NCBI RefSeq assembly: GCF_023721835.1
Contig: NZ_JAMKFE010000002.1
Location: 1-64,000 of the forward strand
Reading direction: 5' to 3'
Length of the DNA: 64,000 nt
From: Caldimonas mangrovi
GTDB taxonomy: Bacteria; Pseudomonadota; Gammaproteobacteria; Burkholderiales; Burkholderiaceae_C
How positions within the stretch are numbered: the stretch's first letter is position 1; every line of letters begins with the position of its first letter. Below are positions 1-64,000 of the stretch, piece after piece. Both the position numbers and the translations under genes were made by a program. A model generated the notes under the pieces. That model did not search any database, had not been told where the DNA came from, and was given only the letters and a program-made list of their open reading frames with translations.

Positions 1-75
1 CCGAACAGGACAGTGAAACGCCTCAGCGCCGATGATAGTGCGGATTCCCGTGTGAAAGTAGGACATCGTCAGGCT
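1..75 (+). rRNA. rrf: 5S ribosomal RNA, 3' part
   Basis: The window opens inside a 5S rRNA. The first 75 bases carry the typical betaproteobacterial second half of 5S: the CCGAACAGG stretch, the GCCGATGATAGTGCGGA stem and the 3' arm ending CATCGTCAGGCT. About the first 40 bases of the gene lie upstream of the window. It is the last gene of an rRNA operon and is followed directly by a factor-independent terminator. Confidence 0.93.
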
Positions 76-87
76 ATTACACCAGCA

Positions 88-123
88 AACCCCCTCATTC
101 CCAGTGAATGCAGGGGGTTTTTG
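88..123 (+). terminator. rRNA operon terminator
   Basis: An AACCCCCT arm (88-95) pairs with AGGGGGTT (112-119). CATTC and GAATG extend the stem inside, around a five-base loop, and a run of T follows (118-123). This is a strong factor-independent hairpin 13 bases after the 5S end. The convergent metallo-hydrolase gene ends at 142, so the hairpin may also stop transcription coming from that side, although the T run there is shorter. Confidence 0.88.
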
Positions 124-141
124 CTTTGAGGCGACGATATA

Positions 142-1071
142 TCAAGTATTGAAAACGACGCCGTTGCTCACTGTGACAGCGCGCGATTTCTGTAGCTCTT
201 CAATAATTCGTTGCGACCAAGAAGCGTAGTTGATACCACGGAAATAGCGAGTGTGGATGAGCTGAAAGTAAGGCGTATCGGCCAGCCATCGGAGCATCTC
301 GTCGAGAGGCTCTTGCTGCACTTCGAGCAGATGGAATTTGGCGAGTGCCTTGCCGGCGTACCAACCATGCTTGTCGGGCGATGCCTCGAAGCTCTCGAGG
401 CGTCGATAAGCGCGCTCGAGCGCGGCCTCGACATCGCGGAAGGGCGAACCGTGCCCGGGAATCACGACCGTGCTGTCCAAAGCGGCAATGAGATCGAGGG
501 TGGCACGAACTTCGCGGAAGGCGGTTTCCCCCTCGATTTCAGGGAACACGACACCAAAACCGTTCTGCCATAGCGCATCCGCGGAAATGAGCAATTGCTC
601 TTCGGGCGAGAACAGCATGATCGAGTGCGGGTCGTGACCGGGGGCGGCCAGCACTTGCCAGTAGCGGCCGGCGATGTCGAACACATCGCCGGGCGCGACG
701 ACCTTGTCTACCTTGAAGCGTTCGCACCGCTGCCCGGTAGCTTCGTAGCTCAGCCGGGACATGTCCCATTGCGTTGCAGCTTCTGCTTCGCCAGGCGGGA
801 TGGCGACCCGGGCGCCAAACGCGCTTTGTAGCAGAGCATTCCCCCCGCAATGGTCGGAATGCAGATGGGTGTTGATGACTGTATGCAGACGCCGCCCGGC
901 GAGATGACGGCGGACCAAAGCCACGGTCTGGGGGCCATGAGTGCAGTACCCGGAGTCCACCAGGGTGGTGGGCTCGCCCGGGGCCCCGCTCAGCACGACA
1001 TTGTTGGACGAGAGCCAGCCGCGTTCCAACACCGCAACGCCGATGGGCAGGGTGACCGTGAGTGAGGTCAC
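142..1071 (-). CDS. metallo-beta-lactamase-fold hydrolase
   Basis: A protein of about 309 residues with the metallo-beta-lactamase signature THLHSDHCGG (His69, His71, Asp73, His74) and later metal-binding motifs including GHDPHS and PGHGSP. The family includes two-metal hydrolases such as glyoxalase II, lactonases and quinone-oxidation-related proteins; the substrate cannot be told here. The open frame runs further upstream, but GTG at 1071 fits best: it overlaps the stop of the preceding gene in a GTGA arrangement, which suggests translational coupling, and the upstream residues look like noise. It converges on the rRNA operon. Confidence 0.85.
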   Translation of the reverse strand: MTSLTVTLPIGVAVLERGWLSSNNVVLSGAPGEPTTLVDSGYCTHGPQTVALVRRHLAGRRLHTVINTHLHSDHCGGNALLQSAFGARVAIPPGEAEAATQWDMSRLSYEATGQRCERFKVDKVVAPGDVFDIAGRYWQVLAAPGHDPHSIMLFSPEEQLLISADALWQNGFGVVFPEIEGETAFREVRATLDLIAALDSTVVIPGHGSPFRDVEAALERAYRRLESFEASPDKHGWYAGKALAKFHLLEVQQEPLDEMLRWLADTPYFQLIHTRYFRGINYASWSQRIIEELQKSRAVTVSNGVVFNT

Positions 1072-1604
1072 GAGCGCTTGTGCTGGGCGGACGCCGTCGG
1101 TTCGTCGAGACCGTAGCGGCGCGACTGGAGCGCGACGGTGGCTTGTGCAAAGGCGCGATGCAAGGTGTCGCAACCGCCGTTGAACAGCACCCGCCGGCCC
1201 CGCTCGGACGTCAGAAGCAGCCGCGGCGGGATCAGCCAGGCGAGGTAGGGCAGCCCCATAAAACGGGCCGATTTCACCTCGTCCCATTGCATTTGCTTGC
1301 GCCACAACCAGCTTTGGGAAATGCCGTCGCTCGTGAGCGTGGTCTTCCCGGTGAAGAAATGCCAGTAACCGGCGAGCATCACGACAACGCAGGCAAGCAT
1401 CGCAAGCTGCACCCAGGTGTCCAGGCGCGCATAGCCCGCTCTCACCGGCTCTTGCGCCATCAGCAAGGCCATCCAGGACAAGAAGGCGCCCGTCAGCAAT
1501 CGCACGGTCCAGCCGAACGAGGGGCCGCTGACGGGCAAGTGCAGGCCCTCTTGGGCAAGCGCGGTTTCTATCGGAGGCACAGAGCGACGGGAAGGCGGGA
1601 CCAT
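1068..1604 (-). CDS. small membrane protein with PH-like tail
   Basis: 178 residues. After a cytoplasmic N-terminal stretch there are two predicted membrane segments (about 33-50 and 65-85). A soluble half follows (GKTTLTSDGISQSWLWRK, then a basic helix) that resembles the bacterial PH-like domain found after a TM hairpin. The function is unknown. It ends four bases inside the metallo-hydrolase gene (GTGA) and starts 13 bases after the acyl-CoA ligase, so all three genes probably share a transcript. Confidence 0.7.
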   Translation of the reverse strand: MVPPSRRSVPPIETALAQEGLHLPVSGPSFGWTVRLLTGAFLSWMALLMAQEPVRAGYARLDTWVQLAMLACVVVMLAGYWHFFTGKTTLTSDGISQSWLWRKQMQWDEVKSARFMGLPYLAWLIPPRLLLTSERGRRVLFNGGCDTLHRAFAQATVALQSRRYGLDEPTASAQHKRS

Positions 1605-1616
1605 GCCGTCATTGTG

Positions 1617-3308
1617 TCAGGCCGCTCCGCGCAATTCGCGGCGGAGGATCTTGCCGACATTGGTTTTCGGGAGATCGTCGCGAAACTCGATGTACTTCGG
1701 GCGCTTGTAGCCGGTGAAATTTTCGCGGCAGAACTCGGCAAGGTCTTCTTCGGCCAGCGTCGGATCCTTCTTGACGACGAAGAGCTTGACGGCCTCGCCG
1801 GACTTCGCGTCGGGTACACCGACCGCCGCGCACTCGAGCACGCCGGGGTGGCAGTTGACCACCTGTTCGATCTCGTTCGGGTAGACGTTGAAGCCGGAGA
1901 CGAGAATCATGTCCTTCTTGCGGTCGACGATTTTCACGTAGCCGCGAGCATCCATGACGCCGACGTCGCCGGACTTGAAGAAACCGTCGGGCGTCATGAC
2001 CTTGGCGGTTTCGTCGGGGCGGTTCCAATAGCCGGCCATGACCTGGGGGCCGCGGATGCAGATCTCGCCCGGCTCGCCGATCGGCACGTCGCGACCGTCG
2101 TCGTCGCGGATGGCGATGTCGGTCGACGGAATCGGCAGCCCGATGGTGCCGGTGAACTCCTTGAGATCGAGCCGGTTGCTGGTGGCGACCGGCGACGTCT
2201 CACTCAAGCCGTAGCCCTCGACCACCGGACAGCCGGTGATCTTCAGCCACTTCTCGGCGGTCGCCTGCTGTACCGCCATGCCGCCGCCGTTGCTGACCAC
2301 CAGTTCAGAGAAATCGAGCCGTGCGAACTCGGGGTCGTTTGCCATCGCGTTGAATAGCGTGTTGACCGCGGGGAACATGTTGATGCGGTGCTTCTGCAGG
2401 GTCTTGATGAAGCCCGGGATGTCTCGAGGATTGGGGATGAGCAGGTTCATCGTGCCCATCCGGGCGCCCATCATGTAGCAGACGGTGAGCGCGAAGATGT
2501 GATACAGCGGCAACGCGCAGACGATGGTCAACTGCTTGTCGCCCACCTTGTCGAGCATGGGTTTGAACCAGGCCTCGGTCTGGAGGATGTTGGCGGTGAC
2601 GTTGCGGTGCGTCAGCGTCGCTCCTTTGGACACGCCTGTCGTGCCCCCGGTGTACTGCAGGAACGCGACGTCGTCGGGGCGCAGCTTCGGCCGGTGCAGC
2701 GAACGCCGCGTGCCGTCGGCCAGCGCGGCGTTGAAGCGTGTGACGGTGCGCCCCTCGCCCATCGGCAACTTGAACTCGGGCACCATCTTGCGCACGTGTC
2801 GCACGACGAAGTTGACCAGGGCACCTTTCCAGAACCCCAGCATGTCGCCCATTGCGGCGAGCACGACGTGTTTGACGGGTGTGCGGCTGATGACCTCCTG
2901 CAGCGTGGTGGCGAAGTTCTCGAGGATGATGATGGCTTCGGCGCCGGAGTCCTTGAGCTGGTGTTCCAGTTCGCGTGCGGTGTACAGCGGGTTGACGTTG
3001 ACGACCGTGAAGCCGGCACGCAGGACGGCAGCGATCGCCACCGGGTACTGCAGGACGTTGGGCATCATGAGCGCGACGCGTGCGCCGCGCTGCAGCCCTT
3101 GCTGCTGCAGCCAGGCACCCAGCGCACCGGACATCTCGTCGATGTCGCGGAAGGTGATGGCAACGTCCATGCACATGGCGGCACGGCGCGACGCGTACTT
3201 GCGGAACGATTCCTCCAGCAGGTCGGGCAGCGAGTCGTACTGCTGGCTGTCGATCTCGGCGGGCACATTCGGCGGGTAGTGGTTCAGCCAGGGCTTGGAC
3301 GCGGTCAC
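1617..3308 (-). CDS. fadD: long-chain fatty acid-CoA ligase
   Basis: ATP-dependent acyl-CoA synthetase of about 563 residues that activates fatty acids as acyl-adenylates for beta-oxidation. The P-loop-like adenylation motif YTGGTTGVSKG lies near residues 219-229. GYGLSETSPV, the GDVG motif, the DRKKDMI hinge and the catalytic C-terminal lysine region (TNVGKILRREL) are all present, so the enzyme looks complete. An ATG at 3347 is in frame, but GTG at 3308 is preferred because a GGAG box sits six bases before it and family members start near the TASKPW region. A 14-bp palindrome at 3357-3370 lies upstream as a likely operator. Confidence 0.93.
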   Translation of the reverse strand: MTASKPWLNHYPPNVPAEIDSQQYDSLPDLLEESFRKYASRRAAMCMDVAITFRDIDEMSGALGAWLQQQGLQRGARVALMMPNVLQYPVAIAAVLRAGFTVVNVNPLYTARELEHQLKDSGAEAIIILENFATTLQEVISRTPVKHVVLAAMGDMLGFWKGALVNFVVRHVRKMVPEFKLPMGEGRTVTRFNAALADGTRRSLHRPKLRPDDVAFLQYTGGTTGVSKGATLTHRNVTANILQTEAWFKPMLDKVGDKQLTIVCALPLYHIFALTVCYMMGARMGTMNLLIPNPRDIPGFIKTLQKHRINMFPAVNTLFNAMANDPEFARLDFSELVVSNGGGMAVQQATAEKWLKITGCPVVEGYGLSETSPVATSNRLDLKEFTGTIGLPIPSTDIAIRDDDGRDVPIGEPGEICIRGPQVMAGYWNRPDETAKVMTPDGFFKSGDVGVMDARGYVKIVDRKKDMILVSGFNVYPNEIEQVVNCHPGVLECAAVGVPDAKSGEAVKLFVVKKDPTLAEEDLAEFCRENFTGYKRPKYIEFRDDLPKTNVGKILRRELRGAA

Positions 3309-3356
3309 TGCTACTCCATGCAAGGTGGGTTCGTAAGGTGGGCCCATTGTTCTTAT

Positions 3357-3370
3357 CGAACGATCGTTCG
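3357..3370. promoter_or_regulatory. perfect palindrome, likely TetR-type operator of fadD
   Basis: CGAACGATCGTTCG is a perfect 14-bp palindrome. It lies in the short gap between the end of the upstream gene and the GTG start of fadD. GAACG-n-CGTTC sites are typical of TetR-family fatty-acid regulators of the PsrA/FadR type in proteobacteria. The position about 50 bases before the fadD start fits repression relieved by acyl-CoA. The identity of the regulator is inference. Confidence 0.6.
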
Positions 3371-3371
3371 C

Positions 3372-4106
3372 CTACGGTAGTTGCACTAACGGATCGTCGC
3401 CGGCGCGACTGGGAGCTGTCGCCGCGGCGACAGCGTCGGGCGAGAACAGGCGCTCGACCAGCGCGCGCTCCCGCGATGCGATGGTGTGGAGAAATTCACG
3501 CGCTCCGCGCATGGCCTTGAAGGACTCGAGGCCCGCCTCGAGAAAGCGCTGCAGGTCCTGCAAGCCGGCCGCCTTCGCCGGACCGCGCATCATGCGCAGC
3601 GTGGTGGCCCACATCGGCTTGCGCGTGTAGTGTTCCAGCGCGTGACCGATCTCGAGCATCAGGTCGATCTGTCTGACCCGTTCGGTGGAGGCGGCTGTGG
3701 CCTGCCACGCGAGCACATAGTCGGCCGGCCGGATCTGGGCGGATGGCAAGGCGCCCGCCATCGCGGTATCGAGCCGCTCGGACAGGGCATGCAGGGCTGC
3801 GAGGAGGCGTACCGTGTCAACCACGCCCTCGGGAAACAGCTTGACCATCGTGGGCACGATGCGGGCGAACTGCTCGTCGCGCGTGCTGAAGTCTTCGGGG
3901 CCGTACAACTCGTCGAGAAAAAAACGCGCCGCGCCCGCATAACGCGGCATCGCAAGCAGGTCGGCATAGGTGTTGCAAAAGCGTTGCTGCTGATAGCGCT
4001 TCAGTGCGTGGACCTTTGCGGGGAGGACCCCACCGCGCTGGCGCAGCGCGCGCTGGTCGAACACGCTTTGAAGATGCTGCAGGATCTCTCGGGCGGCGTC
4101 GGGCAT
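3372..4106 (-). CDS. FFLEELY-motif protein
   Basis: 244 residues, all-alpha, with the sequence RFFLDELYGPEDFSTRDEQF near residues 60-80. That motif defines the uncharacterised FFLEELY family, which is common in Burkholderiales and gamma-proteobacteria. No catalytic residues or membrane segments are visible. It lies upstream of fadD on the same strand and is divergent from the GMC oxidoreductase pair. No good ribosome binding site precedes ATG 4106, so the start is uncertain. Confidence 0.75.
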   Translation of the reverse strand: MPDAAREILQHLQSVFDQRALRQRGGVLPAKVHALKRYQQQRFCNTYADLLAMPRYAGAARFFLDELYGPEDFSTRDEQFARIVPTMVKLFPEGVVDTVRLLAALHALSERLDTAMAGALPSAQIRPADYVLAWQATAASTERVRQIDLMLEIGHALEHYTRKPMWATTLRMMRGPAKAAGLQDLQRFLEAGLESFKAMRGAREFLHTIASRERALVERLFSPDAVAAATAPSRAGDDPLVQLP

Positions 4107-4173
4107 GGCGCGGTGTCTCGGGTTTTTCTGAGGCTGAAATAGATCGCAGCCCCTAAGGCGCGACTGCGGAATA

Positions 4174-4698
4174 ATGCAACACTCGCTTGCGATGGAACGC
4201 AGAACCCTACTGAGGCTCGGTCTCGGCTCGGCCGTGCTGCTCGCGCTGGCCGGGGGCGGCGCGGCGCTGCTGCGCCCGGGCCTGGAAGGCGTCCGGCTGA
4301 CACGTGCGGGGCGAGAGGTATTGCGCGCCGTGACCCTGGCGGTGCTCGATGGCAGCCTGCCTCAGGCTGCTGCCGCGCGCGAGCAGGAACTGGCGCGACA
4401 GATCGCCCGTGTCGAAGAGTTCGTCTCGGCGCTGCCGCGTGCCACCCGGAGCGAACTTTCGCAGCTCGTCGGTCTCCTGGGCACGGCGCCCGGGCGCGTG
4501 GCGCTGGCGGGACTCCACGCGGACTGGACCGAGGCGAGCGTGCCCGATGTGCAACAAGCACTGGAGTCGATGCGGCAGTCTCGGCTCGAGCTGCGGCGGC
4601 AGGCTTATCACGCGCTGCGCGACATCACCAACGGCACGTTCTATGCCGTGCCCGAGCATTGGGCGCTGATGGGTTACCCGGGCCCGCCTGACCTGTGA
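4174..4698 (+). CDS. Tat-signal small subunit of GMC dehydrogenase
   Basis: 174 residues. The N-terminus has RRTLLRLGLG followed by a hydrophobic run, a twin-arginine export signal. The rest is helical and has the look of a gluconate 2-dehydrogenase subunit 3-type partner protein (LRAVTLAVLDGSLP, HALRDITNGTFYAVPEHW). It ends four bases before the GMC oxidoreductase, so the two probably form one periplasmic flavoprotein complex, the flavin subunit being exported with this one. ATG 4192, just before the RR pair, is an alternative start. Confidence 0.7.
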   Translation: MQHSLAMERRTLLRLGLGSAVLLALAGGGAALLRPGLEGVRLTRAGREVLRAVTLAVLDGSLPQAAAAREQELARQIARVEEFVSALPRATRSELSQLVGLLGTAPGRVALAGLHADWTEASVPDVQQALESMRQSRLELRRQAYHALRDITNGTFYAVPEHWALMGYPGPPDL

Positions 4699-4702
4699 CG
4701 CG

Positions 4703-6316
4703 ATGAGCAAGCTTCCCGATCCGATCAAGCAAGGACTCGCGCGCGGATGGCGTGTGGCCGGCGGCACGCACGGCGTGCTGCCTGCGCGCATTCAGTGCGA
4801 CGTCGCCATCGTCGGCTCGGGAGCAGGCGCTGGCGTCACCGCTGAACTGCTCGTGAAGGCGGGCCTCGACGTCGTGATCGTCGAGGAAGGGCCGCTGAAG
4901 AGCAGTAGCGACTTCAACCAGCGCGAGAGCGAGGCCTACACCGCGCTGTACCAGGAAAGTGCTGCCCGCAAGACTGTCGACAAGGCGATCACCGTGCTGC
5001 AGGGGCGCTGCGTCGGCGGCTCGACGACGATCAATTGGACCAGCTCGTTTCGCACGCCCGACGAGACACTGGAGTTCTGGCAGCGTCACTTCGGATTGCG
5101 CGAGCTGACGCCGCAGGCGATGAGTCCGTGGTTCGCGCAGGCCGAGCGTCGGCTGAAGATCGGCCCCTGGCTGGTGGCGCCGAACGAGAACAACGACCTG
5201 CTCCGGCGCGGTGCAGGCAAGCTGGGCATGGCGGCACCTGCCATCCTGCGCAATGTCGAAGGATGCTGGAACCTTGGCTCCTGTGGCATGGGCTGCCCGA
5301 CGAACGCGAAGCAGTCGATGCTGGTCACGACGATCCCCGCGGCGCTGGACGGTGGTGCGCGCCTGTTCGTCGAGACGCGAGCGCAGCAGTTCGAACATGC
5401 GCGCGGCCGCATCGGTGCGCTGGTGTGCCTGCCGGTGCGACCGAACGGCGAGCCGGCGAGCCGGCAAGCCATGCGCATCGTTGCCAAGCACTACGTGGTC
5501 GCGGGCGGGGCGATCAACTCGCCGGCACTGCTGTTGCGTTCCGGGCTGCCCGACCCGCATGAGCGGCTGGGCATTCGCACTTTCTTGCACCCGGTGGTGA
5601 TTTCTGCGGCCAGCTTCGAGCAGAAGGTCGAGGGCTGGCAGGGCGCGCCGCAGACGATCTACACCGATCACTTCCTGGGCACGCAGCCGATAGACGGGCC
5701 GATCGGCTACAAGCTGGAAGCGCCGCCGCTGCACCCGGTGATCTTCGCGTCGACGTTTGCGGGGTATGGGCGCGAGCAGGCGCAGATGCTGGCCGACTTC
5801 CCGCACACGCAGGCGCTGTTGGCGCTGCTGCGCGACGGCTTCCATGAGGCATCGCCGGGTGGCCGGGTGCGCCTGCGCAGCGACGGGACGCCGGAACTCG
5901 ACTACCGGCTCACGCCGTTCGTGATGGACGGCGCTCGCCGCGCGCTGCTCAGCATGGCGGAGATCCAGTTCGCGGCCGGCGCGAAGACGGTGGTGCCGGT
6001 GCACGAGCAGGCGCGGCCGTACGGCTCGTGGGCCGAAGCGCGCGAGGCGATCGGCGCGCTCGCCATGGAGCCGCTGCGCGCTCGCGTGGTCAGCGCGCAC
6101 GTGATGGGCGGCTGCGGCATGGCCGGCAACGAAAGGCTGGGCGTGGTGCAGCCCGACGGCCGGCACTGGCAGGTCGACAACCTCAGCGTGCACGATGGCT
6201 CGTTGTTCCCGACCAGCATCGGCGCCAACCCGCAGTTGTCGATCTACGGGCTCGCCGCCAAGCTGGCGACGCAGCTGGCACAGCGGCTGAACGGGCGCGA
6301 CGTGGTGCTGGCCTGA
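4703..6316 (+). CDS. GMC-family oxidoreductase, long-chain alcohol type
   Basis: 537-residue FAD enzyme. The Rossmann motif GSGAGAGVTAELL sits near residue 36. GGSTTINWTSSFR follows, then a cysteine cluster CWNLGSCGMGCPTNAKQS near 188-205 like that of long-chain alcohol oxidases, and the C-terminal catalytic His/Asn pair (HVMGGCGMAGN and IGANPQLSIYG). It has no signal peptide of its own and directly follows a Tat-signal small subunit. A lipase follows after four bases, and fadD lies on the other side of the divergent promoter, so oxidation of a fatty alcohol or similar lipid is plausible but inferred. Confidence 0.85.
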   Translation: MSKLPDPIKQGLARGWRVAGGTHGVLPARIQCDVAIVGSGAGAGVTAELLVKAGLDVVIVEEGPLKSSSDFNQRESEAYTALYQESAARKTVDKAITVLQGRCVGGSTTINWTSSFRTPDETLEFWQRHFGLRELTPQAMSPWFAQAERRLKIGPWLVAPNENNDLLRRGAGKLGMAAPAILRNVEGCWNLGSCGMGCPTNAKQSMLVTTIPAALDGGARLFVETRAQQFEHARGRIGALVCLPVRPNGEPASRQAMRIVAKHYVVAGGAINSPALLLRSGLPDPHERLGIRTFLHPVVISAASFEQKVEGWQGAPQTIYTDHFLGTQPIDGPIGYKLEAPPLHPVIFASTFAGYGREQAQMLADFPHTQALLALLRDGFHEASPGGRVRLRSDGTPELDYRLTPFVMDGARRALLSMAEIQFAAGAKTVVPVHEQARPYGSWAEAREAIGALAMEPLRARVVSAHVMGGCGMAGNERLGVVQPDGRHWQVDNLSVHDGSLFPTSIGANPQLSIYGLAAKLATQLAQRLNGRDVVLA

Positions 6317-6320
6317 ACCG

Positions 6321-7268
6321 ATGCTCGCGCGACTTCAGCAGTGCATCACGCTGTTCTTGCTGGCCGCTGCCGCGGCCTGGGCTGCATGGGCGCTTGCGCT
6401 GGACCGGCCGTGGTTCGCGGTCGGCGGTGCCGCCTTGATCGTGTTCGGCTACGCGCTCGTGCTGGGCCTCGAGTTCGTGATGATTTCAGTGGTCAACCGA
6501 GGCGACGCCGCGCCCCGGGCCACAGCAATGCAGTTGTTGCGCGCGTGGTGGGGCGAGGCGACCGCCGCTCCGCGCGTCTTCTGCTGGTGGCAGCCCTTCT
6601 TCGCCGAGGCCGTGCCGGATAACCCGGGCGCGCCGGGGCAACGCGGCATGGTGCTGGTGCATGGATTCGTCTGCAACCGTGGCTTCTGGACGCCTTGGCT
6701 GCGCCGGCTGCGCGAGCGCGGCGTTCCGTTCGTCGCGGTCAGCCTCGAGCCGGTGTTCGGCGGCATCGAGCGCTACCCGGCGATCATCGAAGAAGCGGTG
6801 CGGCGGCTCGAGGCGCACACCGGATGCGCGCCCGTGGTGGTGTGCCACAGCATGGGCGGCCTGGCCGCACGCGCCTGGATGCGCGACTTCGACGGCGACC
6901 GGCGCGTGCACCGGGTCGTGACGATCGGCACCCCGCACCGTGGCACCTTCCTCGGCCGTTACGGTCGCACGCCCAACACGCGGCAGATGCGTCAAGGTAG
7001 TGGCTGGCTGCAGCAGCTCGCGGCACAGGAGCCACCGCAGCGGTATCGCCGCTTTACCTGCTTCTACGGGCACTGCGACAACATCGTGTTCCCCGCATCG
7101 ACGGCGACGCTGCCCGGCGCCGACAACCGGCACATCGCCGGCATCGCGCACGTCGACATGGCGTTTCACCCGGAGGTGTTCAACGACGTGCTGGCCTTGC
7201 TGGCTTCGCCGCCTTCGACGGCCCCAGCCGAAAGCGCGCCCCCCGGCGCCGGTGCACCGACGCGGTAG
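6321..7268 (+). CDS. membrane-anchored alpha/beta hydrolase (lipase)
   Basis: 315 residues. Two hydrophobic segments (about 8-28 and 33-55) anchor it. The hydrolase domain then shows the oxyanion strand VLVHGFVCNRGFW (from about 111) and the nucleophile elbow VVCHSMGGLAAR with Ser177. A late IAHVDMAFHPEV supplies the likely catalytic histidine. This resembles triacylglycerol lipases of the LipA/EstC type. It starts four bases after the GMC gene. Its last 103 bases overlap a convergent gene on the other strand. Confidence 0.83.
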   Translation: MLARLQQCITLFLLAAAAAWAAWALALDRPWFAVGGAALIVFGYALVLGLEFVMISVVNRGDAAPRATAMQLLRAWWGEATAAPRVFCWWQPFFAEAVPDNPGAPGQRGMVLVHGFVCNRGFWTPWLRRLRERGVPFVAVSLEPVFGGIERYPAIIEEAVRRLEAHTGCAPVVVCHSMGGLAARAWMRDFDGDRRVHRVVTIGTPHRGTFLGRYGRTPNTRQMRQGSGWLQQLAAQEPPQRYRRFTCFYGHCDNIVFPASTATLPGADNRHIAGIAHVDMAFHPEVFNDVLALLASPPSTAPAESAPPGAGAPTR

Positions 7269-7939
7269 GCCAGCCAGGCGGCCGCCAAAGCCGACAGCAG
7301 CGGGCCGGACGTGGGCGCGCCGAGAGCCTCGGCCAGCAGTGCCAGGGCGTAGAGAGACAGCACGGCATACCAGTCGCGTGCCGTGGTGACGTGGCCGGGC
7401 AGCCGCACGGCCCCGGCGGGCATCAGCAGCAACGGCAGCCATTGCAGCAGCAGGTGGCCGCGCAGGTCGCCTGCGCCATGGCTGATCTCGCCGACCAGCC
7501 AGTGGCAGGCCGACAGCGTGGCGAGGGAGAGGCCCAGGGTCAGCAACGGCCAACGCGCCCAACGGGCATCGACTCGCTCGGCTAGAAAGGCGCACATGAG
7601 CGATGCGCTGGTCCAGCCGGTGCCGAGGTGGACGATGAACAGGGAGGCTTCGTCCAGCGTGCGGCGGTAGTGCCCGACGGCCGGGCCGGTCAACGCGACG
7701 GCGACGAAGAAGAGGGTCCAGGCCGTGGAGGCGGGGCGTCCCTCGAGACGCCGCAACCCGTACAGGCCCGCGGCGACCATCGCCAGCGGGCCGAACAGCA
7801 GCAACGCCTGCGGCAGCGCGTCCGTGCGGGCCGCGGGCGGCAGCACCACGGGACCCCAGGCGAGCAGGCCGGTCATCAATGCGAAGATCATCGACGCGAG
7901 CAGTGCGATCGCGCATCGCTGGGGCAGGTGAGCGTTCAT
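7166..7939 (-). CDS. ceramidase-like (CREST) membrane protein, degenerate
   Basis: 257 residues with about seven membrane segments. The stretch GDLRGHLLLQWLPLLLMP closely recalls the GDLRPY-LVQFLP-LLIP signature of bacterial alkaline-ceramidase-like CREST hydrolases. From memory, that family carries a Ser, an Asp and an HxxxH zinc site. Here the first His seems kept (GHYRRT), but the Ser, Asp and C-terminal HxxxH positions look replaced (TSGPLLSALAAAW), so it may be inactive. ATG 7939 has a GGAGG box. It overlaps the convergent lipase by 103 bases. Confidence 0.65.
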   Translation of the reverse strand: MNAHLPQRCAIALLASMIFALMTGLLAWGPVVLPPAARTDALPQALLLFGPLAMVAAGLYGLRRLEGRPASTAWTLFFVAVALTGPAVGHYRRTLDEASLFIVHLGTGWTSASLMCAFLAERVDARWARWPLLTLGLSLATLSACHWLVGEISHGAGDLRGHLLLQWLPLLLMPAGAVRLPGHVTTARDWYAVLSLYALALLAEALGAPTSGPLLSALAAAWLAYRVGAPAPGGALSAGAVEGGEASKASTSLNTSG

Positions 7940-8048
7940 GGCCGGGTCCTCCGCGGCGGCCGGTGCGCGGTGAGCGCCAAGGCCGCGTGAACTGCATCGA
8001 AGGATGCAGTGTCGGCCTGCGCGAGGACGCGAACAATCGCTCTTTGAG

Positions 8049-8085
8049 GGGGGATGTGCCCCTCCGATGGGGGGACACATCCCCC
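8049..8085. repeat. G-rich inverted repeat after phhA
   Basis: GGGGGATGTG (8049-8058) pairs perfectly with CACATCCCCC (8076-8085). CCCC and GGGG allow further pairing inside. The hairpin sits 10 bases beyond the phhA stop. It could stabilise or end the hpd-phhA transcript, but no U tract follows. A related TGTCCCC/GGGGACA hairpin occurs near 16728. Confidence 0.55.
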
Positions 8086-8094
8086 GCGGCCGGT

Positions 8095-8991
8095 TCAGGC
8101 GGCCGGCGGGATACGCTCCTCGTGCGGCAGCACGCGGCCCGCGTCGATTTCTTCCTGGGCACGCACCGCGGCGTAGAGCGGCGTGAAATCCGGCGCGGTG
8201 GCGTCGAACAGTTGCTGGAAGGAGTCGATGACGAAGTAGCTGGCCTGGTAGGTGTCGATCTTGTAGCGCGTGCGCATGATGCGCGTCAGGTCGAACGGCA
8301 CTCGGCTGGGCTCGGGCGACCGCACGCTGTAGCGCAGCTCGCCGGCCGACGACAGGATGCCGGCGCCGTAGGCGCGCACGCCGTCGGGCGTGCGGATGAG
8401 CCCGAACTCCACCGTGTACCAGTACAACCGCGCCAGCAGTTCGCAAGCGTCCAGCCGGCTGGCCTTCAAGCCGCCGGCGCCATAGGCCTGCATGTAGTCG
8501 GCGAACACCGGATTGAACAGCAGCGGCACGTGCCCGAAGAGATCGTGAAAGACGTCGGGCTCGACGACGTAGTCGAACTCTTCGGGCTTGCGGATCCAGC
8601 CGGTGACCGGGAAGCGGCGTTCCGACAGCAGCTTGAAGAAGGCCTCTTCCGGAATGAGGCCGGGCACCGCCACGACTTCCCAGCGGGTGCTGCGATACAG
8701 CCGGTCGCTGAGTTCGTCGAAGCGCGGGATGCGCTGCGGGGTGCCGAGGTGCTGCACCGCCTCGATGAACTCGGTGCACGCCAGCCCTGGCAACTGGGCT
8801 GCCTGGCGCTCGTACAGCCGGCGATAGAGCTCGTGGTCTTGCGCGGTGTAGGCAGCCCAGTCTTGCTCGCAGGTGTAGTCGGCCCGTGCACGGGCATAGT
8901 CGCCGCGCGGCGGGCGGTCGCCCTGGCCGTAGGTCACGGGCGCGACGCCCTGGTTGACGCCGCTGTGATGGTCGATCGCCTGGCTTTGCAT
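8095..8991 (-). CDS. phhA: phenylalanine 4-monooxygenase
   Basis: 298 residues, the length of bacterial phenylalanine hydroxylases. It converts phenylalanine to tyrosine with tetrahydropterin and iron. The iron ligands are visible as His149 and His154 in the HDLFGHVPLL motif and Glu195 in YWYTVEFGL. The pterin-site motif PRFDELS is also present. It follows hpd by 17 bases on the same strand, so the two steps of phenylalanine/tyrosine breakdown are co-transcribed. No pterin dehydratase gene (phhB) is adjacent. Confidence 0.96.
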   Translation of the reverse strand: MQSQAIDHHSGVNQGVAPVTYGQGDRPPRGDYARARADYTCEQDWAAYTAQDHELYRRLYERQAAQLPGLACTEFIEAVQHLGTPQRIPRFDELSDRLYRSTRWEVVAVPGLIPEEAFFKLLSERRFPVTGWIRKPEEFDYVVEPDVFHDLFGHVPLLFNPVFADYMQAYGAGGLKASRLDACELLARLYWYTVEFGLIRTPDGVRAYGAGILSSAGELRYSVRSPEPSRVPFDLTRIMRTRYKIDTYQASYFVIDSFQQLFDATAPDFTPLYAAVRAQEEIDAGRVLPHEERIPPAA

Positions 8992-9008
8992 CGCGTGTGC
9001 CTCGTGCT

Positions 9009-10127
9009 TCAGTGGGCCGGCTGGTCTGCAGTCTTCAGCACGCCGCGGCGCATCTGATCGAGCTCCATGGTCTCGAACAGTGCCTTGAAATTGCCTTCGC
9101 CGAAGCCTTCGTTGCCCTTGCGCTGGATGAACTCGAAGAAGATCGGGCCGAGCTGGTTTTCGCTGAAGATCTGCAGCAGCAGCTCGTCGGGCGTGCCGTC
9201 GACGAGGATGTTGCGCTGCTGCAGCGCGGCGACGTCTTCACTCAGGCCCGGGATGCGCTTGGGCAGCAGTTCGTAGTAGGTGGCGCTGGTGTTCAGCAGC
9301 TTGACGCCTTTCATCTGCAAGGCGTCGACGGTGTCGTACAGGTTGGTCGAGCCGAGCGCGATGTGCTGGATGCCTTCGCCGTGATACATGTCCAGGTATT
9401 CCTGGATCTGGCCGGCCTTGTCGTTGCCCTCTTCGTTGATGGGGATGCGGATCTTGCCGCACGGGCTCGTCATGGCCTTGCTCTTGACGCCGGTCGCCTG
9501 GCCTTCGATGTCGAAGTAGCGGACTTCGCGGAAGTTGAACAGGCGTTCGTAGAAGTCGGCCCATTCCTTCATGCGGCCCCGGTGCACGTTGTGCGTCAGG
9601 TGGTCGATGTAGGTGAGGCCATGGCCTTGCGGGTTGAGGTCGGCCCCGGAGTCCGTGGAAAGCGGCTCGAAGTCGACGTCATAGAAGCCGATGTTGCCGA
9701 TGTCGCCGGCCGCTGCGCCGTTCTTGCCGCGCCAGCGGTCGACCAGATAGATCAGCGAGTCGCCGATGCCCTTGATCGCCGGAATGTTCAGCTCACCCGG
9801 GCCGGCCTGGTTGGCGAAGCCCCACGCACCGAGTCCGGTCGCGCGGGCATAAGCCTTGGCGGCGTCCTGCACGCGAAAGGCGATCGCGCAGATGCTGGGC
9901 CCGTGCAGGCGCGCAAAGCGCTGCGCGAACGAGTCGGGCTCGGCATTGAGGATGAAGTTGATCTCCCCCTGCCGGTACAACGTGACGTTCTTGTGGCGGT
10001 GCTTCGCGATCGCCTTGAAGCCCATGCGCTCGAACAGCTGGCCCATGGCGACCGGGTCCGGCGCGGCGTACTCGATGAATTCGAAACCATCGGTGCCCAT
10101 CGGGTTGTCCCAGGGGGTGAATTGCAT
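9009..10127 (-). CDS. hpd: 4-hydroxyphenylpyruvate dioxygenase
   Basis: 372 residues. It converts 4-hydroxyphenylpyruvate to homogentisate using non-haem iron. Two vicinal-oxygen-chelate domains are visible, with iron ligands His176 (YIDHLTHNV), His255 (IQHIALGS) and Glu332 (GPIFFEFIQRKG). The open frame continues upstream, but ATG 10127 begins the conserved QFTPWDNPMGTDGFEF N-terminus and has a GGAG box ten bases before it. It heads the hpd-phhA operon and is divergent from an Lrp/AsnC regulator. Homogentisate dioxygenase is not in the window. Confidence 0.96.
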   Translation of the reverse strand: MQFTPWDNPMGTDGFEFIEYAAPDPVAMGQLFERMGFKAIAKHRHKNVTLYRQGEINFILNAEPDSFAQRFARLHGPSICAIAFRVQDAAKAYARATGLGAWGFANQAGPGELNIPAIKGIGDSLIYLVDRWRGKNGAAAGDIGNIGFYDVDFEPLSTDSGADLNPQGHGLTYIDHLTHNVHRGRMKEWADFYERLFNFREVRYFDIEGQATGVKSKAMTSPCGKIRIPINEEGNDKAGQIQEYLDMYHGEGIQHIALGSTNLYDTVDALQMKGVKLLNTSATYYELLPKRIPGLSEDVAALQQRNILVDGTPDELLLQIFSENQLGPIFFEFIQRKGNEGFGEGNFKALFETMELDQMRRGVLKTADQPAH

Positions 10128-10166
10128 AAGGGTCTCCAGCGTCGCAGATGAGGTTTGAGATGAATC

Positions 10167-10217
10167 AAAACTGTAGGTGCCGGTGGTCGCAGTTTTCCTG
10201 CAAATTGCGCTTGCAGG
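10167..10217. promoter_or_regulatory. operator region between hpd and the Lrp-type regulator
   Basis: The 126-base divergent gap holds two inverted repeats. The first is AAAACTG (10167-10173) with CAGTTTT (10190-10196). The second is CCTGCAA (10197-10203) with TTGCAGG (10211-10217), separated by seven bases. Lrp/AsnC proteins often bind several phased imperfect palindromes, so this is the likely control region for hpd-phhA and for the regulator itself. Which repeat is bound is not known. Confidence 0.55.
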
Positions 10218-10253
10218 GGCGACATGACGCAGGGAAGGTGCAAGAATCGGTGT

Positions 10254-10736
10254 ATGACGACACCATTGGAGCTTGATGCCATCGACAGGCGCATCCTTCG
10301 AGCGCTGCAAGTCGATGGGCGCATGACCTATGACCAGCTGGCCGGCCAGGTCAACCTGTCGCCGTCGGCCACCCTGCGGCGGGTCAAGCGGCTCGAAGAG
10401 GCTGGAGCGATCGCGGGCTATGTCGCCGTGGTGCCGCCGGAACGGGTCGGGCTGGGGCTGACGGCCTACATCAACGTGCGGTTGGAAAAACACACCGAGA
10501 CGCACAAACGCAATCCGATGGACTTGTTCCGTGCCGCGGTGCAGACCTGGCCCGAGGTGGTGGAATGCGCCGCGCTGACCGGCGAAATGGACTACCTGCT
10601 GCGTGTGGTCGTCGAGGACATGGCGCACTACTCGCGCTTCATCATGGACACGCTGCTCAAGCACCCCAGCGTCGAGGACTGCAAGACCAGCTTCGTGCTC
10701 GACCGCGTCAAGAACACCACTGTCGTGCCGGTGTAA
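10254..10736 (+). CDS. Lrp/AsnC-family regulator
   Basis: 160 residues. The N-terminal winged helix-turn-helix (LDAIDRRILRALQVDGRMTY, then LSPSATLRRVKRLEEAGAI) is followed by a RAM ligand-binding domain (VVECAALTGEMDYLLRVVV). Proteins of this type respond to amino acids. Its divergence from hpd-phhA suggests it senses phenylalanine or tyrosine and activates their catabolism; this is inference. ATG 10254 was chosen over ATG 10224 because family alignments begin at the LDAIDRRIL helix and the extra ten residues look unconserved. Confidence 0.9.
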   Translation: MTTPLELDAIDRRILRALQVDGRMTYDQLAGQVNLSPSATLRRVKRLEEAGAIAGYVAVVPPERVGLGLTAYINVRLEKHTETHKRNPMDLFRAAVQTWPEVVECAALTGEMDYLLRVVVEDMAHYSRFIMDTLLKHPSVEDCKTSFVLDRVKNTTVVPV

Positions 10737-10926
10737 ACCCCCGCTGCCTGATGTCGCCCTCGCGACAGTGGCGATGCTGCACCAGTGAAATATTTCACGC
10801 AAGCGATCGTCCTCGCTTGCTTCGTCTTCCGCTGTCACGGTGTGTTGTCGCCGGTGCGGGAGGCCCGTTTGCTCCAGCGAGCGCGGCGCTGCTTTCCCTC
10901 AACGACACGACACAGGAGACAAGGCA

Positions 10927-12507
10927 ATGACAGGCAGGTGGTTCGTCCGATGGAAGACGGCCGCTGCGCTCACGAGCGCGGCGGTCTGGTTGAGTGCGTG
11001 CGGCGGCGGCGATGCCCCGAGCGAAACCGCGCAGAGCGCCGAAGCGCAGTACGAGCAGACGCTGGCCGCTGAACTCGAGACGGCGGCCAGGCTCAGCTGC
11101 CCATGGGCCGGCGAGCGCGAGCAGGGGCAGGGGCTCGACGCGAGCGCTGCGTTCTGGAAGCGCTGCGCCGAAGAACCGCGTCCGCACGACGAACGCAGCT
11201 TCACCGTCAACGAGGCAGCGCTGCCGTTCGGCCCGCTGGCCGGCACTGCCGTCGAGACCGACCGTTGGCACGGGGTACTGGGCAAGGCGGGCTACCGCGT
11301 CGAGGTGCCGAAGAACTGGAATGGCAAGCTGGTCATGTACGCGCACGGCTATGCCGGCACCGGCGAACTGCTGAACGTGAGCAACCCGTCGATCCGCAGG
11401 CACCTGATCGAGAACGGCTACGCCTGGGCGGCTTCGAGCTACAGCGCCAACTACTACGACGTGCGCGCCGGCGTGGAAGACACGAACGCGCTGGCGCTGG
11501 CCTTCAACCGCATCGCGCGCGACAACGGCCGCCCGCTGCCCCGGCCGCGCAAGGTCTACATCATCGGCCACTCGATGGGCGGACACATCACCGGCGCGGC
11601 CATCGAGCTGGAAACCTTGCTGACCGCGCGTCACAAGGTGCGCTACGACGGCGCCGTGCCGATGTGCGGCGTGATGGGCGACACCGAGCTGTTCGACTAC
11701 TTCGTTGCCTATCAGCTGGCCGCACAGCAGCTCGCCGGCTTCCCGGCCGACAGCTTCCCCAGCGACGACTGGTCGGTGCTGGCGCCGCAGGTGCGGGCTG
11801 CGCTGTTCAGCACCTTCTCGACGGTGCAGACCGCACAGGGCCTGAAGCTCAAGGCGGTGGTCGAGAACCTCACCGGCGGCAAGCGGCCGATCTTCGACGA
11901 GGGCTATGCCAACACCGGGCTGCAGAACGTCGTCTGGGGCACCTTCGGCGGTGACGGCACGGTCAACGGCATCCTGACGAAGAACGTGACCGACACGCGT
12001 CGCATCGTCTACCAGTTCGACAGCGACCCGGCACTGTCGGCCGAGGAGCAGGCGTTCAACGCAGCCATCCTGAAGGTGTCGCCCGAGCCGTGGGCGAACC
12101 GGCTGCGCTGGGACGGCGTGCGCTGGATCCCCCAGGTCAACGGCTGGTTCCGGGTGCCGGTGGTGTCGCTGCACACGCTGGGCGACATGTACGTGCCCTT
12201 CCACATGCAGCAGATCTATCGCCAGCGCGCCCAGGCCGGCCACAGCAGCCGCTGGCTGGTGCAGCGGGCCATTCGCGCGCCCAGTCACTGCGATTTCACG
12301 GTCGCCGAGCAGGTGGAGGCTTTCGAGGCGATGACCTTGTGGGAGCAGCGCGGCATCAAGCCAGCGGGCGACGACGTGCTGACGCCTTCGACCGTGGCCG
12401 ACCCGGCTTACGGGTGCCGCTTCACGGTCAACGCCGGAGGCCCGGACGACAACCCCGTGACGGTGGGCACGCGCGCCTTGATGCCGGCCTGTCCGAGCGG
12501 CGGCTGA
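10927..12507 (+). CDS. secreted alpha/beta hydrolase lipoprotein
   Basis: 526 residues. A lipoprotein signal (hydrophobic run, then LSAC with Cys25) sends it to the envelope. The alpha/beta-hydrolase core shows GKLVMYAHGYAGTG as the oxyanion region, IIGHSMGGH with Ser216, and later HTLGDMYVPFH and APSHCDFT, likely holding the catalytic Asp and His. Several cysteines could form disulfides. The substrate is unknown; polyester, phthalate-type or other ester hydrolysis is possible. ATG 10927 has an AGGAGA box. It is transcribed alone, with 190 bases of non-coding DNA before it. Confidence 0.78.
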   Translation: MTGRWFVRWKTAAALTSAAVWLSACGGGDAPSETAQSAEAQYEQTLAAELETAARLSCPWAGEREQGQGLDASAAFWKRCAEEPRPHDERSFTVNEAALPFGPLAGTAVETDRWHGVLGKAGYRVEVPKNWNGKLVMYAHGYAGTGELLNVSNPSIRRHLIENGYAWAASSYSANYYDVRAGVEDTNALALAFNRIARDNGRPLPRPRKVYIIGHSMGGHITGAAIELETLLTARHKVRYDGAVPMCGVMGDTELFDYFVAYQLAAQQLAGFPADSFPSDDWSVLAPQVRAALFSTFSTVQTAQGLKLKAVVENLTGGKRPIFDEGYANTGLQNVVWGTFGGDGTVNGILTKNVTDTRRIVYQFDSDPALSAEEQAFNAAILKVSPEPWANRLRWDGVRWIPQVNGWFRVPVVSLHTLGDMYVPFHMQQIYRQRAQAGHSSRWLVQRAIRAPSHCDFTVAEQVEAFEAMTLWEQRGIKPAGDDVLTPSTVADPAYGCRFTVNAGGPDDNPVTVGTRALMPACPSGG

Positions 12508-12528
12508 CGCTGGGCATGGTGCGCCGCA

Positions 12529-13140
12529 TCAGCGGCGCACCAGCATGACGGCCAGCTCGGCAACGCCCATCGGATGCGGCACGCGCGGGTAGGGCGGCCG
12601 GGGCCACTGCCATTGCGGCTCTGGGAACAACGCGCGCATGCCGTGGACGTCGCAGTGGTAGGGCGGGCCTTCGATCAGGCCATCGGCGGCGCCGGTGCGC
12701 AGCGTTTGCATGAACAGCGCCAGCAATCGGCCGCCGGGGCGCAGCCAGCGATGCAACTGAGCGGCGTAGCCCGTCCACTGGTCGGGGTGCAGCGCGCACA
12801 GGCAGGTCTGCTCATAGATGGCGTCGAACGGCTCGACCGGCTGCCATTGCAGCACGTCGGCCTGCTCGACGCGGGCGGTCTGTCCGGGCTCGGCCAGCAG
12901 TGAGCGGGTGCGTTGCACGGCCGCATCGGCGTAGTCGAGTGCGGTCACTTCGTGGCCGGCAGCGGCCAGTTCGGCCACTTCCCACCCCGAACCGCAGCCC
13001 GGTACGGCGATGCGCAGGGAGGACGCCGCCAGTTCAGCGCCCAACCACACGCGCAGCTGGGGACTGGCGCTTGCGCGATCCCACGGCGTGTGGCGTGACT
13101 CGAACCTGGTTTGCCAGAAATCTCGCGTAGGGCCGGCTAT
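12529..13140 (-). CDS. thiopurine methyltransferase-type SAM methyltransferase
   Basis: About 203 residues if it starts at 13140. The SAM site is VPGCGSGWEVAELA, followed by VTALDYADAAV and FDAIYEQTCLCALHP, as in the TPMT-like family. The conserved N-terminus (GPTRDFWQTRF, TPWDRASASPQL) is encoded upstream of the first normal start (GTG 13053), but no ATG, GTG or TTG precedes it in frame. At the position where relatives begin there is ATA (13138-13140), ten bases after the upstream gene's stop. Either ATA initiates weakly or the start has been lost. Confidence 0.72.
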   Translation of the reverse strand: MAGPTRDFWQTRFESRHTPWDRASASPQLRVWLGAELAASSLRIAVPGCGSGWEVAELAAAGHEVTALDYADAAVQRTRSLLAEPGQTARVEQADVLQWQPVEPFDAIYEQTCLCALHPDQWTGYAAQLHRWLRPGGRLLALFMQTLRTGAADGLIEGPPYHCDVHGMRALFPEPQWQWPRPPYPRVPHPMGVAELAVMLVRR

Positions 13141-13149
13141 GCGCCGATG

Positions 13150-13971
13150 TTAGCTGTCGAGCTCGACCACCTTGTTGTAGGCGGCCGCCTCGGACAGGTT
13201 GAGCAGCTCGGCGATCTCGGTGATGTCGTCGGGGATCGCCGCGTTGTCCCAGTCGTCCTGGGTGTGGCGGGCCAGCCGGATCGCTAGCGCGACGTTGCGC
13301 ACCTGCGGCTGGTCGGCATGGCGATCGTCAGTGACCCGGATCAGGATCTCCGGCAGGCGCCAGGCACGCATCAAGGCCTGCTCCACGTCGGCCAGCGGCA
13401 CGTTGAGCACGTCGCGTTGTGCCGCTGCCGAGCGCAAGGCCGGGTTCTCGCGCTGGCGGCGCTGGATCTCCAGCGCCAATGCAGGGGCATGGCACCACAG
13501 CAGCAGCTCGACGAAGTCGTGCAGCAGTGCTGCGGCATGCAGCACCGGAGCGTCGGTGTCCATGCGGTGCACGGCGAAGCCGAGCGAGAAGGTGGCTGCA
13601 CGGTAGGTGCGCCGCAGCACGCTTTCGAGGCCGGCGCGCGCCTCGGGCTGGTCCCACAGCAGGTCTTCGGTGGTCAATGGCTGCGCGAAGGCGCGGAAAA
13701 ACGGCGAGATGCCCAGGAACACCAGCGCGGCGGTGACGGTTTCGGCCGAGCCCTCGAAGCGCTGCGGGCGCACCTTGCCGATGTGCACCAGCAGCTTCAG
13801 CGTCATCAGCGGATCGCCGCTGACCATCTGCGCAATCGTGTGCGCATCGACCTCGTCTTCTATCGAATGGAGTGCCTCGATGGCTCGTGCCGTGCCGGGC
13901 AGCACCGGAACTTCCGCATCGCGGAAGTACGCCGTCCAGGCGGCGAGATCGGGCAGTGCGTGCAACAACAT
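13150..13971 (-). CDS. HDOD-domain signalling protein
   Basis: About 273 residues from ATG 13971. The HDOD domain is seen as VPVLPGTARAIEAL, DAHTIAQMVSGDPLMTLKLL, then HAAALLHDFVELLLW and a YNKVVE tail. Members of this family are non-enzymatic relatives of HD phosphohydrolases, involved in signalling and in DNA or nucleotide-related control. The frame opens further, to a GTG at 14067 that overlaps the ABC binding-protein stop as GTGA; that start would add 32 unconserved residues. The next gene downstream is a methyltransferase. Confidence 0.72.
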   Translation of the reverse strand: MLLHALPDLAAWTAYFRDAEVPVLPGTARAIEALHSIEDEVDAHTIAQMVSGDPLMTLKLLVHIGKVRPQRFEGSAETVTAALVFLGISPFFRAFAQPLTTEDLLWDQPEARAGLESVLRRTYRAATFSLGFAVHRMDTDAPVLHAAALLHDFVELLLWCHAPALALEIQRRQRENPALRSAAAQRDVLNVPLADVEQALMRAWRLPEILIRVTDDRHADQPQVRNVALAIRLARHTQDDWDNAAIPDDITEIAELLNLSEAAAYNKVVELDS

Positions 13972-14063
13972 GTAAGGGCCAGAGGCGGGTCGTTCGGTAT
14001 ACGGACTATCGGCACGCCGGGCACCCGCTTGAGTGGGGTAAACACCAACAGCGGGCGGCGGTC

Positions 14064-15089
14064 TCACTTGCCGCCAAGCCGACGTTTCACGTCCATCCCC
14101 ACCTGCTTGTTGACGAACTGCAGCGTCGCAACCTGGCTCAAGTCGACCTCGCCTTGCTGGTAGAGGCCGGCCTTGACCATCTTCGCGTAGAAGTCCTGGA
14201 TGCGTGCGGCACTCATCGCACCGATGCCGCTACGCAGTGCGTCGCCGGAGTCGACGACCCCTTGCTGCTTCATCAGTGCCACCGAGGCTTCGAGTTCGGC
14301 CTCGGTCATTTCCGGGTTGTCGCGCTGCATCGCCGCGTTGGCCGCCTTGCGGTCGCCGTACAGGTAGTTGTACCAGCCGACGATGGACGCATCGACGAAC
14401 CGCTGCACGAGTTCAGGCTGGTTGCGCACGGTGTCGGTGCGGGCCTCGATGACGGTGGAGTAGGTCGAGAAGCCGTGGTCTGCCAGCAGGTGCACCACCG
14501 GCTTGAATCGGCCCTGGTTCTCGACGTAGATCGGCTCGGCGACCGAATAGCCCTGCTGAATGGCCTTCTTTTGGGCGAGAAAGGGGCCGAGGTTGTAGTT
14601 GTACGGCTTGAGCTGCTCGTCGCGGAAGCCATGCTCGGCCTTCAGCCACTGCCACCAGGTGAACTGCGCGTCCTTCGCGATCAGTGCCACCGGTGCATTC
14701 TTCAGCGCGTCGAATGGCTCGTAGCCTTGGCCGGGGTGGGCGATGAGCGCTTGCGGGTCTTTCTGGAACATGGCGGCGACCACAACCACCGGCAGCCCGT
14801 TTTTCACGTTGTCGAACGAGTGCAACAGGTTGCCGGTCATCAGGAAGTCGATCTTGCCGGCCGGCAGCAACGGGCGGTTGTTCATCTGTGGGCCGCCCTG
14901 CTGGATCGTTACCTCGAGTCCGTACTTGCGATAGGTGCCGTCGGCCGCGGCTTGGTAGAAGCCGCCGTGCGCGGCCTGGGCCTTCCAGTTGGTCGCGAAG
15001 GTCACCTTGTCCTGCGCGAAGGCGGTGCCGGTGCCCAGCAGCACCAGCAGGGCGGCGCGTCTCAGGAGACGGATCGTCGTCGAGGTCAT
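14064..15089 (-). CDS. NMT1/THI5-type ABC transporter binding protein
   Basis: 341 residues. A signal peptide (RLLRRAALLVLLGTGTAFAQ) leads into a periplasmic binding protein with VTFATNWKAQAAHGGFYQA and the AGKIDFLMTGN loop typical of NMT1/SsuA-like importers. Related proteins bind thiamine precursors, sulfonates, nitrate or aromatic compounds; the ligand is not evident. A GGGAG box precedes ATG 15089. It is the third gene of an ATPase-permease-binding protein operon. Confidence 0.87.
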   Translation of the reverse strand: MTSTTIRLLRRAALLVLLGTGTAFAQDKVTFATNWKAQAAHGGFYQAAADGTYRKYGLEVTIQQGGPQMNNRPLLPAGKIDFLMTGNLLHSFDNVKNGLPVVVVAAMFQKDPQALIAHPGQGYEPFDALKNAPVALIAKDAQFTWWQWLKAEHGFRDEQLKPYNYNLGPFLAQKKAIQQGYSVAEPIYVENQGRFKPVVHLLADHGFSTYSTVIEARTDTVRNQPELVQRFVDASIVGWYNYLYGDRKAANAAMQRDNPEMTEAELEASVALMKQQGVVDSGDALRSGIGAMSAARIQDFYAKMVKAGLYQQGEVDLSQVATLQFVNKQVGMDVKRRLGGK

Positions 15090-15115
15090 GAAAGCTCCCA
15101 TATCGAGAAGAGAAA

Positions 15116-15889
15116 TCAGCGTTCGGAGGCGTGCCAGCGCCCGAGACACCAGCGCGACAGTGCATTGAAGACGATGAAGATGCCGATGCCGGTCAGTGAG
15201 GTCAGCAGCAGCGCAGCGTACATCTTCGGCGTTTCGGTGCGGAAGCTCGCTTCGAGGATGCGCGACGCGAGCCCGGTCTCGCGGCCGGCAGCGCCAGCAG
15301 TGAACTCTGCCACCACCGCGCCGATCAGGCTCAAGCCGCCTGAGATTTTCAGCCCCGTCATGAAGTAGGGCAGTGCCGACGGGATCAGCAGCCAGCGCAG
15401 GCGCTGCCACCGGCTGGCGCGGTACAGCGTGAACAGGTCGCGCAGGTGGGGGTCGGCCGAGCGCAGGCCGATCACGGTGTTGGCCAGGATGGGGAAGAAC
15501 GCCACGATCCATGCGCAGATCAGCAATGCCGCGGTGGTGCTGTCGACGTAGATGATGATCAGTGGCGCGATCGCGACGATGGGCGTCACCTGCAAGACGA
15601 TCGCGAACGGGAACAGTGCCAGCTCGACCCGGCGCGACATCGCGAACAGTGCCGCCAGCAGCACGCCGCCCGCCGCGGCCAGCAGCAAGGCGCCGAAGGT
15701 GATGCGGATCGTGAACCACCAGGCCTGCATCAGCGAGCCGAAGTTGGACCACAACGTGCGCAGCACCTCGCTCGGCGCCGGCAGGATGTAGTGCGGTATG
15801 TCGGCGAGTCGCACCAGCGCTTCCCACGACAAGGTGGCGGCGACCAGCGCGAGCAGCGGCAGCGCGACTTCGGCACGCCAGGCCTTCAT
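15116..15889 (-). CDS. ABC transporter permease, SsuC/TauC type
   Basis: 257 residues and about six membrane segments. It is a permease of the nitrate/sulfonate/taurine family. The EAA-like coupling loop is visible around IGLRSADPHLRDLFTLYRAS followed by RLRWLLIPSALPYFMTGLK. The N-terminal part has the usual HYILPAPSEVLRTLW motif. Its ATG overlaps the ATPase stop as ATGA, and the binding protein follows 26 bases later. Confidence 0.9.
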   Translation of the reverse strand: MKAWRAEVALPLLALVAATLSWEALVRLADIPHYILPAPSEVLRTLWSNFGSLMQAWWFTIRITFGALLLAAAGGVLLAALFAMSRRVELALFPFAIVLQVTPIVAIAPLIIIYVDSTTAALLICAWIVAFFPILANTVIGLRSADPHLRDLFTLYRASRWQRLRWLLIPSALPYFMTGLKISGGLSLIGAVVAEFTAGAAGRETGLASRILEASFRTETPKMYAALLLTSLTGIGIFIVFNALSRWCLGRWHASER

Positions 15890-16632
15890 GCCGTGGCCTG
15901 CGCGTGGGAGCGTTGCAACGCCTGCATGATCTCGGCGCACCGCTCGGCGTAGCGCACCGAGGTGCGAAAGGCCGGCCCGCGCGGGTAGGGCTCGTCGATC
16001 GGCACCTCGGCCACCAGCCGGCCGGGCCGCCCGCTCATCACCAGCACGCGCCGGCTCAGGAAAACGGCTTCGTAGACGCTGTGCGTGACGAACAGCGCGG
16101 TGAAGCGCTGCGCCTGCCACCAGCCGAGCAGATCGTCGTTGAGCTTCTGGCGCGTGATCTCGTCGAGTGCTGCGAACGGCTCGTCCATCAGCAGCAGCTG
16201 CGGCTGGGTGACCAGCGCCCGGGCGATCGACGTGCGCATCTTCATGCCGCCGGACAGCTCGCTCGGATAGGCGTGTGCAAACTCGCTCAGGCCGACCGAC
16301 TGCAGCAGTGCTTCGATGCGGTGCCGCGCGATTGCACGGCGCATGCCCGCGATGCGCAGCGGCAGCCAGACGTTGTCGAACACGTCGGCCCACGGCATCA
16401 GGGTCGGTTCCTGGAACACGTAGCCGGTGGCCTGGCCCTCGGGCGCCACCAGGGTGCCGGCGCTGGGCGCCTCCAGCCCCGCCACCATGCGCAGCACGGT
16501 GCTTTTGCCGCAACCCGAGGGGCCGAGCAGCGCGACGAACTCGCCGGCAGCGATCTGCAGGTCGAGCGCCTGCACGGCCAAGGTGCCGGTCGTGTAGCGC
16601 TTGTCGAGGCGGTGGAGTTCGATCAGGGCCAA
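15886..16632 (-). CDS. ABC transporter ATPase, SsuB/TauB type
   Basis: About 248 residues. Walker A is GPSGCGKST, the Q-loop lies in VFQEPTLMPW, the signature is LSGGMKMR, Walker B is LLLMDEPFAALDE, and the switch His is in FVTHSVYEA. It powers uptake by the adjacent permease and binding protein. No ATG is well placed: the frame is open upstream, but family alignment begins near LALIELHRLDKRY, giving TTG 16632 as the best guess. Confidence 0.88.
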   Translation of the reverse strand: MALIELHRLDKRYTTGTLAVQALDLQIAAGEFVALLGPSGCGKSTVLRMVAGLEAPSAGTLVAPEGQATGYVFQEPTLMPWADVFDNVWLPLRIAGMRRAIARHRIEALLQSVGLSEFAHAYPSELSGGMKMRTSIARALVTQPQLLLMDEPFAALDEITRQKLNDDLLGWWQAQRFTALFVTHSVYEAVFLSRRVLVMSGRPGRLVAEVPIDEPYPRGPAFRTSVRYAERCAEIMQALQRSHAQATA

Positions 16633-16698
16633 GGGCGACGGGTGTTCTTCAAGGTGAAGGGCTGCATTGTGGCGGGGTTCATCGTCAGACGGGAGCGA

Positions 16699-16756
16699 GC
16701 GGCTTTTGTGGGTGCGGGGGCGGGGCGTGTCCCCCGTTGTGGGGACAGAAGCCGCT
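16699..16756. repeat. large inverted repeat in a divergent promoter gap
   Basis: AGCGGCTTTTGT (16699-16710) pairs with ACAGAAGCCGCT (16745-16756) at 11 of 12 positions plus one G-T pair. Inside it TGTCCCC (16728-16734) faces GGGGACA (16741-16747). The element lies in the 229-base gap between the ABC ATPase and the divergent Yip1-like gene. It could be a regulator site or a mobile hairpin repeat; the inner core recalls the one near 8058-8076. Confidence 0.5.
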
Positions 16757-16861
16757 TCGGGCGCACCACCCCCCAACAACGAGGGAGGGCGTTGCAACGC
16801 AGGACTGGCTAGCATCGCGGCGCTCGGCACCGGGTGGGGCCGCATCTATCGAGGAGTGAGC

Positions 16862-18076
16862 ATGAATCTCGTCAACCGCGTCCGCAACATCCTGCTGTCG
16901 CCGGGCACCGAATGGCCGGTGATCGAGCAGGAGCCCGAAACGGTCGCCAGCATCTACACCAAGTACATCGTTTTCCTGGCGGCGATCCCCGCGGTGGCCG
17001 GTTTCATCGGCATGTCGGTGTTCGGCATCGGTGGCTTCGGCATGCGCATGCGCGTGCCCTTCGTGACCGGGCTGGTGCAGATGGTGGTCAGCTACGGCCT
17101 GTCGTTGGCCATGTTCTACGTGCTGGCGCTGATCGTCGATGCACTGGCGCCGACCTTCGGCGGACAGAAGCACCCGGTCAAGGCCTTCAAGGTGGTGGCC
17201 TACAGCATGACGGCGGCGATGGTCGCGGGCATCTTCTCGATCCTGCCGGCGCTGGCCGTCCTGGGCCTGCTCGGCGCGCTGTGGTCGATCTGGCTGCTCT
17301 ACAACGGCCTGCCGGCCTTGATGAAGGCACCGAAGGAGAAGGCGCTCGGGTACACCGCGGTGGTCGTGGTGTGCGGCATCGTGGTCGGCGTCGTGATCGG
17401 TGTGGTCGTATCGGCGATCACGCCGTCTCCGATGGGCATGATGAGCAGCCATGGCGGTGCCACCGGGGTCACCATCGAGACGCCGCAAGGCACGGTCAAC
17501 CTCGACGAGATGGCGCGCAAGATGGAAGAAGCCGGCAAGCGCATGGAGCAGGCGAGCCAGTCGGGCGACGTCAACGCGATGGGACAGGCGGCCGGCGCGA
17601 TGGCAACGGCGATGGGAGCGGGCGCTCGCACGCCGATCGCGGCGCAGGAGCTGAAGGCGCTGCTGCCCGAAATGCTGAGCGGCATCAAGCGCAGCTCGTT
17701 CGAATCGCAAGGCGGCGCGGCGATGGGCATCAACATGTCGTCGGCCGAAGCCGAGTACCGCAACGACGCGCAGGGCCTGTCGGTCACCATCACCGATGTG
17801 GGTGGGCTTTCGGGCCTGGCCGCGATGGCCGGCTGGATGCACATGACCGGCGAGCGGGAAGACGAATACAGCACCGAGCGCGTCTACAAGGACGGTCAGC
17901 GCACCGTGCGCGAAGAGAGCCAGAAGGACGGCAGCAGCGCCGAAGTGTCCGTGGTGCTGGTCGGCGGCGTCGTCGTCGAGGTGCGCGGCGAAGGTGTGGC
18001 GCTCGGCGCCGTGAAGCAGGCGCTGAGCTCGATCGACCTGAGCCGGCTGGAGTCGCTAGCGGCACAGCAGAAGTAG
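16862..18076 (+). CDS. Yip1-domain membrane protein with soluble C-terminal half
   Basis: 404 residues. The first half is a Yip1-type membrane domain (NRVRNILLSPGTEWPVIEQE at the start, then about five membrane segments up to residue 195, with LLYNGLPALMKAPKEKALGY). The second half is soluble. It has a helical stretch rich in Met, Ala, Gln and Glu, then a domain with paired beta-like segments (LSVTITDVGGLSG, SAEVSVVLVGGVVVEVRGEG). The combination is not one with a known job. ATG 16862 has a GAGGAG box. Confidence 0.7.
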   Translation: MNLVNRVRNILLSPGTEWPVIEQEPETVASIYTKYIVFLAAIPAVAGFIGMSVFGIGGFGMRMRVPFVTGLVQMVVSYGLSLAMFYVLALIVDALAPTFGGQKHPVKAFKVVAYSMTAAMVAGIFSILPALAVLGLLGALWSIWLLYNGLPALMKAPKEKALGYTAVVVVCGIVVGVVIGVVVSAITPSPMGMMSSHGGATGVTIETPQGTVNLDEMARKMEEAGKRMEQASQSGDVNAMGQAAGAMATAMGAGARTPIAAQELKALLPEMLSGIKRSSFESQGGAAMGINMSSAEAEYRNDAQGLSVTITDVGGLSGLAAMAGWMHMTGEREDEYSTERVYKDGQRTVREESQKDGSSAEVSVVLVGGVVVEVRGEGVALGAVKQALSSIDLSRLESLAAQQK

Positions 18077-18133
18077 GTCTCACCGCGGAGAAGGCTCTGG
18101 TAGGGTGGGGGCCCTGATGCCCCACCCCTGCCG

Positions 18134-19321
18134 ATGAAGCCTTCTTCCACAACAGCGGGCGCCCAGGTGGCGCCCGCGCGCGTTTTGCCGGTGATCGTGC
18201 TGTCGCAGTTTGCCGGCACGTCGCTGTGGTTCGCCGTCAACGCCGTGATGCCCGACCTGCAGAGGGCGTGGGCACTCGATGCTGCGGCCGTCGGCTGGCT
18301 CACCTCGGCGGTGCAGGGCGGGTTCATCGCTGGCACGCTGGTGTTCGCGCTGCTGTCGGTCGCGGACCGCTGGCCGGCACGGTACGTCTTTCTCGCCTGT
18401 GCGCTGCTGGGCGCCCTGTGCAACGCCTGGGGTGCCTGGGGCAGCGACGAGTTCGGGGCGCTCGTGATGCTGCGCTTTCTCACCGGCTTCTTCCTGGCCG
18501 GCATCTACCCGGTCGGCATGAAAGTCGCGGCCAGCTGGTACCCGCAGGGGCTGGGGGCGGCGCTCGGTTGGCTGGTCGGCGCGCTGGTGCTGGGCACTGC
18601 GGCGCCACACCTGTTGCGCGCGCTTGGGACCGAATGGCCGTGGCAGGCGGCGATGGGTGCGGTCTCGCTGTTGGCGGTGGCGGGTGGGGCCGCGATGGCA
18701 CTGCTGGTGCCTGAGGGACCGCACCTGCCGCGCGCGTCCGGCCTGCAGTGGAGAGCCTTGTCGTCGATCTGGCGCGACGAGCGCGTGCGCGCTTCTGCCT
18801 TCGGTTACTTCGGCCACATGTGGGAGTTGTATACCTTCTGGGTCCTGGTGCCGGCGATCGTCGCGACCCGACTGGCCGGTGCCGGTGTTTCGCTCGCGTC
18901 GTTCGGCGTCATCGCCATCGGCATGCTGGGCTGCGTGGGAGGCGGCTGGCTGGCGCGGCGCGCCGGCAGTGCACGCGTGGCGGCGGTGCAGCTCGCGGTC
19001 AGCGGTGCCTGCTGTCTGCTCGCGCCGATGATGCTGGACGCGCCGGCAGCGTTGTTCGCTGTGTGGCTGGCCGTGTGGGGCATCACCGTCGTGGGCGATT
19101 CGCCGCAGTTCTCGACGCTGACCGCACAGAACGCACCGCGCGAAGGCGTCGGCAGCGTCCTGACGCTGGTGAACTGCGCTGGCTTTGCCGTGTCCATCGG
19201 CAGCATCGTGGCGTTTTCGGCGCTGGCTGCGCGTTTCCCGCTCGGTGCCGTGCTGCCGTGGCTTGCTGTCGGGCCGGCTCTGGGGCTGCTGATGTTGAGG
19301 CCATTGCTGTCGCGCGGCTGA
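18134..19321 (+). CDS. MFS transporter
   Basis: 395 residues with about 12 membrane segments. It is a major facilitator of the nitrate/cyanate-like or unassigned group, with VLPVIVLSQFAGTSLWFAVN in TM1 and RFLTGFFLAGIYPVGMKVAA in TM4. WYPQGLGAALGW in the central region recalls nitrate-porter-like members. The substrate is unknown. No ribosome binding site is obvious before ATG 18134. It lies between the Yip1-like gene and the mechanosensitive channel on the same strand. Confidence 0.82.
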   Translation: MKPSSTTAGAQVAPARVLPVIVLSQFAGTSLWFAVNAVMPDLQRAWALDAAAVGWLTSAVQGGFIAGTLVFALLSVADRWPARYVFLACALLGALCNAWGAWGSDEFGALVMLRFLTGFFLAGIYPVGMKVAASWYPQGLGAALGWLVGALVLGTAAPHLLRALGTEWPWQAAMGAVSLLAVAGGAAMALLVPEGPHLPRASGLQWRALSSIWRDERVRASAFGYFGHMWELYTFWVLVPAIVATRLAGAGVSLASFGVIAIGMLGCVGGGWLARRAGSARVAAVQLAVSGACCLLAPMMLDAPAALFAVWLAVWGITVVGDSPQFSTLTAQNAPREGVGSVLTLVNCAGFAVSIGSIVAFSALAARFPLGAVLPWLAVGPALGLLMLRPLLSRG

Positions 19322-19357
19322 AGTCCGTCGCCCCCTGTCATTCCATCCGCGAAACCC

Positions 19358-20455
19358 ATGAACCTGCAAACCATCGAACCCTGGTTCAACACGATGATCG
19401 CCGCTGCGATGGCGGTGGTGCTCGGCCTGCTGGTCCACCGCGTCGGCCGCTTCCTGGTGTTGCGCGTGACGCGCTTTTCGGTCGTGCTCGACAGCATGGC
19501 GCGAGCCATCGACCGGCCGACGCAATTCGCCCTGCCGCTGGTCGCGCTGCAGGTGGTCTGGCATGCTGCCAGCGAGGAGCTGGCGCTGCTGTCCGGTGTA
19601 CGACATGTCAATGCCGTGCTGCTGATCGCGGCGCTCACCTGGGCCGGCCTGCGTGCCGTGCGCGGCGTCTCCAACGGGTTCATCAAGCTGCACCCGGCCG
19701 ACGTGGAGGACAACCTCGAGGCACGCCGCATCCACACCCAGGCGCGGGTGCTCGCACGCACGGCGCAGTTTGTCGTGCTGCTCCTCGGGCTGGGGTTGAT
19801 GTTGATGACCTTCCCCGGCGCCCGGCAGGTCGGCACCAGCATCCTGGCCTCGGCGGGCGTCGTCGGCCTGGTGGCCGGCATCGCGGCGAAGTCGGTGTTC
19901 GGCAACCTGATCGCCGGCCTGCAGATCGCGCTGTCGCAGCCCATCCGCATCGACGACGTGCTGATCGTCAACGGCGAATGGGGTCGTGTCGAGGAGATCA
20001 CCGGCACCTACGTGGTGCTGAAGATCTGGGACGAGCGGCGCCTGATCATTCCACTGCAGTGGCTGATCGAGCACCCGTTCGAGAACTGGACACGCACCAG
20101 CGCGCAACTGATCGGCAGCGTGTTCTTCTGGGTCGATTACTGCATGCCGCTGGAGCCGCTGCGGGCTGAAGCGCAGCGGGTGTGCGAAGCGTCGCCGCTG
20201 TGGGACCGCCGGCTGTGCAAGCTGCAGGTGACGGAGTCCGGAGAACGTTGCATGCAAGTGCGACTGCTGGTCACCGCGCGCTCGTCGGGCGATGCATGGG
20301 ACCTGCGATGCGAACTGCGCGAGACACTGATCGGCTACATGCAGCGCGAGTACCCGCAATTCCTGCCGCGTCTGCGAGCGGAGGTGGGCGGCCTCGCTTC
20401 GGCGCCGGAGCTGGCGATGTCCCCTGTGGGTCCTCGGGCCGAGCGGCGCGCCTGA
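19358..20455 (+). CDS. MscS-family mechanosensitive channel
   Basis: 365 residues. Three or four membrane segments precede the MscS signature: the glycine/alanine-rich pore helix (ILASAGVVGLVAGIAAKSVF near 160-180) followed by the beta domain start QIALSQPIRIDDVLIVNGEW. The tail EEITGTYVVLKIWDERRLIIPL is typical. It releases solutes on hypo-osmotic shock or acts as an MscS-like channel with another role. It starts 36 bases after the MFS gene. Confidence 0.93.
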   Translation: MNLQTIEPWFNTMIAAAMAVVLGLLVHRVGRFLVLRVTRFSVVLDSMARAIDRPTQFALPLVALQVVWHAASEELALLSGVRHVNAVLLIAALTWAGLRAVRGVSNGFIKLHPADVEDNLEARRIHTQARVLARTAQFVVLLLGLGLMLMTFPGARQVGTSILASAGVVGLVAGIAAKSVFGNLIAGLQIALSQPIRIDDVLIVNGEWGRVEEITGTYVVLKIWDERRLIIPLQWLIEHPFENWTRTSAQLIGSVFFWVDYCMPLEPLRAEAQRVCEASPLWDRRLCKLQVTESGERCMQVRLLVTARSSGDAWDLRCELRETLIGYMQREYPQFLPRLRAEVGGLASAPELAMSPVGPRAERRA

Positions 20456-20568
20456 ACCGCGCGACCCTGCGGTCAGACACAAACTTGCAAAGCCTGCTTA
20501 CCCCCAGACATGGGAGATCCGCACATACTGATTGGGAGCCATTCCCATATCTCTCAGGAGGATCTCTC

Positions 20569-21171
20569 ATGCGACTCAAGCTCAGCACTGCCATGGCCGC
20601 CCTGGCCCTGGGATTTGCCGCGGCCGGCAACTCCCACGCGGCCACCTACACCTACAGCTTCACGCAGCTGACCAGCGGCGAGACCGTCGCGCCTCTCGCG
20701 ACCCTGACGGTCGAGGACATCGCCGGCGGCGCGCAATTCACGCTCGAAGGCTCGTTCGGCAGCCTGGGGGACGGCAGCTTCCTCAGCCGCATCGAGTTCA
20801 ACGGCCCGGACGGCACCGCCACAGCGGTGTCGGGCAATGCCATCGCGGCCGGCCCGGTGTATGGCGCGCATGTCAACGCGTCCTACGACTTCACCTGGGA
20901 AACGGTGTTCCCGGTCAGCAACGGGCCCGGCTCCGACCGCTTCCTGCCGACCGACACCGCAGTGTGGTCGATCACCGGTGACGGGTTCAACGCAGCCTCG
21001 TTCGGCGGCACCGCGATGATCCATCTACAAGGCGTCACCGAGTTCGGCAACTACAGCTCGATCAAGGTGCTGGCGCCGATCCCGGAGCCTGAAACCTACG
21101 CGCTGATGCTCGCCGGCCTGGCGGCGGTGGGCTTGGCGGCCCGGCGCCGACAGCAGCGCTCTCAGGCCTGA
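20569..21171 (+). CDS. PEP-CTERM sorting-domain protein
   Basis: 200 residues. A signal peptide (MAALALGFAAAGNSHA) opens a secreted beta-rich domain. The C-terminus carries the exosortase signal PIPEPETYALMLAGLAAVGL followed by a basic tail (AARRRQQR). Such proteins are cleaved at the PEP motif by exosortase EpsH/XrtA, usually in exopolysaccharide-producing Gram-negatives, and are released or anchored at the envelope. Its own function is unknown. ATG 20569 has a CAGGAGG box. It ends four bases before the convergent EF-G-like gene. Confidence 0.88.
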   Translation: MRLKLSTAMAALALGFAAAGNSHAATYTYSFTQLTSGETVAPLATLTVEDIAGGAQFTLEGSFGSLGDGSFLSRIEFNGPDGTATAVSGNAIAAGPVYGAHVNASYDFTWETVFPVSNGPGSDRFLPTDTAVWSITGDGFNAASFGGTAMIHLQGVTEFGNYSSIKVLAPIPEPETYALMLAGLAAVGLAARRRQQRSQA

Positions 21172-21175
21172 ACCC

Positions 21176-23227
21176 TTACTCCTCGTCGCGAAGCCGGTAC
21201 TGCGCTGCCAGCTGTTGCTGCACGCTGGGCGGTACCGCTTCGTAATGAGAGAACTCAAGCGTGTAGCGTCCCTGGCCGCCCGTCATGGCGTTGAGGCGTG
21301 ACTGGTAGCCGTTCAATTCGGACAACGGGGCCTGCGCGAGCACCGTCATGCTGCCGTCGTTGCGTGAGCGGGTGCCGTTGACCTGGGCGCGTTTGGCGGC
21401 CAGGTCACCAGTGATGTCGCCGACATGCCCCTCGGGCGCCGCGACCTCCAGGGTCACGACGGGCTCCAGCACGATCGGCCCGGCCTTCAAGGCCGCATCG
21501 ACGAAGGCCTTGCGGCCCGCGGTGACGAAGGCGATCTCCTTCGAGTCGACCGAGTGGTGCTTGCCGTCGTAGACGGTGACGCGCACATCCTGCACTGGAT
21601 AGCCCGCGACGATGCCGGCTGCCATCGCGTGCCGCACGCCTTTCTCGACCGCCGGAATGAACTGGTTCGGAATGGTGCCGCCCTTGACCTGGTCGACGAA
21701 CTCGAAGCCCGCGCCGCGTGCCAGCGGCTCGACGCGCAAAAACACTTCGCCGAACTGGCCTGCCCCGCCGGTCTGCTTCTTGTGGCGGTGGTGGCCTTCG
21801 GCCGCTTGCGTCACCGACTCGCGGTACGCGATGCGCGGCGGTCGCGTCTCGACCTCGCATTTGTAGACCTCTGTCAGCCGTTCGAGCAGCGTGCGCAGGT
21901 GCAACTCGCCCAGCCCGTAGACGACGGTCTCGTTGGTTGTCGCGACACGCTCGACATTCAGGCAGGGGTCTTCGTCGACCAGCTTCTGCAGGATGTCCCA
22001 CAAGCGCTGCTCGTCGCCGCGGCGCTTCGGCTCGATGGCGATGCCGTGCACCGGCACCGGAAAGTCGAGCGGCTTCAGGTGGATGTGGTCGTCTTCGGCC
22101 GCGTCGTGCAGCACCGCGTCGAAATGCATCTCGTCGACCTTCGCGATCGCGCAGATCTCGCCGGGCCCGGCGCGCGGGATTTCGACGTGGTCCTTGCCCT
22201 GCAGCATGAACAGGTGCCCCACCTTGAACGGCTTGCGACCGTCGCCGACATACAGCTGGCTGTCACGCGTCACCGTGCCCTGGTGAATGCGGAACACCCC
22301 CATCTTGCCGACGTAAGGATCGACGGTGACCTTGAACACGTGCGCCAGCACGTGCTGGTCGGGCTCGGGTTTCGCTTGAATGGGGTGCGCATCGGCGCCT
22401 TCACCCTTCAGGAACTGCGGCGGGTTGCCCTCGGCCGGGTTGGGCATCAGCTGCACCAGCACGTCGAGCAGTTCGCCGATGCCGGCACCATTGCGCGCCG
22501 AGACGAAGCAGATCGGGATCAGATGGCCTTCACGCAAGGCCTGCTCCAGCGGGGCGTGCAGCTCGCGCGGGTCGACGTCGCCGTCGTTCAGGTAGCGCTC
22601 GACGAAGCCGGCGTCGACCTCGACGACCTGCTCGACAAGCGCGCGGTGTGCCTGCTCCACAGATGAAAAATCCGCCTCGCCGGACGGATTGAAGAAGCAG
22701 TCGACCACCTGCGCACCGCCTTGGGCGGGCAGGTTGAGCGGCAGGCACTCTTTGCCGAAGGCCTCCTGGATCCGGGCCACCAGGCCGGCCAAGTCCACGC
22801 GCTCGGCGTCGATCTTGTTGACGATGACCAGCCGGCACAGACCGCGTTTGGCGGCCCAATCCATCATGCGCGCGCTCATCGGCTCGATGCCGGTCGAGGC
22901 GCTGACGACGACCGCCGCCGTCTCGACCGCTTCCAGCGCCGTCATCGATTGGCCGAGGAAGTCCGGTGCCCCGGGGGTGTCGATCAGGTGGATGCGCGTG
23001 TCCTGGTGGTGCAGGTGCATCACCGCCGAATTGAGAGAATGCTGCGCCTTGCGCTCCAGCGGATCGAAGTCGCTGACCGTGCTGCCGCGCTCCAGGCTGC
23101 CCGGCGCGCCGATCATTCCGGCGCGGTGTAGCAGCGCTTCGGCCAGACTGGTCTTGCCGCTGGCGGCTGCACCGACGAGTGCCAGCGTGCGGAGGGAGGC
23201 GGTCCCGAAGGATGGGATCGAGGACAT
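21176..23227 (-). CDS. elongation factor G-like GTPase
   Basis: 683 residues in the EF-G domain order (G domain, II, III, IV, V), but with altered GTPase motifs: G1 is GAAASGKTS rather than GHVDHGKTT, G3 is DTPGAPDF and G4 is NKID. It is therefore the EF-G paralogue often annotated as elongation factor G-like protein, not the housekeeping factor, and it stands alone outside any ribosomal operon. Its role is unclear; a part in translation under stress is possible. ATG 23227 has an AGGAGA box. Confidence 0.88.
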   Translation of the reverse strand: MSSIPSFGTASLRTLALVGAAASGKTSLAEALLHRAGMIGAPGSLERGSTVSDFDPLERKAQHSLNSAVMHLHHQDTRIHLIDTPGAPDFLGQSMTALEAVETAAVVVSASTGIEPMSARMMDWAAKRGLCRLVIVNKIDAERVDLAGLVARIQEAFGKECLPLNLPAQGGAQVVDCFFNPSGEADFSSVEQAHRALVEQVVEVDAGFVERYLNDGDVDPRELHAPLEQALREGHLIPICFVSARNGAGIGELLDVLVQLMPNPAEGNPPQFLKGEGADAHPIQAKPEPDQHVLAHVFKVTVDPYVGKMGVFRIHQGTVTRDSQLYVGDGRKPFKVGHLFMLQGKDHVEIPRAGPGEICAIAKVDEMHFDAVLHDAAEDDHIHLKPLDFPVPVHGIAIEPKRRGDEQRLWDILQKLVDEDPCLNVERVATTNETVVYGLGELHLRTLLERLTEVYKCEVETRPPRIAYRESVTQAAEGHHRHKKQTGGAGQFGEVFLRVEPLARGAGFEFVDQVKGGTIPNQFIPAVEKGVRHAMAAGIVAGYPVQDVRVTVYDGKHHSVDSKEIAFVTAGRKAFVDAALKAGPIVLEPVVTLEVAAPEGHVGDITGDLAAKRAQVNGTRSRNDGSMTVLAQAPLSELNGYQSRLNAMTGGQGRYTLEFSHYEAVPPSVQQQLAAQYRLRDEE

Positions 23228-23345
23228 GGGCTCTCCTGGGGGCTTGCCGTGCGCAAAGAGCCTAAGGGATAGGGCGGCACCGCACAAGCGGAACGTTCGG
23301 CCGGGGCAGGGGTTTGCCGTGGTATGGCGCTTGCCCGAGCCAGGC

Positions 23346-23576
23346 ATGCACCGGGATGCCGTCGAGTCCTCCAGCCTGCGCTCCGTCGGGTATGACCTGC
23401 GGCGGCAGGTGCTGGAAGTCGAATTCGCGACGGGGCGGCGGTACCAGTACCTGGACGTGCCGCCCGAGGCGCATGACGAGCTGATGGCGGCGCCGTCGCT
23501 GGGGCGGTACTTCAACGCGTTCATTCGCGACCGCTACGAGGCGGTCGAGATGGAGGGGGCGCCGCGGCGGCGCTGA
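23346..23576 (+). CDS. KTSC-domain protein
   Basis: 76 residues. The pattern SSSLRSVGYDLRRQVLEVEF, then GRRYQYLDVPPEAHDELM and SLGRYFN, is that of the small KTSC domain (Lys-tRNA synthetase C-terminal-like). KTSC proteins are small and uncharacterised and may bind nucleic acid. It is divergent from the EF-G-like gene and convergent with dodecin, ending six bases before the dodecin stop. ATG 23346 matches the start of the family pattern, but its ribosome binding site is poor. Confidence 0.82.
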   Translation: MHRDAVESSSLRSVGYDLRRQVLEVEFATGRRYQYLDVPPEAHDELMAAPSLGRYFNAFIRDRYEAVEMEGAPRRR

Positions 23577-23581
23577 AAGCG

Positions 23582-23791
23582 TCAGTCTTCGAGGGTGAAG
23601 CCGATCTTCAGCGTGACTTGCCAGTGGGCGACCTTGCCGTCGGCCACATGCCCGCGGGTTTCGATGACCTCGAACCAGTGGATGTTGCGGATGGTTTCGG
23701 AGGCTTTGGCGATGGCGCGTTGGACAGCGTCGTCGGTGCCGACGGTGGAGGAGCCGGTCAGCTCGAGGAGTTTGTAGATGTGGTTGGTCAT
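23582..23791 (-). CDS. dodecin flavin-binding protein
   Basis: 69 residues, the full length of dodecin. The pattern [19 protein letters not shown], then [14 protein letters not shown] and the ending [11 protein letters not shown], is typical. Dodecins form hollow dodecamers that store or quench flavins; the conserved Trp stacks the isoalloxazine ring. ATG 23791 has an AGGAG box seven bases upstream, so the longer open frame is not used. Confidence 0.95.
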
Positions 23792-23901
23792 GGGGGTCTC
23801 CTGGGGAGGCGTCAGCATAGGGCGGGGGGGCGGCCGAGGCAAAGCCCATGATGGCTGGGTGGGGGCGCAAGCCCGCCACTCCCCGCCGACGAGCCCCGCG
23901 C

Positions 23902-25191
23902 TCAGGCCGGCTGCAACAACTCTCCTCGTCGGGCGTCGACACCCGTGAACGCATAGTCCACCTCCGGCACCCGCCCGCTGACGATGTCTGCCATCGCGGC
24001 CCCCGACCCGCACGAGTGCGTCCACCCCAGCGTCCCGTGCCCGGTGTTGAGAAACACGTTCCTCACTCGACTGCGCCCGATGTACGGCAGGTTGGACGGC
24101 GTTGCCGGCCGCAACCCGGTCCAGTACTGCGCCCCTTGCCCGTCGGTCATCAGCGGGAACAGCTCCCGCGTGCGTCGCACGATGGCCTCGCAGCGGGTCA
24201 GGTTCAGTTCGGTGCTGTAGCCGTTCAACTCCGCCGTGCCGGCAATGCGAAGCCGGTCACCCAGCCGCGAGAACACCAGCTTGTACTCGTCATCGGTCAG
24301 TGAAACGTTGTACGAGTGCTCGGGCGAGGTCACCGGCAACGTCACCGAATAGCCTTTGGCCGGATAGATGTCGAGACGCACCCCGAGCTCGCGCGCGAAG
24401 GCCGGGCTGAACGACCCGAGGCACAGCACATAGGCATCGGCGCGCAAGGTCTGCACCACACCCTCGCGCGTCGCTGTGCGTACACCGTGCACCTCGTCGC
24501 CTGCTCGCTCGAAGCCGAGCACGCGGGTCTGGTAGAGAAAGCGCACGCCCTCGGCCTCGCACAACGCGGCCAACCGCTGCGTGAACAGATGCGCGTCGCC
24601 GGACTCGTCGCTGGGTGTCATGCTGCCGCCGACGATGCGGTCACGGCACTGCGCCAGCGCCGGCTCGATCGCGATGCACTCGTCAGGTGTCTTCATGTCG
24701 AGTTCGCAGCCGTGCTCGCGCATCACCCGTGCAGGCTCTTGTGCGGCTTCGAATTCCTGCTCGCTGGTGTAGAAATGCAGGATGCCGTGTGTGAGCTGGT
24801 CGTACTGCAGGCCGGTGCGCTGGCGCAGTGCGCGCAGTTGCGCGCGGCTGTACAGCCCCAGGTTGACGATCTGGCGGATGTTGTGGCGGGTGCGTGCCGG
24901 CGTGCATTCGCGCAGGAACTGCAGGCCCCAGCGCCACTGGTTCCAGTCGGTCCGCAGGCGGAACAGCAGCGGAGCGTCTTCGCGCATCAGCCACTTCAGC
25001 ACCTTCAGCGGTGCACCGGGGTTGGCCCAGGGCTCCGCATGCGAGACCGAGATCTGTCCGCCGTTGGCGTAACTGGTTTCGAGGCCCGCGCCGGGCTGGC
25101 GGTCGACGACGGTGACGTCGTGCCCCGCTTGCTGCAGGAACCAGGCGGAGGTGATGCCGGTGACACCGGCGCCGAGGACGACAACTTTCAT
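23902..25191 (-). CDS. dadA: D-amino acid dehydrogenase
   Basis: 429 residues, close to the 432 of the enterobacterial enzyme. The FAD Rossmann motif [20 protein letters not shown] opens the protein, followed by [14 protein letters not shown], and the C-terminus has [16 protein letters not shown], all DadA hallmarks. It oxidatively deaminates D-alanine and other amino acids at the inner membrane. It is preceded on the same strand by a tandem glycine riboswitch and an attenuator, which suggests that glycine or its breakdown matters for this copy. Confidence 0.93.
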
Positions 25192-25256
25192 GGAGCGGTT
25201 TCCTTCCTTCTCGTCGAAGCTCAACGAGTGCGCCGCTCCAGGGCCCTTGTTCGAAA

Positions 25257-25296
25257 GGAAAAAGAAAAAGGAGCGCGCGCCTCTCGCGCCGCTCCC
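25257..25296 (-). terminator. attenuator terminator between glycine riboswitch and dadA
   Basis: On the minus strand GGAGCG-GCGCG pairs with CGCGC-GCTCC around an AGAG loop (plus coordinates 25270-25295). A T-rich run follows (TTTTTCTTTTTCC in the transcript, 25257-25269). The hairpin begins directly after the 3' edge of the second glycine aptamer and 66 bases before the dadA start. In known glycine switches of this layout, glycine binding prevents termination; the direction of control here is inferred. Confidence 0.82.
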
Positions 25297-25477
25297 GCTG
25301 TCCTTGGTACCTGAGAGATTCAGGCGCCGCAGCGTGCGGTACCTTTGCTCCTTCGGTGGAGCCCTGTTGCAGGGCTCGCTCTCCAGTGTCGGCTGATCGT
25401 GTGGTTCAGTACGGGGCCTGAGCGTGTATGGGAGGTTGCGCCTTCGGCGGCGTGCAGTGCACGCGCTCTCCTGAACC
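25297..25477 (-). ncRNA. tandem glycine riboswitch upstream of dadA
   Basis: Two gcvT-type aptamers lie in a row on the minus strand. Aptamer 1 spans 25477 to 25403: its P1 stem is GGTTCAG with CTGAACC, and inside are GGAGAGCG, GCCGAAGGCGCAA and CTCAGGC. Aptamer 2 spans about 25390 to 25297 with TGGAGAGCG, CACCGAAGGAGCAAA, CTCTCAGGTAC and AAGGACAG. A linker of about 12 bases joins them. These are the conserved glycine-binding elements. The unit sits between a promoter and an attenuator and controls dadA. Confidence 0.93.
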
Positions 25478-25485
25478 ACCGCGGC

Positions 25486-25515
25486 AGTGTAGCCATTGCC
25501 GCATCACCCCGTCAA
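25486..25515 (-). promoter_or_regulatory. sigma70-type promoter of the riboswitch-dadA transcript
   Basis: On the minus strand TTGACG (25515-25510) and TACACT (25491-25486) are separated by 18 bases. Transcription would start about 25479, right at the first base pairs of the riboswitch P1 stem. The -35 box contains the dapA stop codon, so dadA has its own promoter even though it lies just behind dapA. The match is read by eye and is good. Confidence 0.68.
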
Positions 25516-26396
25516 ACCGGCGGGATCGCCATCACCGCCTCCAGCCCGCTGCGCAGCTTCTCACGGCAGGCGAGCGTCGGCGGGCGCATCGGCAGGCGCA
25601 GCTCGGGCTGGATCAGGCCCTGCATGGCCAGCGCCGCCTTCACCGGGCCGGGGTTGGGCTCGGAGAAGAGCAGCCGGATCCACGGCACCAGCTGCGCGAA
25701 GAGAGTGCGTGCTTCGCCGACGCGGTCGTGCTGCACGAGGTCGAGCACGCGCACGTAAAGGTCGGGGCGCACGTGGGCCGCGGCGGCGATGGCGCCGTGG
25801 CCGCCCATGCAGGCGTTCAGGAAGATCATGTGGTCCTCGCCGCTCAGCACCTGCAGCGGCGTCTGCTGGATCAGGTCGAACAACTGGTCGACGTTGCCCG
25901 AGCCGCTTTCCTTGATGGCGACGAACTGGCGGTTCTCGGCCAGGTGCTGCAGCGTGTCGAGCGTGATGTTCACCCCGGTGCGATAGGGAATGTTGTAGAG
26001 CACGATCGGCTTGTCGGTGTTGCGGGCGATCTCCTGGAAGTGCATCAAGATGCCTTCTTGCGATGGTCGCACGTAGTAGGGCGCACTGACCAGGAAGCCG
26101 TCGACCGGCGTGGCGCTGTATTGCCGTGCACCGTGCGCGACGTCGCGCGTGTCGCTGCCGGCGAGGCCCATGATCAGCCCCGGGGCGGAGCCGATCGCCT
26201 CGCGCACGGCAGCCAGCAGGCCGCGCTTTTCTTCGTCGGACAGCGACCCAGGCTCGCCGGTCGTGCCGCAGACGACCAGGCCGCGGCAGCCGGCCTGCAC
26301 GAAGCGCTCGGCCAGCCGTTGCACGGCGGGCAGGTCGACGCGGTTGTCACGGAACGGGGTGATGAGGGGGATCCAAAGGCCGGAAAACTGTTCCAT
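25512..26396 (-). CDS. dapA: 4-hydroxy-tetrahydrodipicolinate synthase family protein
   Basis: 294 residues, the standard DapA length. The Schiff-base lysine is in FVAIKESGSGN, the TTGE motif is in VVCGTTGEPGSLS, and the tyrosine/arginine region is YNIPYRTGVN. DapA condenses pyruvate with aspartate semialdehyde, the first committed step of lysine and diaminopimelate synthesis. Other pyruvate aldolases share the fold, so a catabolic role cannot be excluded. It lies upstream of the riboswitch-dadA unit on the same strand and downstream of the diguanylate cyclase, with a 327-base gap. Confidence 0.88.
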   Translation of the reverse strand: MEQFSGLWIPLITPFRDNRVDLPAVQRLAERFVQAGCRGLVVCGTTGEPGSLSDEEKRGLLAAVREAIGSAPGLIMGLAGSDTRDVAHGARQYSATPVDGFLVSAPYYVRPSQEGILMHFQEIARNTDKPIVLYNIPYRTGVNITLDTLQHLAENRQFVAIKESGSGNVDQLFDLIQQTPLQVLSGEDHMIFLNACMGGHGAIAAAAHVRPDLYVRVLDLVQHDRVGEARTLFAQLVPWIRLLFSEPNPGPVKAALAMQGLIQPELRLPMRPPTLACREKLRSGLEAVMAIPPV

Positions 26397-26723
26397 CGGG
26401 TTCCTTGCTTCAAAAATGCGTGGACGGCAGGGAGTGGCCGTCGGGCGGGAAGGCGGGCGAGGATGACGAAAGGGAGGAAGACACGCCGCACCGCCTGGGC
26501 TCACCCGGCGGGCCGACAACCCGTCAGGTGAGCGCGGGTTTCTTTCGTTTCACGTGCTGCGACATGCCGGCCTGCGGCACACCGCACGAGGTGCGGGCAG
26601 CGGCATGGAAACAGCAGGGAAAGTGGTCCATCGAGAAACCGGGGCGAGACGGTGACGGGTAGTGCAGTCTACGCGTGCCGCGTGTCTTCCGCGAGCGCAG
26701 GGGATGAGCGGTGCGCAACCGTG
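26397..26723. other. gene-free stretch between dapA and the diguanylate cyclase
   Basis: No convincing gene in 327 bases. On the plus strand AACCCG (26518-26523) pairs with CGGGTT (26535-26540), followed by TCTTTCGTTT, which has the form of a weak factor-independent terminator. No plus-strand gene precedes it, so it could end a small RNA divergent from dapA. The dapA promoter should lie in the part near 26400-26450. Small open frames here have no ribosome binding sites or family patterns. Confidence 0.4.
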
Positions 26724-28631
26724 TCAAGCGGGTGGTCCGGACTGCAGCTCGAGCGCCGGCGGATGGGGGGCCGCGTCACGAAGCGGCAGACCGAGGCCGG
26801 TGCACACACGATTGCGACCGCCGTGTTTCGCGCCGTACAGCGCGGCATCGGCCTGTGCCACCAGAGTCGACAGCGTCACGGCCGTATCCGGTGCCGCACT
26901 GGCCACGCCCACACTCACGGTGAAGGCGATCCTCCGGTCGCCGACCTGGGCCGGTGCGGTTTCTATGGCGATGCGCAGGCGTTCACCGATGGTTCGCGCG
27001 TCCTCGCTCGTCGTGCCGGGGAGCAGGACGGCAAACTCCTCGCCGCCCCAGCGCACCAGCTCGTCGCTGCCGCCGCGCAGCGTATGCCCTACCACGTCGC
27101 ACAGGTGGTGCAGGCAGGCGTCGCCGGCGCCGTGGCCATTGAGGTCATTGATGCGCTTGAAGTGGTCGATGTCGAGCAGGAGCAGCGACAGCGGTTCGAT
27201 CCGTCCGGCCAGCGCTTCGAAGCGGCGTGTCAGGTAAAGCCTGTTGCGCGCGCGTGTCAACGGGTCGCGCTGGCTGAGGTCCTCGAGCGAGGCGTTCGCG
27301 GTGCTCAGTTGCTGCAGCGCCTGGTTCAGCTCGGCGGTGCGCCGACGCACCTGCGCTTCGAGATTGGCGGCCGCCTCGGCCTGCAAACGCCCGCTTTCCT
27401 CCATCAGCAGCTTGTAGCGGTGCGTCAGCGCAAAGCCGAGCATGACCGCTTCCAGCGCGGAGCCGAACTGCATGGCGTTCTGCGTGAAGAAGTTGGTGGG
27501 CAGCACGTTCATCGTCTTCAGCGAGAACACCACGATCGCGACCAGGAAGATGGTCCATGCCAGCGTCAGGTAGAGCGCCTGCTTCTCCTTTTTCAGCAGG
27601 CACACGACGGCCGAGCACAGGATCACCACCGATCCGACCAGGCCCACGCCGGTGGCCGCCTGGATCACGTCGCCGTACGGGAACGCGGGCGCCGCCAGTG
27701 CCACGCCGATCGAGGCCGCGATCGCCCCGAGCGAGGCGCGGTCGAGCACGCGGGAATGACGCGCGAGGTCGAGGAAGCTGCGCGAGAACTGCACCGCGAA
27801 TGCGCAGGTGGTGCCCACGAAGAAGGTGGTCGCGATCTCGTTGAGCAAGGGGTGCCGCGGCCAGAGGTACTGGAAGGCCAGCCCGTTCAGTGACAGCTGC
27901 AGCAACGCGTAGCAGACCAGGTAGCCGACGTAGAACAGATAGGCGCGGCTGCGGGTGGAGAAATACACCATGGTGCTGAACGCGAGCATCGCCACCAGCA
28001 CGCCGTAGTACAGACCGAGCACCAGCTGCTCTTCGCGGTCGGCGGCGTAGAACTCGTGCTTTTCCCACAGCACCAGCGGCATCTGCACCGAGCTGCCACT
28101 GCGCACGCGCAGGTACAGCGTCACCGGCTCGCCGGGCGGCAGCTCGAGTTCGAAGTTGATGTGGCGTGCGGCAGCGGCGCGCTGCGCAAACGGCAACGTG
28201 TCGCCGCCTCGTTGCATCCGTGTCGCGCCGCTGGCGCGCACGACGTAGAGGTCCACCTGGTCGAGCAGGGGATAGCCGACTTCGAGGATCCAGCGGGCGG
28301 ACGCGTCGTGCGTGTTCAGCAGTTCGGTGCGCAGCCACACCGCCGCACGCGTGAAGCCGAAATTGGGTGTTTCGGCCAGCGAAGGCCGGAAGGCGGCTGC
28401 TACGTCGGGGTGCACGACGTTGGCGATGCCGAGAAAACCGCGCGGGTCGACGAGATGGTACGTCGACGGACCGAGCAGGTAGCGGGCGGCCGGGCCGACT
28501 TGGAGCGGCTCGGCAATCGCTGGCGCGGCGAGCCACAGGTGCAACAGGACGAGCAGCATGGCCGCCCGGTACCGCAGCAGCCGGGCAGCGGTTGCGCGCA
28601 GCAGGTGCGCCGTGGATGAGGCGGTGAGCAT
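26724..28631 (-). CDS. 7TM-DISM diguanylate cyclase
   Basis: 635 residues. After a signal or anchor segment there is a periplasmic 7TMR-DISM extracellular domain (about 40-190, with GFTRAAVWLRTELLN), then seven membrane helices (about 200-400), a coiled coil (LEAQVRRRTAELNQALQQL) and a GGDEF domain. The active site reads WGGEEFAVLL near residue 532, and DPLTRARNRLYL precedes it, so cyclic di-GMP synthesis is likely. The inhibitory RxxD site is not obvious. It probably couples an outside carbohydrate-like signal to cyclic di-GMP. Confidence 0.9.
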   Translation of the reverse strand: MLTASSTAHLLRATAARLLRYRAAMLLVLLHLWLAAPAIAEPLQVGPAARYLLGPSTYHLVDPRGFLGIANVVHPDVAAAFRPSLAETPNFGFTRAAVWLRTELLNTHDASARWILEVGYPLLDQVDLYVVRASGATRMQRGGDTLPFAQRAAAARHINFELELPPGEPVTLYLRVRSGSSVQMPLVLWEKHEFYAADREEQLVLGLYYGVLVAMLAFSTMVYFSTRSRAYLFYVGYLVCYALLQLSLNGLAFQYLWPRHPLLNEIATTFFVGTTCAFAVQFSRSFLDLARHSRVLDRASLGAIAASIGVALAAPAFPYGDVIQAATGVGLVGSVVILCSAVVCLLKKEKQALYLTLAWTIFLVAIVVFSLKTMNVLPTNFFTQNAMQFGSALEAVMLGFALTHRYKLLMEESGRLQAEAAANLEAQVRRRTAELNQALQQLSTANASLEDLSQRDPLTRARNRLYLTRRFEALAGRIEPLSLLLLDIDHFKRINDLNGHGAGDACLHHLCDVVGHTLRGGSDELVRWGGEEFAVLLPGTTSEDARTIGERLRIAIETAPAQVGDRRIAFTVSVGVASAAPDTAVTLSTLVAQADAALYGAKHGGRNRVCTGLGLPLRDAAPHPPALELQSGPPA

Positions 28632-28753
28632 GGGAGCGATGCGAGGCGCTTGCGCGCACGAGCGATAGCTCGCATATCGGCCGCCGCCATCGACGCTTGA
28701 CACATCCCGCGGGGCCGCAACGCCGACTGCATCACGGACCGGTCCCCGCCGTT

Positions 28754-30244
28754 CTACTGGAACGCGACCTCGGCGAAGCTGCGCAGTTTGCGGCTGTGCA
28801 GTTGTTCCAGCCGCTGCTGGCGCAGGATCTCGACGGCGCGGATGCCGATGCGCAGGTGCTGGTCGACGCGCTCGCGGTAGAACTGGTTGGCCATGCCCGG
28901 CAGCTTGATCTCGCCGTGCAGCGGCTTGTCGCTGACGCACAGCAAGGTGCCATAGGGCACGCGAAAGCGGAATCCGTTGGCGGCGATGGTGGCCGATTCC
29001 ATGTCGAGCGCGACGGCACGGCTCTGGCTGAAGCGGCGTTCGGGGCCCGGGTGCGGCAGCAGCTCCCAGTTGCGGTTGTCCACCGACGCGACGGTGCCGG
29101 TGCGCATGATGCGCTTGAGCTCGTAGCCTTGCAGCCGCGTGATGTCTTCCACGGCGCGTTCGAGCGCGACCTGCACTTCGGCCAGCGGTGGGATCGGCAC
29201 CCACAGCGGCAGATCTTCGTCGAGCACGTGGTCCTCGCGCACATAGCCGTGCGCCAGCACGTAGTCACCGAGCTGCTGCGTGTTGCGCAGGCCGGCGCAG
29301 TGCCCGAGCATGATCCACGCATGCGGACGCAGCACCGCAATATGGTCGGTGATGGTCTTGGCGTTGCTGGGGCCGACGCCGATGTTGACCATCGTGATGC
29401 CGGTGCGGTCCTTGCGAACGAGATGATAGGCCGGCATCTGCGGCAGCCGCGCCGGCGGCACGCCGGACAGCTCATTGCCGTCGGGCACCAGGTGCGCGCG
29501 CTGCGTGACCACGTTGCCGGGCTCGACGAAGGCGACGTAGTCGTCATCGGCAGACGGGTCGGGGGCCTTCTCCATCAGCTCGCGGCCCAGGCGAACGAAC
29601 TCGTCGATGTAGAACTGGTAGTTCGTGAACAGCACGAAGTTCTGGAAGTGGTCGGGTGCGGTGCCCGTGTAGTGGCGCAGCCGGTGCAGCGAGTAGTCGA
29701 CACGCGGCGCAGTGAACAGCGCCAGTGGGTGGGGCTCGCCGAAACCCGGCTCGTAAGTGCCGTTGGCGATGCCGTCGTCCATCGCCGCGAGGTCGGGCAG
29801 GTCGAACAGGTCGCGCATCAGCAGCCGTCGCTCGCGTGCCAGGCTGCCTTCGAGATGATCGTCTTCAGCGAACGAGAAATGCAGCGGAATCGGCTGCGAG
29901 CTGGTGCCGATCTCGAGCGGCACGCCGTGACTTTTCAGCAGCAACTCGAACTGGCGGCGGTAGTAATGACCGAACAGCTCGGGCCGCGTCAGCGTGGTCT
30001 CATAGGTGCCCGGGCCGGCAACGAAGCCGTACGCGAGACGCGAATCGGCGCGCGCGACCGTGTCGGTGTGCACCCGTACATAGGGGTAGTACGCGCGCAC
30101 ATGGGCGGCGGGGGCGGCGCCGCCCACGAAGCGGTGCAGGGCATCGCGCAGGTGGGCGATGCCGTGGTCGTAGATCTCGGTGACGCGCTGCAGCGCGGCG
30201 ACCGGGTCGTCGAAGCGCGCACTGGGAAAGCTCGGGGCAGACAT
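28754..30244 (-). CDS. amn: AMP nucleosidase
   Basis: 496 residues, matching bacterial Amn (about 484-500). An N-terminal regulatory domain (AYYPYVRVHTDT, RPELFGHYYRRQFELLL) is followed by a nucleoside phosphorylase-like catalytic domain (MVNIGVGPSNAKTITDH, IMLGHCAGLRN, ALDMESATIAANGFRF). It splits AMP into adenine and ribose 5-phosphate and so sets adenylate levels. ATG 30244 has an AGGAGG box. It is transcribed singly. Confidence 0.95.
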   Translation of the reverse strand: MSAPSFPSARFDDPVAALQRVTEIYDHGIAHLRDALHRFVGGAAPAAHVRAYYPYVRVHTDTVARADSRLAYGFVAGPGTYETTLTRPELFGHYYRRQFELLLKSHGVPLEIGTSSQPIPLHFSFAEDDHLEGSLARERRLLMRDLFDLPDLAAMDDGIANGTYEPGFGEPHPLALFTAPRVDYSLHRLRHYTGTAPDHFQNFVLFTNYQFYIDEFVRLGRELMEKAPDPSADDDYVAFVEPGNVVTQRAHLVPDGNELSGVPPARLPQMPAYHLVRKDRTGITMVNIGVGPSNAKTITDHIAVLRPHAWIMLGHCAGLRNTQQLGDYVLAHGYVREDHVLDEDLPLWVPIPPLAEVQVALERAVEDITRLQGYELKRIMRTGTVASVDNRNWELLPHPGPERRFSQSRAVALDMESATIAANGFRFRVPYGTLLCVSDKPLHGEIKLPGMANQFYRERVDQHLRIGIRAVEILRQQRLEQLHSRKLRSFAEVAFQ

Positions 30245-30357
30245 GGTCCTCCTGACGGGTGTTCCCGGCATTGTGGCGCCATTGCCCGGCGGCGGTGTGT
30301 CCACCCCGAGGTGCGTGCGAGGGTTTTCGTCAGAGGCATGGCCCTGGCGAAGAGCCG

Positions 30358-31803
30358 TCAGGCCAGCGTGTAGGCGGTCTTGACCGTCGTGTAGAACTCG
30401 GCGGCGTAACGGCCCTGCTCTCGCGAGCCGTAGCTCGAGCCCTTGCGGCCGCCGAAGGGCACGTGATAGTCGACGCCGGCGGTCGGCAGGTTGACCATCA
30501 CCATGCCTGCCTGCGCGTGGCGCTTGAAGTGCGTCGCGTACTTCAGCGAAGTGGTCGCGATGCCGGCCGACAGACCGAATTCGGTGTCGTTGACCACCGC
30601 CAGCGCCTCGTCGTAGTCCTTCACGCGCACCACGCTGGCGACCGGGCCGAAGATCTCCTCGCGATTGATCTTCATCGACGGGGTGCTGTCGGCGAACAGC
30701 GTCGGCGCCAGGTAGTAGCCCTCGGTTTCGCAGTTGACGCGAGCGCCGCCGGCCACGAGCCGGGCGCCCTCGCGCTGACCGATCTCGATGTAGCGCTGGT
30801 CCTGCTCGAGTTGCGCGGCCGAGACGACCGGCCCCATGTCCACGCCTGCGGCCAGCGCGTGCCCGACCTTGATGCGGCGTGTGCGTTCGGCCAGCGCGTC
30901 GACGAAGCGGCCGTAGATGCCTTCGGTGACGATCAGGCGGCTGGACGCCGTGCAGCGCTGGCCGGTCGAGTAGAACGCGCTTTGCGCGCACAGCTCCACC
31001 GCGACGGCGAGATCGGCGTCGTCGAGCACCACCTGCGGGTTCTTGCCGCCCATCTCGAGTTGCACCTTGGCGCCGCGCGCGACGCACGCTGCAGCGACCT
31101 GCCGGCCGACACCGACGGAGCCGGTGAAGCTGACGGCGTCGATGCCCGGGTGATCGACCAGCGCCTGGCCCACTTCACGGCCGGCGCCCATCACCAGGTT
31201 GAACACGCCGGCAGGCAGCCCGGCGCGGCTGATGATCTCGGCCAGGGCCCAGGCGCTCCCGGGCACCAGGTCGGCCGGCTTGAACACCACGCAGTTGCCG
31301 TAGGCCAGAGCCGGCGCGATCTTCCAGGCAGGAATCGCGATCGGGAAGTTCCACGGGCTGATCAGGCCGACCACGCCGATCGGTTCGCGCGTGATCTCGA
31401 CGCCGATGCCGGGACGCACCGACGGCAGCAATTCGCCGGCCGTGCGCAGTGCCTCGCCGGCGAAGAACTTGAAGATGTTGCCGGCACGGGCGACCTCGCC
31501 GACGGCTTCGGGCCGCGTCTTGCCTTCCTCGCGTGCCAGCAGGGCGCCGAGTTCTTCCTTGCGGGCCAGGATCTCGCTGCCGATCCGGTCCAGCGCGTCG
31601 GCGCGTGCCTGGATGCCGCCGGTGCTCCAGGCCGGCAGCGCGGCGCGCGCGGCTTGCACGGCACGGTCGACATGCGCCTTGCCGCCCACCGCGTAGTGAC
31701 CGATGGTGTCGGCGAGATCCGACGGATTGACGTTGGCCATCGTGCCGGTGCCTTCGGCCCATGCGCCGCCGATGTAATGCAGATGCAGTGTGTTGTCGTT
31801 CAT
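30358..31803 (-). CDS. 2,5-dioxopentanoate (alpha-ketoglutarate semialdehyde) dehydrogenase
   Basis: 481-residue NAD(P) aldehyde dehydrogenase. The catalytic cysteine is in YSTGQRCTASSRLIV, the general-base Glu in LEMGGKNPQVVL, and the cofactor site in PWNFPIAIPAWK and FTGSVGVGRQ. Located 16 bases after kdgD, it carries out the last step of aldarate breakdown, oxidising 2-oxoglutarate semialdehyde to 2-oxoglutarate. Both genes are in the minus-strand operon tctC-kdgD-aldehyde dehydrogenase of the uronate island. Confidence 0.9.
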   Translation of the reverse strand: MNDNTLHLHYIGGAWAEGTGTMANVNPSDLADTIGHYAVGGKAHVDRAVQAARAALPAWSTGGIQARADALDRIGSEILARKEELGALLAREEGKTRPEAVGEVARAGNIFKFFAGEALRTAGELLPSVRPGIGVEITREPIGVVGLISPWNFPIAIPAWKIAPALAYGNCVVFKPADLVPGSAWALAEIISRAGLPAGVFNLVMGAGREVGQALVDHPGIDAVSFTGSVGVGRQVAAACVARGAKVQLEMGGKNPQVVLDDADLAVAVELCAQSAFYSTGQRCTASSRLIVTEGIYGRFVDALAERTRRIKVGHALAAGVDMGPVVSAAQLEQDQRYIEIGQREGARLVAGGARVNCETEGYYLAPTLFADSTPSMKINREEIFGPVASVVRVKDYDEALAVVNDTEFGLSAGIATTSLKYATHFKRHAQAGMVMVNLPTAGVDYHVPFGGRKGSSYGSREQGRYAAEFYTTVKTAYTLA

Positions 31804-31819
31804 CGTCGAGCCTCCTGGC

Positions 31820-32731
31820 TTATTGCGGGCCGAGCTTGGCGATCAGTGCGGCCAGCTGCTCGCGCTCGTCGGGTTTCAGATCCGTCAGCGGGGTGCGGAC
31901 CGGGCCGGCAGCGCGGCCGACGATGGCAGCGCCGGACTTGACGATGCTAACGGCGTAGCCCGCGCAGCGATTGCGGATCGCCAGATAGGGCAGGAAGAAT
32001 TCGCGCAGCAACCGGCTTTGCGTTGCGCGGTCGTCGCTGGCGACGGCGGCGTAGAAGTCCATTGCCATCTTCGGCACGAAATTGAAGACAGCCGACGAAT
32101 ACACCGGCACCCCCAGCGCCTTGTAGGCCGCGGCGTAGACCTCGGCGGTCGGCAGGCCGCCGAGGTAAGCGAAACGGTCGCCCAGGCGCTCGCGGATGTT
32201 GACCATCATCTCGATGTCGCCGATGCCGTCCTTGAAGCCGACCAGGTTGGGGCAGCGCTCGGCCAGCGGCTCGAGCTGGGCCGGGCCCAGCCGGCAGACG
32301 GCGCGGTTGTAGACGATGACGCCGATCTTGACGGAACGGCAGACGGCTTCCACGTGCGCCGCCACGCCGTCGGCAGAGGCCTCGGTCAGGTAGTGCGGCA
32401 GCAGCAGGACACCTTGTGCACCCAGGCGCTCCGCTTCTTGCGCATAGGCGATGGCCTGGCGGGTGCCGCCGCCGGCGCCGGCGATGATGGGCACCTTGCC
32501 GCGGCAGGTGTCCACCGCGGTCTGGACGACCTTGGAGTACTCGCCGGGCTCCAGCGAGAAGAATTCGCCGGTGCCGCCGGCAGCGAACAGCGCGGTCGCG
32601 CCATAGGGCGCCAGCCATTCCAGACGCTGCGCATAACCGCGCGGCTCGAATTCGCCCTGGGCGTCGAAGTCGGTCAGCGGGAACGACAGAAGGCCGGACG
32701 AGATGATCTGCTGGAGGTCTTGGGGTGACAT
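31820..32731 (-). CDS. kdgD: 5-dehydro-4-deoxyglucarate dehydratase
   Basis: 303 residues of the DapA-like Schiff-base fold. The active lysine is in [13 protein letters not shown] and the tyrosine in [13 protein letters not shown]. It converts 5-keto-4-deoxyglucarate to 2-oxoglutarate semialdehyde with loss of water and CO2, linking galactarate dehydratase (encoded on the other arm of the island) to the aldehyde dehydrogenase after it. The N-terminus [20 protein letters not shown] is characteristic of KdgD. Confidence 0.93.
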
Positions 32732-32776
32732 GGAAAGGTCCTGCGGAGAAAGACGGGATTCGGGCGGAAAGAGCGG

Positions 32777-33763
32777 TCAGTCGAGACGGACGTCCGCCTG
32801 CTTGACGACGGTGGCCCAGCGGGCGCGCTCGGTCTCGAAGAACTTGCCGAGTTCGGGCGGCGTCATCGTCACCACCTCGGCCCCCTGGGCGACGAGCTTG
32901 GATCGCACCTCGGGTGAGCGGATCACCTGCACCAGCTCCTGGTGCAGCCGTTGCACGACTGCCGCCGGCATGCTGCGGGGCGCCATGACGCCCTGCCAGG
33001 TGCCCGACTCGAAGTTCGGCACGCCCAGTTCGGCGATCGTCGGGACGTCGGGGATCAGCGCCATGCGCGTGCGCTTCGAAACGCCCAGCAACTTGAGCTT
33101 GCCGCTTTGCACATGAGGCCAGGTGGCCAGCATGCCGTTCATCAACACGTCGGCCTGCCCGCCGATCGTGTCGGCGATAGCCTGCGCACCGCCCTTGTAG
33201 GGCACGTACTGCCAGTGGGCGCTGGTGGCCCGTTCGACCGACACACCGGCGAGATGCGGGGCGCTGCCGATGGCGGTGACGGCAAAGTTGAGCGGCTTGT
33301 TCTTCGACAGCGCCACCAGCTCCTGCAGGTTGTTGACCGGCACCGACGGGTGAACCACCAGCAGGTGGGGCGAGTAGGCGAGCATCGTCACGGCTTGCAG
33401 ATCCTTGGACGGATCGAAGCTGAGCTTCTTGTAGACGGACGGGCTGATGGCCAGCGCACCCACGTCGCACAGCAGCACGGTGTGCCCGTCGTCGGCCTTC
33501 ACGGCCTCTGCCGCGCCGAGGTTGCCGTTGGCGCCGGCGCGGTTCTCGATGATGACCGGCTGCTTCAGTGCCTGCGACAGCGGCTGGCTGATCAGGCGGG
33601 CGATGGCGTCCGACGAACCGCCTGGCGGGTAGGGCACCACAATGCGCAGCGGGCGCGACGGCCAGTCCTTTGCCTGCGCGAGAGCCGAGCCGGCCCATGG
33701 GCCGGCCAGCAACGCAGCGAGACCGGCGAGCCAGAAACGGCGAGAAGAACGACGATGCGACAT
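32777..33763 (-). CDS. TctC/Bug-family solute-binding protein
   Basis: 328 residues. A signal peptide (FWLAGLAALLAGPWAGSALAQ) leads into a Bug-type periplasmic binding protein (WPSRPLRIVVPYPPGGSSDA, IENRAGANGNLGAA). These belong to tripartite tricarboxylate transporters, but in Burkholderiales many are orphans. No tctA or tctB gene is near. It heads the operon with kdgD and the dehydrogenase, so its ligand is likely an aldarate or uronate; this is inference. Confidence 0.88.
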   Translation of the reverse strand: MSHRRSSRRFWLAGLAALLAGPWAGSALAQAKDWPSRPLRIVVPYPPGGSSDAIARLISQPLSQALKQPVIIENRAGANGNLGAAEAVKADDGHTVLLCDVGALAISPSVYKKLSFDPSKDLQAVTMLAYSPHLLVVHPSVPVNNLQELVALSKNKPLNFAVTAIGSAPHLAGVSVERATSAHWQYVPYKGGAQAIADTIGGQADVLMNGMLATWPHVQSGKLKLLGVSKRTRMALIPDVPTIAELGVPNFESGTWQGVMAPRSMPAAVVQRLHQELVQVIRSPEVRSKLVAQGAEVVTMTPPELGKFFETERARWATVVKQADVRLD

Positions 33764-33826
33764 GTGAGTGAGTCTCCTGTGACAGGGGCCGTGGCCCGGG
33801 CGACGGGTACCACCAGCAATCCCGTC

Positions 33827-33850
33827 CTGTTGTCAGTCATCGTACAACTG
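33827..33850. promoter_or_regulatory. GntR-type operator before the tctC-kdgD operon
   Basis: On the minus strand the stretch CAGTTGTACGATGACTGACA (from 33850) contains TTGT-ACG-ATGA, followed by a second half-site GACAACAG. The core GTTGTACGA and the trailing GACAACAG are shared with the site at 34732-34746 in the gntR-udh gap. It lies about 65-85 bases before the start of the binding protein gene. Likely bound by the FCD-type GntR regulator encoded alongside. Confidence 0.55.
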
Positions 33851-33944
33851 GAGGCGACGAAATGCAAGACGCAACTCCATGGTTGCTGTCCTCGCGCGGT
33901 GACGGGCGGGCCGCAGGTCGGCGCGCGGCCGGTGGACGCTTCGA

Positions 33945-34670
33945 TCAGTGCGCGTTGCTTTGCGCGCGACGCAGGCGTTCGCGGCTATTGGACAGGTGGG
34001 TGCGCATCGCCGCGCGCGCAGCCTCGGGATCCTGGTTGGCGATGGCGCTGTAGATGTTTTCGTGCTCGCCGTTGACGCGGCGCAGATACTCGTGCCGCTC
34101 GGTGTCGGCCACGCGCGCGGTGTTCACCCGTGAACGGGGGATCAGCATCGTGCCGACGTAGCTCATCAACTCGCCGAAGTGCGGGTTCTGCGTGGCGCGG
34201 GCGATCTCCAGATGGAAGCGGAAGTCGTGACCGACGGTGTCGCCGTCGGTGTCGAGTTGCTGGCTGAACGCCTGCAGCGCATCACGCATCACCTGCAGGT
34301 TCTCTTCGGTGCGGCGCACCGCGGCGAGCGCTGCGGCTTCCGTTTCCAGGCTGATGCGCAGTTCCAGCACCGCGATCACGTCCCGCACGGTGGCCAGCTG
34401 TTCCGGGTCGATGCGGAAAGTGGGGGCATCGACGACGCCGACGACGAAGGTGCCCACGCCGTGCCGGGTGCGTACCAGGCCGGCGGCCTGCAGCTTGGAA
34501 ATCGCCTCGCGCACCACGGTGCGGCTGACGCCGAACTCTTCCATGATCTCCGCTTCGGTCGGCAGCTTGTCGCCGGCGCGCAGACTGCCTTCGCGAATGC
34601 GCTGGCTCAGCGTCTCCACGACACCGACAGCCAGGGTGCGGGGACGGCGGACGGCAGGCAGCATGTTCAT
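33945..34670 (-). CDS. GntR/FCD-family regulator of the uronate island
   Basis: 241 residues. The N-terminal winged helix (VETLSQRIREGSLRAGDKLP, then FGVSRTVVREAISKLQAAGL) is followed by an FCD effector domain with metal-binding-type positions (RFHLEIARATQNPHF). Family members repress sugar-acid catabolism and are released by the substrate. It sits between the two arms of the island, divergent from udh. Recognisable TTGT-n3-ACAA sites lie in its own upstream gap and before the tctC-kdgD operon. Confidence 0.9.
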   Translation of the reverse strand: MNMLPAVRRPRTLAVGVVETLSQRIREGSLRAGDKLPTEAEIMEEFGVSRTVVREAISKLQAAGLVRTRHGVGTFVVGVVDAPTFRIDPEQLATVRDVIAVLELRISLETEAAALAAVRRTEENLQVMRDALQAFSQQLDTDGDTVGHDFRFHLEIARATQNPHFGELMSYVGTMLIPRSRVNTARVADTERHEYLRRVNGEHENIYSAIANQDPEAARAAMRTHLSNSRERLRRAQSNAH

Positions 34671-34731
34671 CGGAAGCTGGGGTAATCCCTGATCAAGGCT
34701 TGTTGACTTTGGCCGCCTACAAGGCGACCAT

Positions 34732-34759
34732 TGTTGTACGACAACAGATGACATACAAC
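34732..34759. promoter_or_regulatory. GntR-type operators between gntR and udh
   Basis: TGTTGT-ACG-ACAACA (34732-34746) is a perfect inverted repeat around a three-base centre and fits the TTGT-n3-ACAA consensus of FCD-type GntR proteins. A second, weaker copy (ATGACATACAACG, 34747-34759, reading TTGT-ATG-TCAT on the other strand) follows directly. The pair lies in the 154-base gap between the regulator and udh, so it can control both divergent transcripts. Confidence 0.65.
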
Positions 34760-34824
34760 GCGAATGGTGCCCGCACTGTAGCAAATCCACCTGCCGCCAC
34801 CAAGCCGCTCACGCTGAAACCGTC

Positions 34825-35649
34825 ATGACCTTTCCTGCACCCGTTTCCCCATTGCGCTTCTCGCGCCTGTTGCTGACCGGCGCTGCCGGTGGTCTGGGTC
34901 GTGAACTGCGCCCGCGCCTGAAGCGCTATTGCGACACGCTGCGCCTCAGCGACATCGCGGACCTGGGGGGCGCCTCTCCGGGCGAAGAAATGCAGCCGGT
35001 ACGGCTGGAAGACCGCTCCGCCGTCGCGGACTTGCTGAAGGGCGTCGATGCGGTCGTGCACCTGGGCGGGGTGTCGGTGGAAACGCCGTTCGACCCCATC
35101 CTGCAGGCCAACATCGTCGGCGTCTTCAATCTGTATGAAGCGGCCCGCATCCACGGCGTCAAGCGCATCGTCTTCGCCAGCTCCAACCATGTCACCGGCT
35201 TCTACCGCCAGGACGAGGTGATCGATACGGATGCGCCGATGCGTCCCGACGGCCTCTATGGGGTCAGCAAGGCGTTCGGCGAGAACCTGTCGCGCTTCTA
35301 CTTCGACCGCTACGGCATCGAGACCGCCTGCCTGCGTATCGGCTCGTCCTTCCCCGAGCCGAAAGACCGCCGCATGCTCGCCACCTGGATGAGCTTCGAC
35401 GACCTCGAGCGGCTGGTCGTTGCCTGCCTCACGGCGCCGATCGTCGGCCACAGCGTGATCTACGGCATCTCCGACAACCGCACCAAATGGTGGGACAACA
35501 CCCGTGCGGCCCACCTGGGCTATGTGCCGCAGGACAGCTCGGAGCCCTTCCGTGCCGCCGTCGAGGCGCGACAGCCGACGCTGGACCTGCGCGATCCTGC
35601 GGTGATCTATCAGGGCGGCGCTTTCGTGCGCACCGGTCCGCTGGAGTGA
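34825..35649 (+). CDS. udh: uronate dehydrogenase
   Basis: 274 residues of the short-chain dehydrogenase/epimerase fold. The NAD site is LLTGAAGGLGRELR and the catalytic Tyr-x3-Lys is in LYGVSKAFGEN; ASSNHVTGFY precedes it. It oxidises galacturonate or glucuronate to the aldarolactone with NAD. It is the first gene of the plus-strand arm of the island and is followed by the lactonase after 11 bases. Confidence 0.92.
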   Translation: MTFPAPVSPLRFSRLLLTGAAGGLGRELRPRLKRYCDTLRLSDIADLGGASPGEEMQPVRLEDRSAVADLLKGVDAVVHLGGVSVETPFDPILQANIVGVFNLYEAARIHGVKRIVFASSNHVTGFYRQDEVIDTDAPMRPDGLYGVSKAFGENLSRFYFDRYGIETACLRIGSSFPEPKDRRMLATWMSFDDLERLVVACLTAPIVGHSVIYGISDNRTKWWDNTRAAHLGYVPQDSSEPFRAAVEARQPTLDLRDPAVIYQGGAFVRTGPLE

Positions 35650-35660
35650 GGCCCGCAGCG

Positions 35661-36536
35661 ATGGACTTGTTGTGCGAGACGCGCGACGCGGTCGGCGAAA
35701 GCCCGCTGTGGTCGGTCGCCGAGCAGGCGCTCTACTGGGTCGACATCGAGGGCCGTGCCATTCGGCGTTTCGACTGGACCACCGGGCAGGTTCGCTCGTG
35801 GGCGTGCGCCGAGCGCGTCGGCTGCATCGCGTTGCAGGCCGGTGGCGGGCTGCTGGCGGCCATGGAGACCGGTCTGTTCGCGGTGCGGCTGCAGGTGGGC
35901 GGCGAGGTCGAGGCCGCTCGCTTGGTCGATGTGGCGCATGCCCGCGACGGCATGCGCTTCAACGACGGCCGCTGCGATCGTTCCGGGCGATTCTGGGCCG
36001 GCACCATGGTGCGCGACATGTCGCTCGCCTCGCCGGCGGGGCGCTTGTACCGCTACGACGCGAACGGCCTGTCCCGGCCGCTGGTCGACGATCTGATCAC
36101 GCCCAACGGTCTGGCCTTCAGCCCGGACGGCCACACGATGTACCTGTCCGATTCGCACCCCTCGGTGCAGCGCATCTGGGCGTTCGACCTCGACGACCAG
36201 GGCCGTCCCGGCCATCGGCGCGAGTTCGTCGACATGACTGCGCACCCAGGCCGCCCCGACGGGGCCGCGGTCGATGCCGAAGGCTGCTACTGGATCTGTG
36301 CCAACGACGCCGGCCTGGTACATCGCTTCACGCCCGGAGGACGGCTCGACCGTTCGATCGCGGTGCCGGTCAGCAAACCGTCGATGTGCGCCTTCGGCGG
36401 TCCTGGCATGAACCTGATGTTCGTGACGTCGATCCGGCCTGCCCAGCCCGCTCCTCACGAGGCCGAGCTCGCCGGTGCCGTGTTCGTGTTCGACCCCGGC
36501 GCACAAGGCCTGCCCGAAGCGGCCTGCCGCTGCTGA
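35661..36536 (+). CDS. SMP-30/gluconolactonase-family aldarolactonase
   Basis: 291 residues with the six-bladed propeller signature of SMP-30 lactonases: GESPLWSVAEQALYWVDIEG at the start, FNDGRCDRSGRFWAGTM for the metal site, then ITPNGLAFSPDGHTMYLSDS and HPGRPDGAAVDAEGCYW. It should hydrolyse the galactaro- or glucarolactone made by the preceding uronate dehydrogenase. The longer open frame upstream is not used; ATG 35661 fits the family start. Confidence 0.9.
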   Translation: MDLLCETRDAVGESPLWSVAEQALYWVDIEGRAIRRFDWTTGQVRSWACAERVGCIALQAGGGLLAAMETGLFAVRLQVGGEVEAARLVDVAHARDGMRFNDGRCDRSGRFWAGTMVRDMSLASPAGRLYRYDANGLSRPLVDDLITPNGLAFSPDGHTMYLSDSHPSVQRIWAFDLDDQGRPGHRREFVDMTAHPGRPDGAAVDAEGCYWICANDAGLVHRFTPGGRLDRSIAVPVSKPSMCAFGGPGMNLMFVTSIRPAQPAPHEAELAGAVFVFDPGAQGLPEAACRC

Positions 36537-36573
36537 AACCGCCTTCCAGATACATCACCACCGGAGACAAGAA

Positions 36574-37563
36574 ATGAAGATCCGTCGCCAGATGCTTGCC
36601 GCGGCTGCCTGCGGCCTGTTCGCTGCGTCCGCACCGATGTTGGCCGCCGCGCAGGACAACATGACCCTGAAGGCCGCCGACGTGCACCCGGCCGGCTATC
36701 CGACCGTGGTTGCGGTCGAGAACATGGGCAAGAAGATGCAGGCCGCCACCCAGGGCCGCATCAAGTTCCAAATGTTCCCGGGCAGCGTGCTGGGCGGCGA
36801 GAAAGAGATGATCGAGCAGACCCAGATCGGCGCGATCCAGTTGCTGCGCACTTCGCTCGGCCCGGTCGGCACGGTGGTGCCCGAGGTGAATGTCTTCAAC
36901 ATGCCTTTCGTGTTCAGGGACGTCGCGCACATGCGTGCGGTGCTCGACGGCCCGATCGGGCAGGAGATGCTCGACAAGGTGAGCGCGTCCTCGGCACGCC
37001 TGGTCGCCCTGGGCTGGATGGACGGCGGCACGCGCAGTCTCTACACGAAGAAGCCGGTGCGCAGCCCGGCCGATTTGAAGGGGCTGAAGGTGCGCATGAT
37101 GGGCAACCCGCTGTTCGTCGACACGATGAATGCGATGGGCGGCAACGGCATCTCGATGGGCTACGGCGAGGTGTTCACGGCCCTGCAGACGAACGTCGTG
37201 GACGGCGCCGAGAACAACGAGCCGAGCTACTTCACGTCCAACCACTACAACACCGGCGCCAAGTACTACACGCAGACGCGGCACCTGATGATCCCCGAGC
37301 TGTTCGTCATGTCGAAGGTCACCTGGGACAAGCTCTCGAAGGACGACCAGGCGCTGATGAAGAAACTGGCTCGCGAAGCGCAGATGGAACAGCGCGCGCT
37401 GTGGGACAAGAGCGTCGCCGAGCACACGGCCAAGCTGAAGGCCGCCGGCGTCGAGTTCATCGAGATCGACAACAAGCCGTTCGTCGAGGCCACGGCACCG
37501 GTGCGCGCGAAGTACGGTGCACAGTTCGCCGACCTGATGAAACGCATCGAAGCCGTGCGCTGA
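36574..37563 (+). CDS. dctP: TRAP transporter solute-binding protein DctP
   Basis: 329 residues. A signal peptide (MLAAAACGLFAASAPMLAAA) is followed by a DctP fold: ADVHPAGYPTVVAVENMGKK, RIKFQMFPGSVLGGEKEM, and the carboxylate-binding arginine region LKGLKVRMMGNPLFVD. TRAP binding proteins of this type bind uronic or aldonic acids. It leads the dctP-dctQ-dctM set of the island. ATG 36574 has a GGAGA box. Confidence 0.93.
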   Translation: MKIRRQMLAAAACGLFAASAPMLAAAQDNMTLKAADVHPAGYPTVVAVENMGKKMQAATQGRIKFQMFPGSVLGGEKEMIEQTQIGAIQLLRTSLGPVGTVVPEVNVFNMPFVFRDVAHMRAVLDGPIGQEMLDKVSASSARLVALGWMDGGTRSLYTKKPVRSPADLKGLKVRMMGNPLFVDTMNAMGGNGISMGYGEVFTALQTNVVDGAENNEPSYFTSNHYNTGAKYYTQTRHLMIPELFVMSKVTWDKLSKDDQALMKKLAREAQMEQRALWDKSVAEHTAKLKAAGVEFIEIDNKPFVEATAPVRAKYGAQFADLMKRIEAVR

Positions 37564-37579
37564 AAGAGGCCACTCCGCA

Positions 37580-38116
37580 ATGGACCACCCGCTCGTTCGT
37601 GCGCTCGACCGCGTGTACCTGGCCGCCGTGTGGACGGCGGGCGTGGCGATCTTCCTGATGTCGGTGATCATTCCCTGGGGGGTGTTCACGCGCTACGTGC
37701 TCGGCACCGGCTCCCAGTGGCCGGAGCCGATCGCGATCCTGCTGATGATGGTGTTCACCTTCATCGGCGCGGCCGCGGCCTACCGGGCCGGGTGCCACAT
37801 CGCTGTGACGATGCTGACCGATCGGCTGCCGCCGGCGCTGTGCGGGCTGGTCGCGCGCCTGTGCGACCTCTTGATGGTGCTGGCGTGCCTGTTCGTTGCA
37901 GGCTACGGCGGGCGGCTGTGCCTGGCGACGATGAGCCAGCCGATCAGCGAACTGCCGTGGTTGCCGGTCGGTGTGACCTATGCACCGATCCCGATCGGCA
38001 GCGCGTTGACGCTGCTGTTCGTGCTGGAGCGCGTGGTGTTCGGCTCGCAGGCCGAGCGCCCCGTGGTGCGCTATGAAGAACAACGCGCTGCCGAGGCGGC
38101 AGAGGGAGCCCGCTGA
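37580..38116 (+). CDS. dctQ: TRAP transporter small permease DctQ
   Basis: 178 residues and four membrane helices, as in DctQ proteins. WPEPIAILLMMVFTFIGAA is a typical second-helix region, and a conserved HIAVTML follows. It pairs with the DctM subunit, whose ATG overlaps its stop in a TGATG arrangement, showing translational coupling. Confidence 0.92.
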   Translation: MDHPLVRALDRVYLAAVWTAGVAIFLMSVIIPWGVFTRYVLGTGSQWPEPIAILLMMVFTFIGAAAAYRAGCHIAVTMLTDRLPPALCGLVARLCDLLMVLACLFVAGYGGRLCLATMSQPISELPWLPVGVTYAPIPIGSALTLLFVLERVVFGSQAERPVVRYEEQRAAEAAEGAR

Positions 38117-39399
38117 TGGACGCCTTCGTGCTGCTCGGCAGCTTTTTCGTGCTGATGATCATCGGCGTTCCGGTCGCCTACTCGCTGGGGCTGGCATCGC
38201 TGATCGGCGCGTTGTGGATCGACATTCCCCTCGATGCGGTGATGATCCAGCTTGCGGCGGGGGTCAACAAGTTCTCGCTGCTGGCGATTCCCTTCTTCGT
38301 GCTGGCCGGCGCGATCATGGCCGAAGGCGGCATGGCTCGGCGGCTGGTTGCATTTGCCGGCGTGCTGGTCGGTTTCATTCGCGGCGGGTTGTCTCTCGTC
38401 AACATCCTCGCCTCCACCTTCTTCGGCGCGATCTCGGGCTCGTCGGTGGCCGACACCGCGTCGGTCGGCACGGTGCTGATCCCCGAAATGGAAAAGCGCG
38501 GCTACCCCCGCTCGTTTGCCGCGGCCGTCACCGTCAGCGGCTCGGTGCAGGCCATCCTGATCCCGCCGAGCCACAACGCGGTGCTGTACTCCCTCGCCGC
38601 CGGCGGCACCGTGTCCATCGCGGCGCTGTTCATGGCCGGCGTGCTGCCGGGGCTGCTGATGGGCCTGACGCTTGCGGCGTTGTGTCTGTTCATTGCGCGC
38701 AAGAACGACTACCCGAAGGGTGAGGTCATCCCGCTGCGACAGGCGTTGAAGATCTGCGGCGAGGCGATGTGGGGCCTGATGACCATGGTCATCATCCTCG
38801 GCGGCATTCTCTCGGGCGTGTTCACCGCCAACGAGTCGGCGTCGATCGCGGTGCTGTGGGCCTTCTTCGTGACGATGTTCGTGTACCGCGACTACCGCTG
38901 GCGCGACCTGCCCAAGCTGGTGCACCGCACGGTGAAGACTGTGACGGTCGTGATGATCCTGATCGGCTTCGCCGCCTGCTTCGGCTACCTGATGACGCTG
39001 ATGCAGATTCCGCTGAAGGTGACCGAGTTCTTCACCAGCGTGTCGGACAACAAGTACGTGATCCTGATGATGATCAACGTGATGCTGCTCGTGCTCGGCA
39101 CCTTGATGGACATGTCCCCGCTGATCCTGATCTGCACGCCCATCCTGCTGCCGGTGGTCAAGATGCTCGGCGTCGACCCGGTGCACTTCGGGATGATCAT
39201 GATGGTCAACCTGGGCATCGGCCTGATCACGCCGCCGGTCGGCACCGTGCTCTTCGTCGGCAGCGCGGTGGCCAAACTCAAGATCGGCGTGGTGACGAAG
39301 GCGATGATGCCCTTCTTCACGGCCCTGATCATCGTGCTGGTGATGGTCACGTACCTGCCGTGGCTGTCGCTCTGGTTGCCTCGCCTGCTGGGCCTGTAG
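38116..39399 (+). CDS. dctM: TRAP transporter large permease DctM
   Basis: 427 residues with about 12 membrane helices and a Na+-coupled transport role. Family motifs include IPFFVLAGAIMAEGGMARRL near residues 56-75, STFFGAISGSSVADTASVGT near 100-120, and NLGIGLITPPVGTVLFV near the end. With DctP and DctQ it forms a complete TRAP transporter, probably for galacturonate, glucuronate or the aldarates, as judged from the surrounding genes. Confidence 0.95.
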   Translation: MDAFVLLGSFFVLMIIGVPVAYSLGLASLIGALWIDIPLDAVMIQLAAGVNKFSLLAIPFFVLAGAIMAEGGMARRLVAFAGVLVGFIRGGLSLVNILASTFFGAISGSSVADTASVGTVLIPEMEKRGYPRSFAAAVTVSGSVQAILIPPSHNAVLYSLAAGGTVSIAALFMAGVLPGLLMGLTLAALCLFIARKNDYPKGEVIPLRQALKICGEAMWGLMTMVIILGGILSGVFTANESASIAVLWAFFVTMFVYRDYRWRDLPKLVHRTVKTVTVVMILIGFAACFGYLMTLMQIPLKVTEFFTSVSDNKYVILMMINVMLLVLGTLMDMSPLILICTPILLPVVKMLGVDPVHFGMIMMVNLGIGLITPPVGTVLFVGSAVAKLKIGVVTKAMMPFFTALIIVLVMVTYLPWLSLWLPRLLGL

Positions 39400-39418
39400 A
39401 GAAGAAGGAGACAGAACC

Positions 39419-40390
39419 GTGAAGATCCAACGCCGCCACCTCGTCACCCTGCTTGCGCTCGCCGCTGCGCCGTTCACACTGCAAGCGCAGGACACCTGGC
39501 CGTCCAAACCGGTGCGTATCGTCGTGCCGTTCGCGGCCGGGGGCACCTCGGACATCCTGGCGCGCGCGCTCGGCGAGAAGCTCCAGAGCGTGCTGAAGCA
39601 GACCGTGCTGATCGAGAACAAGGCCGGCGCCGGCGGCGTGATCGGCGCCGACAGCGTCGCGAAGTCGGCACCCGACGGCTACACCTTCCTGCTCGGCACC
39701 ATCGCCAGCCACGCGATCAACCCGGCGCTGCAGCCCAAGATGCCGTACGACGCGGGCAAGGACTTCGCGCCGGTGATCCTGCTCGGCAGCATCTCCAACG
39801 TGCTGCTGGTCGGGGCCGGCCAGCCGTACAAGAGCGTGCAGGACGTCATCGCGGCTGCCAAGGCGCAGCCCGGCGGGCTGCCGTTCGCGTCGGCAGGGCA
39901 GGGCAGCTCGCAGCACATGTCCGGCGAGACCTTCCGACTGCTCGCCAAGGCCGAGCTGACGCACGTGCCGTACAAGGGCAGCGCGCCGGCGGTGCAGGAC
40001 GTGATCGGCGGGCAGATCCCGATGAGCTTCGAGACGGTGACCGTGGCGCTGCCGCATGTGCAGAGCGGGCGAGTGCGCGCCCTGGCGGTGACGTCCGCCA
40101 AGCGCAGCCCGGTGATGCCCGACGTGCCGACACTGCAGGAAGCCGGCGTGCCCGGCTTCGACGTCGCGAGTTGGCAGGCGCTCTATGCACCCGCCGGCAC
40201 GCCGCCGGCCATCGTGCAGCGGATGAACGCCGAGGTCGAGAAGATCATCGCGACGCCCGAGATGAAGGCCAAGATGGAAGGCCTGGGTCTGGAGCACACG
40301 CCCAACAGCCCGCAGCAGTTTGCCGAGTTCGGCCGCCAGGAGATCACCAAGTGGACTCGCATCGTCAAGGAGGGCAACGTCAAGCCATGA
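39419..40390 (+). CDS. TctC/Bug-family solute-binding protein
   Basis: 323 residues. A signal peptide ([18 protein letters not shown]) leads into a Bug-type domain ([37 protein letters not shown]). It starts with GTG 39419 behind a GAAGGAG box. Its stop overlaps the garD start as ATGA. It is a second orphan binding protein of the tripartite tricarboxylate type in this island, with no TctA/TctB partner in the window. Confidence 0.9.
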
Positions 40391-41943
40391 CGCCCCAGGC
40401 GCCGCTGTACATCCGCATGCACGAGCGCGACAACGTCGCGATCGTGGCCAACGACGGCGGCCTGCCGGCCGGCACGGTCTTCCCCTGCGGTTTGGCGCTG
40501 CGCGAGCCGGTGCCGCAAGGCCACAAGGTGGCGCTGGTCGACCTGCCCGCGGGGGCTGCGGTGCGCCGCTACGACGTGCCGATCGGTTATGCGGTGCGTG
40601 ACATCCCGGCCGGCAGCTGGGTGCACGAGCGCCTGCTTCAGATGCCCGCGGCACGCTCGCTCGACGCGCTGCCGATGGCCAACCGTGCCGCGCAGCCGCT
40701 GCCGCCGCTGCCGGGCTACACCTTCGAGGGCTACCGCAACGCCGACGGCTCGGTCGGCACGCGCAACATCCTCGCTATCACGACCACGGTGCAATGCGTG
40801 GCCGGCGTCGTCGACGTGGCGGTGCGGCGCATCAAGGCCGAGCTGCTGCCGCAGTACCCCAACGTCGACGACGTCGTCGGCCTGGAACACAGCTACGGCT
40901 GCGGCGTTGCCATCGACGCACCGGATGCGGTGGTGCCGATTCGCACGCTGCGCCATCTGAGCCTCAACCCCAATTTCGGCGGCGAGGTGATGGTGGTCAG
41001 TCTGGGTTGCGAAAAGCTGCAACCCGAGCGGCTGCTGCCACCCGGTTCGCTGCCGATCCGCGACCTGCGCGGCGAGGAACCCGGACTGGACGTCGTCTGC
41101 CTGCAAGACGAAGCGCATGTCGGTTTCATGTCGATGATCGACTCCATCGTGCGGCAGGCACGGTCGCACCTGGAAAGGCTGAACGCGCGACGCCGCGAGA
41201 CCTGCCCCGCCTCGGAGCTGGTGGTGGGCGTGCAGTGCGGCGGCAGCGACGCGTTCTCGGGCGTGACCGCCAACCCGGCTGTCGGCTATGCGACCGACCT
41301 GCTGGTGCGCGCCGGGGCGACGGTGATGTTCTCCGAGGTGACGGAAGTGCGCGACGCGATCGACCAGTTGACCGCACGCGCGAGCACGCCGGAGGTGGCC
41401 GAAGCCATGGTGCGCGAGATGGCCTGGTACGACGCCTACCTGCAGCGCGGGCAGGTCGATCGCAGCGCCAACACGACACCGGGCAACAAGAAGGGCGGGT
41501 TGTCCAACATCGTCGAAAAGGCGATGGGCTCCATCGTGAAGTCCGGCAGCGCGCCGATCTCGGCGGTGCTGCCGCCGGGCGAGAAGCTGAAAAGCCGCGG
41601 CCTCGTCTATGCGGCGACGCCCGCCAGCGATTTCATTTGCGGCACGCTGCAGCTGGCCGCCGGCATGAATCTCCACATTTTCACCACCGGCCGCGGCACG
41701 CCGTACGGCCTGGCCCAGTGCCCGGTGATCAAGGTGGCGACCCGCACCGACCTGGCGCGGCGCTGGCACGACCTGATGGATGTCAATGCCGGGCGCATCG
41801 CCGACGGCGAGGCCAGCATCGAGGACGTCGGCTGGGAGCTGTTCCACCTGATGCTCGATGTGGCCAGCGGCCGCAAGACCTGGGCCGAGCGCTGGAAGCT
41901 GCACAACGCGCTGGTGTTGTTCAATCCGGCGCCCGTGACTTGA
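40387..41943 (+). CDS. garD: galactarate dehydratase
   Basis: 518 residues, near the 523 of E. coli GarD. The N-terminal SAF domain ([20 protein letters not shown]) is followed by the UxaA-family core: [53 protein letters not shown] and GAEKIM-like elements. It dehydrates galactarate to 5-keto-4-deoxyglucarate in an iron-dependent reaction. It ends the plus-strand operon, starting inside the stop of the TctC gene. No glucarate dehydratase gene is in the window. Confidence 0.94.
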
Positions 41944-42017
41944 GGGGCAACCACCTGAGTGAGTGGACCGGCACCGATTCGCCGCGTGCTAGATTCCCGG
42001 CTCACTGGAGGTGGGTT

Positions 42018-43298
42018 GTGGAAAAAGCAGGCGGGAAGTCGGTGCGCGGCGTGTTGGCGCTGGGCATGGTTCTGGGGACCGCGGTGGCTCTGCCCGCAGA
42101 GGCGGCTCAGGCCCTGGAGCCGGTCCAACTGTTCGAGAAAGTCTCGCCGAGCGTCTGGGCGGTCATGACCACAGACCGCCAGTCGAAACCCTTGAAACAG
42201 GGCACCGCGATCGTGGTTGACCGTGAAAAGGCGGTGGTCAACTGCCGTTTCATCGAGTCGGGCAACAAGGTGCTGCTGCGGCGAGAGAACGTTCAGATCG
42301 AAGCCGAGGTGCAGTATGTCGACAGGCCGCGCGACTTGTGCCAGTTGCACGTCCCCAATCTGGCGGCCCCGTCTATAGCACTCGCTCCGCCCGACAGCCT
42401 GCGCGTCGGTGCGCGCGCGTACGTGATCGGCAATGCCGAGGGGCTGGAAAACACCATGAGCGACGGTATCGTCTCCGGCGTGCGCAGGACCGAGGGACGC
42501 CTGGCAGCAGTCCAGACCACGGCATCCAGCGCTCCAGGCGGTGGCGGGCTGTTCGACGTGCAGGGCCGGCTGATCGGTGTCATGGCCGCTTCGGCCAAGG
42601 ACGCCCAGAACCTCAGCCTTGCGATGCCTGCCGGCTGGATTGCCGAGCTTCCTGCCCGGCACCTCACTGCATCGACGCCCGGGCCGGTGTCCGTTGCGCC
42701 GGTGGCCGCCGTCTCAGTGCCCCAACAGGCCCAGGCAACGGTTGCCGAGTTGCGCCCTGGTGACACGCTCGAATATCGATTGACAGAGCAGCTCACCGAC
42801 ACATCGCAGACAGTGATCTTCCGGCTCGACAGCCTGCAGGGGGGCCGGCTGATCTTCAATGAGGGCCGGCGCATTGAGTCCGGCAACGGGGGGCTGCTGT
42901 CGAAGAACGAGCCGCAGGGCGGCGAACTCGATCTCCTGACGACTGAACAGGGATGGGACCGTAGCACGTACCAGGCTGGAGCAGTCTGGCACGAGCGATA
43001 CGTGAACGAGCGTGGTGGCACCAAGGCGGCGTACCGTTTGAAGGTCCGCCACCTCGGCAACAGTCGGATCCGCGTGGCCGCGGGAGAGTTCGACGCGGTG
43101 GCGTACGCCTTGGAGGGCTACTTGACGCGAGACGAGTTCGCTTCCGGACGCTATCAGGCCAAGTTGTGGTATTCGACAGCGCTGCGTCGCCCGGTCTTGT
43201 TCGAGGTCAGTACGCGCAGCACTGGCAACCGGGGGGCCTCGACCTTCAACATTCGAGAGCGTTTCGAGTTGATGCGGGTCACCAACGGCGGACGATGA
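42018..43298 (+). CDS. trypsin-like protein that lacks catalytic residues
   Basis: 426 residues from GTG 42018 (GGAGG box six bases before). A signal-like segment (VLALGMVLGTAVALPAEA) precedes a trypsin-like fold. The fold is recognisable from TAIVVDREKAVVNCRFIESG, RPRDLCQLHVPNL and ARAYVIGNAEGLENTMSDGI, but the usual His of the NCH motif is Arg77 and the nucleophile Ser of GNSGGPL is replaced (SAPGGGGLFD, around 171-180). Asp106 is kept. An unassigned C-terminal domain (about 240-426) follows. Probably a pseudoprotease. It is not clearly tied to the uronate genes before it. Confidence 0.78.
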   Translation: MEKAGGKSVRGVLALGMVLGTAVALPAEAAQALEPVQLFEKVSPSVWAVMTTDRQSKPLKQGTAIVVDREKAVVNCRFIESGNKVLLRRENVQIEAEVQYVDRPRDLCQLHVPNLAAPSIALAPPDSLRVGARAYVIGNAEGLENTMSDGIVSGVRRTEGRLAAVQTTASSAPGGGGLFDVQGRLIGVMAASAKDAQNLSLAMPAGWIAELPARHLTASTPGPVSVAPVAAVSVPQQAQATVAELRPGDTLEYRLTEQLTDTSQTVIFRLDSLQGGRLIFNEGRRIESGNGGLLSKNEPQGGELDLLTTEQGWDRSTYQAGAVWHERYVNERGGTKAAYRLKVRHLGNSRIRVAAGEFDAVAYALEGYLTRDEFASGRYQAKLWYSTALRRPVLFEVSTRSTGNRGASTFNIRERFELMRVTNGGR

Positions 43299-43311
43299 CA
43301 GGTCCGCACGG

Positions 43312-44580
43312 ATGACGAGGGAACTCGAGATGGACGACCTGCAGTATCGGACGCCCGCCTTCGAGCAAGCGCTGGTGTCCCTGCCCACCCCCTCGGCGAA
43401 CGCCTCGGGTGACGACGCGTACTGGGAACGAGTCCGCGCGCTCTACCATGTCAGCGACCGCCTGGTGAACCTCGAGAACGGCTATTGGGGCGCGATGCCC
43501 GAGCCGGTGAAGTCGATGTACGCCTGGTGGACCGAGCGCATCAATCACGAGAATAGCCTGTGGGTGCGCGAGCGCTGGGCGCGTGCCGTCGAAGCGCTGC
43601 GTGCCGAAGTCGCCGCGGCGCTCGGGTGCGAGGCCGACGAGATCGTGCTGACGCGCGGCGCGACCGAGGCGATGCTCGCGCTGATCGGCGGCTACCGGCG
43701 GCTGCGTCCCGGCGACACGGTGCTTTACAGCGATCTCGACTACCCGGCGATGCGCCATGCGATGGCCTGGCTGCACGAGCGGCGCGGCGTCGAGCCGGTG
43801 TGCTTTTCTATCCCGGAACCGGCGACGCGCGAGAACGTGCTCGCCGCCTATGAAGAACAACTGCGCCGCCACCCGCGCACGCGACTGCTGCTGCTGACGC
43901 ACCTGAGCCACAGCACAGGGTTGATGATGCCGGTGCGGGAGATCGCCGAGATGGCGCGCGCGGCCGGCGCCGAGACCATCGTCGACGCAGCGCACTCGTG
44001 GGGCCAGGTCGACTTCCGGCCACAGGATCTCGGCGTCTCGTTCGTCGGCTTCAACCTGCACAAGTGGGTGGCGGCCCCGTTGGGCTGCGGCTGCCTGTAC
44101 ATCAAGCGCGGCGAGGTCGGCGCGATCGACCGGTACTTCGGCGACCGCGACCATGCCGAGGACGACATCCGCTCGCGCATCCATACCGGCTCGCCGAACT
44201 TCGCGGCCTGGCTGACGCTGCCGGCTGCGCTGGAACTGCACCGCCGCATCAGCGCCGCTGCGAAAGGCGCGCGCCTGCGCCATCTGCGTTCGCTGTGGGT
44301 CGAGCCGGCGCGCCGCCTGCCGGGGCTGGCGGTGCTGACGCCGGACGACCCGACGATGGTGGCCGGCATCACCGCGTTCCGCCTGGATGGCAAGACCTCG
44401 GCGGCCGACAACGATGCCATCGTGGCCACCTTGCGCGACCGGCACGGCGTGTTCACGGTGCGCCGCGACGGCCCGGCTGCCGGGGACGTCGTACGGGTTA
44501 CGCCGGCGCTCTACACGCGTGCGGCCGACGTGATGCAGTTGGTGCGCGGCCTGGAAGCGCTTGGCGCGGGCCACGGCTGA
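43312..44580 (+). CDS. class V aminotransferase, isopenicillin N epimerase-like
   Basis: 422-residue PLP enzyme of fold type I. The PLP lysine is in GFNLHKWVAAPLGCG, preceded by THLSHSTGLMMPVREI and IVDAAHSWGQVDF, where the Asp binds the pyridine nitrogen. The N-terminal LVNLENGYWGAMPEPV is typical of the isopenicillin N epimerase-like and cysteine desulfurase-like branch. The exact reaction (racemase, desulfurase-like or lyase) is not decidable. It follows the pseudoprotease by 13 bases and converges with the HAD gene. Confidence 0.85.
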   Translation: MTRELEMDDLQYRTPAFEQALVSLPTPSANASGDDAYWERVRALYHVSDRLVNLENGYWGAMPEPVKSMYAWWTERINHENSLWVRERWARAVEALRAEVAAALGCEADEIVLTRGATEAMLALIGGYRRLRPGDTVLYSDLDYPAMRHAMAWLHERRGVEPVCFSIPEPATRENVLAAYEEQLRRHPRTRLLLLTHLSHSTGLMMPVREIAEMARAAGAETIVDAAHSWGQVDFRPQDLGVSFVGFNLHKWVAAPLGCGCLYIKRGEVGAIDRYFGDRDHAEDDIRSRIHTGSPNFAAWLTLPAALELHRRISAAAKGARLRHLRSLWVEPARRLPGLAVLTPDDPTMVAGITAFRLDGKTSAADNDAIVATLRDRHGVFTVRRDGPAAGDVVRVTPALYTRAADVMQLVRGLEALGAGHG

Positions 44581-44584
44581 CGGC

Positions 44585-45262
44585 TCAAACCGGCAGCACC
44601 CCCTGCAGCGAACGGACACAGGCGCGGCCGCTGTCCAGGTGGCGTCCGTCGCGGTCCAGCAGCCGCGCCATCAGGCCGGCGTTGAGCGCAGCGTCGTAAT
44701 CCAGTTCGGGCGAGTCACCGACCATGAGCGCCTCGGCGGGGTCGATCGAGAACGCGGTGACGACGGACAGGAAGGCTTGCGGCCACGGCTTGCTGACGCC
44801 GACTTCTTCACCGATGGCGACATGTTCGACGATGTCGGCCAACCCGGTGGCCTTGAGCTTTCTGCGTTGACCATCCGAGGGCCCGTTGGTCAGCACCGCC
44901 GTCCGGATACCCCGCTTGCGCAAGCTGCCCAGCACCGGCAACACGTCCTCGTACAGATGCGGACGATCGTTGACGCAGTCCATGAAACACCGGTTGAGCT
45001 GCTCGACCAGTGCCTGCGGCGCAGGCAGGCCGAGCACACCGAAAGGGTCGCTGAACCGTCGTATGCGGTACTCCTGCCGGCTCAGCTTGCCCTGCTCGAA
45101 CAGCGAGAAGAGCGGCCGGTCCACCTGCGTGCAGGCCGCCAGGTAGGCCTCGGCGTCGATGCCTTCGCGCGTCACCAGCTCGGCCAGCAGGACATGAGCC
45201 GTCTGGCGCGTCAGCGCGAAGTTGATGAGCGTGTCATCGAGATCGAATATCACGAGTTTCAT
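44585..45262 (-). CDS. HAD-family hydrolase
   Basis: 225 residues. HAD motif I is VIFDLDDTLINF with nucleophile and acid Asp7 and Asp9, motif II VLTNGPSDG, motif III lysine in GVSKPWPQAF, and motif IV MVGDSPELDYD. A cap domain lies between motifs I and II. It resembles phosphoglycolate phosphatase or YjjG-like pyrimidine phosphatases. It ends a minus-strand trio with the FGE-like and sulfotransferase genes (36-base gap). Confidence 0.88.
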   Translation of the reverse strand: MKLVIFDLDDTLINFALTRQTAHVLLAELVTREGIDAEAYLAACTQVDRPLFSLFEQGKLSRQEYRIRRFSDPFGVLGLPAPQALVEQLNRCFMDCVNDRPHLYEDVLPVLGSLRKRGIRTAVLTNGPSDGQRRKLKATGLADIVEHVAIGEEVGVSKPWPQAFLSVVTAFSIDPAEALMVGDSPELDYDAALNAGLMARLLDRDGRHLDSGRACVRSLQGVLPV

Positions 45263-45298
45263 CGGGCTTTTCTCTCCCCGTGCCGTCGGCCAGTGCCC

Positions 45299-45976
45299 TC
45301 ACGCATCCCACACCGGCCGCACGCCGATCGTCGTGGTGCCGATGCGTTCCCATTTCCTGTGGGTCGCGGCGATCTTGAGGCTCCCGGGCCCCTTGCTCCA
45401 GGCGCCGCCTTTCACCGCTCTTTCGAACACGCGTTCTCCGTCGCCGCACCGGTCCTGGCACCACTCGTTCAAGTTCCCGGCCAGGTCGTACAAACCCAGT
45501 TCGGACGGCGGAAAGCTGCCGACCGGGCTCGGCCCACCGAGGTGTTCTCCATAGTTGGCGAGCGCTTCCGTCGGCTCGGCGCAGCCCCACGGGTAGGTGC
45601 GCGCCGGATCGTTGTTCGACGCGAAGTGCTCCCATTCCCGGGTCGTCGGCAGCCGGCCGCCGAGGTAGCGGCAGATCAGCAGCGCGCCCGCCCAGTTGAT
45701 ACCCCACACCGGCAAATCGTCGGCCTGCGGATCGCAGCTCCAGCAACCGCGCGCGCGGTCGAAAAAAAGCGGACTGCGGGGGTTGTGGACGTTCACGTAG
45801 CGATAGACGGATTCGCGCTCTTCTGGCACATGCAGCTCGTTGAGCACCATGGTGGCGAGGCGGCAGGTCGCCAGCGTGGCGGCCACGCGCATGGGCCGGC
45901 CCGCGGTGTCGCCGGTCTGCCGGGCGGCAAAGCGCACGGCAGTGTCGACGTACCGGTGGAGGAGGTCCATGCTCAT
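45299..45976 (-). CDS. formylglycine-generating-enzyme-like (SUMF1) domain protein
   Basis: 225 residues. The second half matches the FGE-sulfatase/EgtB fold: ICRYLGGRLPTTREWEHFAS, YPWGCAEPTEALANYGE, SELGLYDLAGNLNEWCQD, and the ending AVKGGAWSKGPG with GVRPVWD. Proteins of the fold include sulfatase-activating formylglycine enzymes and non-enzymatic relatives. The C-type active cysteines of true FGE are not clearly in place. Its ATG overlaps the sulfotransferase stop (ATGA at 45973-45976), so the two are coupled. Confidence 0.78.
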   Translation of the reverse strand: MSMDLLHRYVDTAVRFAARQTGDTAGRPMRVAATLATCRLATMVLNELHVPEERESVYRYVNVHNPRSPLFFDRARGCWSCDPQADDLPVWGINWAGALLICRYLGGRLPTTREWEHFASNNDPARTYPWGCAEPTEALANYGEHLGGPSPVGSFPPSELGLYDLAGNLNEWCQDRCGDGERVFERAVKGGAWSKGPGSLKIAATHRKWERIGTTTIGVRPVWDA

Positions 45977-46875
45977 CCGGAGTGGGCCCCCTCGGCGCGC
46001 GTGAACGCCGGAGCGGGCGCGGCGCCGCACGAGGACGGCACGGGCAGGTGCGCTGCGGCGAACACCCTGTCGATCGCATCGAGCTGTGCCGCGCTGAGGT
46101 GCGAGCGCCACCGATCGAGCACGTGCTCGCGCAGCCGGAACGACGAAAACGTGCCACCCCGGCTGACGAGTTGCCTTTCCTGCAGGAAGGACAGCTGGGC
46201 CGGATGCGGCTCGACGCCGAGCAGGCCGGCCAGGGAATGCATGGCGGCCTCCGGGTCGCCCAGAAGGTCTTCGAGCGACAGGGTCATGCCGTCGAACAGC
46301 GCTGCGGTGCGGCGGGCCAGTTCTCCGCGAACGGCGACGCTCATCGCGGCGATGGTCGCGGCGTGCACTTCCTCGCCGGCGTGGTGCGACGGCGGCAGCT
46401 TCGCATCGGGCCAGAGGGCGTGGTAGCTGGGTGGCACCAGATCCTCGTAGCGCCAGAAGCCGAGCAAGGCGCTGCGCAGTACGGATGAGACCACCGCGCG
46501 CGGGTCGCGCTGCAGCAGGATCAGTTTCAGCGACGGCAGGAAGCTCTTCAGCCATTCCAGCTTGCCGAACAGCACCGTCTCCTTGAAGCCGATGACGCGA
46601 GAGTCGCCCGACTGCAGCAGGTAGTCGCGCAAGCTGAGCAGATAGGCGCGCAGGCTGCTTTCTCTTGCGAGGCATGGGTGGAGTTGCTGGTCGTCGAAGT
46701 CTTCCTGGCGCCAGACCGACAGGTCATGCGCACGGAAAAAGGCCGTGTGCATCGACAGTGGTTCGTTCAAGCATTCGATCTGCGGATGCGACTGCAGCAG
46801 ATCGTTCAGGAAATTGGAACCCGAGCGATGGTGAGCGAGCACCAGAAAGGGGGCCCGAACCGCCCGCTCGCTCAT
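45973..46875 (-). CDS. PAPS-dependent sulfotransferase
   Basis: 300 residues of the P-loop sulfotransferase fold. The 5'-phosphosulfate loop is APFLVLAHHRSGSNFLNDLL at the N-terminus, and the 3'-phosphate motif is LILLQRDPRAVVSSV near 115-130. It transfers sulfate from PAPS to an unknown acceptor (sugar, lipid, peptide or small molecule). It heads a minus-strand operon with the FGE-like and HAD genes. No PAPS synthesis genes are nearby. Confidence 0.86.
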   Translation of the reverse strand: MSERAVRAPFLVLAHHRSGSNFLNDLLQSHPQIECLNEPLSMHTAFFRAHDLSVWRQEDFDDQQLHPCLARESSLRAYLLSLRDYLLQSGDSRVIGFKETVLFGKLEWLKSFLPSLKLILLQRDPRAVVSSVLRSALLGFWRYEDLVPPSYHALWPDAKLPPSHHAGEEVHAATIAAMSVAVRGELARRTAALFDGMTLSLEDLLGDPEAAMHSLAGLLGVEPHPAQLSFLQERQLVSRGGTFSSFRLREHVLDRWRSHLSAAQLDAIDRVFAAAHLPVPSSCGAAPAPAFTRAEGAHSG

Positions 46876-47181
46876 CGTGCGGCCCCCCGGAAGCGAGTGA
46901 TGCCGAGGTGCACTCCACCTTGGTGCACCGCCGCAAGGGTGCGAGACAACGATTCGGGGCTCAAGGGAGGACGACTGCTGAGCGAAGGCTCCATTCGGCG
47001 ACGCGCGGCGCGAGGCGGCTACTGTCAGGTCTCACAGGTTGTTTCCAACTGCACCGCTCTCGTACCCTAGATTTTTGATAAGGCATGCGGCGCTGCAAGG
47101 CGCGCGGCTACGGGCATCCCGCCCATCCCCCGTTCGTGCCGCGTCCGTGACCCGAAACTGCACTACGCGGAGGTGGATGCC
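46876..47181. other. divergent gap before the signalling operon
   Basis: A 306-base region between the sulfotransferase and the binding-protein gene. No open frame with a family pattern is present. A weak promoter-like pair, TTGTTT (47039-47044) and TACCCT (47063-47068), could serve the plus-strand operon, and AT-rich bases (ATTTTTGATAAGG) follow. Promoters for both divergent units must lie here. Nothing else of note was seen. Confidence 0.4.
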
Positions 47182-48243
47182 GTGCTCGAAGCTGGAACGT
47201 CGCCCGTTGCCCCGCTGGGCCGGCGCGCCAGGGCCGGCCGGGCGGCCGTGCTGCTGGCGGCGCTTTCATGGTTGTGTGTCGTGGGCGCGTGCGGATACGG
47301 CCCCGTCGAAAGGGCCTTGCGCCCGGCGGCAACTCCGGCAGAGAAACTCTCGCTGGCGGCCTCGTCGACGCCGCACGCCGCGCTGCTCCATCTGGCCGAG
47401 GCAAAAGGCTACTTCGCTGACGAGGGACTGGACGTCACGCTGGTGCCGGTGAGCCACGGCAAGGCCGCGATCGACCTGTTGACGCAGAGCAAGGTGGATC
47501 TCGCCGCGGCAGCGGAAGTGCCTTTCGTGATCTCGGTGCTGCAGGGCCAGGACTTCGCGCTCGCCGCGGCCGTGGCCAGCACGTCGAAGGAAATGGCGAT
47601 CGTGGCGCGCGGCGACCGCGCCATCTCCGCGCCGGCGCATCTGGCGGGCAAGAAGGTCGGTGTCACCCCGGGTACCAGCAGCGAATATTTCCTCTGGGCC
47701 TTCCTGATCAGGCATCGCATGGGGCCCGACGCGGTCGAGCTGGTCAGCCTGCCGCCAGGGCGCATGACTCAGGCGCTGGCCGAAGGGCAGGTCGATGCCG
47801 TTTCTACGTGGGAGCCGCTCGTCAGCGAGGCGCGTGCGTCGCTCGGCGTCGGTGCGGTGTCCTTCGTCGAACCGGCGGCCTATACGGTCATGCATGTGCT
47901 GGTCGGGTCGCGCGAGTTCCTGAAAGCCCGCTCCGGGACGGTGAGCCGTTTGCTGCGTGCGCTGCTCGAGGCTGAACGTTTCAGCCGGCTGCAGCCGCGA
48001 GAGGCGATGGCGCTCGCCGCGCAGCGCCTGCAACTCGACCTCGCCACGCTGCAGCCGGCATGGCAGAACCTGCGTCTGCAGGTGGACCTGCGCCAGTCGC
48101 AGCTCATCACACTTGAAGACGAGGCCCGCTGGGCACGTGCGAGAGGGTATGTCGCGCCGGGGGCGCAGACGAACTTCCTGCCGCACCTGCATCTCGATGC
48201 GCTGCTCTCGGCTCGCCCCGAACGCGTGACGGTCGTTCACTGA
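47182..48243 (+). CDS. NMT1-type periplasmic binding lipoprotein
   Basis: 353 residues. The N-terminus has a lipoprotein-like signal (LLAALSWLCVVGAC). The body is an NMT1/SsuA-like binding protein: LLHLAEAKGYFADEGLDVTL, KVDLAAAAEVPFVISVL, GKKVGVTPGTSSEYFLWAFL and EGQVDAVSTWEPLV. No permease or ATPase gene follows. Instead a sensor kinase starts 10 bases later, so this protein is more likely a signal receptor than an importer. GTG 47182 lies eight bases after a GGAGG box; GTG 47173 is in frame but would sit on top of that box. Confidence 0.82.
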   Translation: MLEAGTSPVAPLGRRARAGRAAVLLAALSWLCVVGACGYGPVERALRPAATPAEKLSLAASSTPHAALLHLAEAKGYFADEGLDVTLVPVSHGKAAIDLLTQSKVDLAAAAEVPFVISVLQGQDFALAAAVASTSKEMAIVARGDRAISAPAHLAGKKVGVTPGTSSEYFLWAFLIRHRMGPDAVELVSLPPGRMTQALAEGQVDAVSTWEPLVSEARASLGVGAVSFVEPAAYTVMHVLVGSREFLKARSGTVSRLLRALLEAERFSRLQPREAMALAAQRLQLDLATLQPAWQNLRLQVDLRQSQLITLEDEARWARARGYVAPGAQTNFLPHLHLDALLSARPERVTVVH

Positions 48244-48253
48244 GGGCCCGACC

Positions 48254-49711
48254 ATGAAGATCGGTACCAAGGCACGTCTCGCAACGACCACCCTGCTCGC
48301 GACGATCGGGCTGATCGCCGCCATCACGTGGTGGGCATACCGCGAGGTCGAGCAAGCGAACGTCCAGCACCGGCAGACCGTCGAGGTGGCTCGACGGCTC
48401 ACCGAGTTGCGGCTGGTGACCTTCGAGTACATCCTGCGCCGCGAAGAGCGTGCGGAAGTGCAGGCGAAGAGCGTCTCCATGCGTCTCGCCGGGCTGCTCG
48501 AGGTCGCGGGCTTCCGCGGCCCCGAGCAGGCCGAGATACTCAATGCCTTGCGCGACCGCGCGGCGGGCATGTACGGAGCCTTCTCGGAGTTGCCGCGCCA
48601 GGCCGCCTCGGGCGACCATGCGCTGGGCGAGACGCCGGTGCAGCGGTTCGAGGCCCAGTTGGCGAGCCGGCTGCTGATCGACGAACAGGAGAGTCTGGAA
48701 GATGCCTTCCGCCTGAGCGACTTCTCGACGGCCAGGATGCGCGTCGCACAGCAGCGCGTGGCGACGGTCACGCTCTCCGGGCTGGCGCTGATCGCCCTGG
48801 CCGGACTGGCGGTGTCGTGGCTCATCAGCCGCAATGTGCTGCGGCCGATCCAGAAGCTCCAGGAGGCCACGCGCGCGATCGCCGCCGGCAACCTGGAGTA
48901 CCGCGTGGATACCGGCCGGGACGACGAGATCGGCGAGATGTCGAAGAACTTCGACGCGATGACTCAGGCGCTGCGCCAGTCCTTTGCTCAGTTGGAGCGC
49001 GGCAACCAGGAACTGACGACGCTGAACAAGGAACTGGAAGCGTTCAGCTATTCGGTGTCGCACGATCTGCGCGCGCCGCTGCGCAGCATGGACGGCTTCT
49101 CGATGGCGCTGCTGGAGGACTACGGCGACAAGCTCGACGAAGAAGGGCGCGACAGCCTGCAGCGCATCCGGGCGGCCAGCCAACGCATGGGCCGCCTGAT
49201 CGACGAGCTGCTGAGCCTGTCGCGGGTAACGCGGACCGAGCTCGCGATCCGGCCGGTCGACCTGAGTGCACTCGCGAACGAGATCCTCGAGAACCTGCGC
49301 CAGCAGCAACCGCAGAGCGCAGTGCAGTGGCGCGTCGACGAGGGCCTGACGGCAATGGCCGACAAGGCGTTGATCCAGATCGCGCTGCAGAACCTGCTGG
49401 ACAACGCTTGGAAGTTCACGGGCAAGACGGCGCAGCCGGAGATCCGCGTCGGCGCGACCGAACGCGACGGCCAGACGCACTATTTCGTCGCCGACAACGG
49501 TGTCGGCTTCGACATGCACTATGCCGATCGCCTGTTCGGCGCCTTCCAGCGCCTGCACCATGAAAGCGAGTTCGCGGGCACCGGCATCGGGCTGGCGATC
49601 GTACAGCGCATCGTGCATCGCCACGGCGGCAGGATCTGGGTGGAGGCGCAACCGGGTCAGGGTGCGACCTTCTTCTTCACGCTGGAGAGCACGAACGATG
49701 AGCGACGCTAA
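48254..49711 (+). CDS. sensor histidine kinase
   Basis: 485 residues. Membrane helix 1 (about 9-28), a periplasmic helical sensor (30-170), helix 2 (about 171-192), HAMP linker (192-245), then HisKA with phosphoacceptor His270 in SYSVSHDLRAPLRSMDGFS. The ATPase domain is complete (LLDNAWKFTGK, DNGVGFDMHYADRLFGAFQR, GTGIGLAIVQRI). The binding lipoprotein before it may dock on its periplasmic domain. It overlaps the response regulator gene by 14 bases. Confidence 0.93.
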   Translation: MKIGTKARLATTTLLATIGLIAAITWWAYREVEQANVQHRQTVEVARRLTELRLVTFEYILRREERAEVQAKSVSMRLAGLLEVAGFRGPEQAEILNALRDRAAGMYGAFSELPRQAASGDHALGETPVQRFEAQLASRLLIDEQESLEDAFRLSDFSTARMRVAQQRVATVTLSGLALIALAGLAVSWLISRNVLRPIQKLQEATRAIAAGNLEYRVDTGRDDEIGEMSKNFDAMTQALRQSFAQLERGNQELTTLNKELEAFSYSVSHDLRAPLRSMDGFSMALLEDYGDKLDEEGRDSLQRIRAASQRMGRLIDELLSLSRVTRTELAIRPVDLSALANEILENLRQQQPQSAVQWRVDEGLTAMADKALIQIALQNLLDNAWKFTGKTAQPEIRVGATERDGQTHYFVADNGVGFDMHYADRLFGAFQRLHHESEFAGTGIGLAIVQRIVHRHGGRIWVEAQPGQGATFFFTLESTNDERR

Positions 49712-50153
49712 CAAGGTGATCCTGCTGGTCGAGGACAATCCGGACGACGAGGCGCTGACGCTGCGCGCGTTCAAGCGCAGCCACGTGTTGAACACGCTGT
49801 GCGTCGCGCGCGACGGTATCGAGGCGCTCGATTTCCTGTTCGCGCGCGGCGCCTACAGTCACCGTACGGACGAACCGCTGCCGACCCTGATCCTGCTCGA
49901 CCTCAAGCTGCCCAAGCTTGACGGCCTGGGCGTGCTGCGCGCGATACGGGCCGACGAGCGCACGCGATTGCTGCCGGTGGTCATCCTGACCTCGTCGAAG
50001 GAAGAGCAGGATCTCATTTCGGGCTACTCGCTCGGTGCCAACAGCTATGTGCGCAAGCCGGTCGACTTCTCCGAATTCCTCGACGCGGCCAAGATGCTCG
50101 GCATCTACTGGCTGATGATGAACCAGAGTCCGCCGGAAAGGACTGCGTCGTGA
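49698..50153 (+). CDS. stand-alone response regulator receiver
   Basis: 151 residues, only a receiver domain of the Rcp1/CheY-like type. The acidic pocket is VEDNPDDE (about 11-18), the phosphorylated Asp68 is in LILLDLKLPKLDG and the conserved Lys in SYVRKPVDF. It has no output domain, so it must pass the signal to another protein, most simply the hybrid kinase that overlaps it by four bases (GTGA). Confidence 0.93.
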   Translation: MSDANKVILLVEDNPDDEALTLRAFKRSHVLNTLCVARDGIEALDFLFARGAYSHRTDEPLPTLILLDLKLPKLDGLGVLRAIRADERTRLLPVVILTSSKEEQDLISGYSLGANSYVRKPVDFSEFLDAAKMLGIYWLMMNQSPPERTAS

Positions 50154-52117
50154 ACAGACCCGTTCGCGTGCTGATGGTGGAGGACTCCGAGGACGACGCG
50201 AAGCTCGCGCTGAGGATGCTTCGCTCCGGCGGCTTCGATCCCATCTACCATCGCGTGCAGGACATGGAGTCTTTCCGCCGCCTGCTCGGACAGCAGGCGT
50301 GGGACGTGGTGCTGTCCGACTTCCGGCTGCCGGGTTTCAACGGCGTCGATGCGCTCAACATCTTTCGCAATTGCGGCAAGGACATTCCCTTCATCTTCTG
50401 CTCCGGCACCATCGGAGAGGAGATCGCCGTCGCCGCGATGAAGGCGGGCGCCAGCGACTACGTGATGAAGGGCAATCTCGCCCGGCTGGCGCCGGCGCTC
50501 GAGCGGGAACTCGCGCAAGCGGCCATCCGGGCAGAGCATCGCCAGGGCCAGATCGACCTGGAGGTTTCGCGCGACCGCTACATGGACCTCTACGACTTCG
50601 CGCCGGTGGGCTATCTGACGCTGGCAGGCGAAGGACGAATCACTCAGCTCAACCTCACTGCTGCGGACATGCTGGGCGAGCCGCGCGAGCGGTTGATCGA
50701 TACGGGCTTCTCTCGCTTCGTGATGCCGGCCGACCGGGAACGCTGGCAGCAGCATCTGGCCCGGGCGCTGAACCGCGGCGAGAAGTGCAAGATCGAGATC
50801 GCGCTGGCGCGGGCGGAAGGGCCGCATTGCCACGCTCAGATCGACTGCCTGCGAGTGGCCGACGAGGACGCCGGGACGGTGGTGCGCATCGCCGTCACCG
50901 ACATCACCGAGAGGAAAGAGGCCGAGGCAGATCTGCGCAAGTTCGAGGCGCAGTTGCGCCACGTGCAGAAGATGGAATCGATCGGCACGCTGGCCGGCGG
51001 CATTGCACACGACTTCAACAACATCCTCGGTGCCATCCTTGGCAATGCAGCGCTTGCGCGTGAAGAGGCGGCGCCCGGATCGACGTCCGAAGCCTGCCTC
51101 GGCGAGATCCGCAAGGCCAGCCTGCGCGCTCGCGACCTGGTGCAGCAGATCCTCACCTTCAGCCGGCACGAACCGCAGAAGCTCGTGACACAGCCGCTGC
51201 AGCCCATCGTCGAGGAAACCCAGAAGCTGCTGCGAGCCACGCTGCCGACGCGGGTCGAGTTCGGCGTCGCCGTGGCCGACGTACCGCTGCATGTGCATGC
51301 CGACGCGACCCAGATCCAACAGGTGCTGATGAACCTGTGCACCAACGCCTGGCACGCCCTCAAGGACGGTGAGGGCAGGATCGGCGTTGGCCTGGACGCG
51401 GTCGACCTTGACGAGACCGACTGCCGGCGTCTTGCCGGGCTGCGTGCGGGGCGGCACGTTCATGTCTCGGTGAGCGACAACGGTGTCGGCATGGACGCAG
51501 CCACTCGCGATCGCATCTTCGAGCCCTTCTTCACCACCAAACCGGTCGGGCAGGGCACGGGGCTGGGTCTGTCGGTCGTGCATGGCATCGTGACCGCGCA
51601 CGGTGGTGCAATTTCCGTCGATACCGAGCCAGGACGCGGGACCACCTTCCACCTGTACCTTCCCGCCGTCGGTGCGGACACGCAGGCGCCGGCGCGTGAG
51701 GACACCGCTGTGCGGCAGCCGCGTGGCCGCGGCGAGCGCGTGCTCTATGTCGACGACGACGAAACCATGGTGCTGATGGTCGAACGGCTGCTGCAGCGCG
51801 CCGGCTACGAAAGTCGCATCTGCCTCAGCGCGCTCGAGGCCATCGAGGCGGTGCGTGCGCATCCCGAGGCGTTCGACCTCGTCGTGACCGACTACAACAT
51901 GCCCGAGTTGTCGGGGCTTCAGGTGGCCCGGGCGCTGGCCGAACTTCGACCGGAACTGCCGGTCGTGATCAGCTCTGGATACATCAGCGACGAACTGCGC
52001 ACCGAGGCCCGCGGGCTGGGGGTGGAGGGACTGCTGGAGAAGCAGAACACCTTCGAGGAACTGTGCCCTCTTGTCGGGCGGTTGCTGGCGCGGGGCCCGG
52101 CGCGGAAGGGTCGATGA
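50150..52117 (+). CDS. hybrid histidine kinase with receivers at both ends
   Basis: 655 residues. Order: receiver (1-120, Asp57 in DVVLSDFRLPG), PAS domain (about 140-260), HisKA (His287 in GTLAGGIAHDFNNILGAIL), HATPase (DNGVGMDAATRDRIFEPFFT, GTGLGLSVVHGIV) and a C-terminal receiver (RVLYVDDDETMVLMVERLLQ, DLVVTDYNMPELSG). No membrane segment and no DNA-binding output. It starts with GTG inside the stop of the response regulator. Together with the preceding genes it forms a phosphorelay, which must end in a regulator encoded elsewhere or in protein-level control. Confidence 0.93.
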   Translation: MNRPVRVLMVEDSEDDAKLALRMLRSGGFDPIYHRVQDMESFRRLLGQQAWDVVLSDFRLPGFNGVDALNIFRNCGKDIPFIFCSGTIGEEIAVAAMKAGASDYVMKGNLARLAPALERELAQAAIRAEHRQGQIDLEVSRDRYMDLYDFAPVGYLTLAGEGRITQLNLTAADMLGEPRERLIDTGFSRFVMPADRERWQQHLARALNRGEKCKIEIALARAEGPHCHAQIDCLRVADEDAGTVVRIAVTDITERKEAEADLRKFEAQLRHVQKMESIGTLAGGIAHDFNNILGAILGNAALAREEAAPGSTSEACLGEIRKASLRARDLVQQILTFSRHEPQKLVTQPLQPIVEETQKLLRATLPTRVEFGVAVADVPLHVHADATQIQQVLMNLCTNAWHALKDGEGRIGVGLDAVDLDETDCRRLAGLRAGRHVHVSVSDNGVGMDAATRDRIFEPFFTTKPVGQGTGLGLSVVHGIVTAHGGAISVDTEPGRGTTFHLYLPAVGADTQAPAREDTAVRQPRGRGERVLYVDDDETMVLMVERLLQRAGYESRICLSALEAIEAVRAHPEAFDLVVTDYNMPELSGLQVARALAELRPELPVVISSGYISDELRTEARGLGVEGLLEKQNTFEELCPLVGRLLARGPARKGR

Positions 52118-52191
52118 GCATCGGCCCGATGATCGGCACGGCTCGCATCACAAGACGCAGCACGTCCGGCGGCTGCCATCGGGCTGAGCCG

Positions 52192-52566
52192 TCAATCTGC
52201 TTGCGCCATGCGCTCGGACACCAGCGGCGGCTCGGCTGGCACGATGCCCGCCAAGGCCCGGGCCTGGCAAGGCTGTCGCAACTCGACGTCTGGCAGTGCC
52301 GTGCAACGTGTCATCGCGCCGGCCCTGTTGGCTGACGCCACCTGGCGCGCTTCGGCCCGCTGCACCGCCTGCGTCAGCACCTGGTGAAAGGCCAGCAGCA
52401 GGCACAGTGCGAGTACGAACCCCAGGCTGTACAGCGTGCGGGGTGCACGCCACGCAGGCGGCAGACCTTGCCAGCGGTCGACAACCGCGCGACGTGCGGC
52501 GCGTAAGAAGGGCACCTGGCGTGGATGCACTGCATGGGACGGCTCGACGGATGCGGAACTCGCCAT
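52192..52566 (-). CDS. small single-span membrane protein
   Basis: 124 residues of unknown function. Basic N-terminal part, one membrane helix (LYSLGFVLALCLLLAFHQVL, about 46-65), then a short periplasmic tail with two cysteines (RCTALPDVELRQPCQARALA) that could form a disulfide. ATG 52566 has a good AAGGAG box, which supports it as a real gene. It converges with the hybrid kinase. Confidence 0.6.
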   Translation of the reverse strand: MASSASVEPSHAVHPRQVPFLRAARRAVVDRWQGLPPAWRAPRTLYSLGFVLALCLLLAFHQVLTQAVQRAEARQVASANRAGAMTRCTALPDVELRQPCQARALAGIVPAEPPLVSERMAQAD

Positions 52567-52660
52567 CGTAGGACTCCTTGACCGCGGCTTCGCTGCCGCT
52601 GCATGCGCGAGATGGTCGAACTTCGAGGCGAGCGGTGATGTCGCCCACTCGGACGGCGGC

Positions 52661-52682
52661 GGTGTAGGACAGCGCCTACACC
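52661..52682. repeat. 8-bp inverted repeat
   Basis: GGTGTAGG (52661-52668) and CCTACACC (52675-52682) are perfect arms around a six-base loop. It lies about 95 bases before the start of the small membrane protein gene. It may be an operator for that gene or a structured RNA element. Confidence 0.45.
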
Positions 52683-52728
52683 GATTTCAAGAAAAAGCGC
52701 CCACCCGGTGCGGCAAGACGTGCACGCG

Positions 52729-52758
52729 GCGCCGGCTTGTGCCGACACAAGCCGGCGC
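52729..52758. repeat. 12-bp perfect hairpin in a non-coding gap
   Basis: GCGCCGGCTTGT (52729-52740) pairs perfectly with ACAAGCCGGCGC (52747-52758) around GCCGAC. There is no T run on either side, so a simple terminator is unlikely. It sits in the middle of the 461-base gap between the small membrane protein gene and the protease gene. Confidence 0.5.
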
Positions 52759-52811
52759 TGCGGGTGCGACCGGTCTGGGCTTGCCACGGCAAACCGTGTG
52801 GCATGCCGGCA

Positions 52812-52850
52812 CGCGGAAAGCCGTTGTGCGGTATGCGGCAAATTTCCGCG
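52812..52850. repeat. 8-bp inverted repeat before the protease operon
   Basis: CGCGGAAA (52812-52819) and TTTCCGCG (52843-52850) are perfect arms 23 bases apart. This is about 180 bases before the protease start. Together with the two repeats upstream it makes the 52567-53027 gap unusually rich in inverted repeats. No open frame with a family pattern is found in the gap. Confidence 0.4.
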
Positions 52851-53027
52851 CCCGCGCTGTCGGCTTGCCGGAAGTTTGATGCAAGCAGGCGCGCATCGTG
52901 CTAGTTTGCGTGTACGCGTGGAGTGCCTGAGGACAGCCTGACCTCGTTCCCCGCCGCCGGCCCGGACCGATCGACGCGCTTGCCTGGACCCTGCACCGCG
53001 GTGGTGTGGTTAAACGGAGCGGTGCGC

Positions 53028-53978
53028 ATGAAGAAGGCGCTCTACAGCAGTTCCAGACCGGCTTCGCAGCCGGCCGCAGATCCTGTCCCTCCTCACGAGT
53101 CGCGCGCGGACCCGCGCGCAGGTGCGCCCCCGGCGGTTGCGGCGCAGCAGCCGGGCTGGTCAGCGCGCCTGCGCCGGCGTGCCGACGGTTGGGCGCGGCG
53201 CCACGAGAAGTGGGCCCTGGTCGCAGGCGGCGGCTTCTTCGGCTTGGCGCTGATGCTCGGCTACACGTTGTTGCAGCCACCCGCGCAGAACCTGACGCAA
53301 GGCGACATCGACGCAGCGGTGCTGCACACGCTCAATACCAAGCCGCTGCCGTCGATGGCCACCAAGGCCTACGAAGCGGTGCGTCCGTCGGTGGTGCGCG
53401 TGCGCGGGCTCAGTGCACCGGATGCCGATGGCAAACAGAAGGAACTCGGCGTCGGCACTGGCGTCGTGATCGTCGATGAGGGGCTGATCCTGACCAACCT
53501 GCACGTCGTGCTCGGTGCGCCGCGGCTGCAGGTGGTGTTCGACGACGGCTACGAGGCGGAAGCCGACTACGTCGCCAGCCAACCCGAGAACGACCTGGCC
53601 GTGATCCGCGCCCGCAGCGTGCCGGACGACTTGATGCCGGCCACGCTGCGCTCGACCAAGGACCTCGCCGTCGGTGAATCGGTCGTCGCGGTCGGCTTCC
53701 CGTTCGGCATCGGCCCGACCGCCACGGCGGGCATCGTCTCGGGCCTGCGGCGCGAATTCCGCTCACCCGAGGGCCAGCGCCTGATGACCAACCTGATCCA
53801 GTTCGATGCGGCGGCCAATCCCGGCAGCTCGGGCGGCCCGCTGGTGACCGCCAACGGCGAAGTCGTCGGCATCGTCACTGCCATCCTCAACCCGACCTCG
53901 CAGCGCGTGTTCGTGGGCATCGGTTTTGCCGTGCCGATCGAAAACGCCGCCGCGGCGGTCGGCCTGCCCCCCTTCTGA
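53028..53978 (+). CDS. membrane-anchored S1C trypsin-like protease without PDZ domain
   Basis: 316 residues. A proline-rich cytoplasmic N-terminus, one membrane helix (about 63-82), then a DegP/HtrA-type protease domain. The triad is visible: His159 in LILTNLHVV, Asp189 in PENDLAVI and Ser268 in ANPGSSGGPL. The protein ends right after the protease fold, so the PDZ domain of HtrA proteins is missing. It is 16 bases before moxR and probably belongs to the same operon. ATG 53028 has a GGAG-like box. Confidence 0.88.
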   Translation: MKKALYSSSRPASQPAADPVPPHESRADPRAGAPPAVAAQQPGWSARLRRRADGWARRHEKWALVAGGGFFGLALMLGYTLLQPPAQNLTQGDIDAAVLHTLNTKPLPSMATKAYEAVRPSVVRVRGLSAPDADGKQKELGVGTGVVIVDEGLILTNLHVVLGAPRLQVVFDDGYEAEADYVASQPENDLAVIRARSVPDDLMPATLRSTKDLAVGESVVAVGFPFGIGPTATAGIVSGLRREFRSPEGQRLMTNLIQFDAAANPGSSGGPLVTANGEVVGIVTAILNPTSQRVFVGIGFAVPIENAAAAVGLPPF

Positions 53979-53994
53979 ACGAGCCAGGACGCGC

Positions 53995-55011
53995 ATGAAC
54001 ACTTCCACTTCTCACTCGGTCGTCGCGGACCAGATGCAGCGTGTCCTCTACGAGGTCAAGCGCATCGTCGTCGGGCAGGATCACTTCCTCGAGCGTGTGC
54101 TGGTGGCGATGCTCGCCCAAGGCCACCTGCTGGTCGAAGGCGTGCCGGGTCTTGCGAAGACGCTGACTGTCAAGACGCTTGCGCGCACCATCACCGGCAG
54201 TTTCAAGCGCGTCCAGTTCACGCCCGATCTGGTGCCGGCCGACCTGGTCGGCACCCGCATCTACAACCAGCGGACCGGCGACTTCGCGACCTCGCTGGGC
54301 CCGGTGTTCACCAACCTGCTGCTGGCCGATGAGATCAACCGCGCGCCGGCCAAGGTACAGAGCGCGTTGCTCGAGGTGATGCAGGAATACCAGGTCACGA
54401 TCGCCGGCGAGACGCACCAGGTGCCTCGGCCCTTCCTGGTGATGGCCACGCAGAACCCGATCGAGACCGAGGGCACCTACCCGCTGCCCGAAGCGCAGGT
54501 TGATCGCTTCATGATGAAGGTGCTGGTCGGCTACCCGAACGAGGAAGAGGAATTCGTGATCGTCGAGCGCGTGACCGGCGTGCCGGTCGAGGTGGCACCG
54601 GTCGTGACGACCGATGATCTGGCCGCGCTGCAACTCGAATGCCGCAAGGTCTACGTCGACCCGTCGCTGATGCAGTACGCGGTGCGGCTGGTGGCCGCGA
54701 CCCGTACCCCGGAGCGCTTCGGCCTGAAGGAGATGCGCCGCCACCTCACCTACGGCGCCAGCCCCCGCGCCAGCATTCACCTGGTCGAAGGCGCGCGGGC
54801 ACTGGCGCTGCTGCGTGGGCGCAGCTACGTGCTGCCCGAAGACGTGAGCGACCTCGTGCCCGACGTGCTGCGCCATCGCCTGGTGCTCTCGTACGAAGCG
54901 CTGGCCGAGTCGCTCTCGGCCGACCTGCTGATCCAGCGCGTGATGGCCAAGGTGCCGCCGCCGCCCAAGCCCTTGCAGACCCATGCCGTCGAAGCCGCCG
55001 CCGAGTCCTGA
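53995..55011 (+). CDS. moxR: MoxR-family AAA+ ATPase
   Basis: 338 residues. Walker A is LLVEGVPGLAKTLTVK, Walker B is LLADEINRAPAKVQSALLEV, and sensor 1 is in FLVMATQNPIETEGTYPLPE. MoxR ATPases act as chaperones for metal centre insertion or complex assembly, together with VWA proteins. The next genes, DUF58 and a VWA protein, complete the standard set. ATG 53995 has an AGGA box; the longer open frame is not used. Confidence 0.95.
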   Translation: MNTSTSHSVVADQMQRVLYEVKRIVVGQDHFLERVLVAMLAQGHLLVEGVPGLAKTLTVKTLARTITGSFKRVQFTPDLVPADLVGTRIYNQRTGDFATSLGPVFTNLLLADEINRAPAKVQSALLEVMQEYQVTIAGETHQVPRPFLVMATQNPIETEGTYPLPEAQVDRFMMKVLVGYPNEEEEFVIVERVTGVPVEVAPVVTTDDLAALQLECRKVYVDPSLMQYAVRLVAATRTPERFGLKEMRRHLTYGASPRASIHLVEGARALALLRGRSYVLPEDVSDLVPDVLRHRLVLSYEALAESLSADLLIQRVMAKVPPPPKPLQTHAVEAAAES

Positions 55012-56026
55012 GTCGGTGCCCGCCGCACCGCCGCTGCCCGGCCTGGGCGAGGCCGAGGCCGTGCTGCGCCGGCTCGAATGGACGGCGCTGCGCAGGCTCG
55101 ACGGCCTGCTCGAAGGCGACTACCGCACGCTGTTCCGCGGCCTCGGTCTGGACCTCGCCGACCTGCGCGAATACCAGTTCAATGACGACGTCCGGCACAT
55201 CGACTGGAACGTCACTGCACGGGTGCAGGTGCCGCATGTGCGGCAGTTCCAGCAGGAGCGCGAGGTCACGGCCTGGTTTCTGCTCGATCTGAGCGCGTCG
55301 ATGCGTTTCGGTGCACATGAGCGCAGCAAGCAGGACGTGCTGCTCGCCTTCGTCGGTGTGTTCGCGCGCTTGCTGACCCGGCACGGCAACCGCATCGGCG
55401 CCATCGTCTACGGCGACGGCATTGAAACCGTGATCCCGGCGCAGGGCGGGCGCCGCCACGTGCTGCAGCTGCTGCACCGGCTCGTCGTGCACGCGCGGCG
55501 GCCGGCGCGCAATCCGCCGCTGGCCAGCGCGACCGACCTGTCCGAGCTGCTGGGGCGTGCGGGTGCATTGATGCGCCGCCGTTCGATGGTGTTCCTGGTG
55601 TCCGACTTCATCTGCGAGCCGGGCTGGACCGAGCCGCTCGGCCGGTTGGCGCAGCGGCACGACGTGCTGGCGGTGCGGCTGGTCGACCCGCTGGAGCGCG
55701 AGCTGCCCGACCTCGGCATCGTGCCGATGCAGGACGCCGAGACCGGCGAGCAGTTGCTCGTCGACACGCACGATGCCGGTTTTCGCCAGCGCTTCGCCGC
55801 CGCCGCGAGGCAGCGCGAGGCCCAGTTGCGCATCGCCTTCGGGGACGCCGGGGTCGATGCACTGGAACTTTCGACCGACGACGACCTGATCGACGCGATC
55901 CGGCGTTTTGTCGGGCTGCGCAAGCTGCGCGCACGGCTGGCAGCGGGGGGCGGTGCGCCCTCGGTGCGGGCTTCGCCCTCTGATGTACCCGCCGATGGAG
56001 GCCGCAATGTCGTTCCTATGGCCTGA
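54983..56026 (+). CDS. DUF58-domain protein
   Basis: 347 residues. The DUF58 core is seen as ALRRLDGLLEGDYRTLFRGL, DDVRHIDWNVTARVQVPHVR and EVTAWFLLDLSASMRFG, the last being a VWA-like MIDAS start. It works with MoxR ATPases in many bacteria, likely as an adaptor. It overlaps moxR by 29 bases and the VWA gene by 20 bases, so translation is coupled. Confidence 0.93.
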   Translation: MPSKPPPSPESVPAAPPLPGLGEAEAVLRRLEWTALRRLDGLLEGDYRTLFRGLGLDLADLREYQFNDDVRHIDWNVTARVQVPHVRQFQQEREVTAWFLLDLSASMRFGAHERSKQDVLLAFVGVFARLLTRHGNRIGAIVYGDGIETVIPAQGGRRHVLQLLHRLVVHARRPARNPPLASATDLSELLGRAGALMRRRSMVFLVSDFICEPGWTEPLGRLAQRHDVLAVRLVDPLERELPDLGIVPMQDAETGEQLLVDTHDAGFRQRFAAAARQREAQLRIAFGDAGVDALELSTDDDLIDAIRRFVGLRKLRARLAAGGGAPSVRASPSDVPADGGRNVVPMA

Positions 56027-57059
56027 TCTCTTGTGGCTGCTGCTGGCGGTCCCGGTGCTGGTGGTGTCGTATGTCTGGCTGCTGGGCCGCCGCAAGAAAT
56101 CGGTGGTGCGCTATTCGGGGCTGGCGATGGTGCGTGAAGCCATGGGCAAGGGGCCAGGCTGGCGTCGCCATGTGCCGCCGGTGCTGATGCTGCTGGCCCT
56201 GGGCACGCTGCTGCTGGCGGTGGCGCGGCCCACCACCACGGTGATGCTGCCATCACAGCAACGGCAGGTGATCCTGGCGATGGACGTCTCGGGCAGCATG
56301 CGCGCCGAGGACGTCGAACCCAACCGCATGGCTGCGGCGCAGGCTGCCGCGCGCCAGTTCATCGCGGAGCAACCGCCGTCGACGCGCATCGGGGTCGTCA
56401 CCTTCGCCGGCACCGCGGCCCTGGTGCAGCCGCCCACCTTCAGCAAGGAGGACGTGCTCGCAGCCATCGACCGCTTCAACTTCCAGCGTGCGACCGCTGT
56501 CGGCAGCGGCATCCTGGTCGCGCTGCAGGCCATCTTCCCCGACCTCGAGGTCGATCTCGGCGCGACCGATCCGCGCCCGGCAGCCAACGAGAGACGCAAG
56601 GGCCGTTCGCTCGACGCGGGTGGTGGCAACCCGGTGCCCACCGCCGAGCCGGTGGAGCCCGGCTCGTACAAATCGGCCGCGATCATCCTGTTGACCGACG
56701 GTCAGACGACCACCGGCCCCGATCCGATCGCGGCAGCGCGCATGGCGGCCGAGCGCGGTGTCCGTGTGTTCACGGTCGGTGTCGGCACCGACAACGGCGA
56801 GTTGCTGTTCGGCGACGGCTGGTCGATGCGCGTGAGCCTCGACGAGGAAGCCTTGCGCAGCATTGCCAGCCTGACCGGGGGCGAGTACTTCTACGCCGGC
56901 ACTGCCACCGAGCTGAAGCGGATCTACGAAGGGCTCAACTCCAAGCTCACGCTCGAAAAGCGCGAGACCGAGATCACGGCCCTGCTGGCCGGCGGCGCGG
57001 CCGTGCTGGTGCTGGCCGCGGCCGGCTTGTCGATGCTGTGGTTCAACCGGGTGGCGTGA
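56007..57059 (+). CDS. VWA-domain membrane protein, BatA type
   Basis: 350 residues. Two N-terminal membrane helices (about 4-22 and 50-72), then a von Willebrand A domain with the MIDAS motif ILAMDVSGSMRAED and later LLTDGQTTTGPDPI, and a C-terminal membrane helix (about 323-345). It fits BatA of aerotolerance operons; BatB and BatD are not present. ATG 56007 has a GGAGG box. It closes the protease-moxR-DUF58-VWA operon. Confidence 0.93.
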   Translation: MSFLWPDLLWLLLAVPVLVVSYVWLLGRRKKSVVRYSGLAMVREAMGKGPGWRRHVPPVLMLLALGTLLLAVARPTTTVMLPSQQRQVILAMDVSGSMRAEDVEPNRMAAAQAAARQFIAEQPPSTRIGVVTFAGTAALVQPPTFSKEDVLAAIDRFNFQRATAVGSGILVALQAIFPDLEVDLGATDPRPAANERRKGRSLDAGGGNPVPTAEPVEPGSYKSAAIILLTDGQTTTGPDPIAAARMAAERGVRVFTVGVGTDNGELLFGDGWSMRVSLDEEALRSIASLTGGEYFYAGTATELKRIYEGLNSKLTLEKRETEITALLAGGAAVLVLAAAGLSMLWFNRVA

Positions 57060-57086
57060 GGCGGCGGTGCAGCGGGTCGCTGCGGT

Positions 57087-58094
57087 TCAGCGCGACGGCG
57101 GGACCGGATCGCCTTGCGCGCGCTGCCACATCCACGTGAGCCCGCGCCGCAGGTCGGGGCGCTGCCCGACGAGACGGGGCGTGACGGCGAGATCGGCGCC
57201 GTTGCTGCGCTCGGCAACGGTGAACGTGAAGGTGTAGTAGGGTTCCTGCCCCATGCGCAAGTCGCTCATGCGGACCTCGTCGCCGTGGCGTTCCAGCTTG
57301 AAGAAGCCATGGCTGAACCACGCCAGACGATGCACGTGCCAAGCGTCGCGCAGCGGTTCGTACAGCGCCTCGCCCCGGGCGAAGCGATCGAAACGCATTT
57401 GGGGGCCTTCGTCGAGCAGCGAGCGGAAGCCTTCCGCATAGCCCTCGGGCGTGATCGCGATGACGCGCCACAGCACGGTGTTGAAGGCGGTCGGCGTGAC
57501 CAGCAGGCGCTCGGTTTGCACCCCTTGCCGGTGCAAGGCTACGCGGGCGATGCTTTCGACATGCTGCTGCGCGGCGAAACTCCAGCCCAGGTAGGCGGTG
57601 CTGAGCATCAACCCGGCGGCGTTCCAGCGCAGGGCCCGCGGGGGGCGTGAGAAGAGCGCCACGCCCAGGCCGACCAGCAGCGGTACCGTGTAGAGCGGGT
57701 CGATGATGAAGATGCTGCCGACACCGTAGGGATGGTCGGTGAAGGGCCGCAGCAGTTGCGTGCCGTACACGGTCATCAGGTCGAGCAGCGGGTGCGTCAC
57801 CAAGGCCAGCCATACCGCCAGCGCCCAGCGTCGCCACAAGCTCGCCTCGCCGTGCCACCGTGCGATCAGCCAGGCGATCGGCGGCGCGGCGAGCGTCAGC
57901 CAGAACAGCGCGTGGCTGTTGCCGCGGTGCAGCGTCATGTTGCTGATCGGGTCGCCATGGTCGACGAAGGCGTCCAGGTCCGGCAGCGTGCCGCACAGGC
58001 CGCCCCACAAGGCAGCCTTCCAGACGGCGGTGCGCCGGCCCATCACCGCGACACCGACTGCAGCGCCGAGCGCGAGTTGCGAAAGCGAGTCCAT
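57087..58094 (-). CDS. YdjM/YfhO-type membrane-bound metal-dependent hydrolase
   Basis: 335 residues with about four membrane helices in the first 180 residues. The start MDSLSQLALGAAVGVAVMGR and the following GTLPDLDAFVDH, LHRGNSHALFW and THPLLDLMTVYG carry the Asp and His residues of the membrane-bound metal-dependent hydrolase family (YdjM). A soluble C-terminal half (about 180-335) follows. The substrate is unknown. It converges with the VWA gene and follows icmF on the same strand. Confidence 0.88.
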   Translation of the reverse strand: MDSLSQLALGAAVGVAVMGRRTAVWKAALWGGLCGTLPDLDAFVDHGDPISNMTLHRGNSHALFWLTLAAPPIAWLIARWHGEASLWRRWALAVWLALVTHPLLDLMTVYGTQLLRPFTDHPYGVGSIFIIDPLYTVPLLVGLGVALFSRPPRALRWNAAGLMLSTAYLGWSFAAQQHVESIARVALHRQGVQTERLLVTPTAFNTVLWRVIAITPEGYAEGFRSLLDEGPQMRFDRFARGEALYEPLRDAWHVHRLAWFSHGFFKLERHGDEVRMSDLRMGQEPYYTFTFTVAERSNGADLAVTPRLVGQRPDLRRGLTWMWQRAQGDPVPPSR

Positions 58095-58151
58095 GGGGGC
58101 GCATTGTGGGGGCAGGCGCAGGTGATTGCAGCCGCCCCCGAGCGGCGGGCG

Positions 58152-61100
58152 CTACATGTTGCGCCGGTACTGCCCGCCCACCTCGAACAGCGCCGACGTG
58201 ATCTGGCCGAGCGAGCACACGCGCACGGCATCCATTAGCACCTGGAACACGTTGCGGTTCTCGATCACCGCCTGCTTCAGCCGTTGCAACTGCAACGGCG
58301 CTTCCCCGGCATGGCGCCGATGGAAGTCTTCCAGCCGCTGCAGCTGCGACCGCTTCTCCTCTTCGGTCGACCGGGCCAGTTCGAGCGACTCGGGAGTGGG
58401 GTCGCCCTGCGGGTTGCGGAAGGTGTTGACGCCGACGATGGGCAGCTCGCCGGTGTGCTTGAGCATCTCGTAATGCATGCTCTCTTCCTGGATCTTGCCG
58501 CGCTGGTAGCCGGTCTCCATTGCGCCGAGCACGCCGCCACGCTCGGCGATCTTCTCGAACTCGGCCAGCACAGCTTCCTCGACCAGCTCGGTCAGCTCGT
58601 CGATGATGAAGGCCCCCTGGCTGGGGTTTTCGTTCTTGGCCAGGCCCCACTCGCGATTGATGATCAGCTGGATCGCCATCGCCCGGCGCACGCTCTCCTC
58701 GGTCGGCGTCGTGATCGCTTCGTCGTAGGCGTTGGTGTGCAGCGAGTTGCAGTTGTCGTAGATCGCGATCAACGCCTGCAGCGTGGTGCGGATGTCGTTG
58801 AACGCGATCTCCTGCGCATGCAGGCTGCGGCCCGACGTCTGGATGTGGTACTTCAGCTTCTGCGAGCGTTCGTTGGCGCCGTACTTTTCCCTCATCGCCA
58901 CCGCCCAGATGCGGCGCGCGACCCGGCCGAGCACCGTGTACTCCGGGTCCATGCCGTTGCTGAAGAAGTAGCTCAGGTTGGGCGCGAAGTCGTCGATGTG
59001 CATGCCGCGCGCGAGATAGGCTTCGACGAAGGTGAAGCCATTGGACAGCGTGAATGCCAGCTGGCTGATCGGGTTGGCGCCGGCCTCGGCGATGTGATAG
59101 CCGCTGATGCTGACCGAATAGAAGTTGCGCACCTTGTGGTGCACGAAGTATTCGGCAATGTCGCCCATCACCTTCAGGCTGAATTCGGTCGAGAAGATGC
59201 AGGTGTTCTGGCCCTGGTCTTCCTTCAGGATGTCGGCTTGCACGGTGCCGCGCACGTTCTCCAGCACCCAGGCCTTGATCTTGGCGTGTTCGTCGTCGGT
59301 GGGGTCGCGGCCGTTGTCCGTCTTGAATTTCTCCACCTGCTGGTCGACCGCCGTGTTCATGAACATCGCCAGGATGGAGGGCGCCGGTCCGTTGATCGTC
59401 ATGCTGACCGAAGTGCTCGGCGCGCACAGGTCGAAGCCCGAGTACAGCACCTTCATGTCGTCGAGCGTCGCGATGCTGACGCCCGAGTTGCCGATCTTGC
59501 CGTAGATGTCGGGTCGCAGGTCGGGGTCGTGGCCGTACAACGTGACGCTGTCGAAGGCGGTCGACAGGCGCTTGGCCGGCATGCCTTCCGACAGCAGCTT
59601 GAAGCGCCGGTTGGTGCGGAAGGGATCGCCTTCACCGGCGAACATGCGCGTGGGGTCTTCGCCTTCGCGCTTGAACGCGAAGGTGCCTGCGGTGTACGGG
59701 AACGACCCCGGCACGTTTTCCAGCAGCAGCCACTTCAGCTGCTCACCATGGTCTTCGTATTGCGGCAGTGCCACCTTGCGGATCTTGTTGCCCGACAGCG
59801 TGGTGTGCACGAGCGAGGTGCGGATCTCCTTGTCGCGGATCTTCACGACGTACTCGTCGCCCGCGTAGGCCTTTTGCATCTCGGGCCATTGCGCGAGCAG
59901 CTTCTTCGCGTGTGCGTCGAGCTGCACCTCGCGTTTCTCGGCCTGCTCTTTGAGCGCGTCGACGGCCTTGTGCTTCTCGGGAATGGCTTCCTGCAGGATG
60001 CGGGCGGAGGCACGCAACTGCTGGATTTCGCGCGCCAGGTATGACTGCCTGCGCGCGCGCACCTTGTAGTCGCGCACCGTGTCGGCGATCTCGGCCAGGT
60101 AGCGGGTGCGGGCCGGCGGCACGATCGGCGTCTGGTTGGTGCTGTAGCGCGTGTCCACGCGCGGCAGGCGGCCGTCGTCGAGCGCCAGACCCAGGGCTGC
60201 GAGGCGTGGCTTCAGAGCATGGTACAGCGCCGTCACACCGTCGTCGTTGAAGCGGCTGGCCATCGTGCCGAACACCGGCATCTCCTCGGGCCGCTTGCCG
60301 AAGGCCTCGCGGTTGCGCTGCACCTGCTTGGCGACGTCGCGCAACGCATCGAGCGCACCCTTGCGGTCGAACTTGTTGATGGCGACGAACTCGGCGAAAT
60401 CGAGCATGTCGATCTTCTCGAGCTGGCTGGCGGCGCCGAACTCAGGCGTCATCACGTACATCGGAACGTCGACGTGCGGCACGATGGCCGCATCGCCCTG
60501 GCCGATGCCGGAGGTCTCGACGACCACGAGGTCGAAGCCGGCCACCTTGCACGCTGCCACCACGTCGGGCAGCGCCTGGCTGATCTCGGAGCCGAAGTCG
60601 CGCGTCGCGAGCGAGCGCATGTAGACGCGGGCCCCGTCGCCGGCGCCCCCTGTGGGCCACGGATTGATCGCGTTCATCCGGATGCGGTCGCCCAGCAACG
60701 CGCCGCCGCTCTTGCGGCGCGACGGGTCGATGCTGATGACGGCGATGCGCAACCGGTCGTCCTGGTCCAGCCGCAGGCGGCGGATCAACTCGTCGGTCAG
60801 GCTCGACTTGCCGGCGCCGCCGGTGCCCGTGATGCCGAGCACCGGCACCTGGCGCGCCTGCGCCTGCTGCTGCAGCGCCTGGCGCAGCGATGGCTCGACC
60901 GACCCGGCCTCGAGCGCCGTGATCAGCTGCGCGAGCGCACGCCAGGCCCTCTCGCCATGCCCGCGGATCGCGTCGACGCTCTTCGGCGCATGCTGCGTCA
61001 GGTCGTGGTCGCTGCGCATCAGCATCTCGCCGATCATGCCCTGCAGCCCCATGCGCTGTCCGTCTTCCGGGCTGTAGATGCGCGTGACGCCGTAGGCCTG

Positions 61101-61457
61101 CAGCTCGCGGATTTCGGCCGGCACGATCACGCCGCCGCCGCCGCCGAACACCTGGACGTGCTCGCCCCCGCGCTGCTTCAGCAGGTCGACCATGTACTTG
61201 AAGTATTCGACGTGGCCGCCCTGGTAGGAGCTGATCGCAATGGCGTGGGCATCTTCCTGCAGCGCCGCCGTCACGACTTCGTCGACCGAGCGGTTGTGCC
61301 CGAGGTGGATCACTTCGGCCCCCATGCCTTGCAGGATGCGCCGCATGATGTTGATCGAGGCGTCGTGCCCGTCGAACAGCGAGGCCGCGGTGACGAAGCG
61401 CACCTTGTGCTTCGGGCGGTACTCGGTGAGGGCCTTGGCGTCGGACAGGTCGGTCAT
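58152..61457 (-). CDS. icmF: fused isobutyryl-CoA mutase IcmF
   Basis: 1101 residues. The order is N-terminal cobalamin domain (about 15-150, with [12 protein letters not shown], His31 as the cobalt ligand), MeaB-type GTPase chaperone (about 205-460, P-loop [16 protein letters not shown]), then the mutase large subunit (about 560-1095, [41 protein letters not shown]). This fusion is IcmF, which interconverts isobutyryl-CoA and n-butyryl-CoA, and in some cases isovaleryl/pivalyl-CoA, and repairs its own cofactor use through the GTPase. [10 protein letters not shown], where methylmalonyl-CoA mutase has Tyr, agrees with an acyl-CoA mutase rather than MCM. An AGGAG box precedes ATG 61457. Confidence 0.95.
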
Positions 61458-61493
61458 CGAGGGGCTCCTGGGGCGGGCGAAGAGAGGGTCAAA

Positions 61494-61509
61494 TTGACGT
61501 TTACGTCAA
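61494..61509. promoter_or_regulatory. palindromic operator before icmF, LiuR-like
   Basis: TTGACGT-TT-ACGTCAA is a palindrome of seven-base arms around TT, about 37 bases upstream of the icmF start; a further CGTCAA follows directly. Sites of the form TTGACGT-n2-ACGTCAA are bound by the MerR-type LiuR regulators of branched-chain amino acid breakdown in proteobacteria. This would suit an isobutyryl-CoA mutase, but the identity of the regulator is inferred. Confidence 0.6.
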
Positions 61510-61633
61510 CGTCAAATCATGCCATACACGGTCGGCCATGGCGAGACCGAAGCTTCCCGTGGGTCCTCAAGGCACGGCATCTGCCAGTGCCTGGGGAGCG
61601 CGCATGTACGCGTACACCCATCCAGGAGTTGCG

Positions 61634-61972
61634 ATGATCCGGCTGCACTGCCCCTTGATTCCCGTTCACCGCGAGCCGCCGCTCGGTCCTGGCGTGCCGC
61701 CACCCGATCCTGCAGAGCCTCCCGACCCCACACCGATGGATCTGCCGCCCCCACCCGAGCGCGAGCATCCGGTCTATCACCGGGCTGCGCAATGCTTGCA
61801 AAGGACCGACGGCGCCCCGGTGTACCGCTTGCACCGCATCGGGGCCGGAGCAGTGTGCGGGCCCCTGGAGGGCTGCAACGCCCGCGCCCGCGACCGGCTG
61901 CCACTGACGAAGGGAGAAACACTATGGCAAAGGGCGACACCTGCGGCAACGACTATCACCTCTCGTTCGTGA
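61634..61972 (+). CDS. possible proline-rich small protein
   Basis: A frame of up to 112 residues begins with ATG 61634 and has a good AGGAG box. Its first half is strongly proline-rich (PPLGPGVPPPDPAEPPDPTP, then DLPPPPERE), as in several uncharacterised Burkholderiales proteins of 50-100 residues. The second half looks unconserved and runs into the start of the next broken gene, so the true end is unclear. It lies in a decayed patch and may itself be a remnant. Confidence 0.35.
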   Translation: MIRLHCPLIPVHREPPLGPGVPPPDPAEPPDPTPMDLPPPPEREHPVYHRAAQCLQRTDGAPVYRLHRIGAGAVCGPLEGCNARARDRLPLTKGETLWQRATPAATTITSRS

Positions 61973-62129
61973 TGGTGGCGGGCGGCAGCACTCTTCCTTC
62001 GACGCGCTTCGAGTGAGCGATTCACGAGCGGGCGCCGACCTGCAGCCATTGCGGCTGCCGCAACCTGGGGCACGGCCTCGAATCCGATGCGGCTGTCCCT
62101 GCTGCGCGCGGCGGGACAGGCGCCGTTGA
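61924..62129 (+). pseudogene. zinc-ribbon-like small protein, disrupted
   Basis: ATG 61924 follows a GGGAG box and encodes MAKGDTCGNDYHLSF, matching a small cysteine-rich family (about 65-70 residues). The frame then stops at TGA 62014-62016 exactly where relatives have the Cys of FECAIH. Beyond it the same frame continues AIHERAPTCSHCGCR and GHGLE, the next family block. A further shift (about 62090) leads to the last Cys pair CPCCARR, which would end at TGA 62127-62129. A premature stop plus a frameshift argue for a decayed gene rather than a shorter real one. Confidence 0.6.
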
Positions 62130-62167
62130 CAACAAGGCCCCCATCGAGCACCAGGCCCTTGAGGCCG

Positions 62168-62852
62168 GGCGCGGCCGGCACGACGGTCCACGGCGCCCAG
62201 GGCGTGCCGGTCGCCCCGATGGCGTCTTCGTAGGCACGCTGGTCGTCGTCCCAGTGCTTGCGGGCCTCGGTGTCCAGGCGCGCCTGCAGGCGTTCCAGCT
62301 GTTCGCGTTTGGAGATGTGCAGGAAACATTTGACGATCACCGTGCCGGTGTCGGTCAGCAGCCGCTCGAATTCGTTGATGTGCCGGCAGCGCTGCTGCAC
62401 CTGCTTCGCTGGGATCAGGCCACGCACCTCGGGGACCAGCACGTCTTCGTAGTGGCTGCGATTGAAGACCACCAGCTCGCCGGTGCGCGGCACCTTGGCA
62501 GGCACCCTCCACAGAAAGTCGTGCGCCAGCTCCTCGGCACTCGGCGACTTGACCGCGACGCTGTGCACGCCCTGGGGGCTCATGCGACCGAACACGTCGC
62601 GGATGGTGCCGTCCTTGCCGCAGGTGTCCATGCCTTGCAGCACCACCAGCAGCTTGTAGTGGTCATCGGCGTAGAGCAGGTCCTGCAGCTCGTCGAGCCG
62701 CAACGCCCGCGTGCCAATGCTTCACGGTCACGCGGCTTGTCGCCGCTGCTGTAGGGCTTGGCACGCGTGTCGAAATCCGCCAGGCGGAACTGGCCGCGTG
62801 CATCGGGCGCGCCGGCGTACGGCCAGCGGGCGAAGCCGTCCGGGTTGGGCAT
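62168..62852 (-). pseudogene. ppk2: polyphosphate kinase 2, frameshifted and deleted
   Basis: The N-terminal part (DGFARWPYAGAPDARGQFRL, DFDTRAKPYSSGDKPRDREA) is in one frame and the kinase core (LRLDELQDLLYADDHYKLLV, GMDTCGKDGTIRD as Walker A, FNRSHYEDVLVP) in another, with the shift near 62700-62710. In the core a stretch of about 12 residues usually present after the QARLD region is missing (QARLDTEARKHWDD). After GTPWAPWTVVPA the family pattern stops abruptly; the usual C-terminal DSKTHRN segment is gone. These three lesions make a functional polyphosphate kinase unlikely. The extent of the remnant is approximate. Confidence 0.72.
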
Positions 62853-62963
62853 TGTGCAGGCACCATGCCGCGCATTGCGGCCGCTGGCAAGCCGATCGAG
62901 CGCTGATCCCCCGGGGCAAGCACCACGGTGCGCCAGGGGAGATTTCGAGATAATGGCCCGGAC

Positions 62964-63740
62964 ATGTTTCTCGCCATCGACATCGGCAACACGCGTCTGA
63001 AGTGGGCGCAGTACGAAGCGGCCCACCCCGGTGCGAGGCTGCTGGCGCATGGCGCCGCCTTCCTCGAAACCATCGACCACCTGGCCGACGGCGAATGGAA
63101 GGACCTTCCGGCGCCGACCGCCGTGCTCGGTTGCTGTGTTGCCGGCGAGCCGGTGCGGCATCGCGTCGAGGAGCAGCTCGAACTGTGGGACGTGTCCCCG
63201 AGCTGGGTGATCGCGAGCGCCGAGGAGGCCGGCGTCACCAACGGCTACGAGCATCCGACCCGACTGGGTGCGGACCGCTGGGTGGCCATGGTCGGTGCCC
63301 GCTGGCGCCTGTTGAACGAAGGCCCGGCACGGCCGGCGCTGGTCGTGATGATCGGCACCGCGGTGACGGTCGACGCGATCGACGCCTCGGGGCGCTTTCT
63401 CGGCGGGTTCATCCTGCCGGGGCACGGCATCATGCTGCGCGCGCTAGAGAGCGGCACGGCGGGCTTGCATGTACCGACCGGGGACGTGTGCGACTTCCCG
63501 GCCAACACGAGCGATGCGCTGACGAGCGGCGGCACGTACGCGATTGCCGGGGCGATCGAGCGCATGTACCGGAACATCCTGCGGCATTGCGGCACCGAAC
63601 CGGTGTGCATCATGACCGGCGGGGCGGGGTGGAAGATGGCGCCGTATGTGACGGTGCCGTTCCAGCTCGTCGAGTCATTGATCTTCGACGGGTTGTTGAG
63701 GATTGCCGAGCAGAGGGTGATCGAGAGGGTGAGGCGGTAG
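62964..63740 (+). CDS. coaX: type III pantothenate kinase
   Basis: 258 residues, the size of CoaX. The phosphate site is [11 protein letters not shown] at the N-terminus, then [15 protein letters not shown] and [14 protein letters not shown], and [20 protein letters not shown]. It phosphorylates pantothenate, the first step of coenzyme A synthesis, and is insensitive to CoA feedback, unlike type I. ATG 62964 was chosen from the family start. In many Burkholderiales it follows birA; here the preceding DNA is the ppk2 remnant. Confidence 0.95.
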
Positions 63741-63870
63741 CGGGCCCCTGGGGCCCTTTGCGAGGGCCGCGCCTCCGGACCGAATACGCAGACCGAACAC
63801 CATGGCGATAAGGAGCAGCGCTAGCTGGCTCCACCACCGCCGGCAGGTACACCCTCCCTTGCGGCGGGCC

Positions 63871-64000
63871 TCAGAGGATATACCTCGACAAGTCCTCGTT
63901 CTTGGACAGCTCTGCCAGCCGAGCATCGACATAAGCGGCGTCCACCGTTACCGTCTGCCCACTCAGCTTCGTCGCGTCGAACGACACTTCGTCGAGCAGG
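63871..64000 (-). CDS. hslU: ATP-dependent protease ATPase HslU, C-terminal end
   Basis: Only the last 42 codons are in the window. They read [20 protein letters not shown], then [21 protein letters not shown] and stop, which matches the invariant HslU C-terminus (the DLSRFIL/YIL tail docks into HslV). HslU unfolds substrates for the HslV peptidase. The gene continues beyond the window end, and the convergent coaX gene ends 130 bases away. Confidence 0.9.

Follow-up and report, generated by a model that had tools for sequence, protein, structure and literature searches.

The control unit between dapA and dadA

A control unit lies between dapA and dadA on the minus strand of the window, the 64-kb stretch of DNA analyzed here. 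It consists of a promoter, two aptamers and a terminator, in that order, and dadA is the next gene after this leader, with its ATG at 25191 and its stop at 23902 (Table 1). A cmscan search of the window against Rfam 15 gave exactly two matches above the gathering score, both to the glycine riboswitch family RF00504. The sequence-only reading had recognized two consecutive gcvT-type aptamers, and the covariance model recovers both of them at full length, with 52.1 and 52.5 bits against a gathering score of 32 bits. The aptamers are directly adjacent (25397/25396), and the pair is located 96 nt upstream of dadA. A single terminator follows aptamer 2 only, an arrangement of the tandem type with one expression platform. 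The cores GGAGAG, CCGAAGG-GCA and CTCAGG are found in both aptamers and are invariant in 33 aligned aptamers.

Table 1. Features of the dadA control unit and its flanking genes (positions in the window).
Feature	Position	Strand	Evidence
dapA, upstream neighbor ending inside the dadA promoter	25512..26396	minus	TIGR00674, 235.7 bits (cut-off 206)
-35 box TTGACG	25510..25515	minus	Promoter scan; contains the dapA stop codon TGA (25514-25512)
-10 box TACACT	25486..25491	minus	Promoter scan
Glycine aptamer 1	25397..25483	minus	RF00504, 52.1 bits, E 8e-8, 1-94 of 94
GCCG, proposed outer P1 strand	25390..25393	minus	Just 5' of the aptamer 2 GGAGAG; putative pairing with CGGC 25291-25288
Glycine aptamer 2	25288..25396	minus	RF00504, 52.5 bits, E 6e-8, 1-94 of 94
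Intrinsic terminator hairpin	25269..25296	minus	-20.6 kcal/mol; 5' arm 25296-25286 includes CGGC
Terminator U run UUUUUCUUUUU	25259..25269	minus	Sequence and hairpin scan
Shine-Dalgarno-like GGAAGGAA of dadA	25201..25208	minus	Sequence
dadA, 429 aa, DAO-fold FAD dehydrogenase (clade A)	23902..25191	minus	NF001933, 507.5 bits; PF01266, 240 bits

The remaining parts of the unit were also found by scans of positions 25150-25650. A single sigma-70-like site, TTGACG-n18-TACACT (25515-25486), was detected, with a mean of 0.0 in 50 shuffles. This is the promoter described in the sequence-only reading, including the dapA stop codon within its -35 box. The GC-rich terminator with a U run held up as well: one terminator-like hairpin, in two overlapping registers, was detected 3' of aptamer 2 (mean of 0.3 in shuffles). 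It reads GGGAGCGGCGC-GAGAG-GCGCGCGCUCCU and is followed by UUUUUCUUUUU. The presence of a promoter, tandem aptamers and an attenuator ahead of dadA is thereby confirmed. The folding energy of the whole leader is ordinary (z -1.13; equaled or surpassed in stability by 25 of 200 shuffles), and that of the terminator region has a z of -1.82 (equaled or surpassed by 9 of 200). As the leader does not stand out from shuffles in folding energy, it is the covariance model and the conservation that carry the case for the RNA.

The -35/-10 pair with its 18-nt spacer recurs in six of nine near relatives, with the same -35 box in L015, L044, L045 and L048 and one change in L047 and L017. In these six, as in the window, the -10 box is situated 14-15 nt 5' of the GGAGAG of aptamer 1. 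In two further near relatives (L016 and L051), TACACT is retained but no clear -35 box is seen, and the last one (L050) was misplaced by the promoter script, its first aptamer being without an exact GGAGAG. Ten relatives at a greater distance gave no such -35/-10 pair; a -10-like box lies 10-12 nt before GGAGAG in four of them (L019, L025, L108 and L119). Conservation thus supports a real promoter within the near group only. Its overlap with the dapA stop codon looks incidental, since in the near relatives the promoter persists amid other sequence, at loci where no dapA was detected. A transcript starting 5-8 nt past the -10 box would begin within a few bases of P1 of aptamer 1. In glycine riboswitches, the leader strand pairs with the linker to form a kink-turn; with a start so near P1, little or no leader strand would be left for it here.

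The dadA product exceeds the cut-off of the D-amino acid dehydrogenase family NF001933 (507.5 against 383 bits) and falls far below that of the glycine oxidase ThiO (TIGR02352, 133.4 against 250.8 bits). The solved structures nearest by sequence are glycine oxidases. No DadA is among the PDB matches, so this nearness says little, and perhaps no closer relative has been solved. Glycine and D-alanine as substrates cannot be separated from the DadA sequence alone. An AlphaFold model of DadA, built on 13 alignment rows, was set aside as poor (mean pLDDT 63.9).

Distribution of the riboswitch among DadA genes

The genome of the window encodes three DadA-type proteins over or near the 383-bit cut-off: the C6 copy (677 bits), the dadA described here (507 bits) and the C3 copy (L158, G000:C3:167250-168512), which with 364.5 bits remains below it. 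The 500 bases upstream of the C6 and C3 copies (L152 and L158) gave no Rfam match up to E 1, and among the three genes only the dadA described here therefore has the switch.

The linkage was surveyed in 299 genomes of the same family, beginning with a set of 60 genomes in which the positions of the 150 strongest aptamer matches were compared with those of 109 DadA homologues (E 1e-60 or better). An aptamer lies 28-99 nt upstream of all 18 homologues with at least 60% identity, which come from 17 genomes. At 59% identity or less, 9 of 91 are linked among the matches listed, all of them at 38-42%, and these nine are exactly the NF009074 genes of the 60 genomes. Two groups were followed in the extension: clade A, defined by E 1e-160 or better to the DadA of the window, and NF009074, a second, non-orthologous DadA subfamily. 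The extension covered the upstream stretch of each additional gene of either group. A riboswitch precedes 82 of the 85 clade-A genes in the 299 genomes (18/19 in the first 60 genomes, 13/14 by Rfam and 51/52 by our model R1) and 52 of the 55 NF009074 genes (9/9 in the first 60 genomes, 42/45 by R1 and 1/1 by Rfam, in G114). For the six unlinked genes (in G032, G130 and G161, and in G080 and G184, plus one of the two G188 genes), Rfam detected no riboswitch within 1.2 kb upstream.

The model R1 was trained on 31 dadA-linked and two gcvT-linked aptamers, and it consequently leans to clade A. In a check free of R1, the three core motifs occur in order in 51 of 52 clade-A stretches, in 38 of 45 NF009074 stretches and in none of 194 shuffled strands. 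An Rfam re-scan of nine R1-based NF009074 calls, mostly the weakest-scoring ones or those without the core triad, confirmed all nine.

Among the best 80 loci in the genome collection, 48 have a riboswitch within 400 nt of dadA according to R1, and tandem aptamers recur ahead of dadA in relatives. The linked loci include Variovorax, Acidovorax, Cupriavidus, Rubrivivax, Ideonella, Sphaerotilus, Limnobacter, Polaromonas and Aquabacterium. In Variovorax sp. J22P240 (L119:3123-4664), two successive copies of a tandem riboswitch with a DadA-type gene are present, the upstream copy (3393-4664, PF01266) being diverged. The other 32 loci are unlinked, 21 of them titled Marinobacter; Rfam, run on 14 of the 32 (including L064, in which the upstream sequence is present), gave no glycine aptamer. 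In the plasmid collection, 225 records have relatives, all below 60% identity to the DadA of the window.

A tree of 125 DadA proteins, built by a quick search with SH-aLRT support only, with long branches flagged and with the short L142 and near-copies dropped, contains 68 linked rows. Sixty of these belong to a single set of 88 (support 96), and the remaining eight to the NF009074 set (support 100). The linkage label changes 11 times on this tree, against 41 in shuffles. The clade-A DadA proteins of Marinobacter (63-66% identical; L065, L070-L074, L078-L080, L082, L084, L086, L087, L092, L098, L100, L102, L105, L110, L121 and L122) have no riboswitch and are nested in a mostly betaproteobacterial clade. 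A horizontal transfer without the leader is possible. Such Marinobacter-type homologues without a riboswitch make up 18 rows of the tree and count against the model proposed below.

Judged by its sequence, the RNA is an ordinary member of the glycine riboswitch class with predicted glycine binding, and its target is unusual but clade-wide. The control had been described as dedicated to dadA, and the neighborhood agrees with this, as a single gene is concerned and no window neighbor occurs in more than seven of 80 related loci (dapA in none, dodecin in one, an elongation-factor-like gene in five). Since these neighbors do not recur with dadA, the operon context gives no clue to the substrate. 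In the window itself, a dodecin gene (23582-23791, PF07311, 101 bits; start read by eye) follows dadA after ~110 nt on the same strand.

Clade A is present in 84 and NF009074 in 52 of the 299 genomes, and both together in none. A co-occurrence in 14.6 genomes would be expected (hypergeometric P 4.8e-9, not corrected for kinship). In the 60-genome set, with 18 clade-A and nine NF009074 genomes, P is 0.03. Hand reading of the tables shows at least seven genera, including that of the window, in which some species has clade A and a different one has NF009074. This exclusion, together with the swap between species of one genus, is as expected of two interchangeable enzymes for one job.

Switch direction and the role of DadA

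The layout of the leader suggests the direction of the switch. A GCCG just 5' of aptamer 2 could pair with a CGGC at its 3' end and thereby lengthen P1. In the window, this CGGC also belongs to the 5' arm of the terminator, and a lengthened P1 and the terminator would hence be mutually exclusive, as expected of an ON switch; the three inner P1 pairs, however, lie outside the terminator. Among 59 leaders whose genes are distinct within the first 120 DadA residues (65 before thinning), GCCG and CGGC are both present in 45 and both missing in 11; CGGC stands alone in three and GCCG in none. The third P1 pair of aptamer 2 forms in 49 of the 59 leaders with four pair types, against a mean of 30.9 in shuffles, none of 2000 being as high, without correction for kinship. 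For the fourth pair, no covariation is seen (13 leaders, compared with 11.0 in shuffles), and the third pair of the window itself is an unpaired A-C.

When the lengthened P1 is enforced, the predicted energy is -44.8 against -60.2 kcal/mol for the terminator fold, a cost of ~15 kcal/mol, and a fold that combines the inner P1 with the terminator is possible at -55.7 kcal/mol. Because the equilibrium favors the terminator and tolerates the inner P1, an ON switch would depend on folding during transcription together with the binding of glycine. We infer an ON switch on the basis of the layout. Clear U-tracted terminators were recognized by eye in the window, in the Limnobacter-type leaders L055-L057, L059 and L060, in the Cupriavidus-type leaders L081, L089, L093, L095 and L101 and in Variovorax L119. 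Many leaders of relatives have no clear U-tracted terminator, so the mechanism is not uniform and other platforms must exist in the clade. A loose scan marked 36 of the 59 leaders; it includes hairpins without real U runs, and no count was drawn from it.

It is probable, in our view, that the leader is a glycine-activated attenuator dedicated to dadA and that DadA oxidizes glycine to glyoxylate, either alongside the glycine cleavage system or as a substitute for it. RNA polymerase would start at the promoter overlapping the end of dapA and would transcribe the two aptamers first. At low glycine, formation of the GC-rich hairpin that follows aptamer 2 would stop transcription at the U run. At high glycine, aptamer 2 would be locked, and its P1, lengthened by GCCG-CGGC, would hold the 5' arm of the terminator, resulting in read-through into dadA. 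DadA, a DAO-fold flavin dehydrogenase, would then oxidize excess glycine, with glyoxylate and ammonia as products, and the glyoxylate would be taken up by malate synthase G. As in other DadA enzymes, its electron transfer may be membrane-linked. The enzyme would act beside the glycine cleavage system where this is present, as in the genome of the window, and in its place where it is missing.

The genome of the window has four glycine aptamers in all, the dadA pair and a pair before gcvT, with gcvP near gcvT on the same strand. Taking the lack of any match at E 1e-50 as absence, gcvP is missing in 40 of the 299 genomes, 14 of which are clade-A genomes. Thirteen of these 14 are also without gcvT above the cut-off; in the remaining genome (G209, 81% complete), gcvT is present, and incompleteness probably explains the missing gcvP. 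In 12 of the 13, every glycine aptamer found stands before dadA, and the thirteenth (G130) has none. These 12 span seven genera, and several are drafts in many contigs. A gcvT relative of 144 bits (cut-off 236) occurs in G110, and traces occur in G031 and G239. One further genome, G006, has gcvP-like pieces below the cut-off, no gcvT, and aptamers at dadA only. Malate synthase G was found in all 15 genomes searched (the 13, G006 and that of the window), over its cut-off in 13.

The loss of gcvP is not significantly enriched with clade A (14/84 against 26/215, p 0.34), nor in near-complete genomes (13/79 against 16/188, p 0.083), nor with either kind of DadA (p 0.12). With no significant enrichment, the loss of the glycine cleavage system has no statistical predictive value for the gene. 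It was dropped as statistical support for the role of DadA (p 0.08-0.34 over 299 genomes), and only the 12-genome pattern is used, qualitatively.

Glycine riboswitches at further sites were seen in at least two genomes of the survey. In G007 (L164:101-1504), a third tandem riboswitch precedes a homologue of a branched-chain amino acid ABC substrate-binding protein (NF011933, 235 bits, below the cut-off of 477). In G028 (L165:3406-3625), a third tandem array lies at C131:3905-4124 on the minus strand; the nearest same-strand ORF of at least 200 aa (2127-2861) starts ~545 nt downstream and has no Pfam match.

Glycine could also be the inducing signal for an enzyme with another substrate, a small amino acid that rises with glycine or comes from the same source, such as sarcosine, D-serine, D-threonine or D-alanine from peptidoglycan turnover. 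The enzyme does score as a D-amino acid dehydrogenase, over the NF001933 cut-off, and DAO-fold enzymes take many small amino acids. We nevertheless consider a signal without substrate role rather unlikely, because two DadA subfamilies that co-occur in none of the 299 genomes stand under one glycine sensor, for which glycine as shared substrate is the simplest explanation, and because in the 12 genomes without gcvP and gcvT above the cut-off all glycine aptamers found are at dadA. The direction of the switch separates glycine disposal, which would go with an ON switch, from a sparing of D-alanine, which would go with an OFF switch. In the latter case, glycine would compete with alanine in peptidoglycan synthesis, and high glycine would turn dadA off. 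Canonical DadA breaks down D-alanine, and glycine is toxic through the cell wall, both of which speak for such cross-talk. OFF glycine switches exist (PMC6944388). The cross-talk is nonetheless improbable, more so than a purely inducing glycine, as the terminator 5' arm with the CGGC of the proposed P1 extension has the layout expected of an ON switch. Moreover, if D-alanine sparing were the aim, the higher-scoring C6 DadA should carry the switch, yet the 500 bases upstream of that gene gave no Rfam match.

An inherited leader without regulatory function would be in line with the unremarkable folding energy of the whole leader (z -1.13). The core motifs are, however, invariant in the 33 aligned aptamers, 82 of the 85 clade-A genes are linked, and the promoter is kept in near relatives, which makes this explanation very improbable.

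The glycine-oxidizing role proposed in the sequence-only reading has thus gained comparative support from the clade-wide linkage, from the second, non-co-occurring DadA subfamily and from the retention of the gene in genomes in which no glycine cleavage system was found, while the substrate itself is one that we infer. In a wider form, the proposal states that the DadA proteins of clade A and of NF009074 are both glycine dehydrogenases under riboswitch control, each able to stand in for the other, in an unrecognized route from glycine over glyoxylate to malate; for this, the chances appear about even. Such a route would supplement the glycine cleavage system in this Burkholderiales family and would replace it in several genera, and genes now called D-amino acid dehydrogenase would need new names. 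A riboswitch tells what the cell wants a gene to answer to, and it therefore offers a testable substrate for two flavoenzyme groups, whose name of D-amino acid dehydrogenase may be wrong. It also proposes how bacteria without a glycine cleavage system may dispose of glycine.

Comparison with known glycine riboswitches and DAO-fold enzymes

In the accessible text of the surveys, the targets of glycine riboswitches are gcv genes, transporters, serine genes, serC and malate synthase (PMC3766115, PMC2211319, PMC6944388, PMC12452182), and a survey table lists thiO (COG0665) under the TPP riboswitches of Bacillota (PMC12452182). No paper linking a glycine riboswitch to dadA was found in the open full-text literature, the search covering main texts. 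In the accessible text of PMC2258182, neither dadA nor "amino acid dehydrogenase" was found, and in that of PMC5760752, a riboswitch and a D-amino acid dehydrogenase are mentioned in unrelated places. It is possible that dadA is already listed in Additional file 5 of PMC3766115 or in RegPrecise. Within the literature searched, we thus found no description of dadA as a target of the glycine riboswitch, a class which is itself known.

The leader resembles the gcvT-type tandem glycine riboswitch (RF00504) in its tandem aptamers, its single platform and its attenuator layout, and likewise precedes a gene that could consume glycine. The target is different, being here a single gene for a DAO-type flavin dehydrogenase. 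The dadA product shares the DAO fold family with canonical DadA and exceeds the same family cut-off (NF001933), but it belongs to a separate clade and is 45% identical to the canonical copy on C6, for which the 500 upstream bases gave no Rfam match. With the glycine oxidase ThiO it shares the DAO superfamily, and its nearest solved structures are glycine oxidases, although its score is far below the ThiO cut-off.
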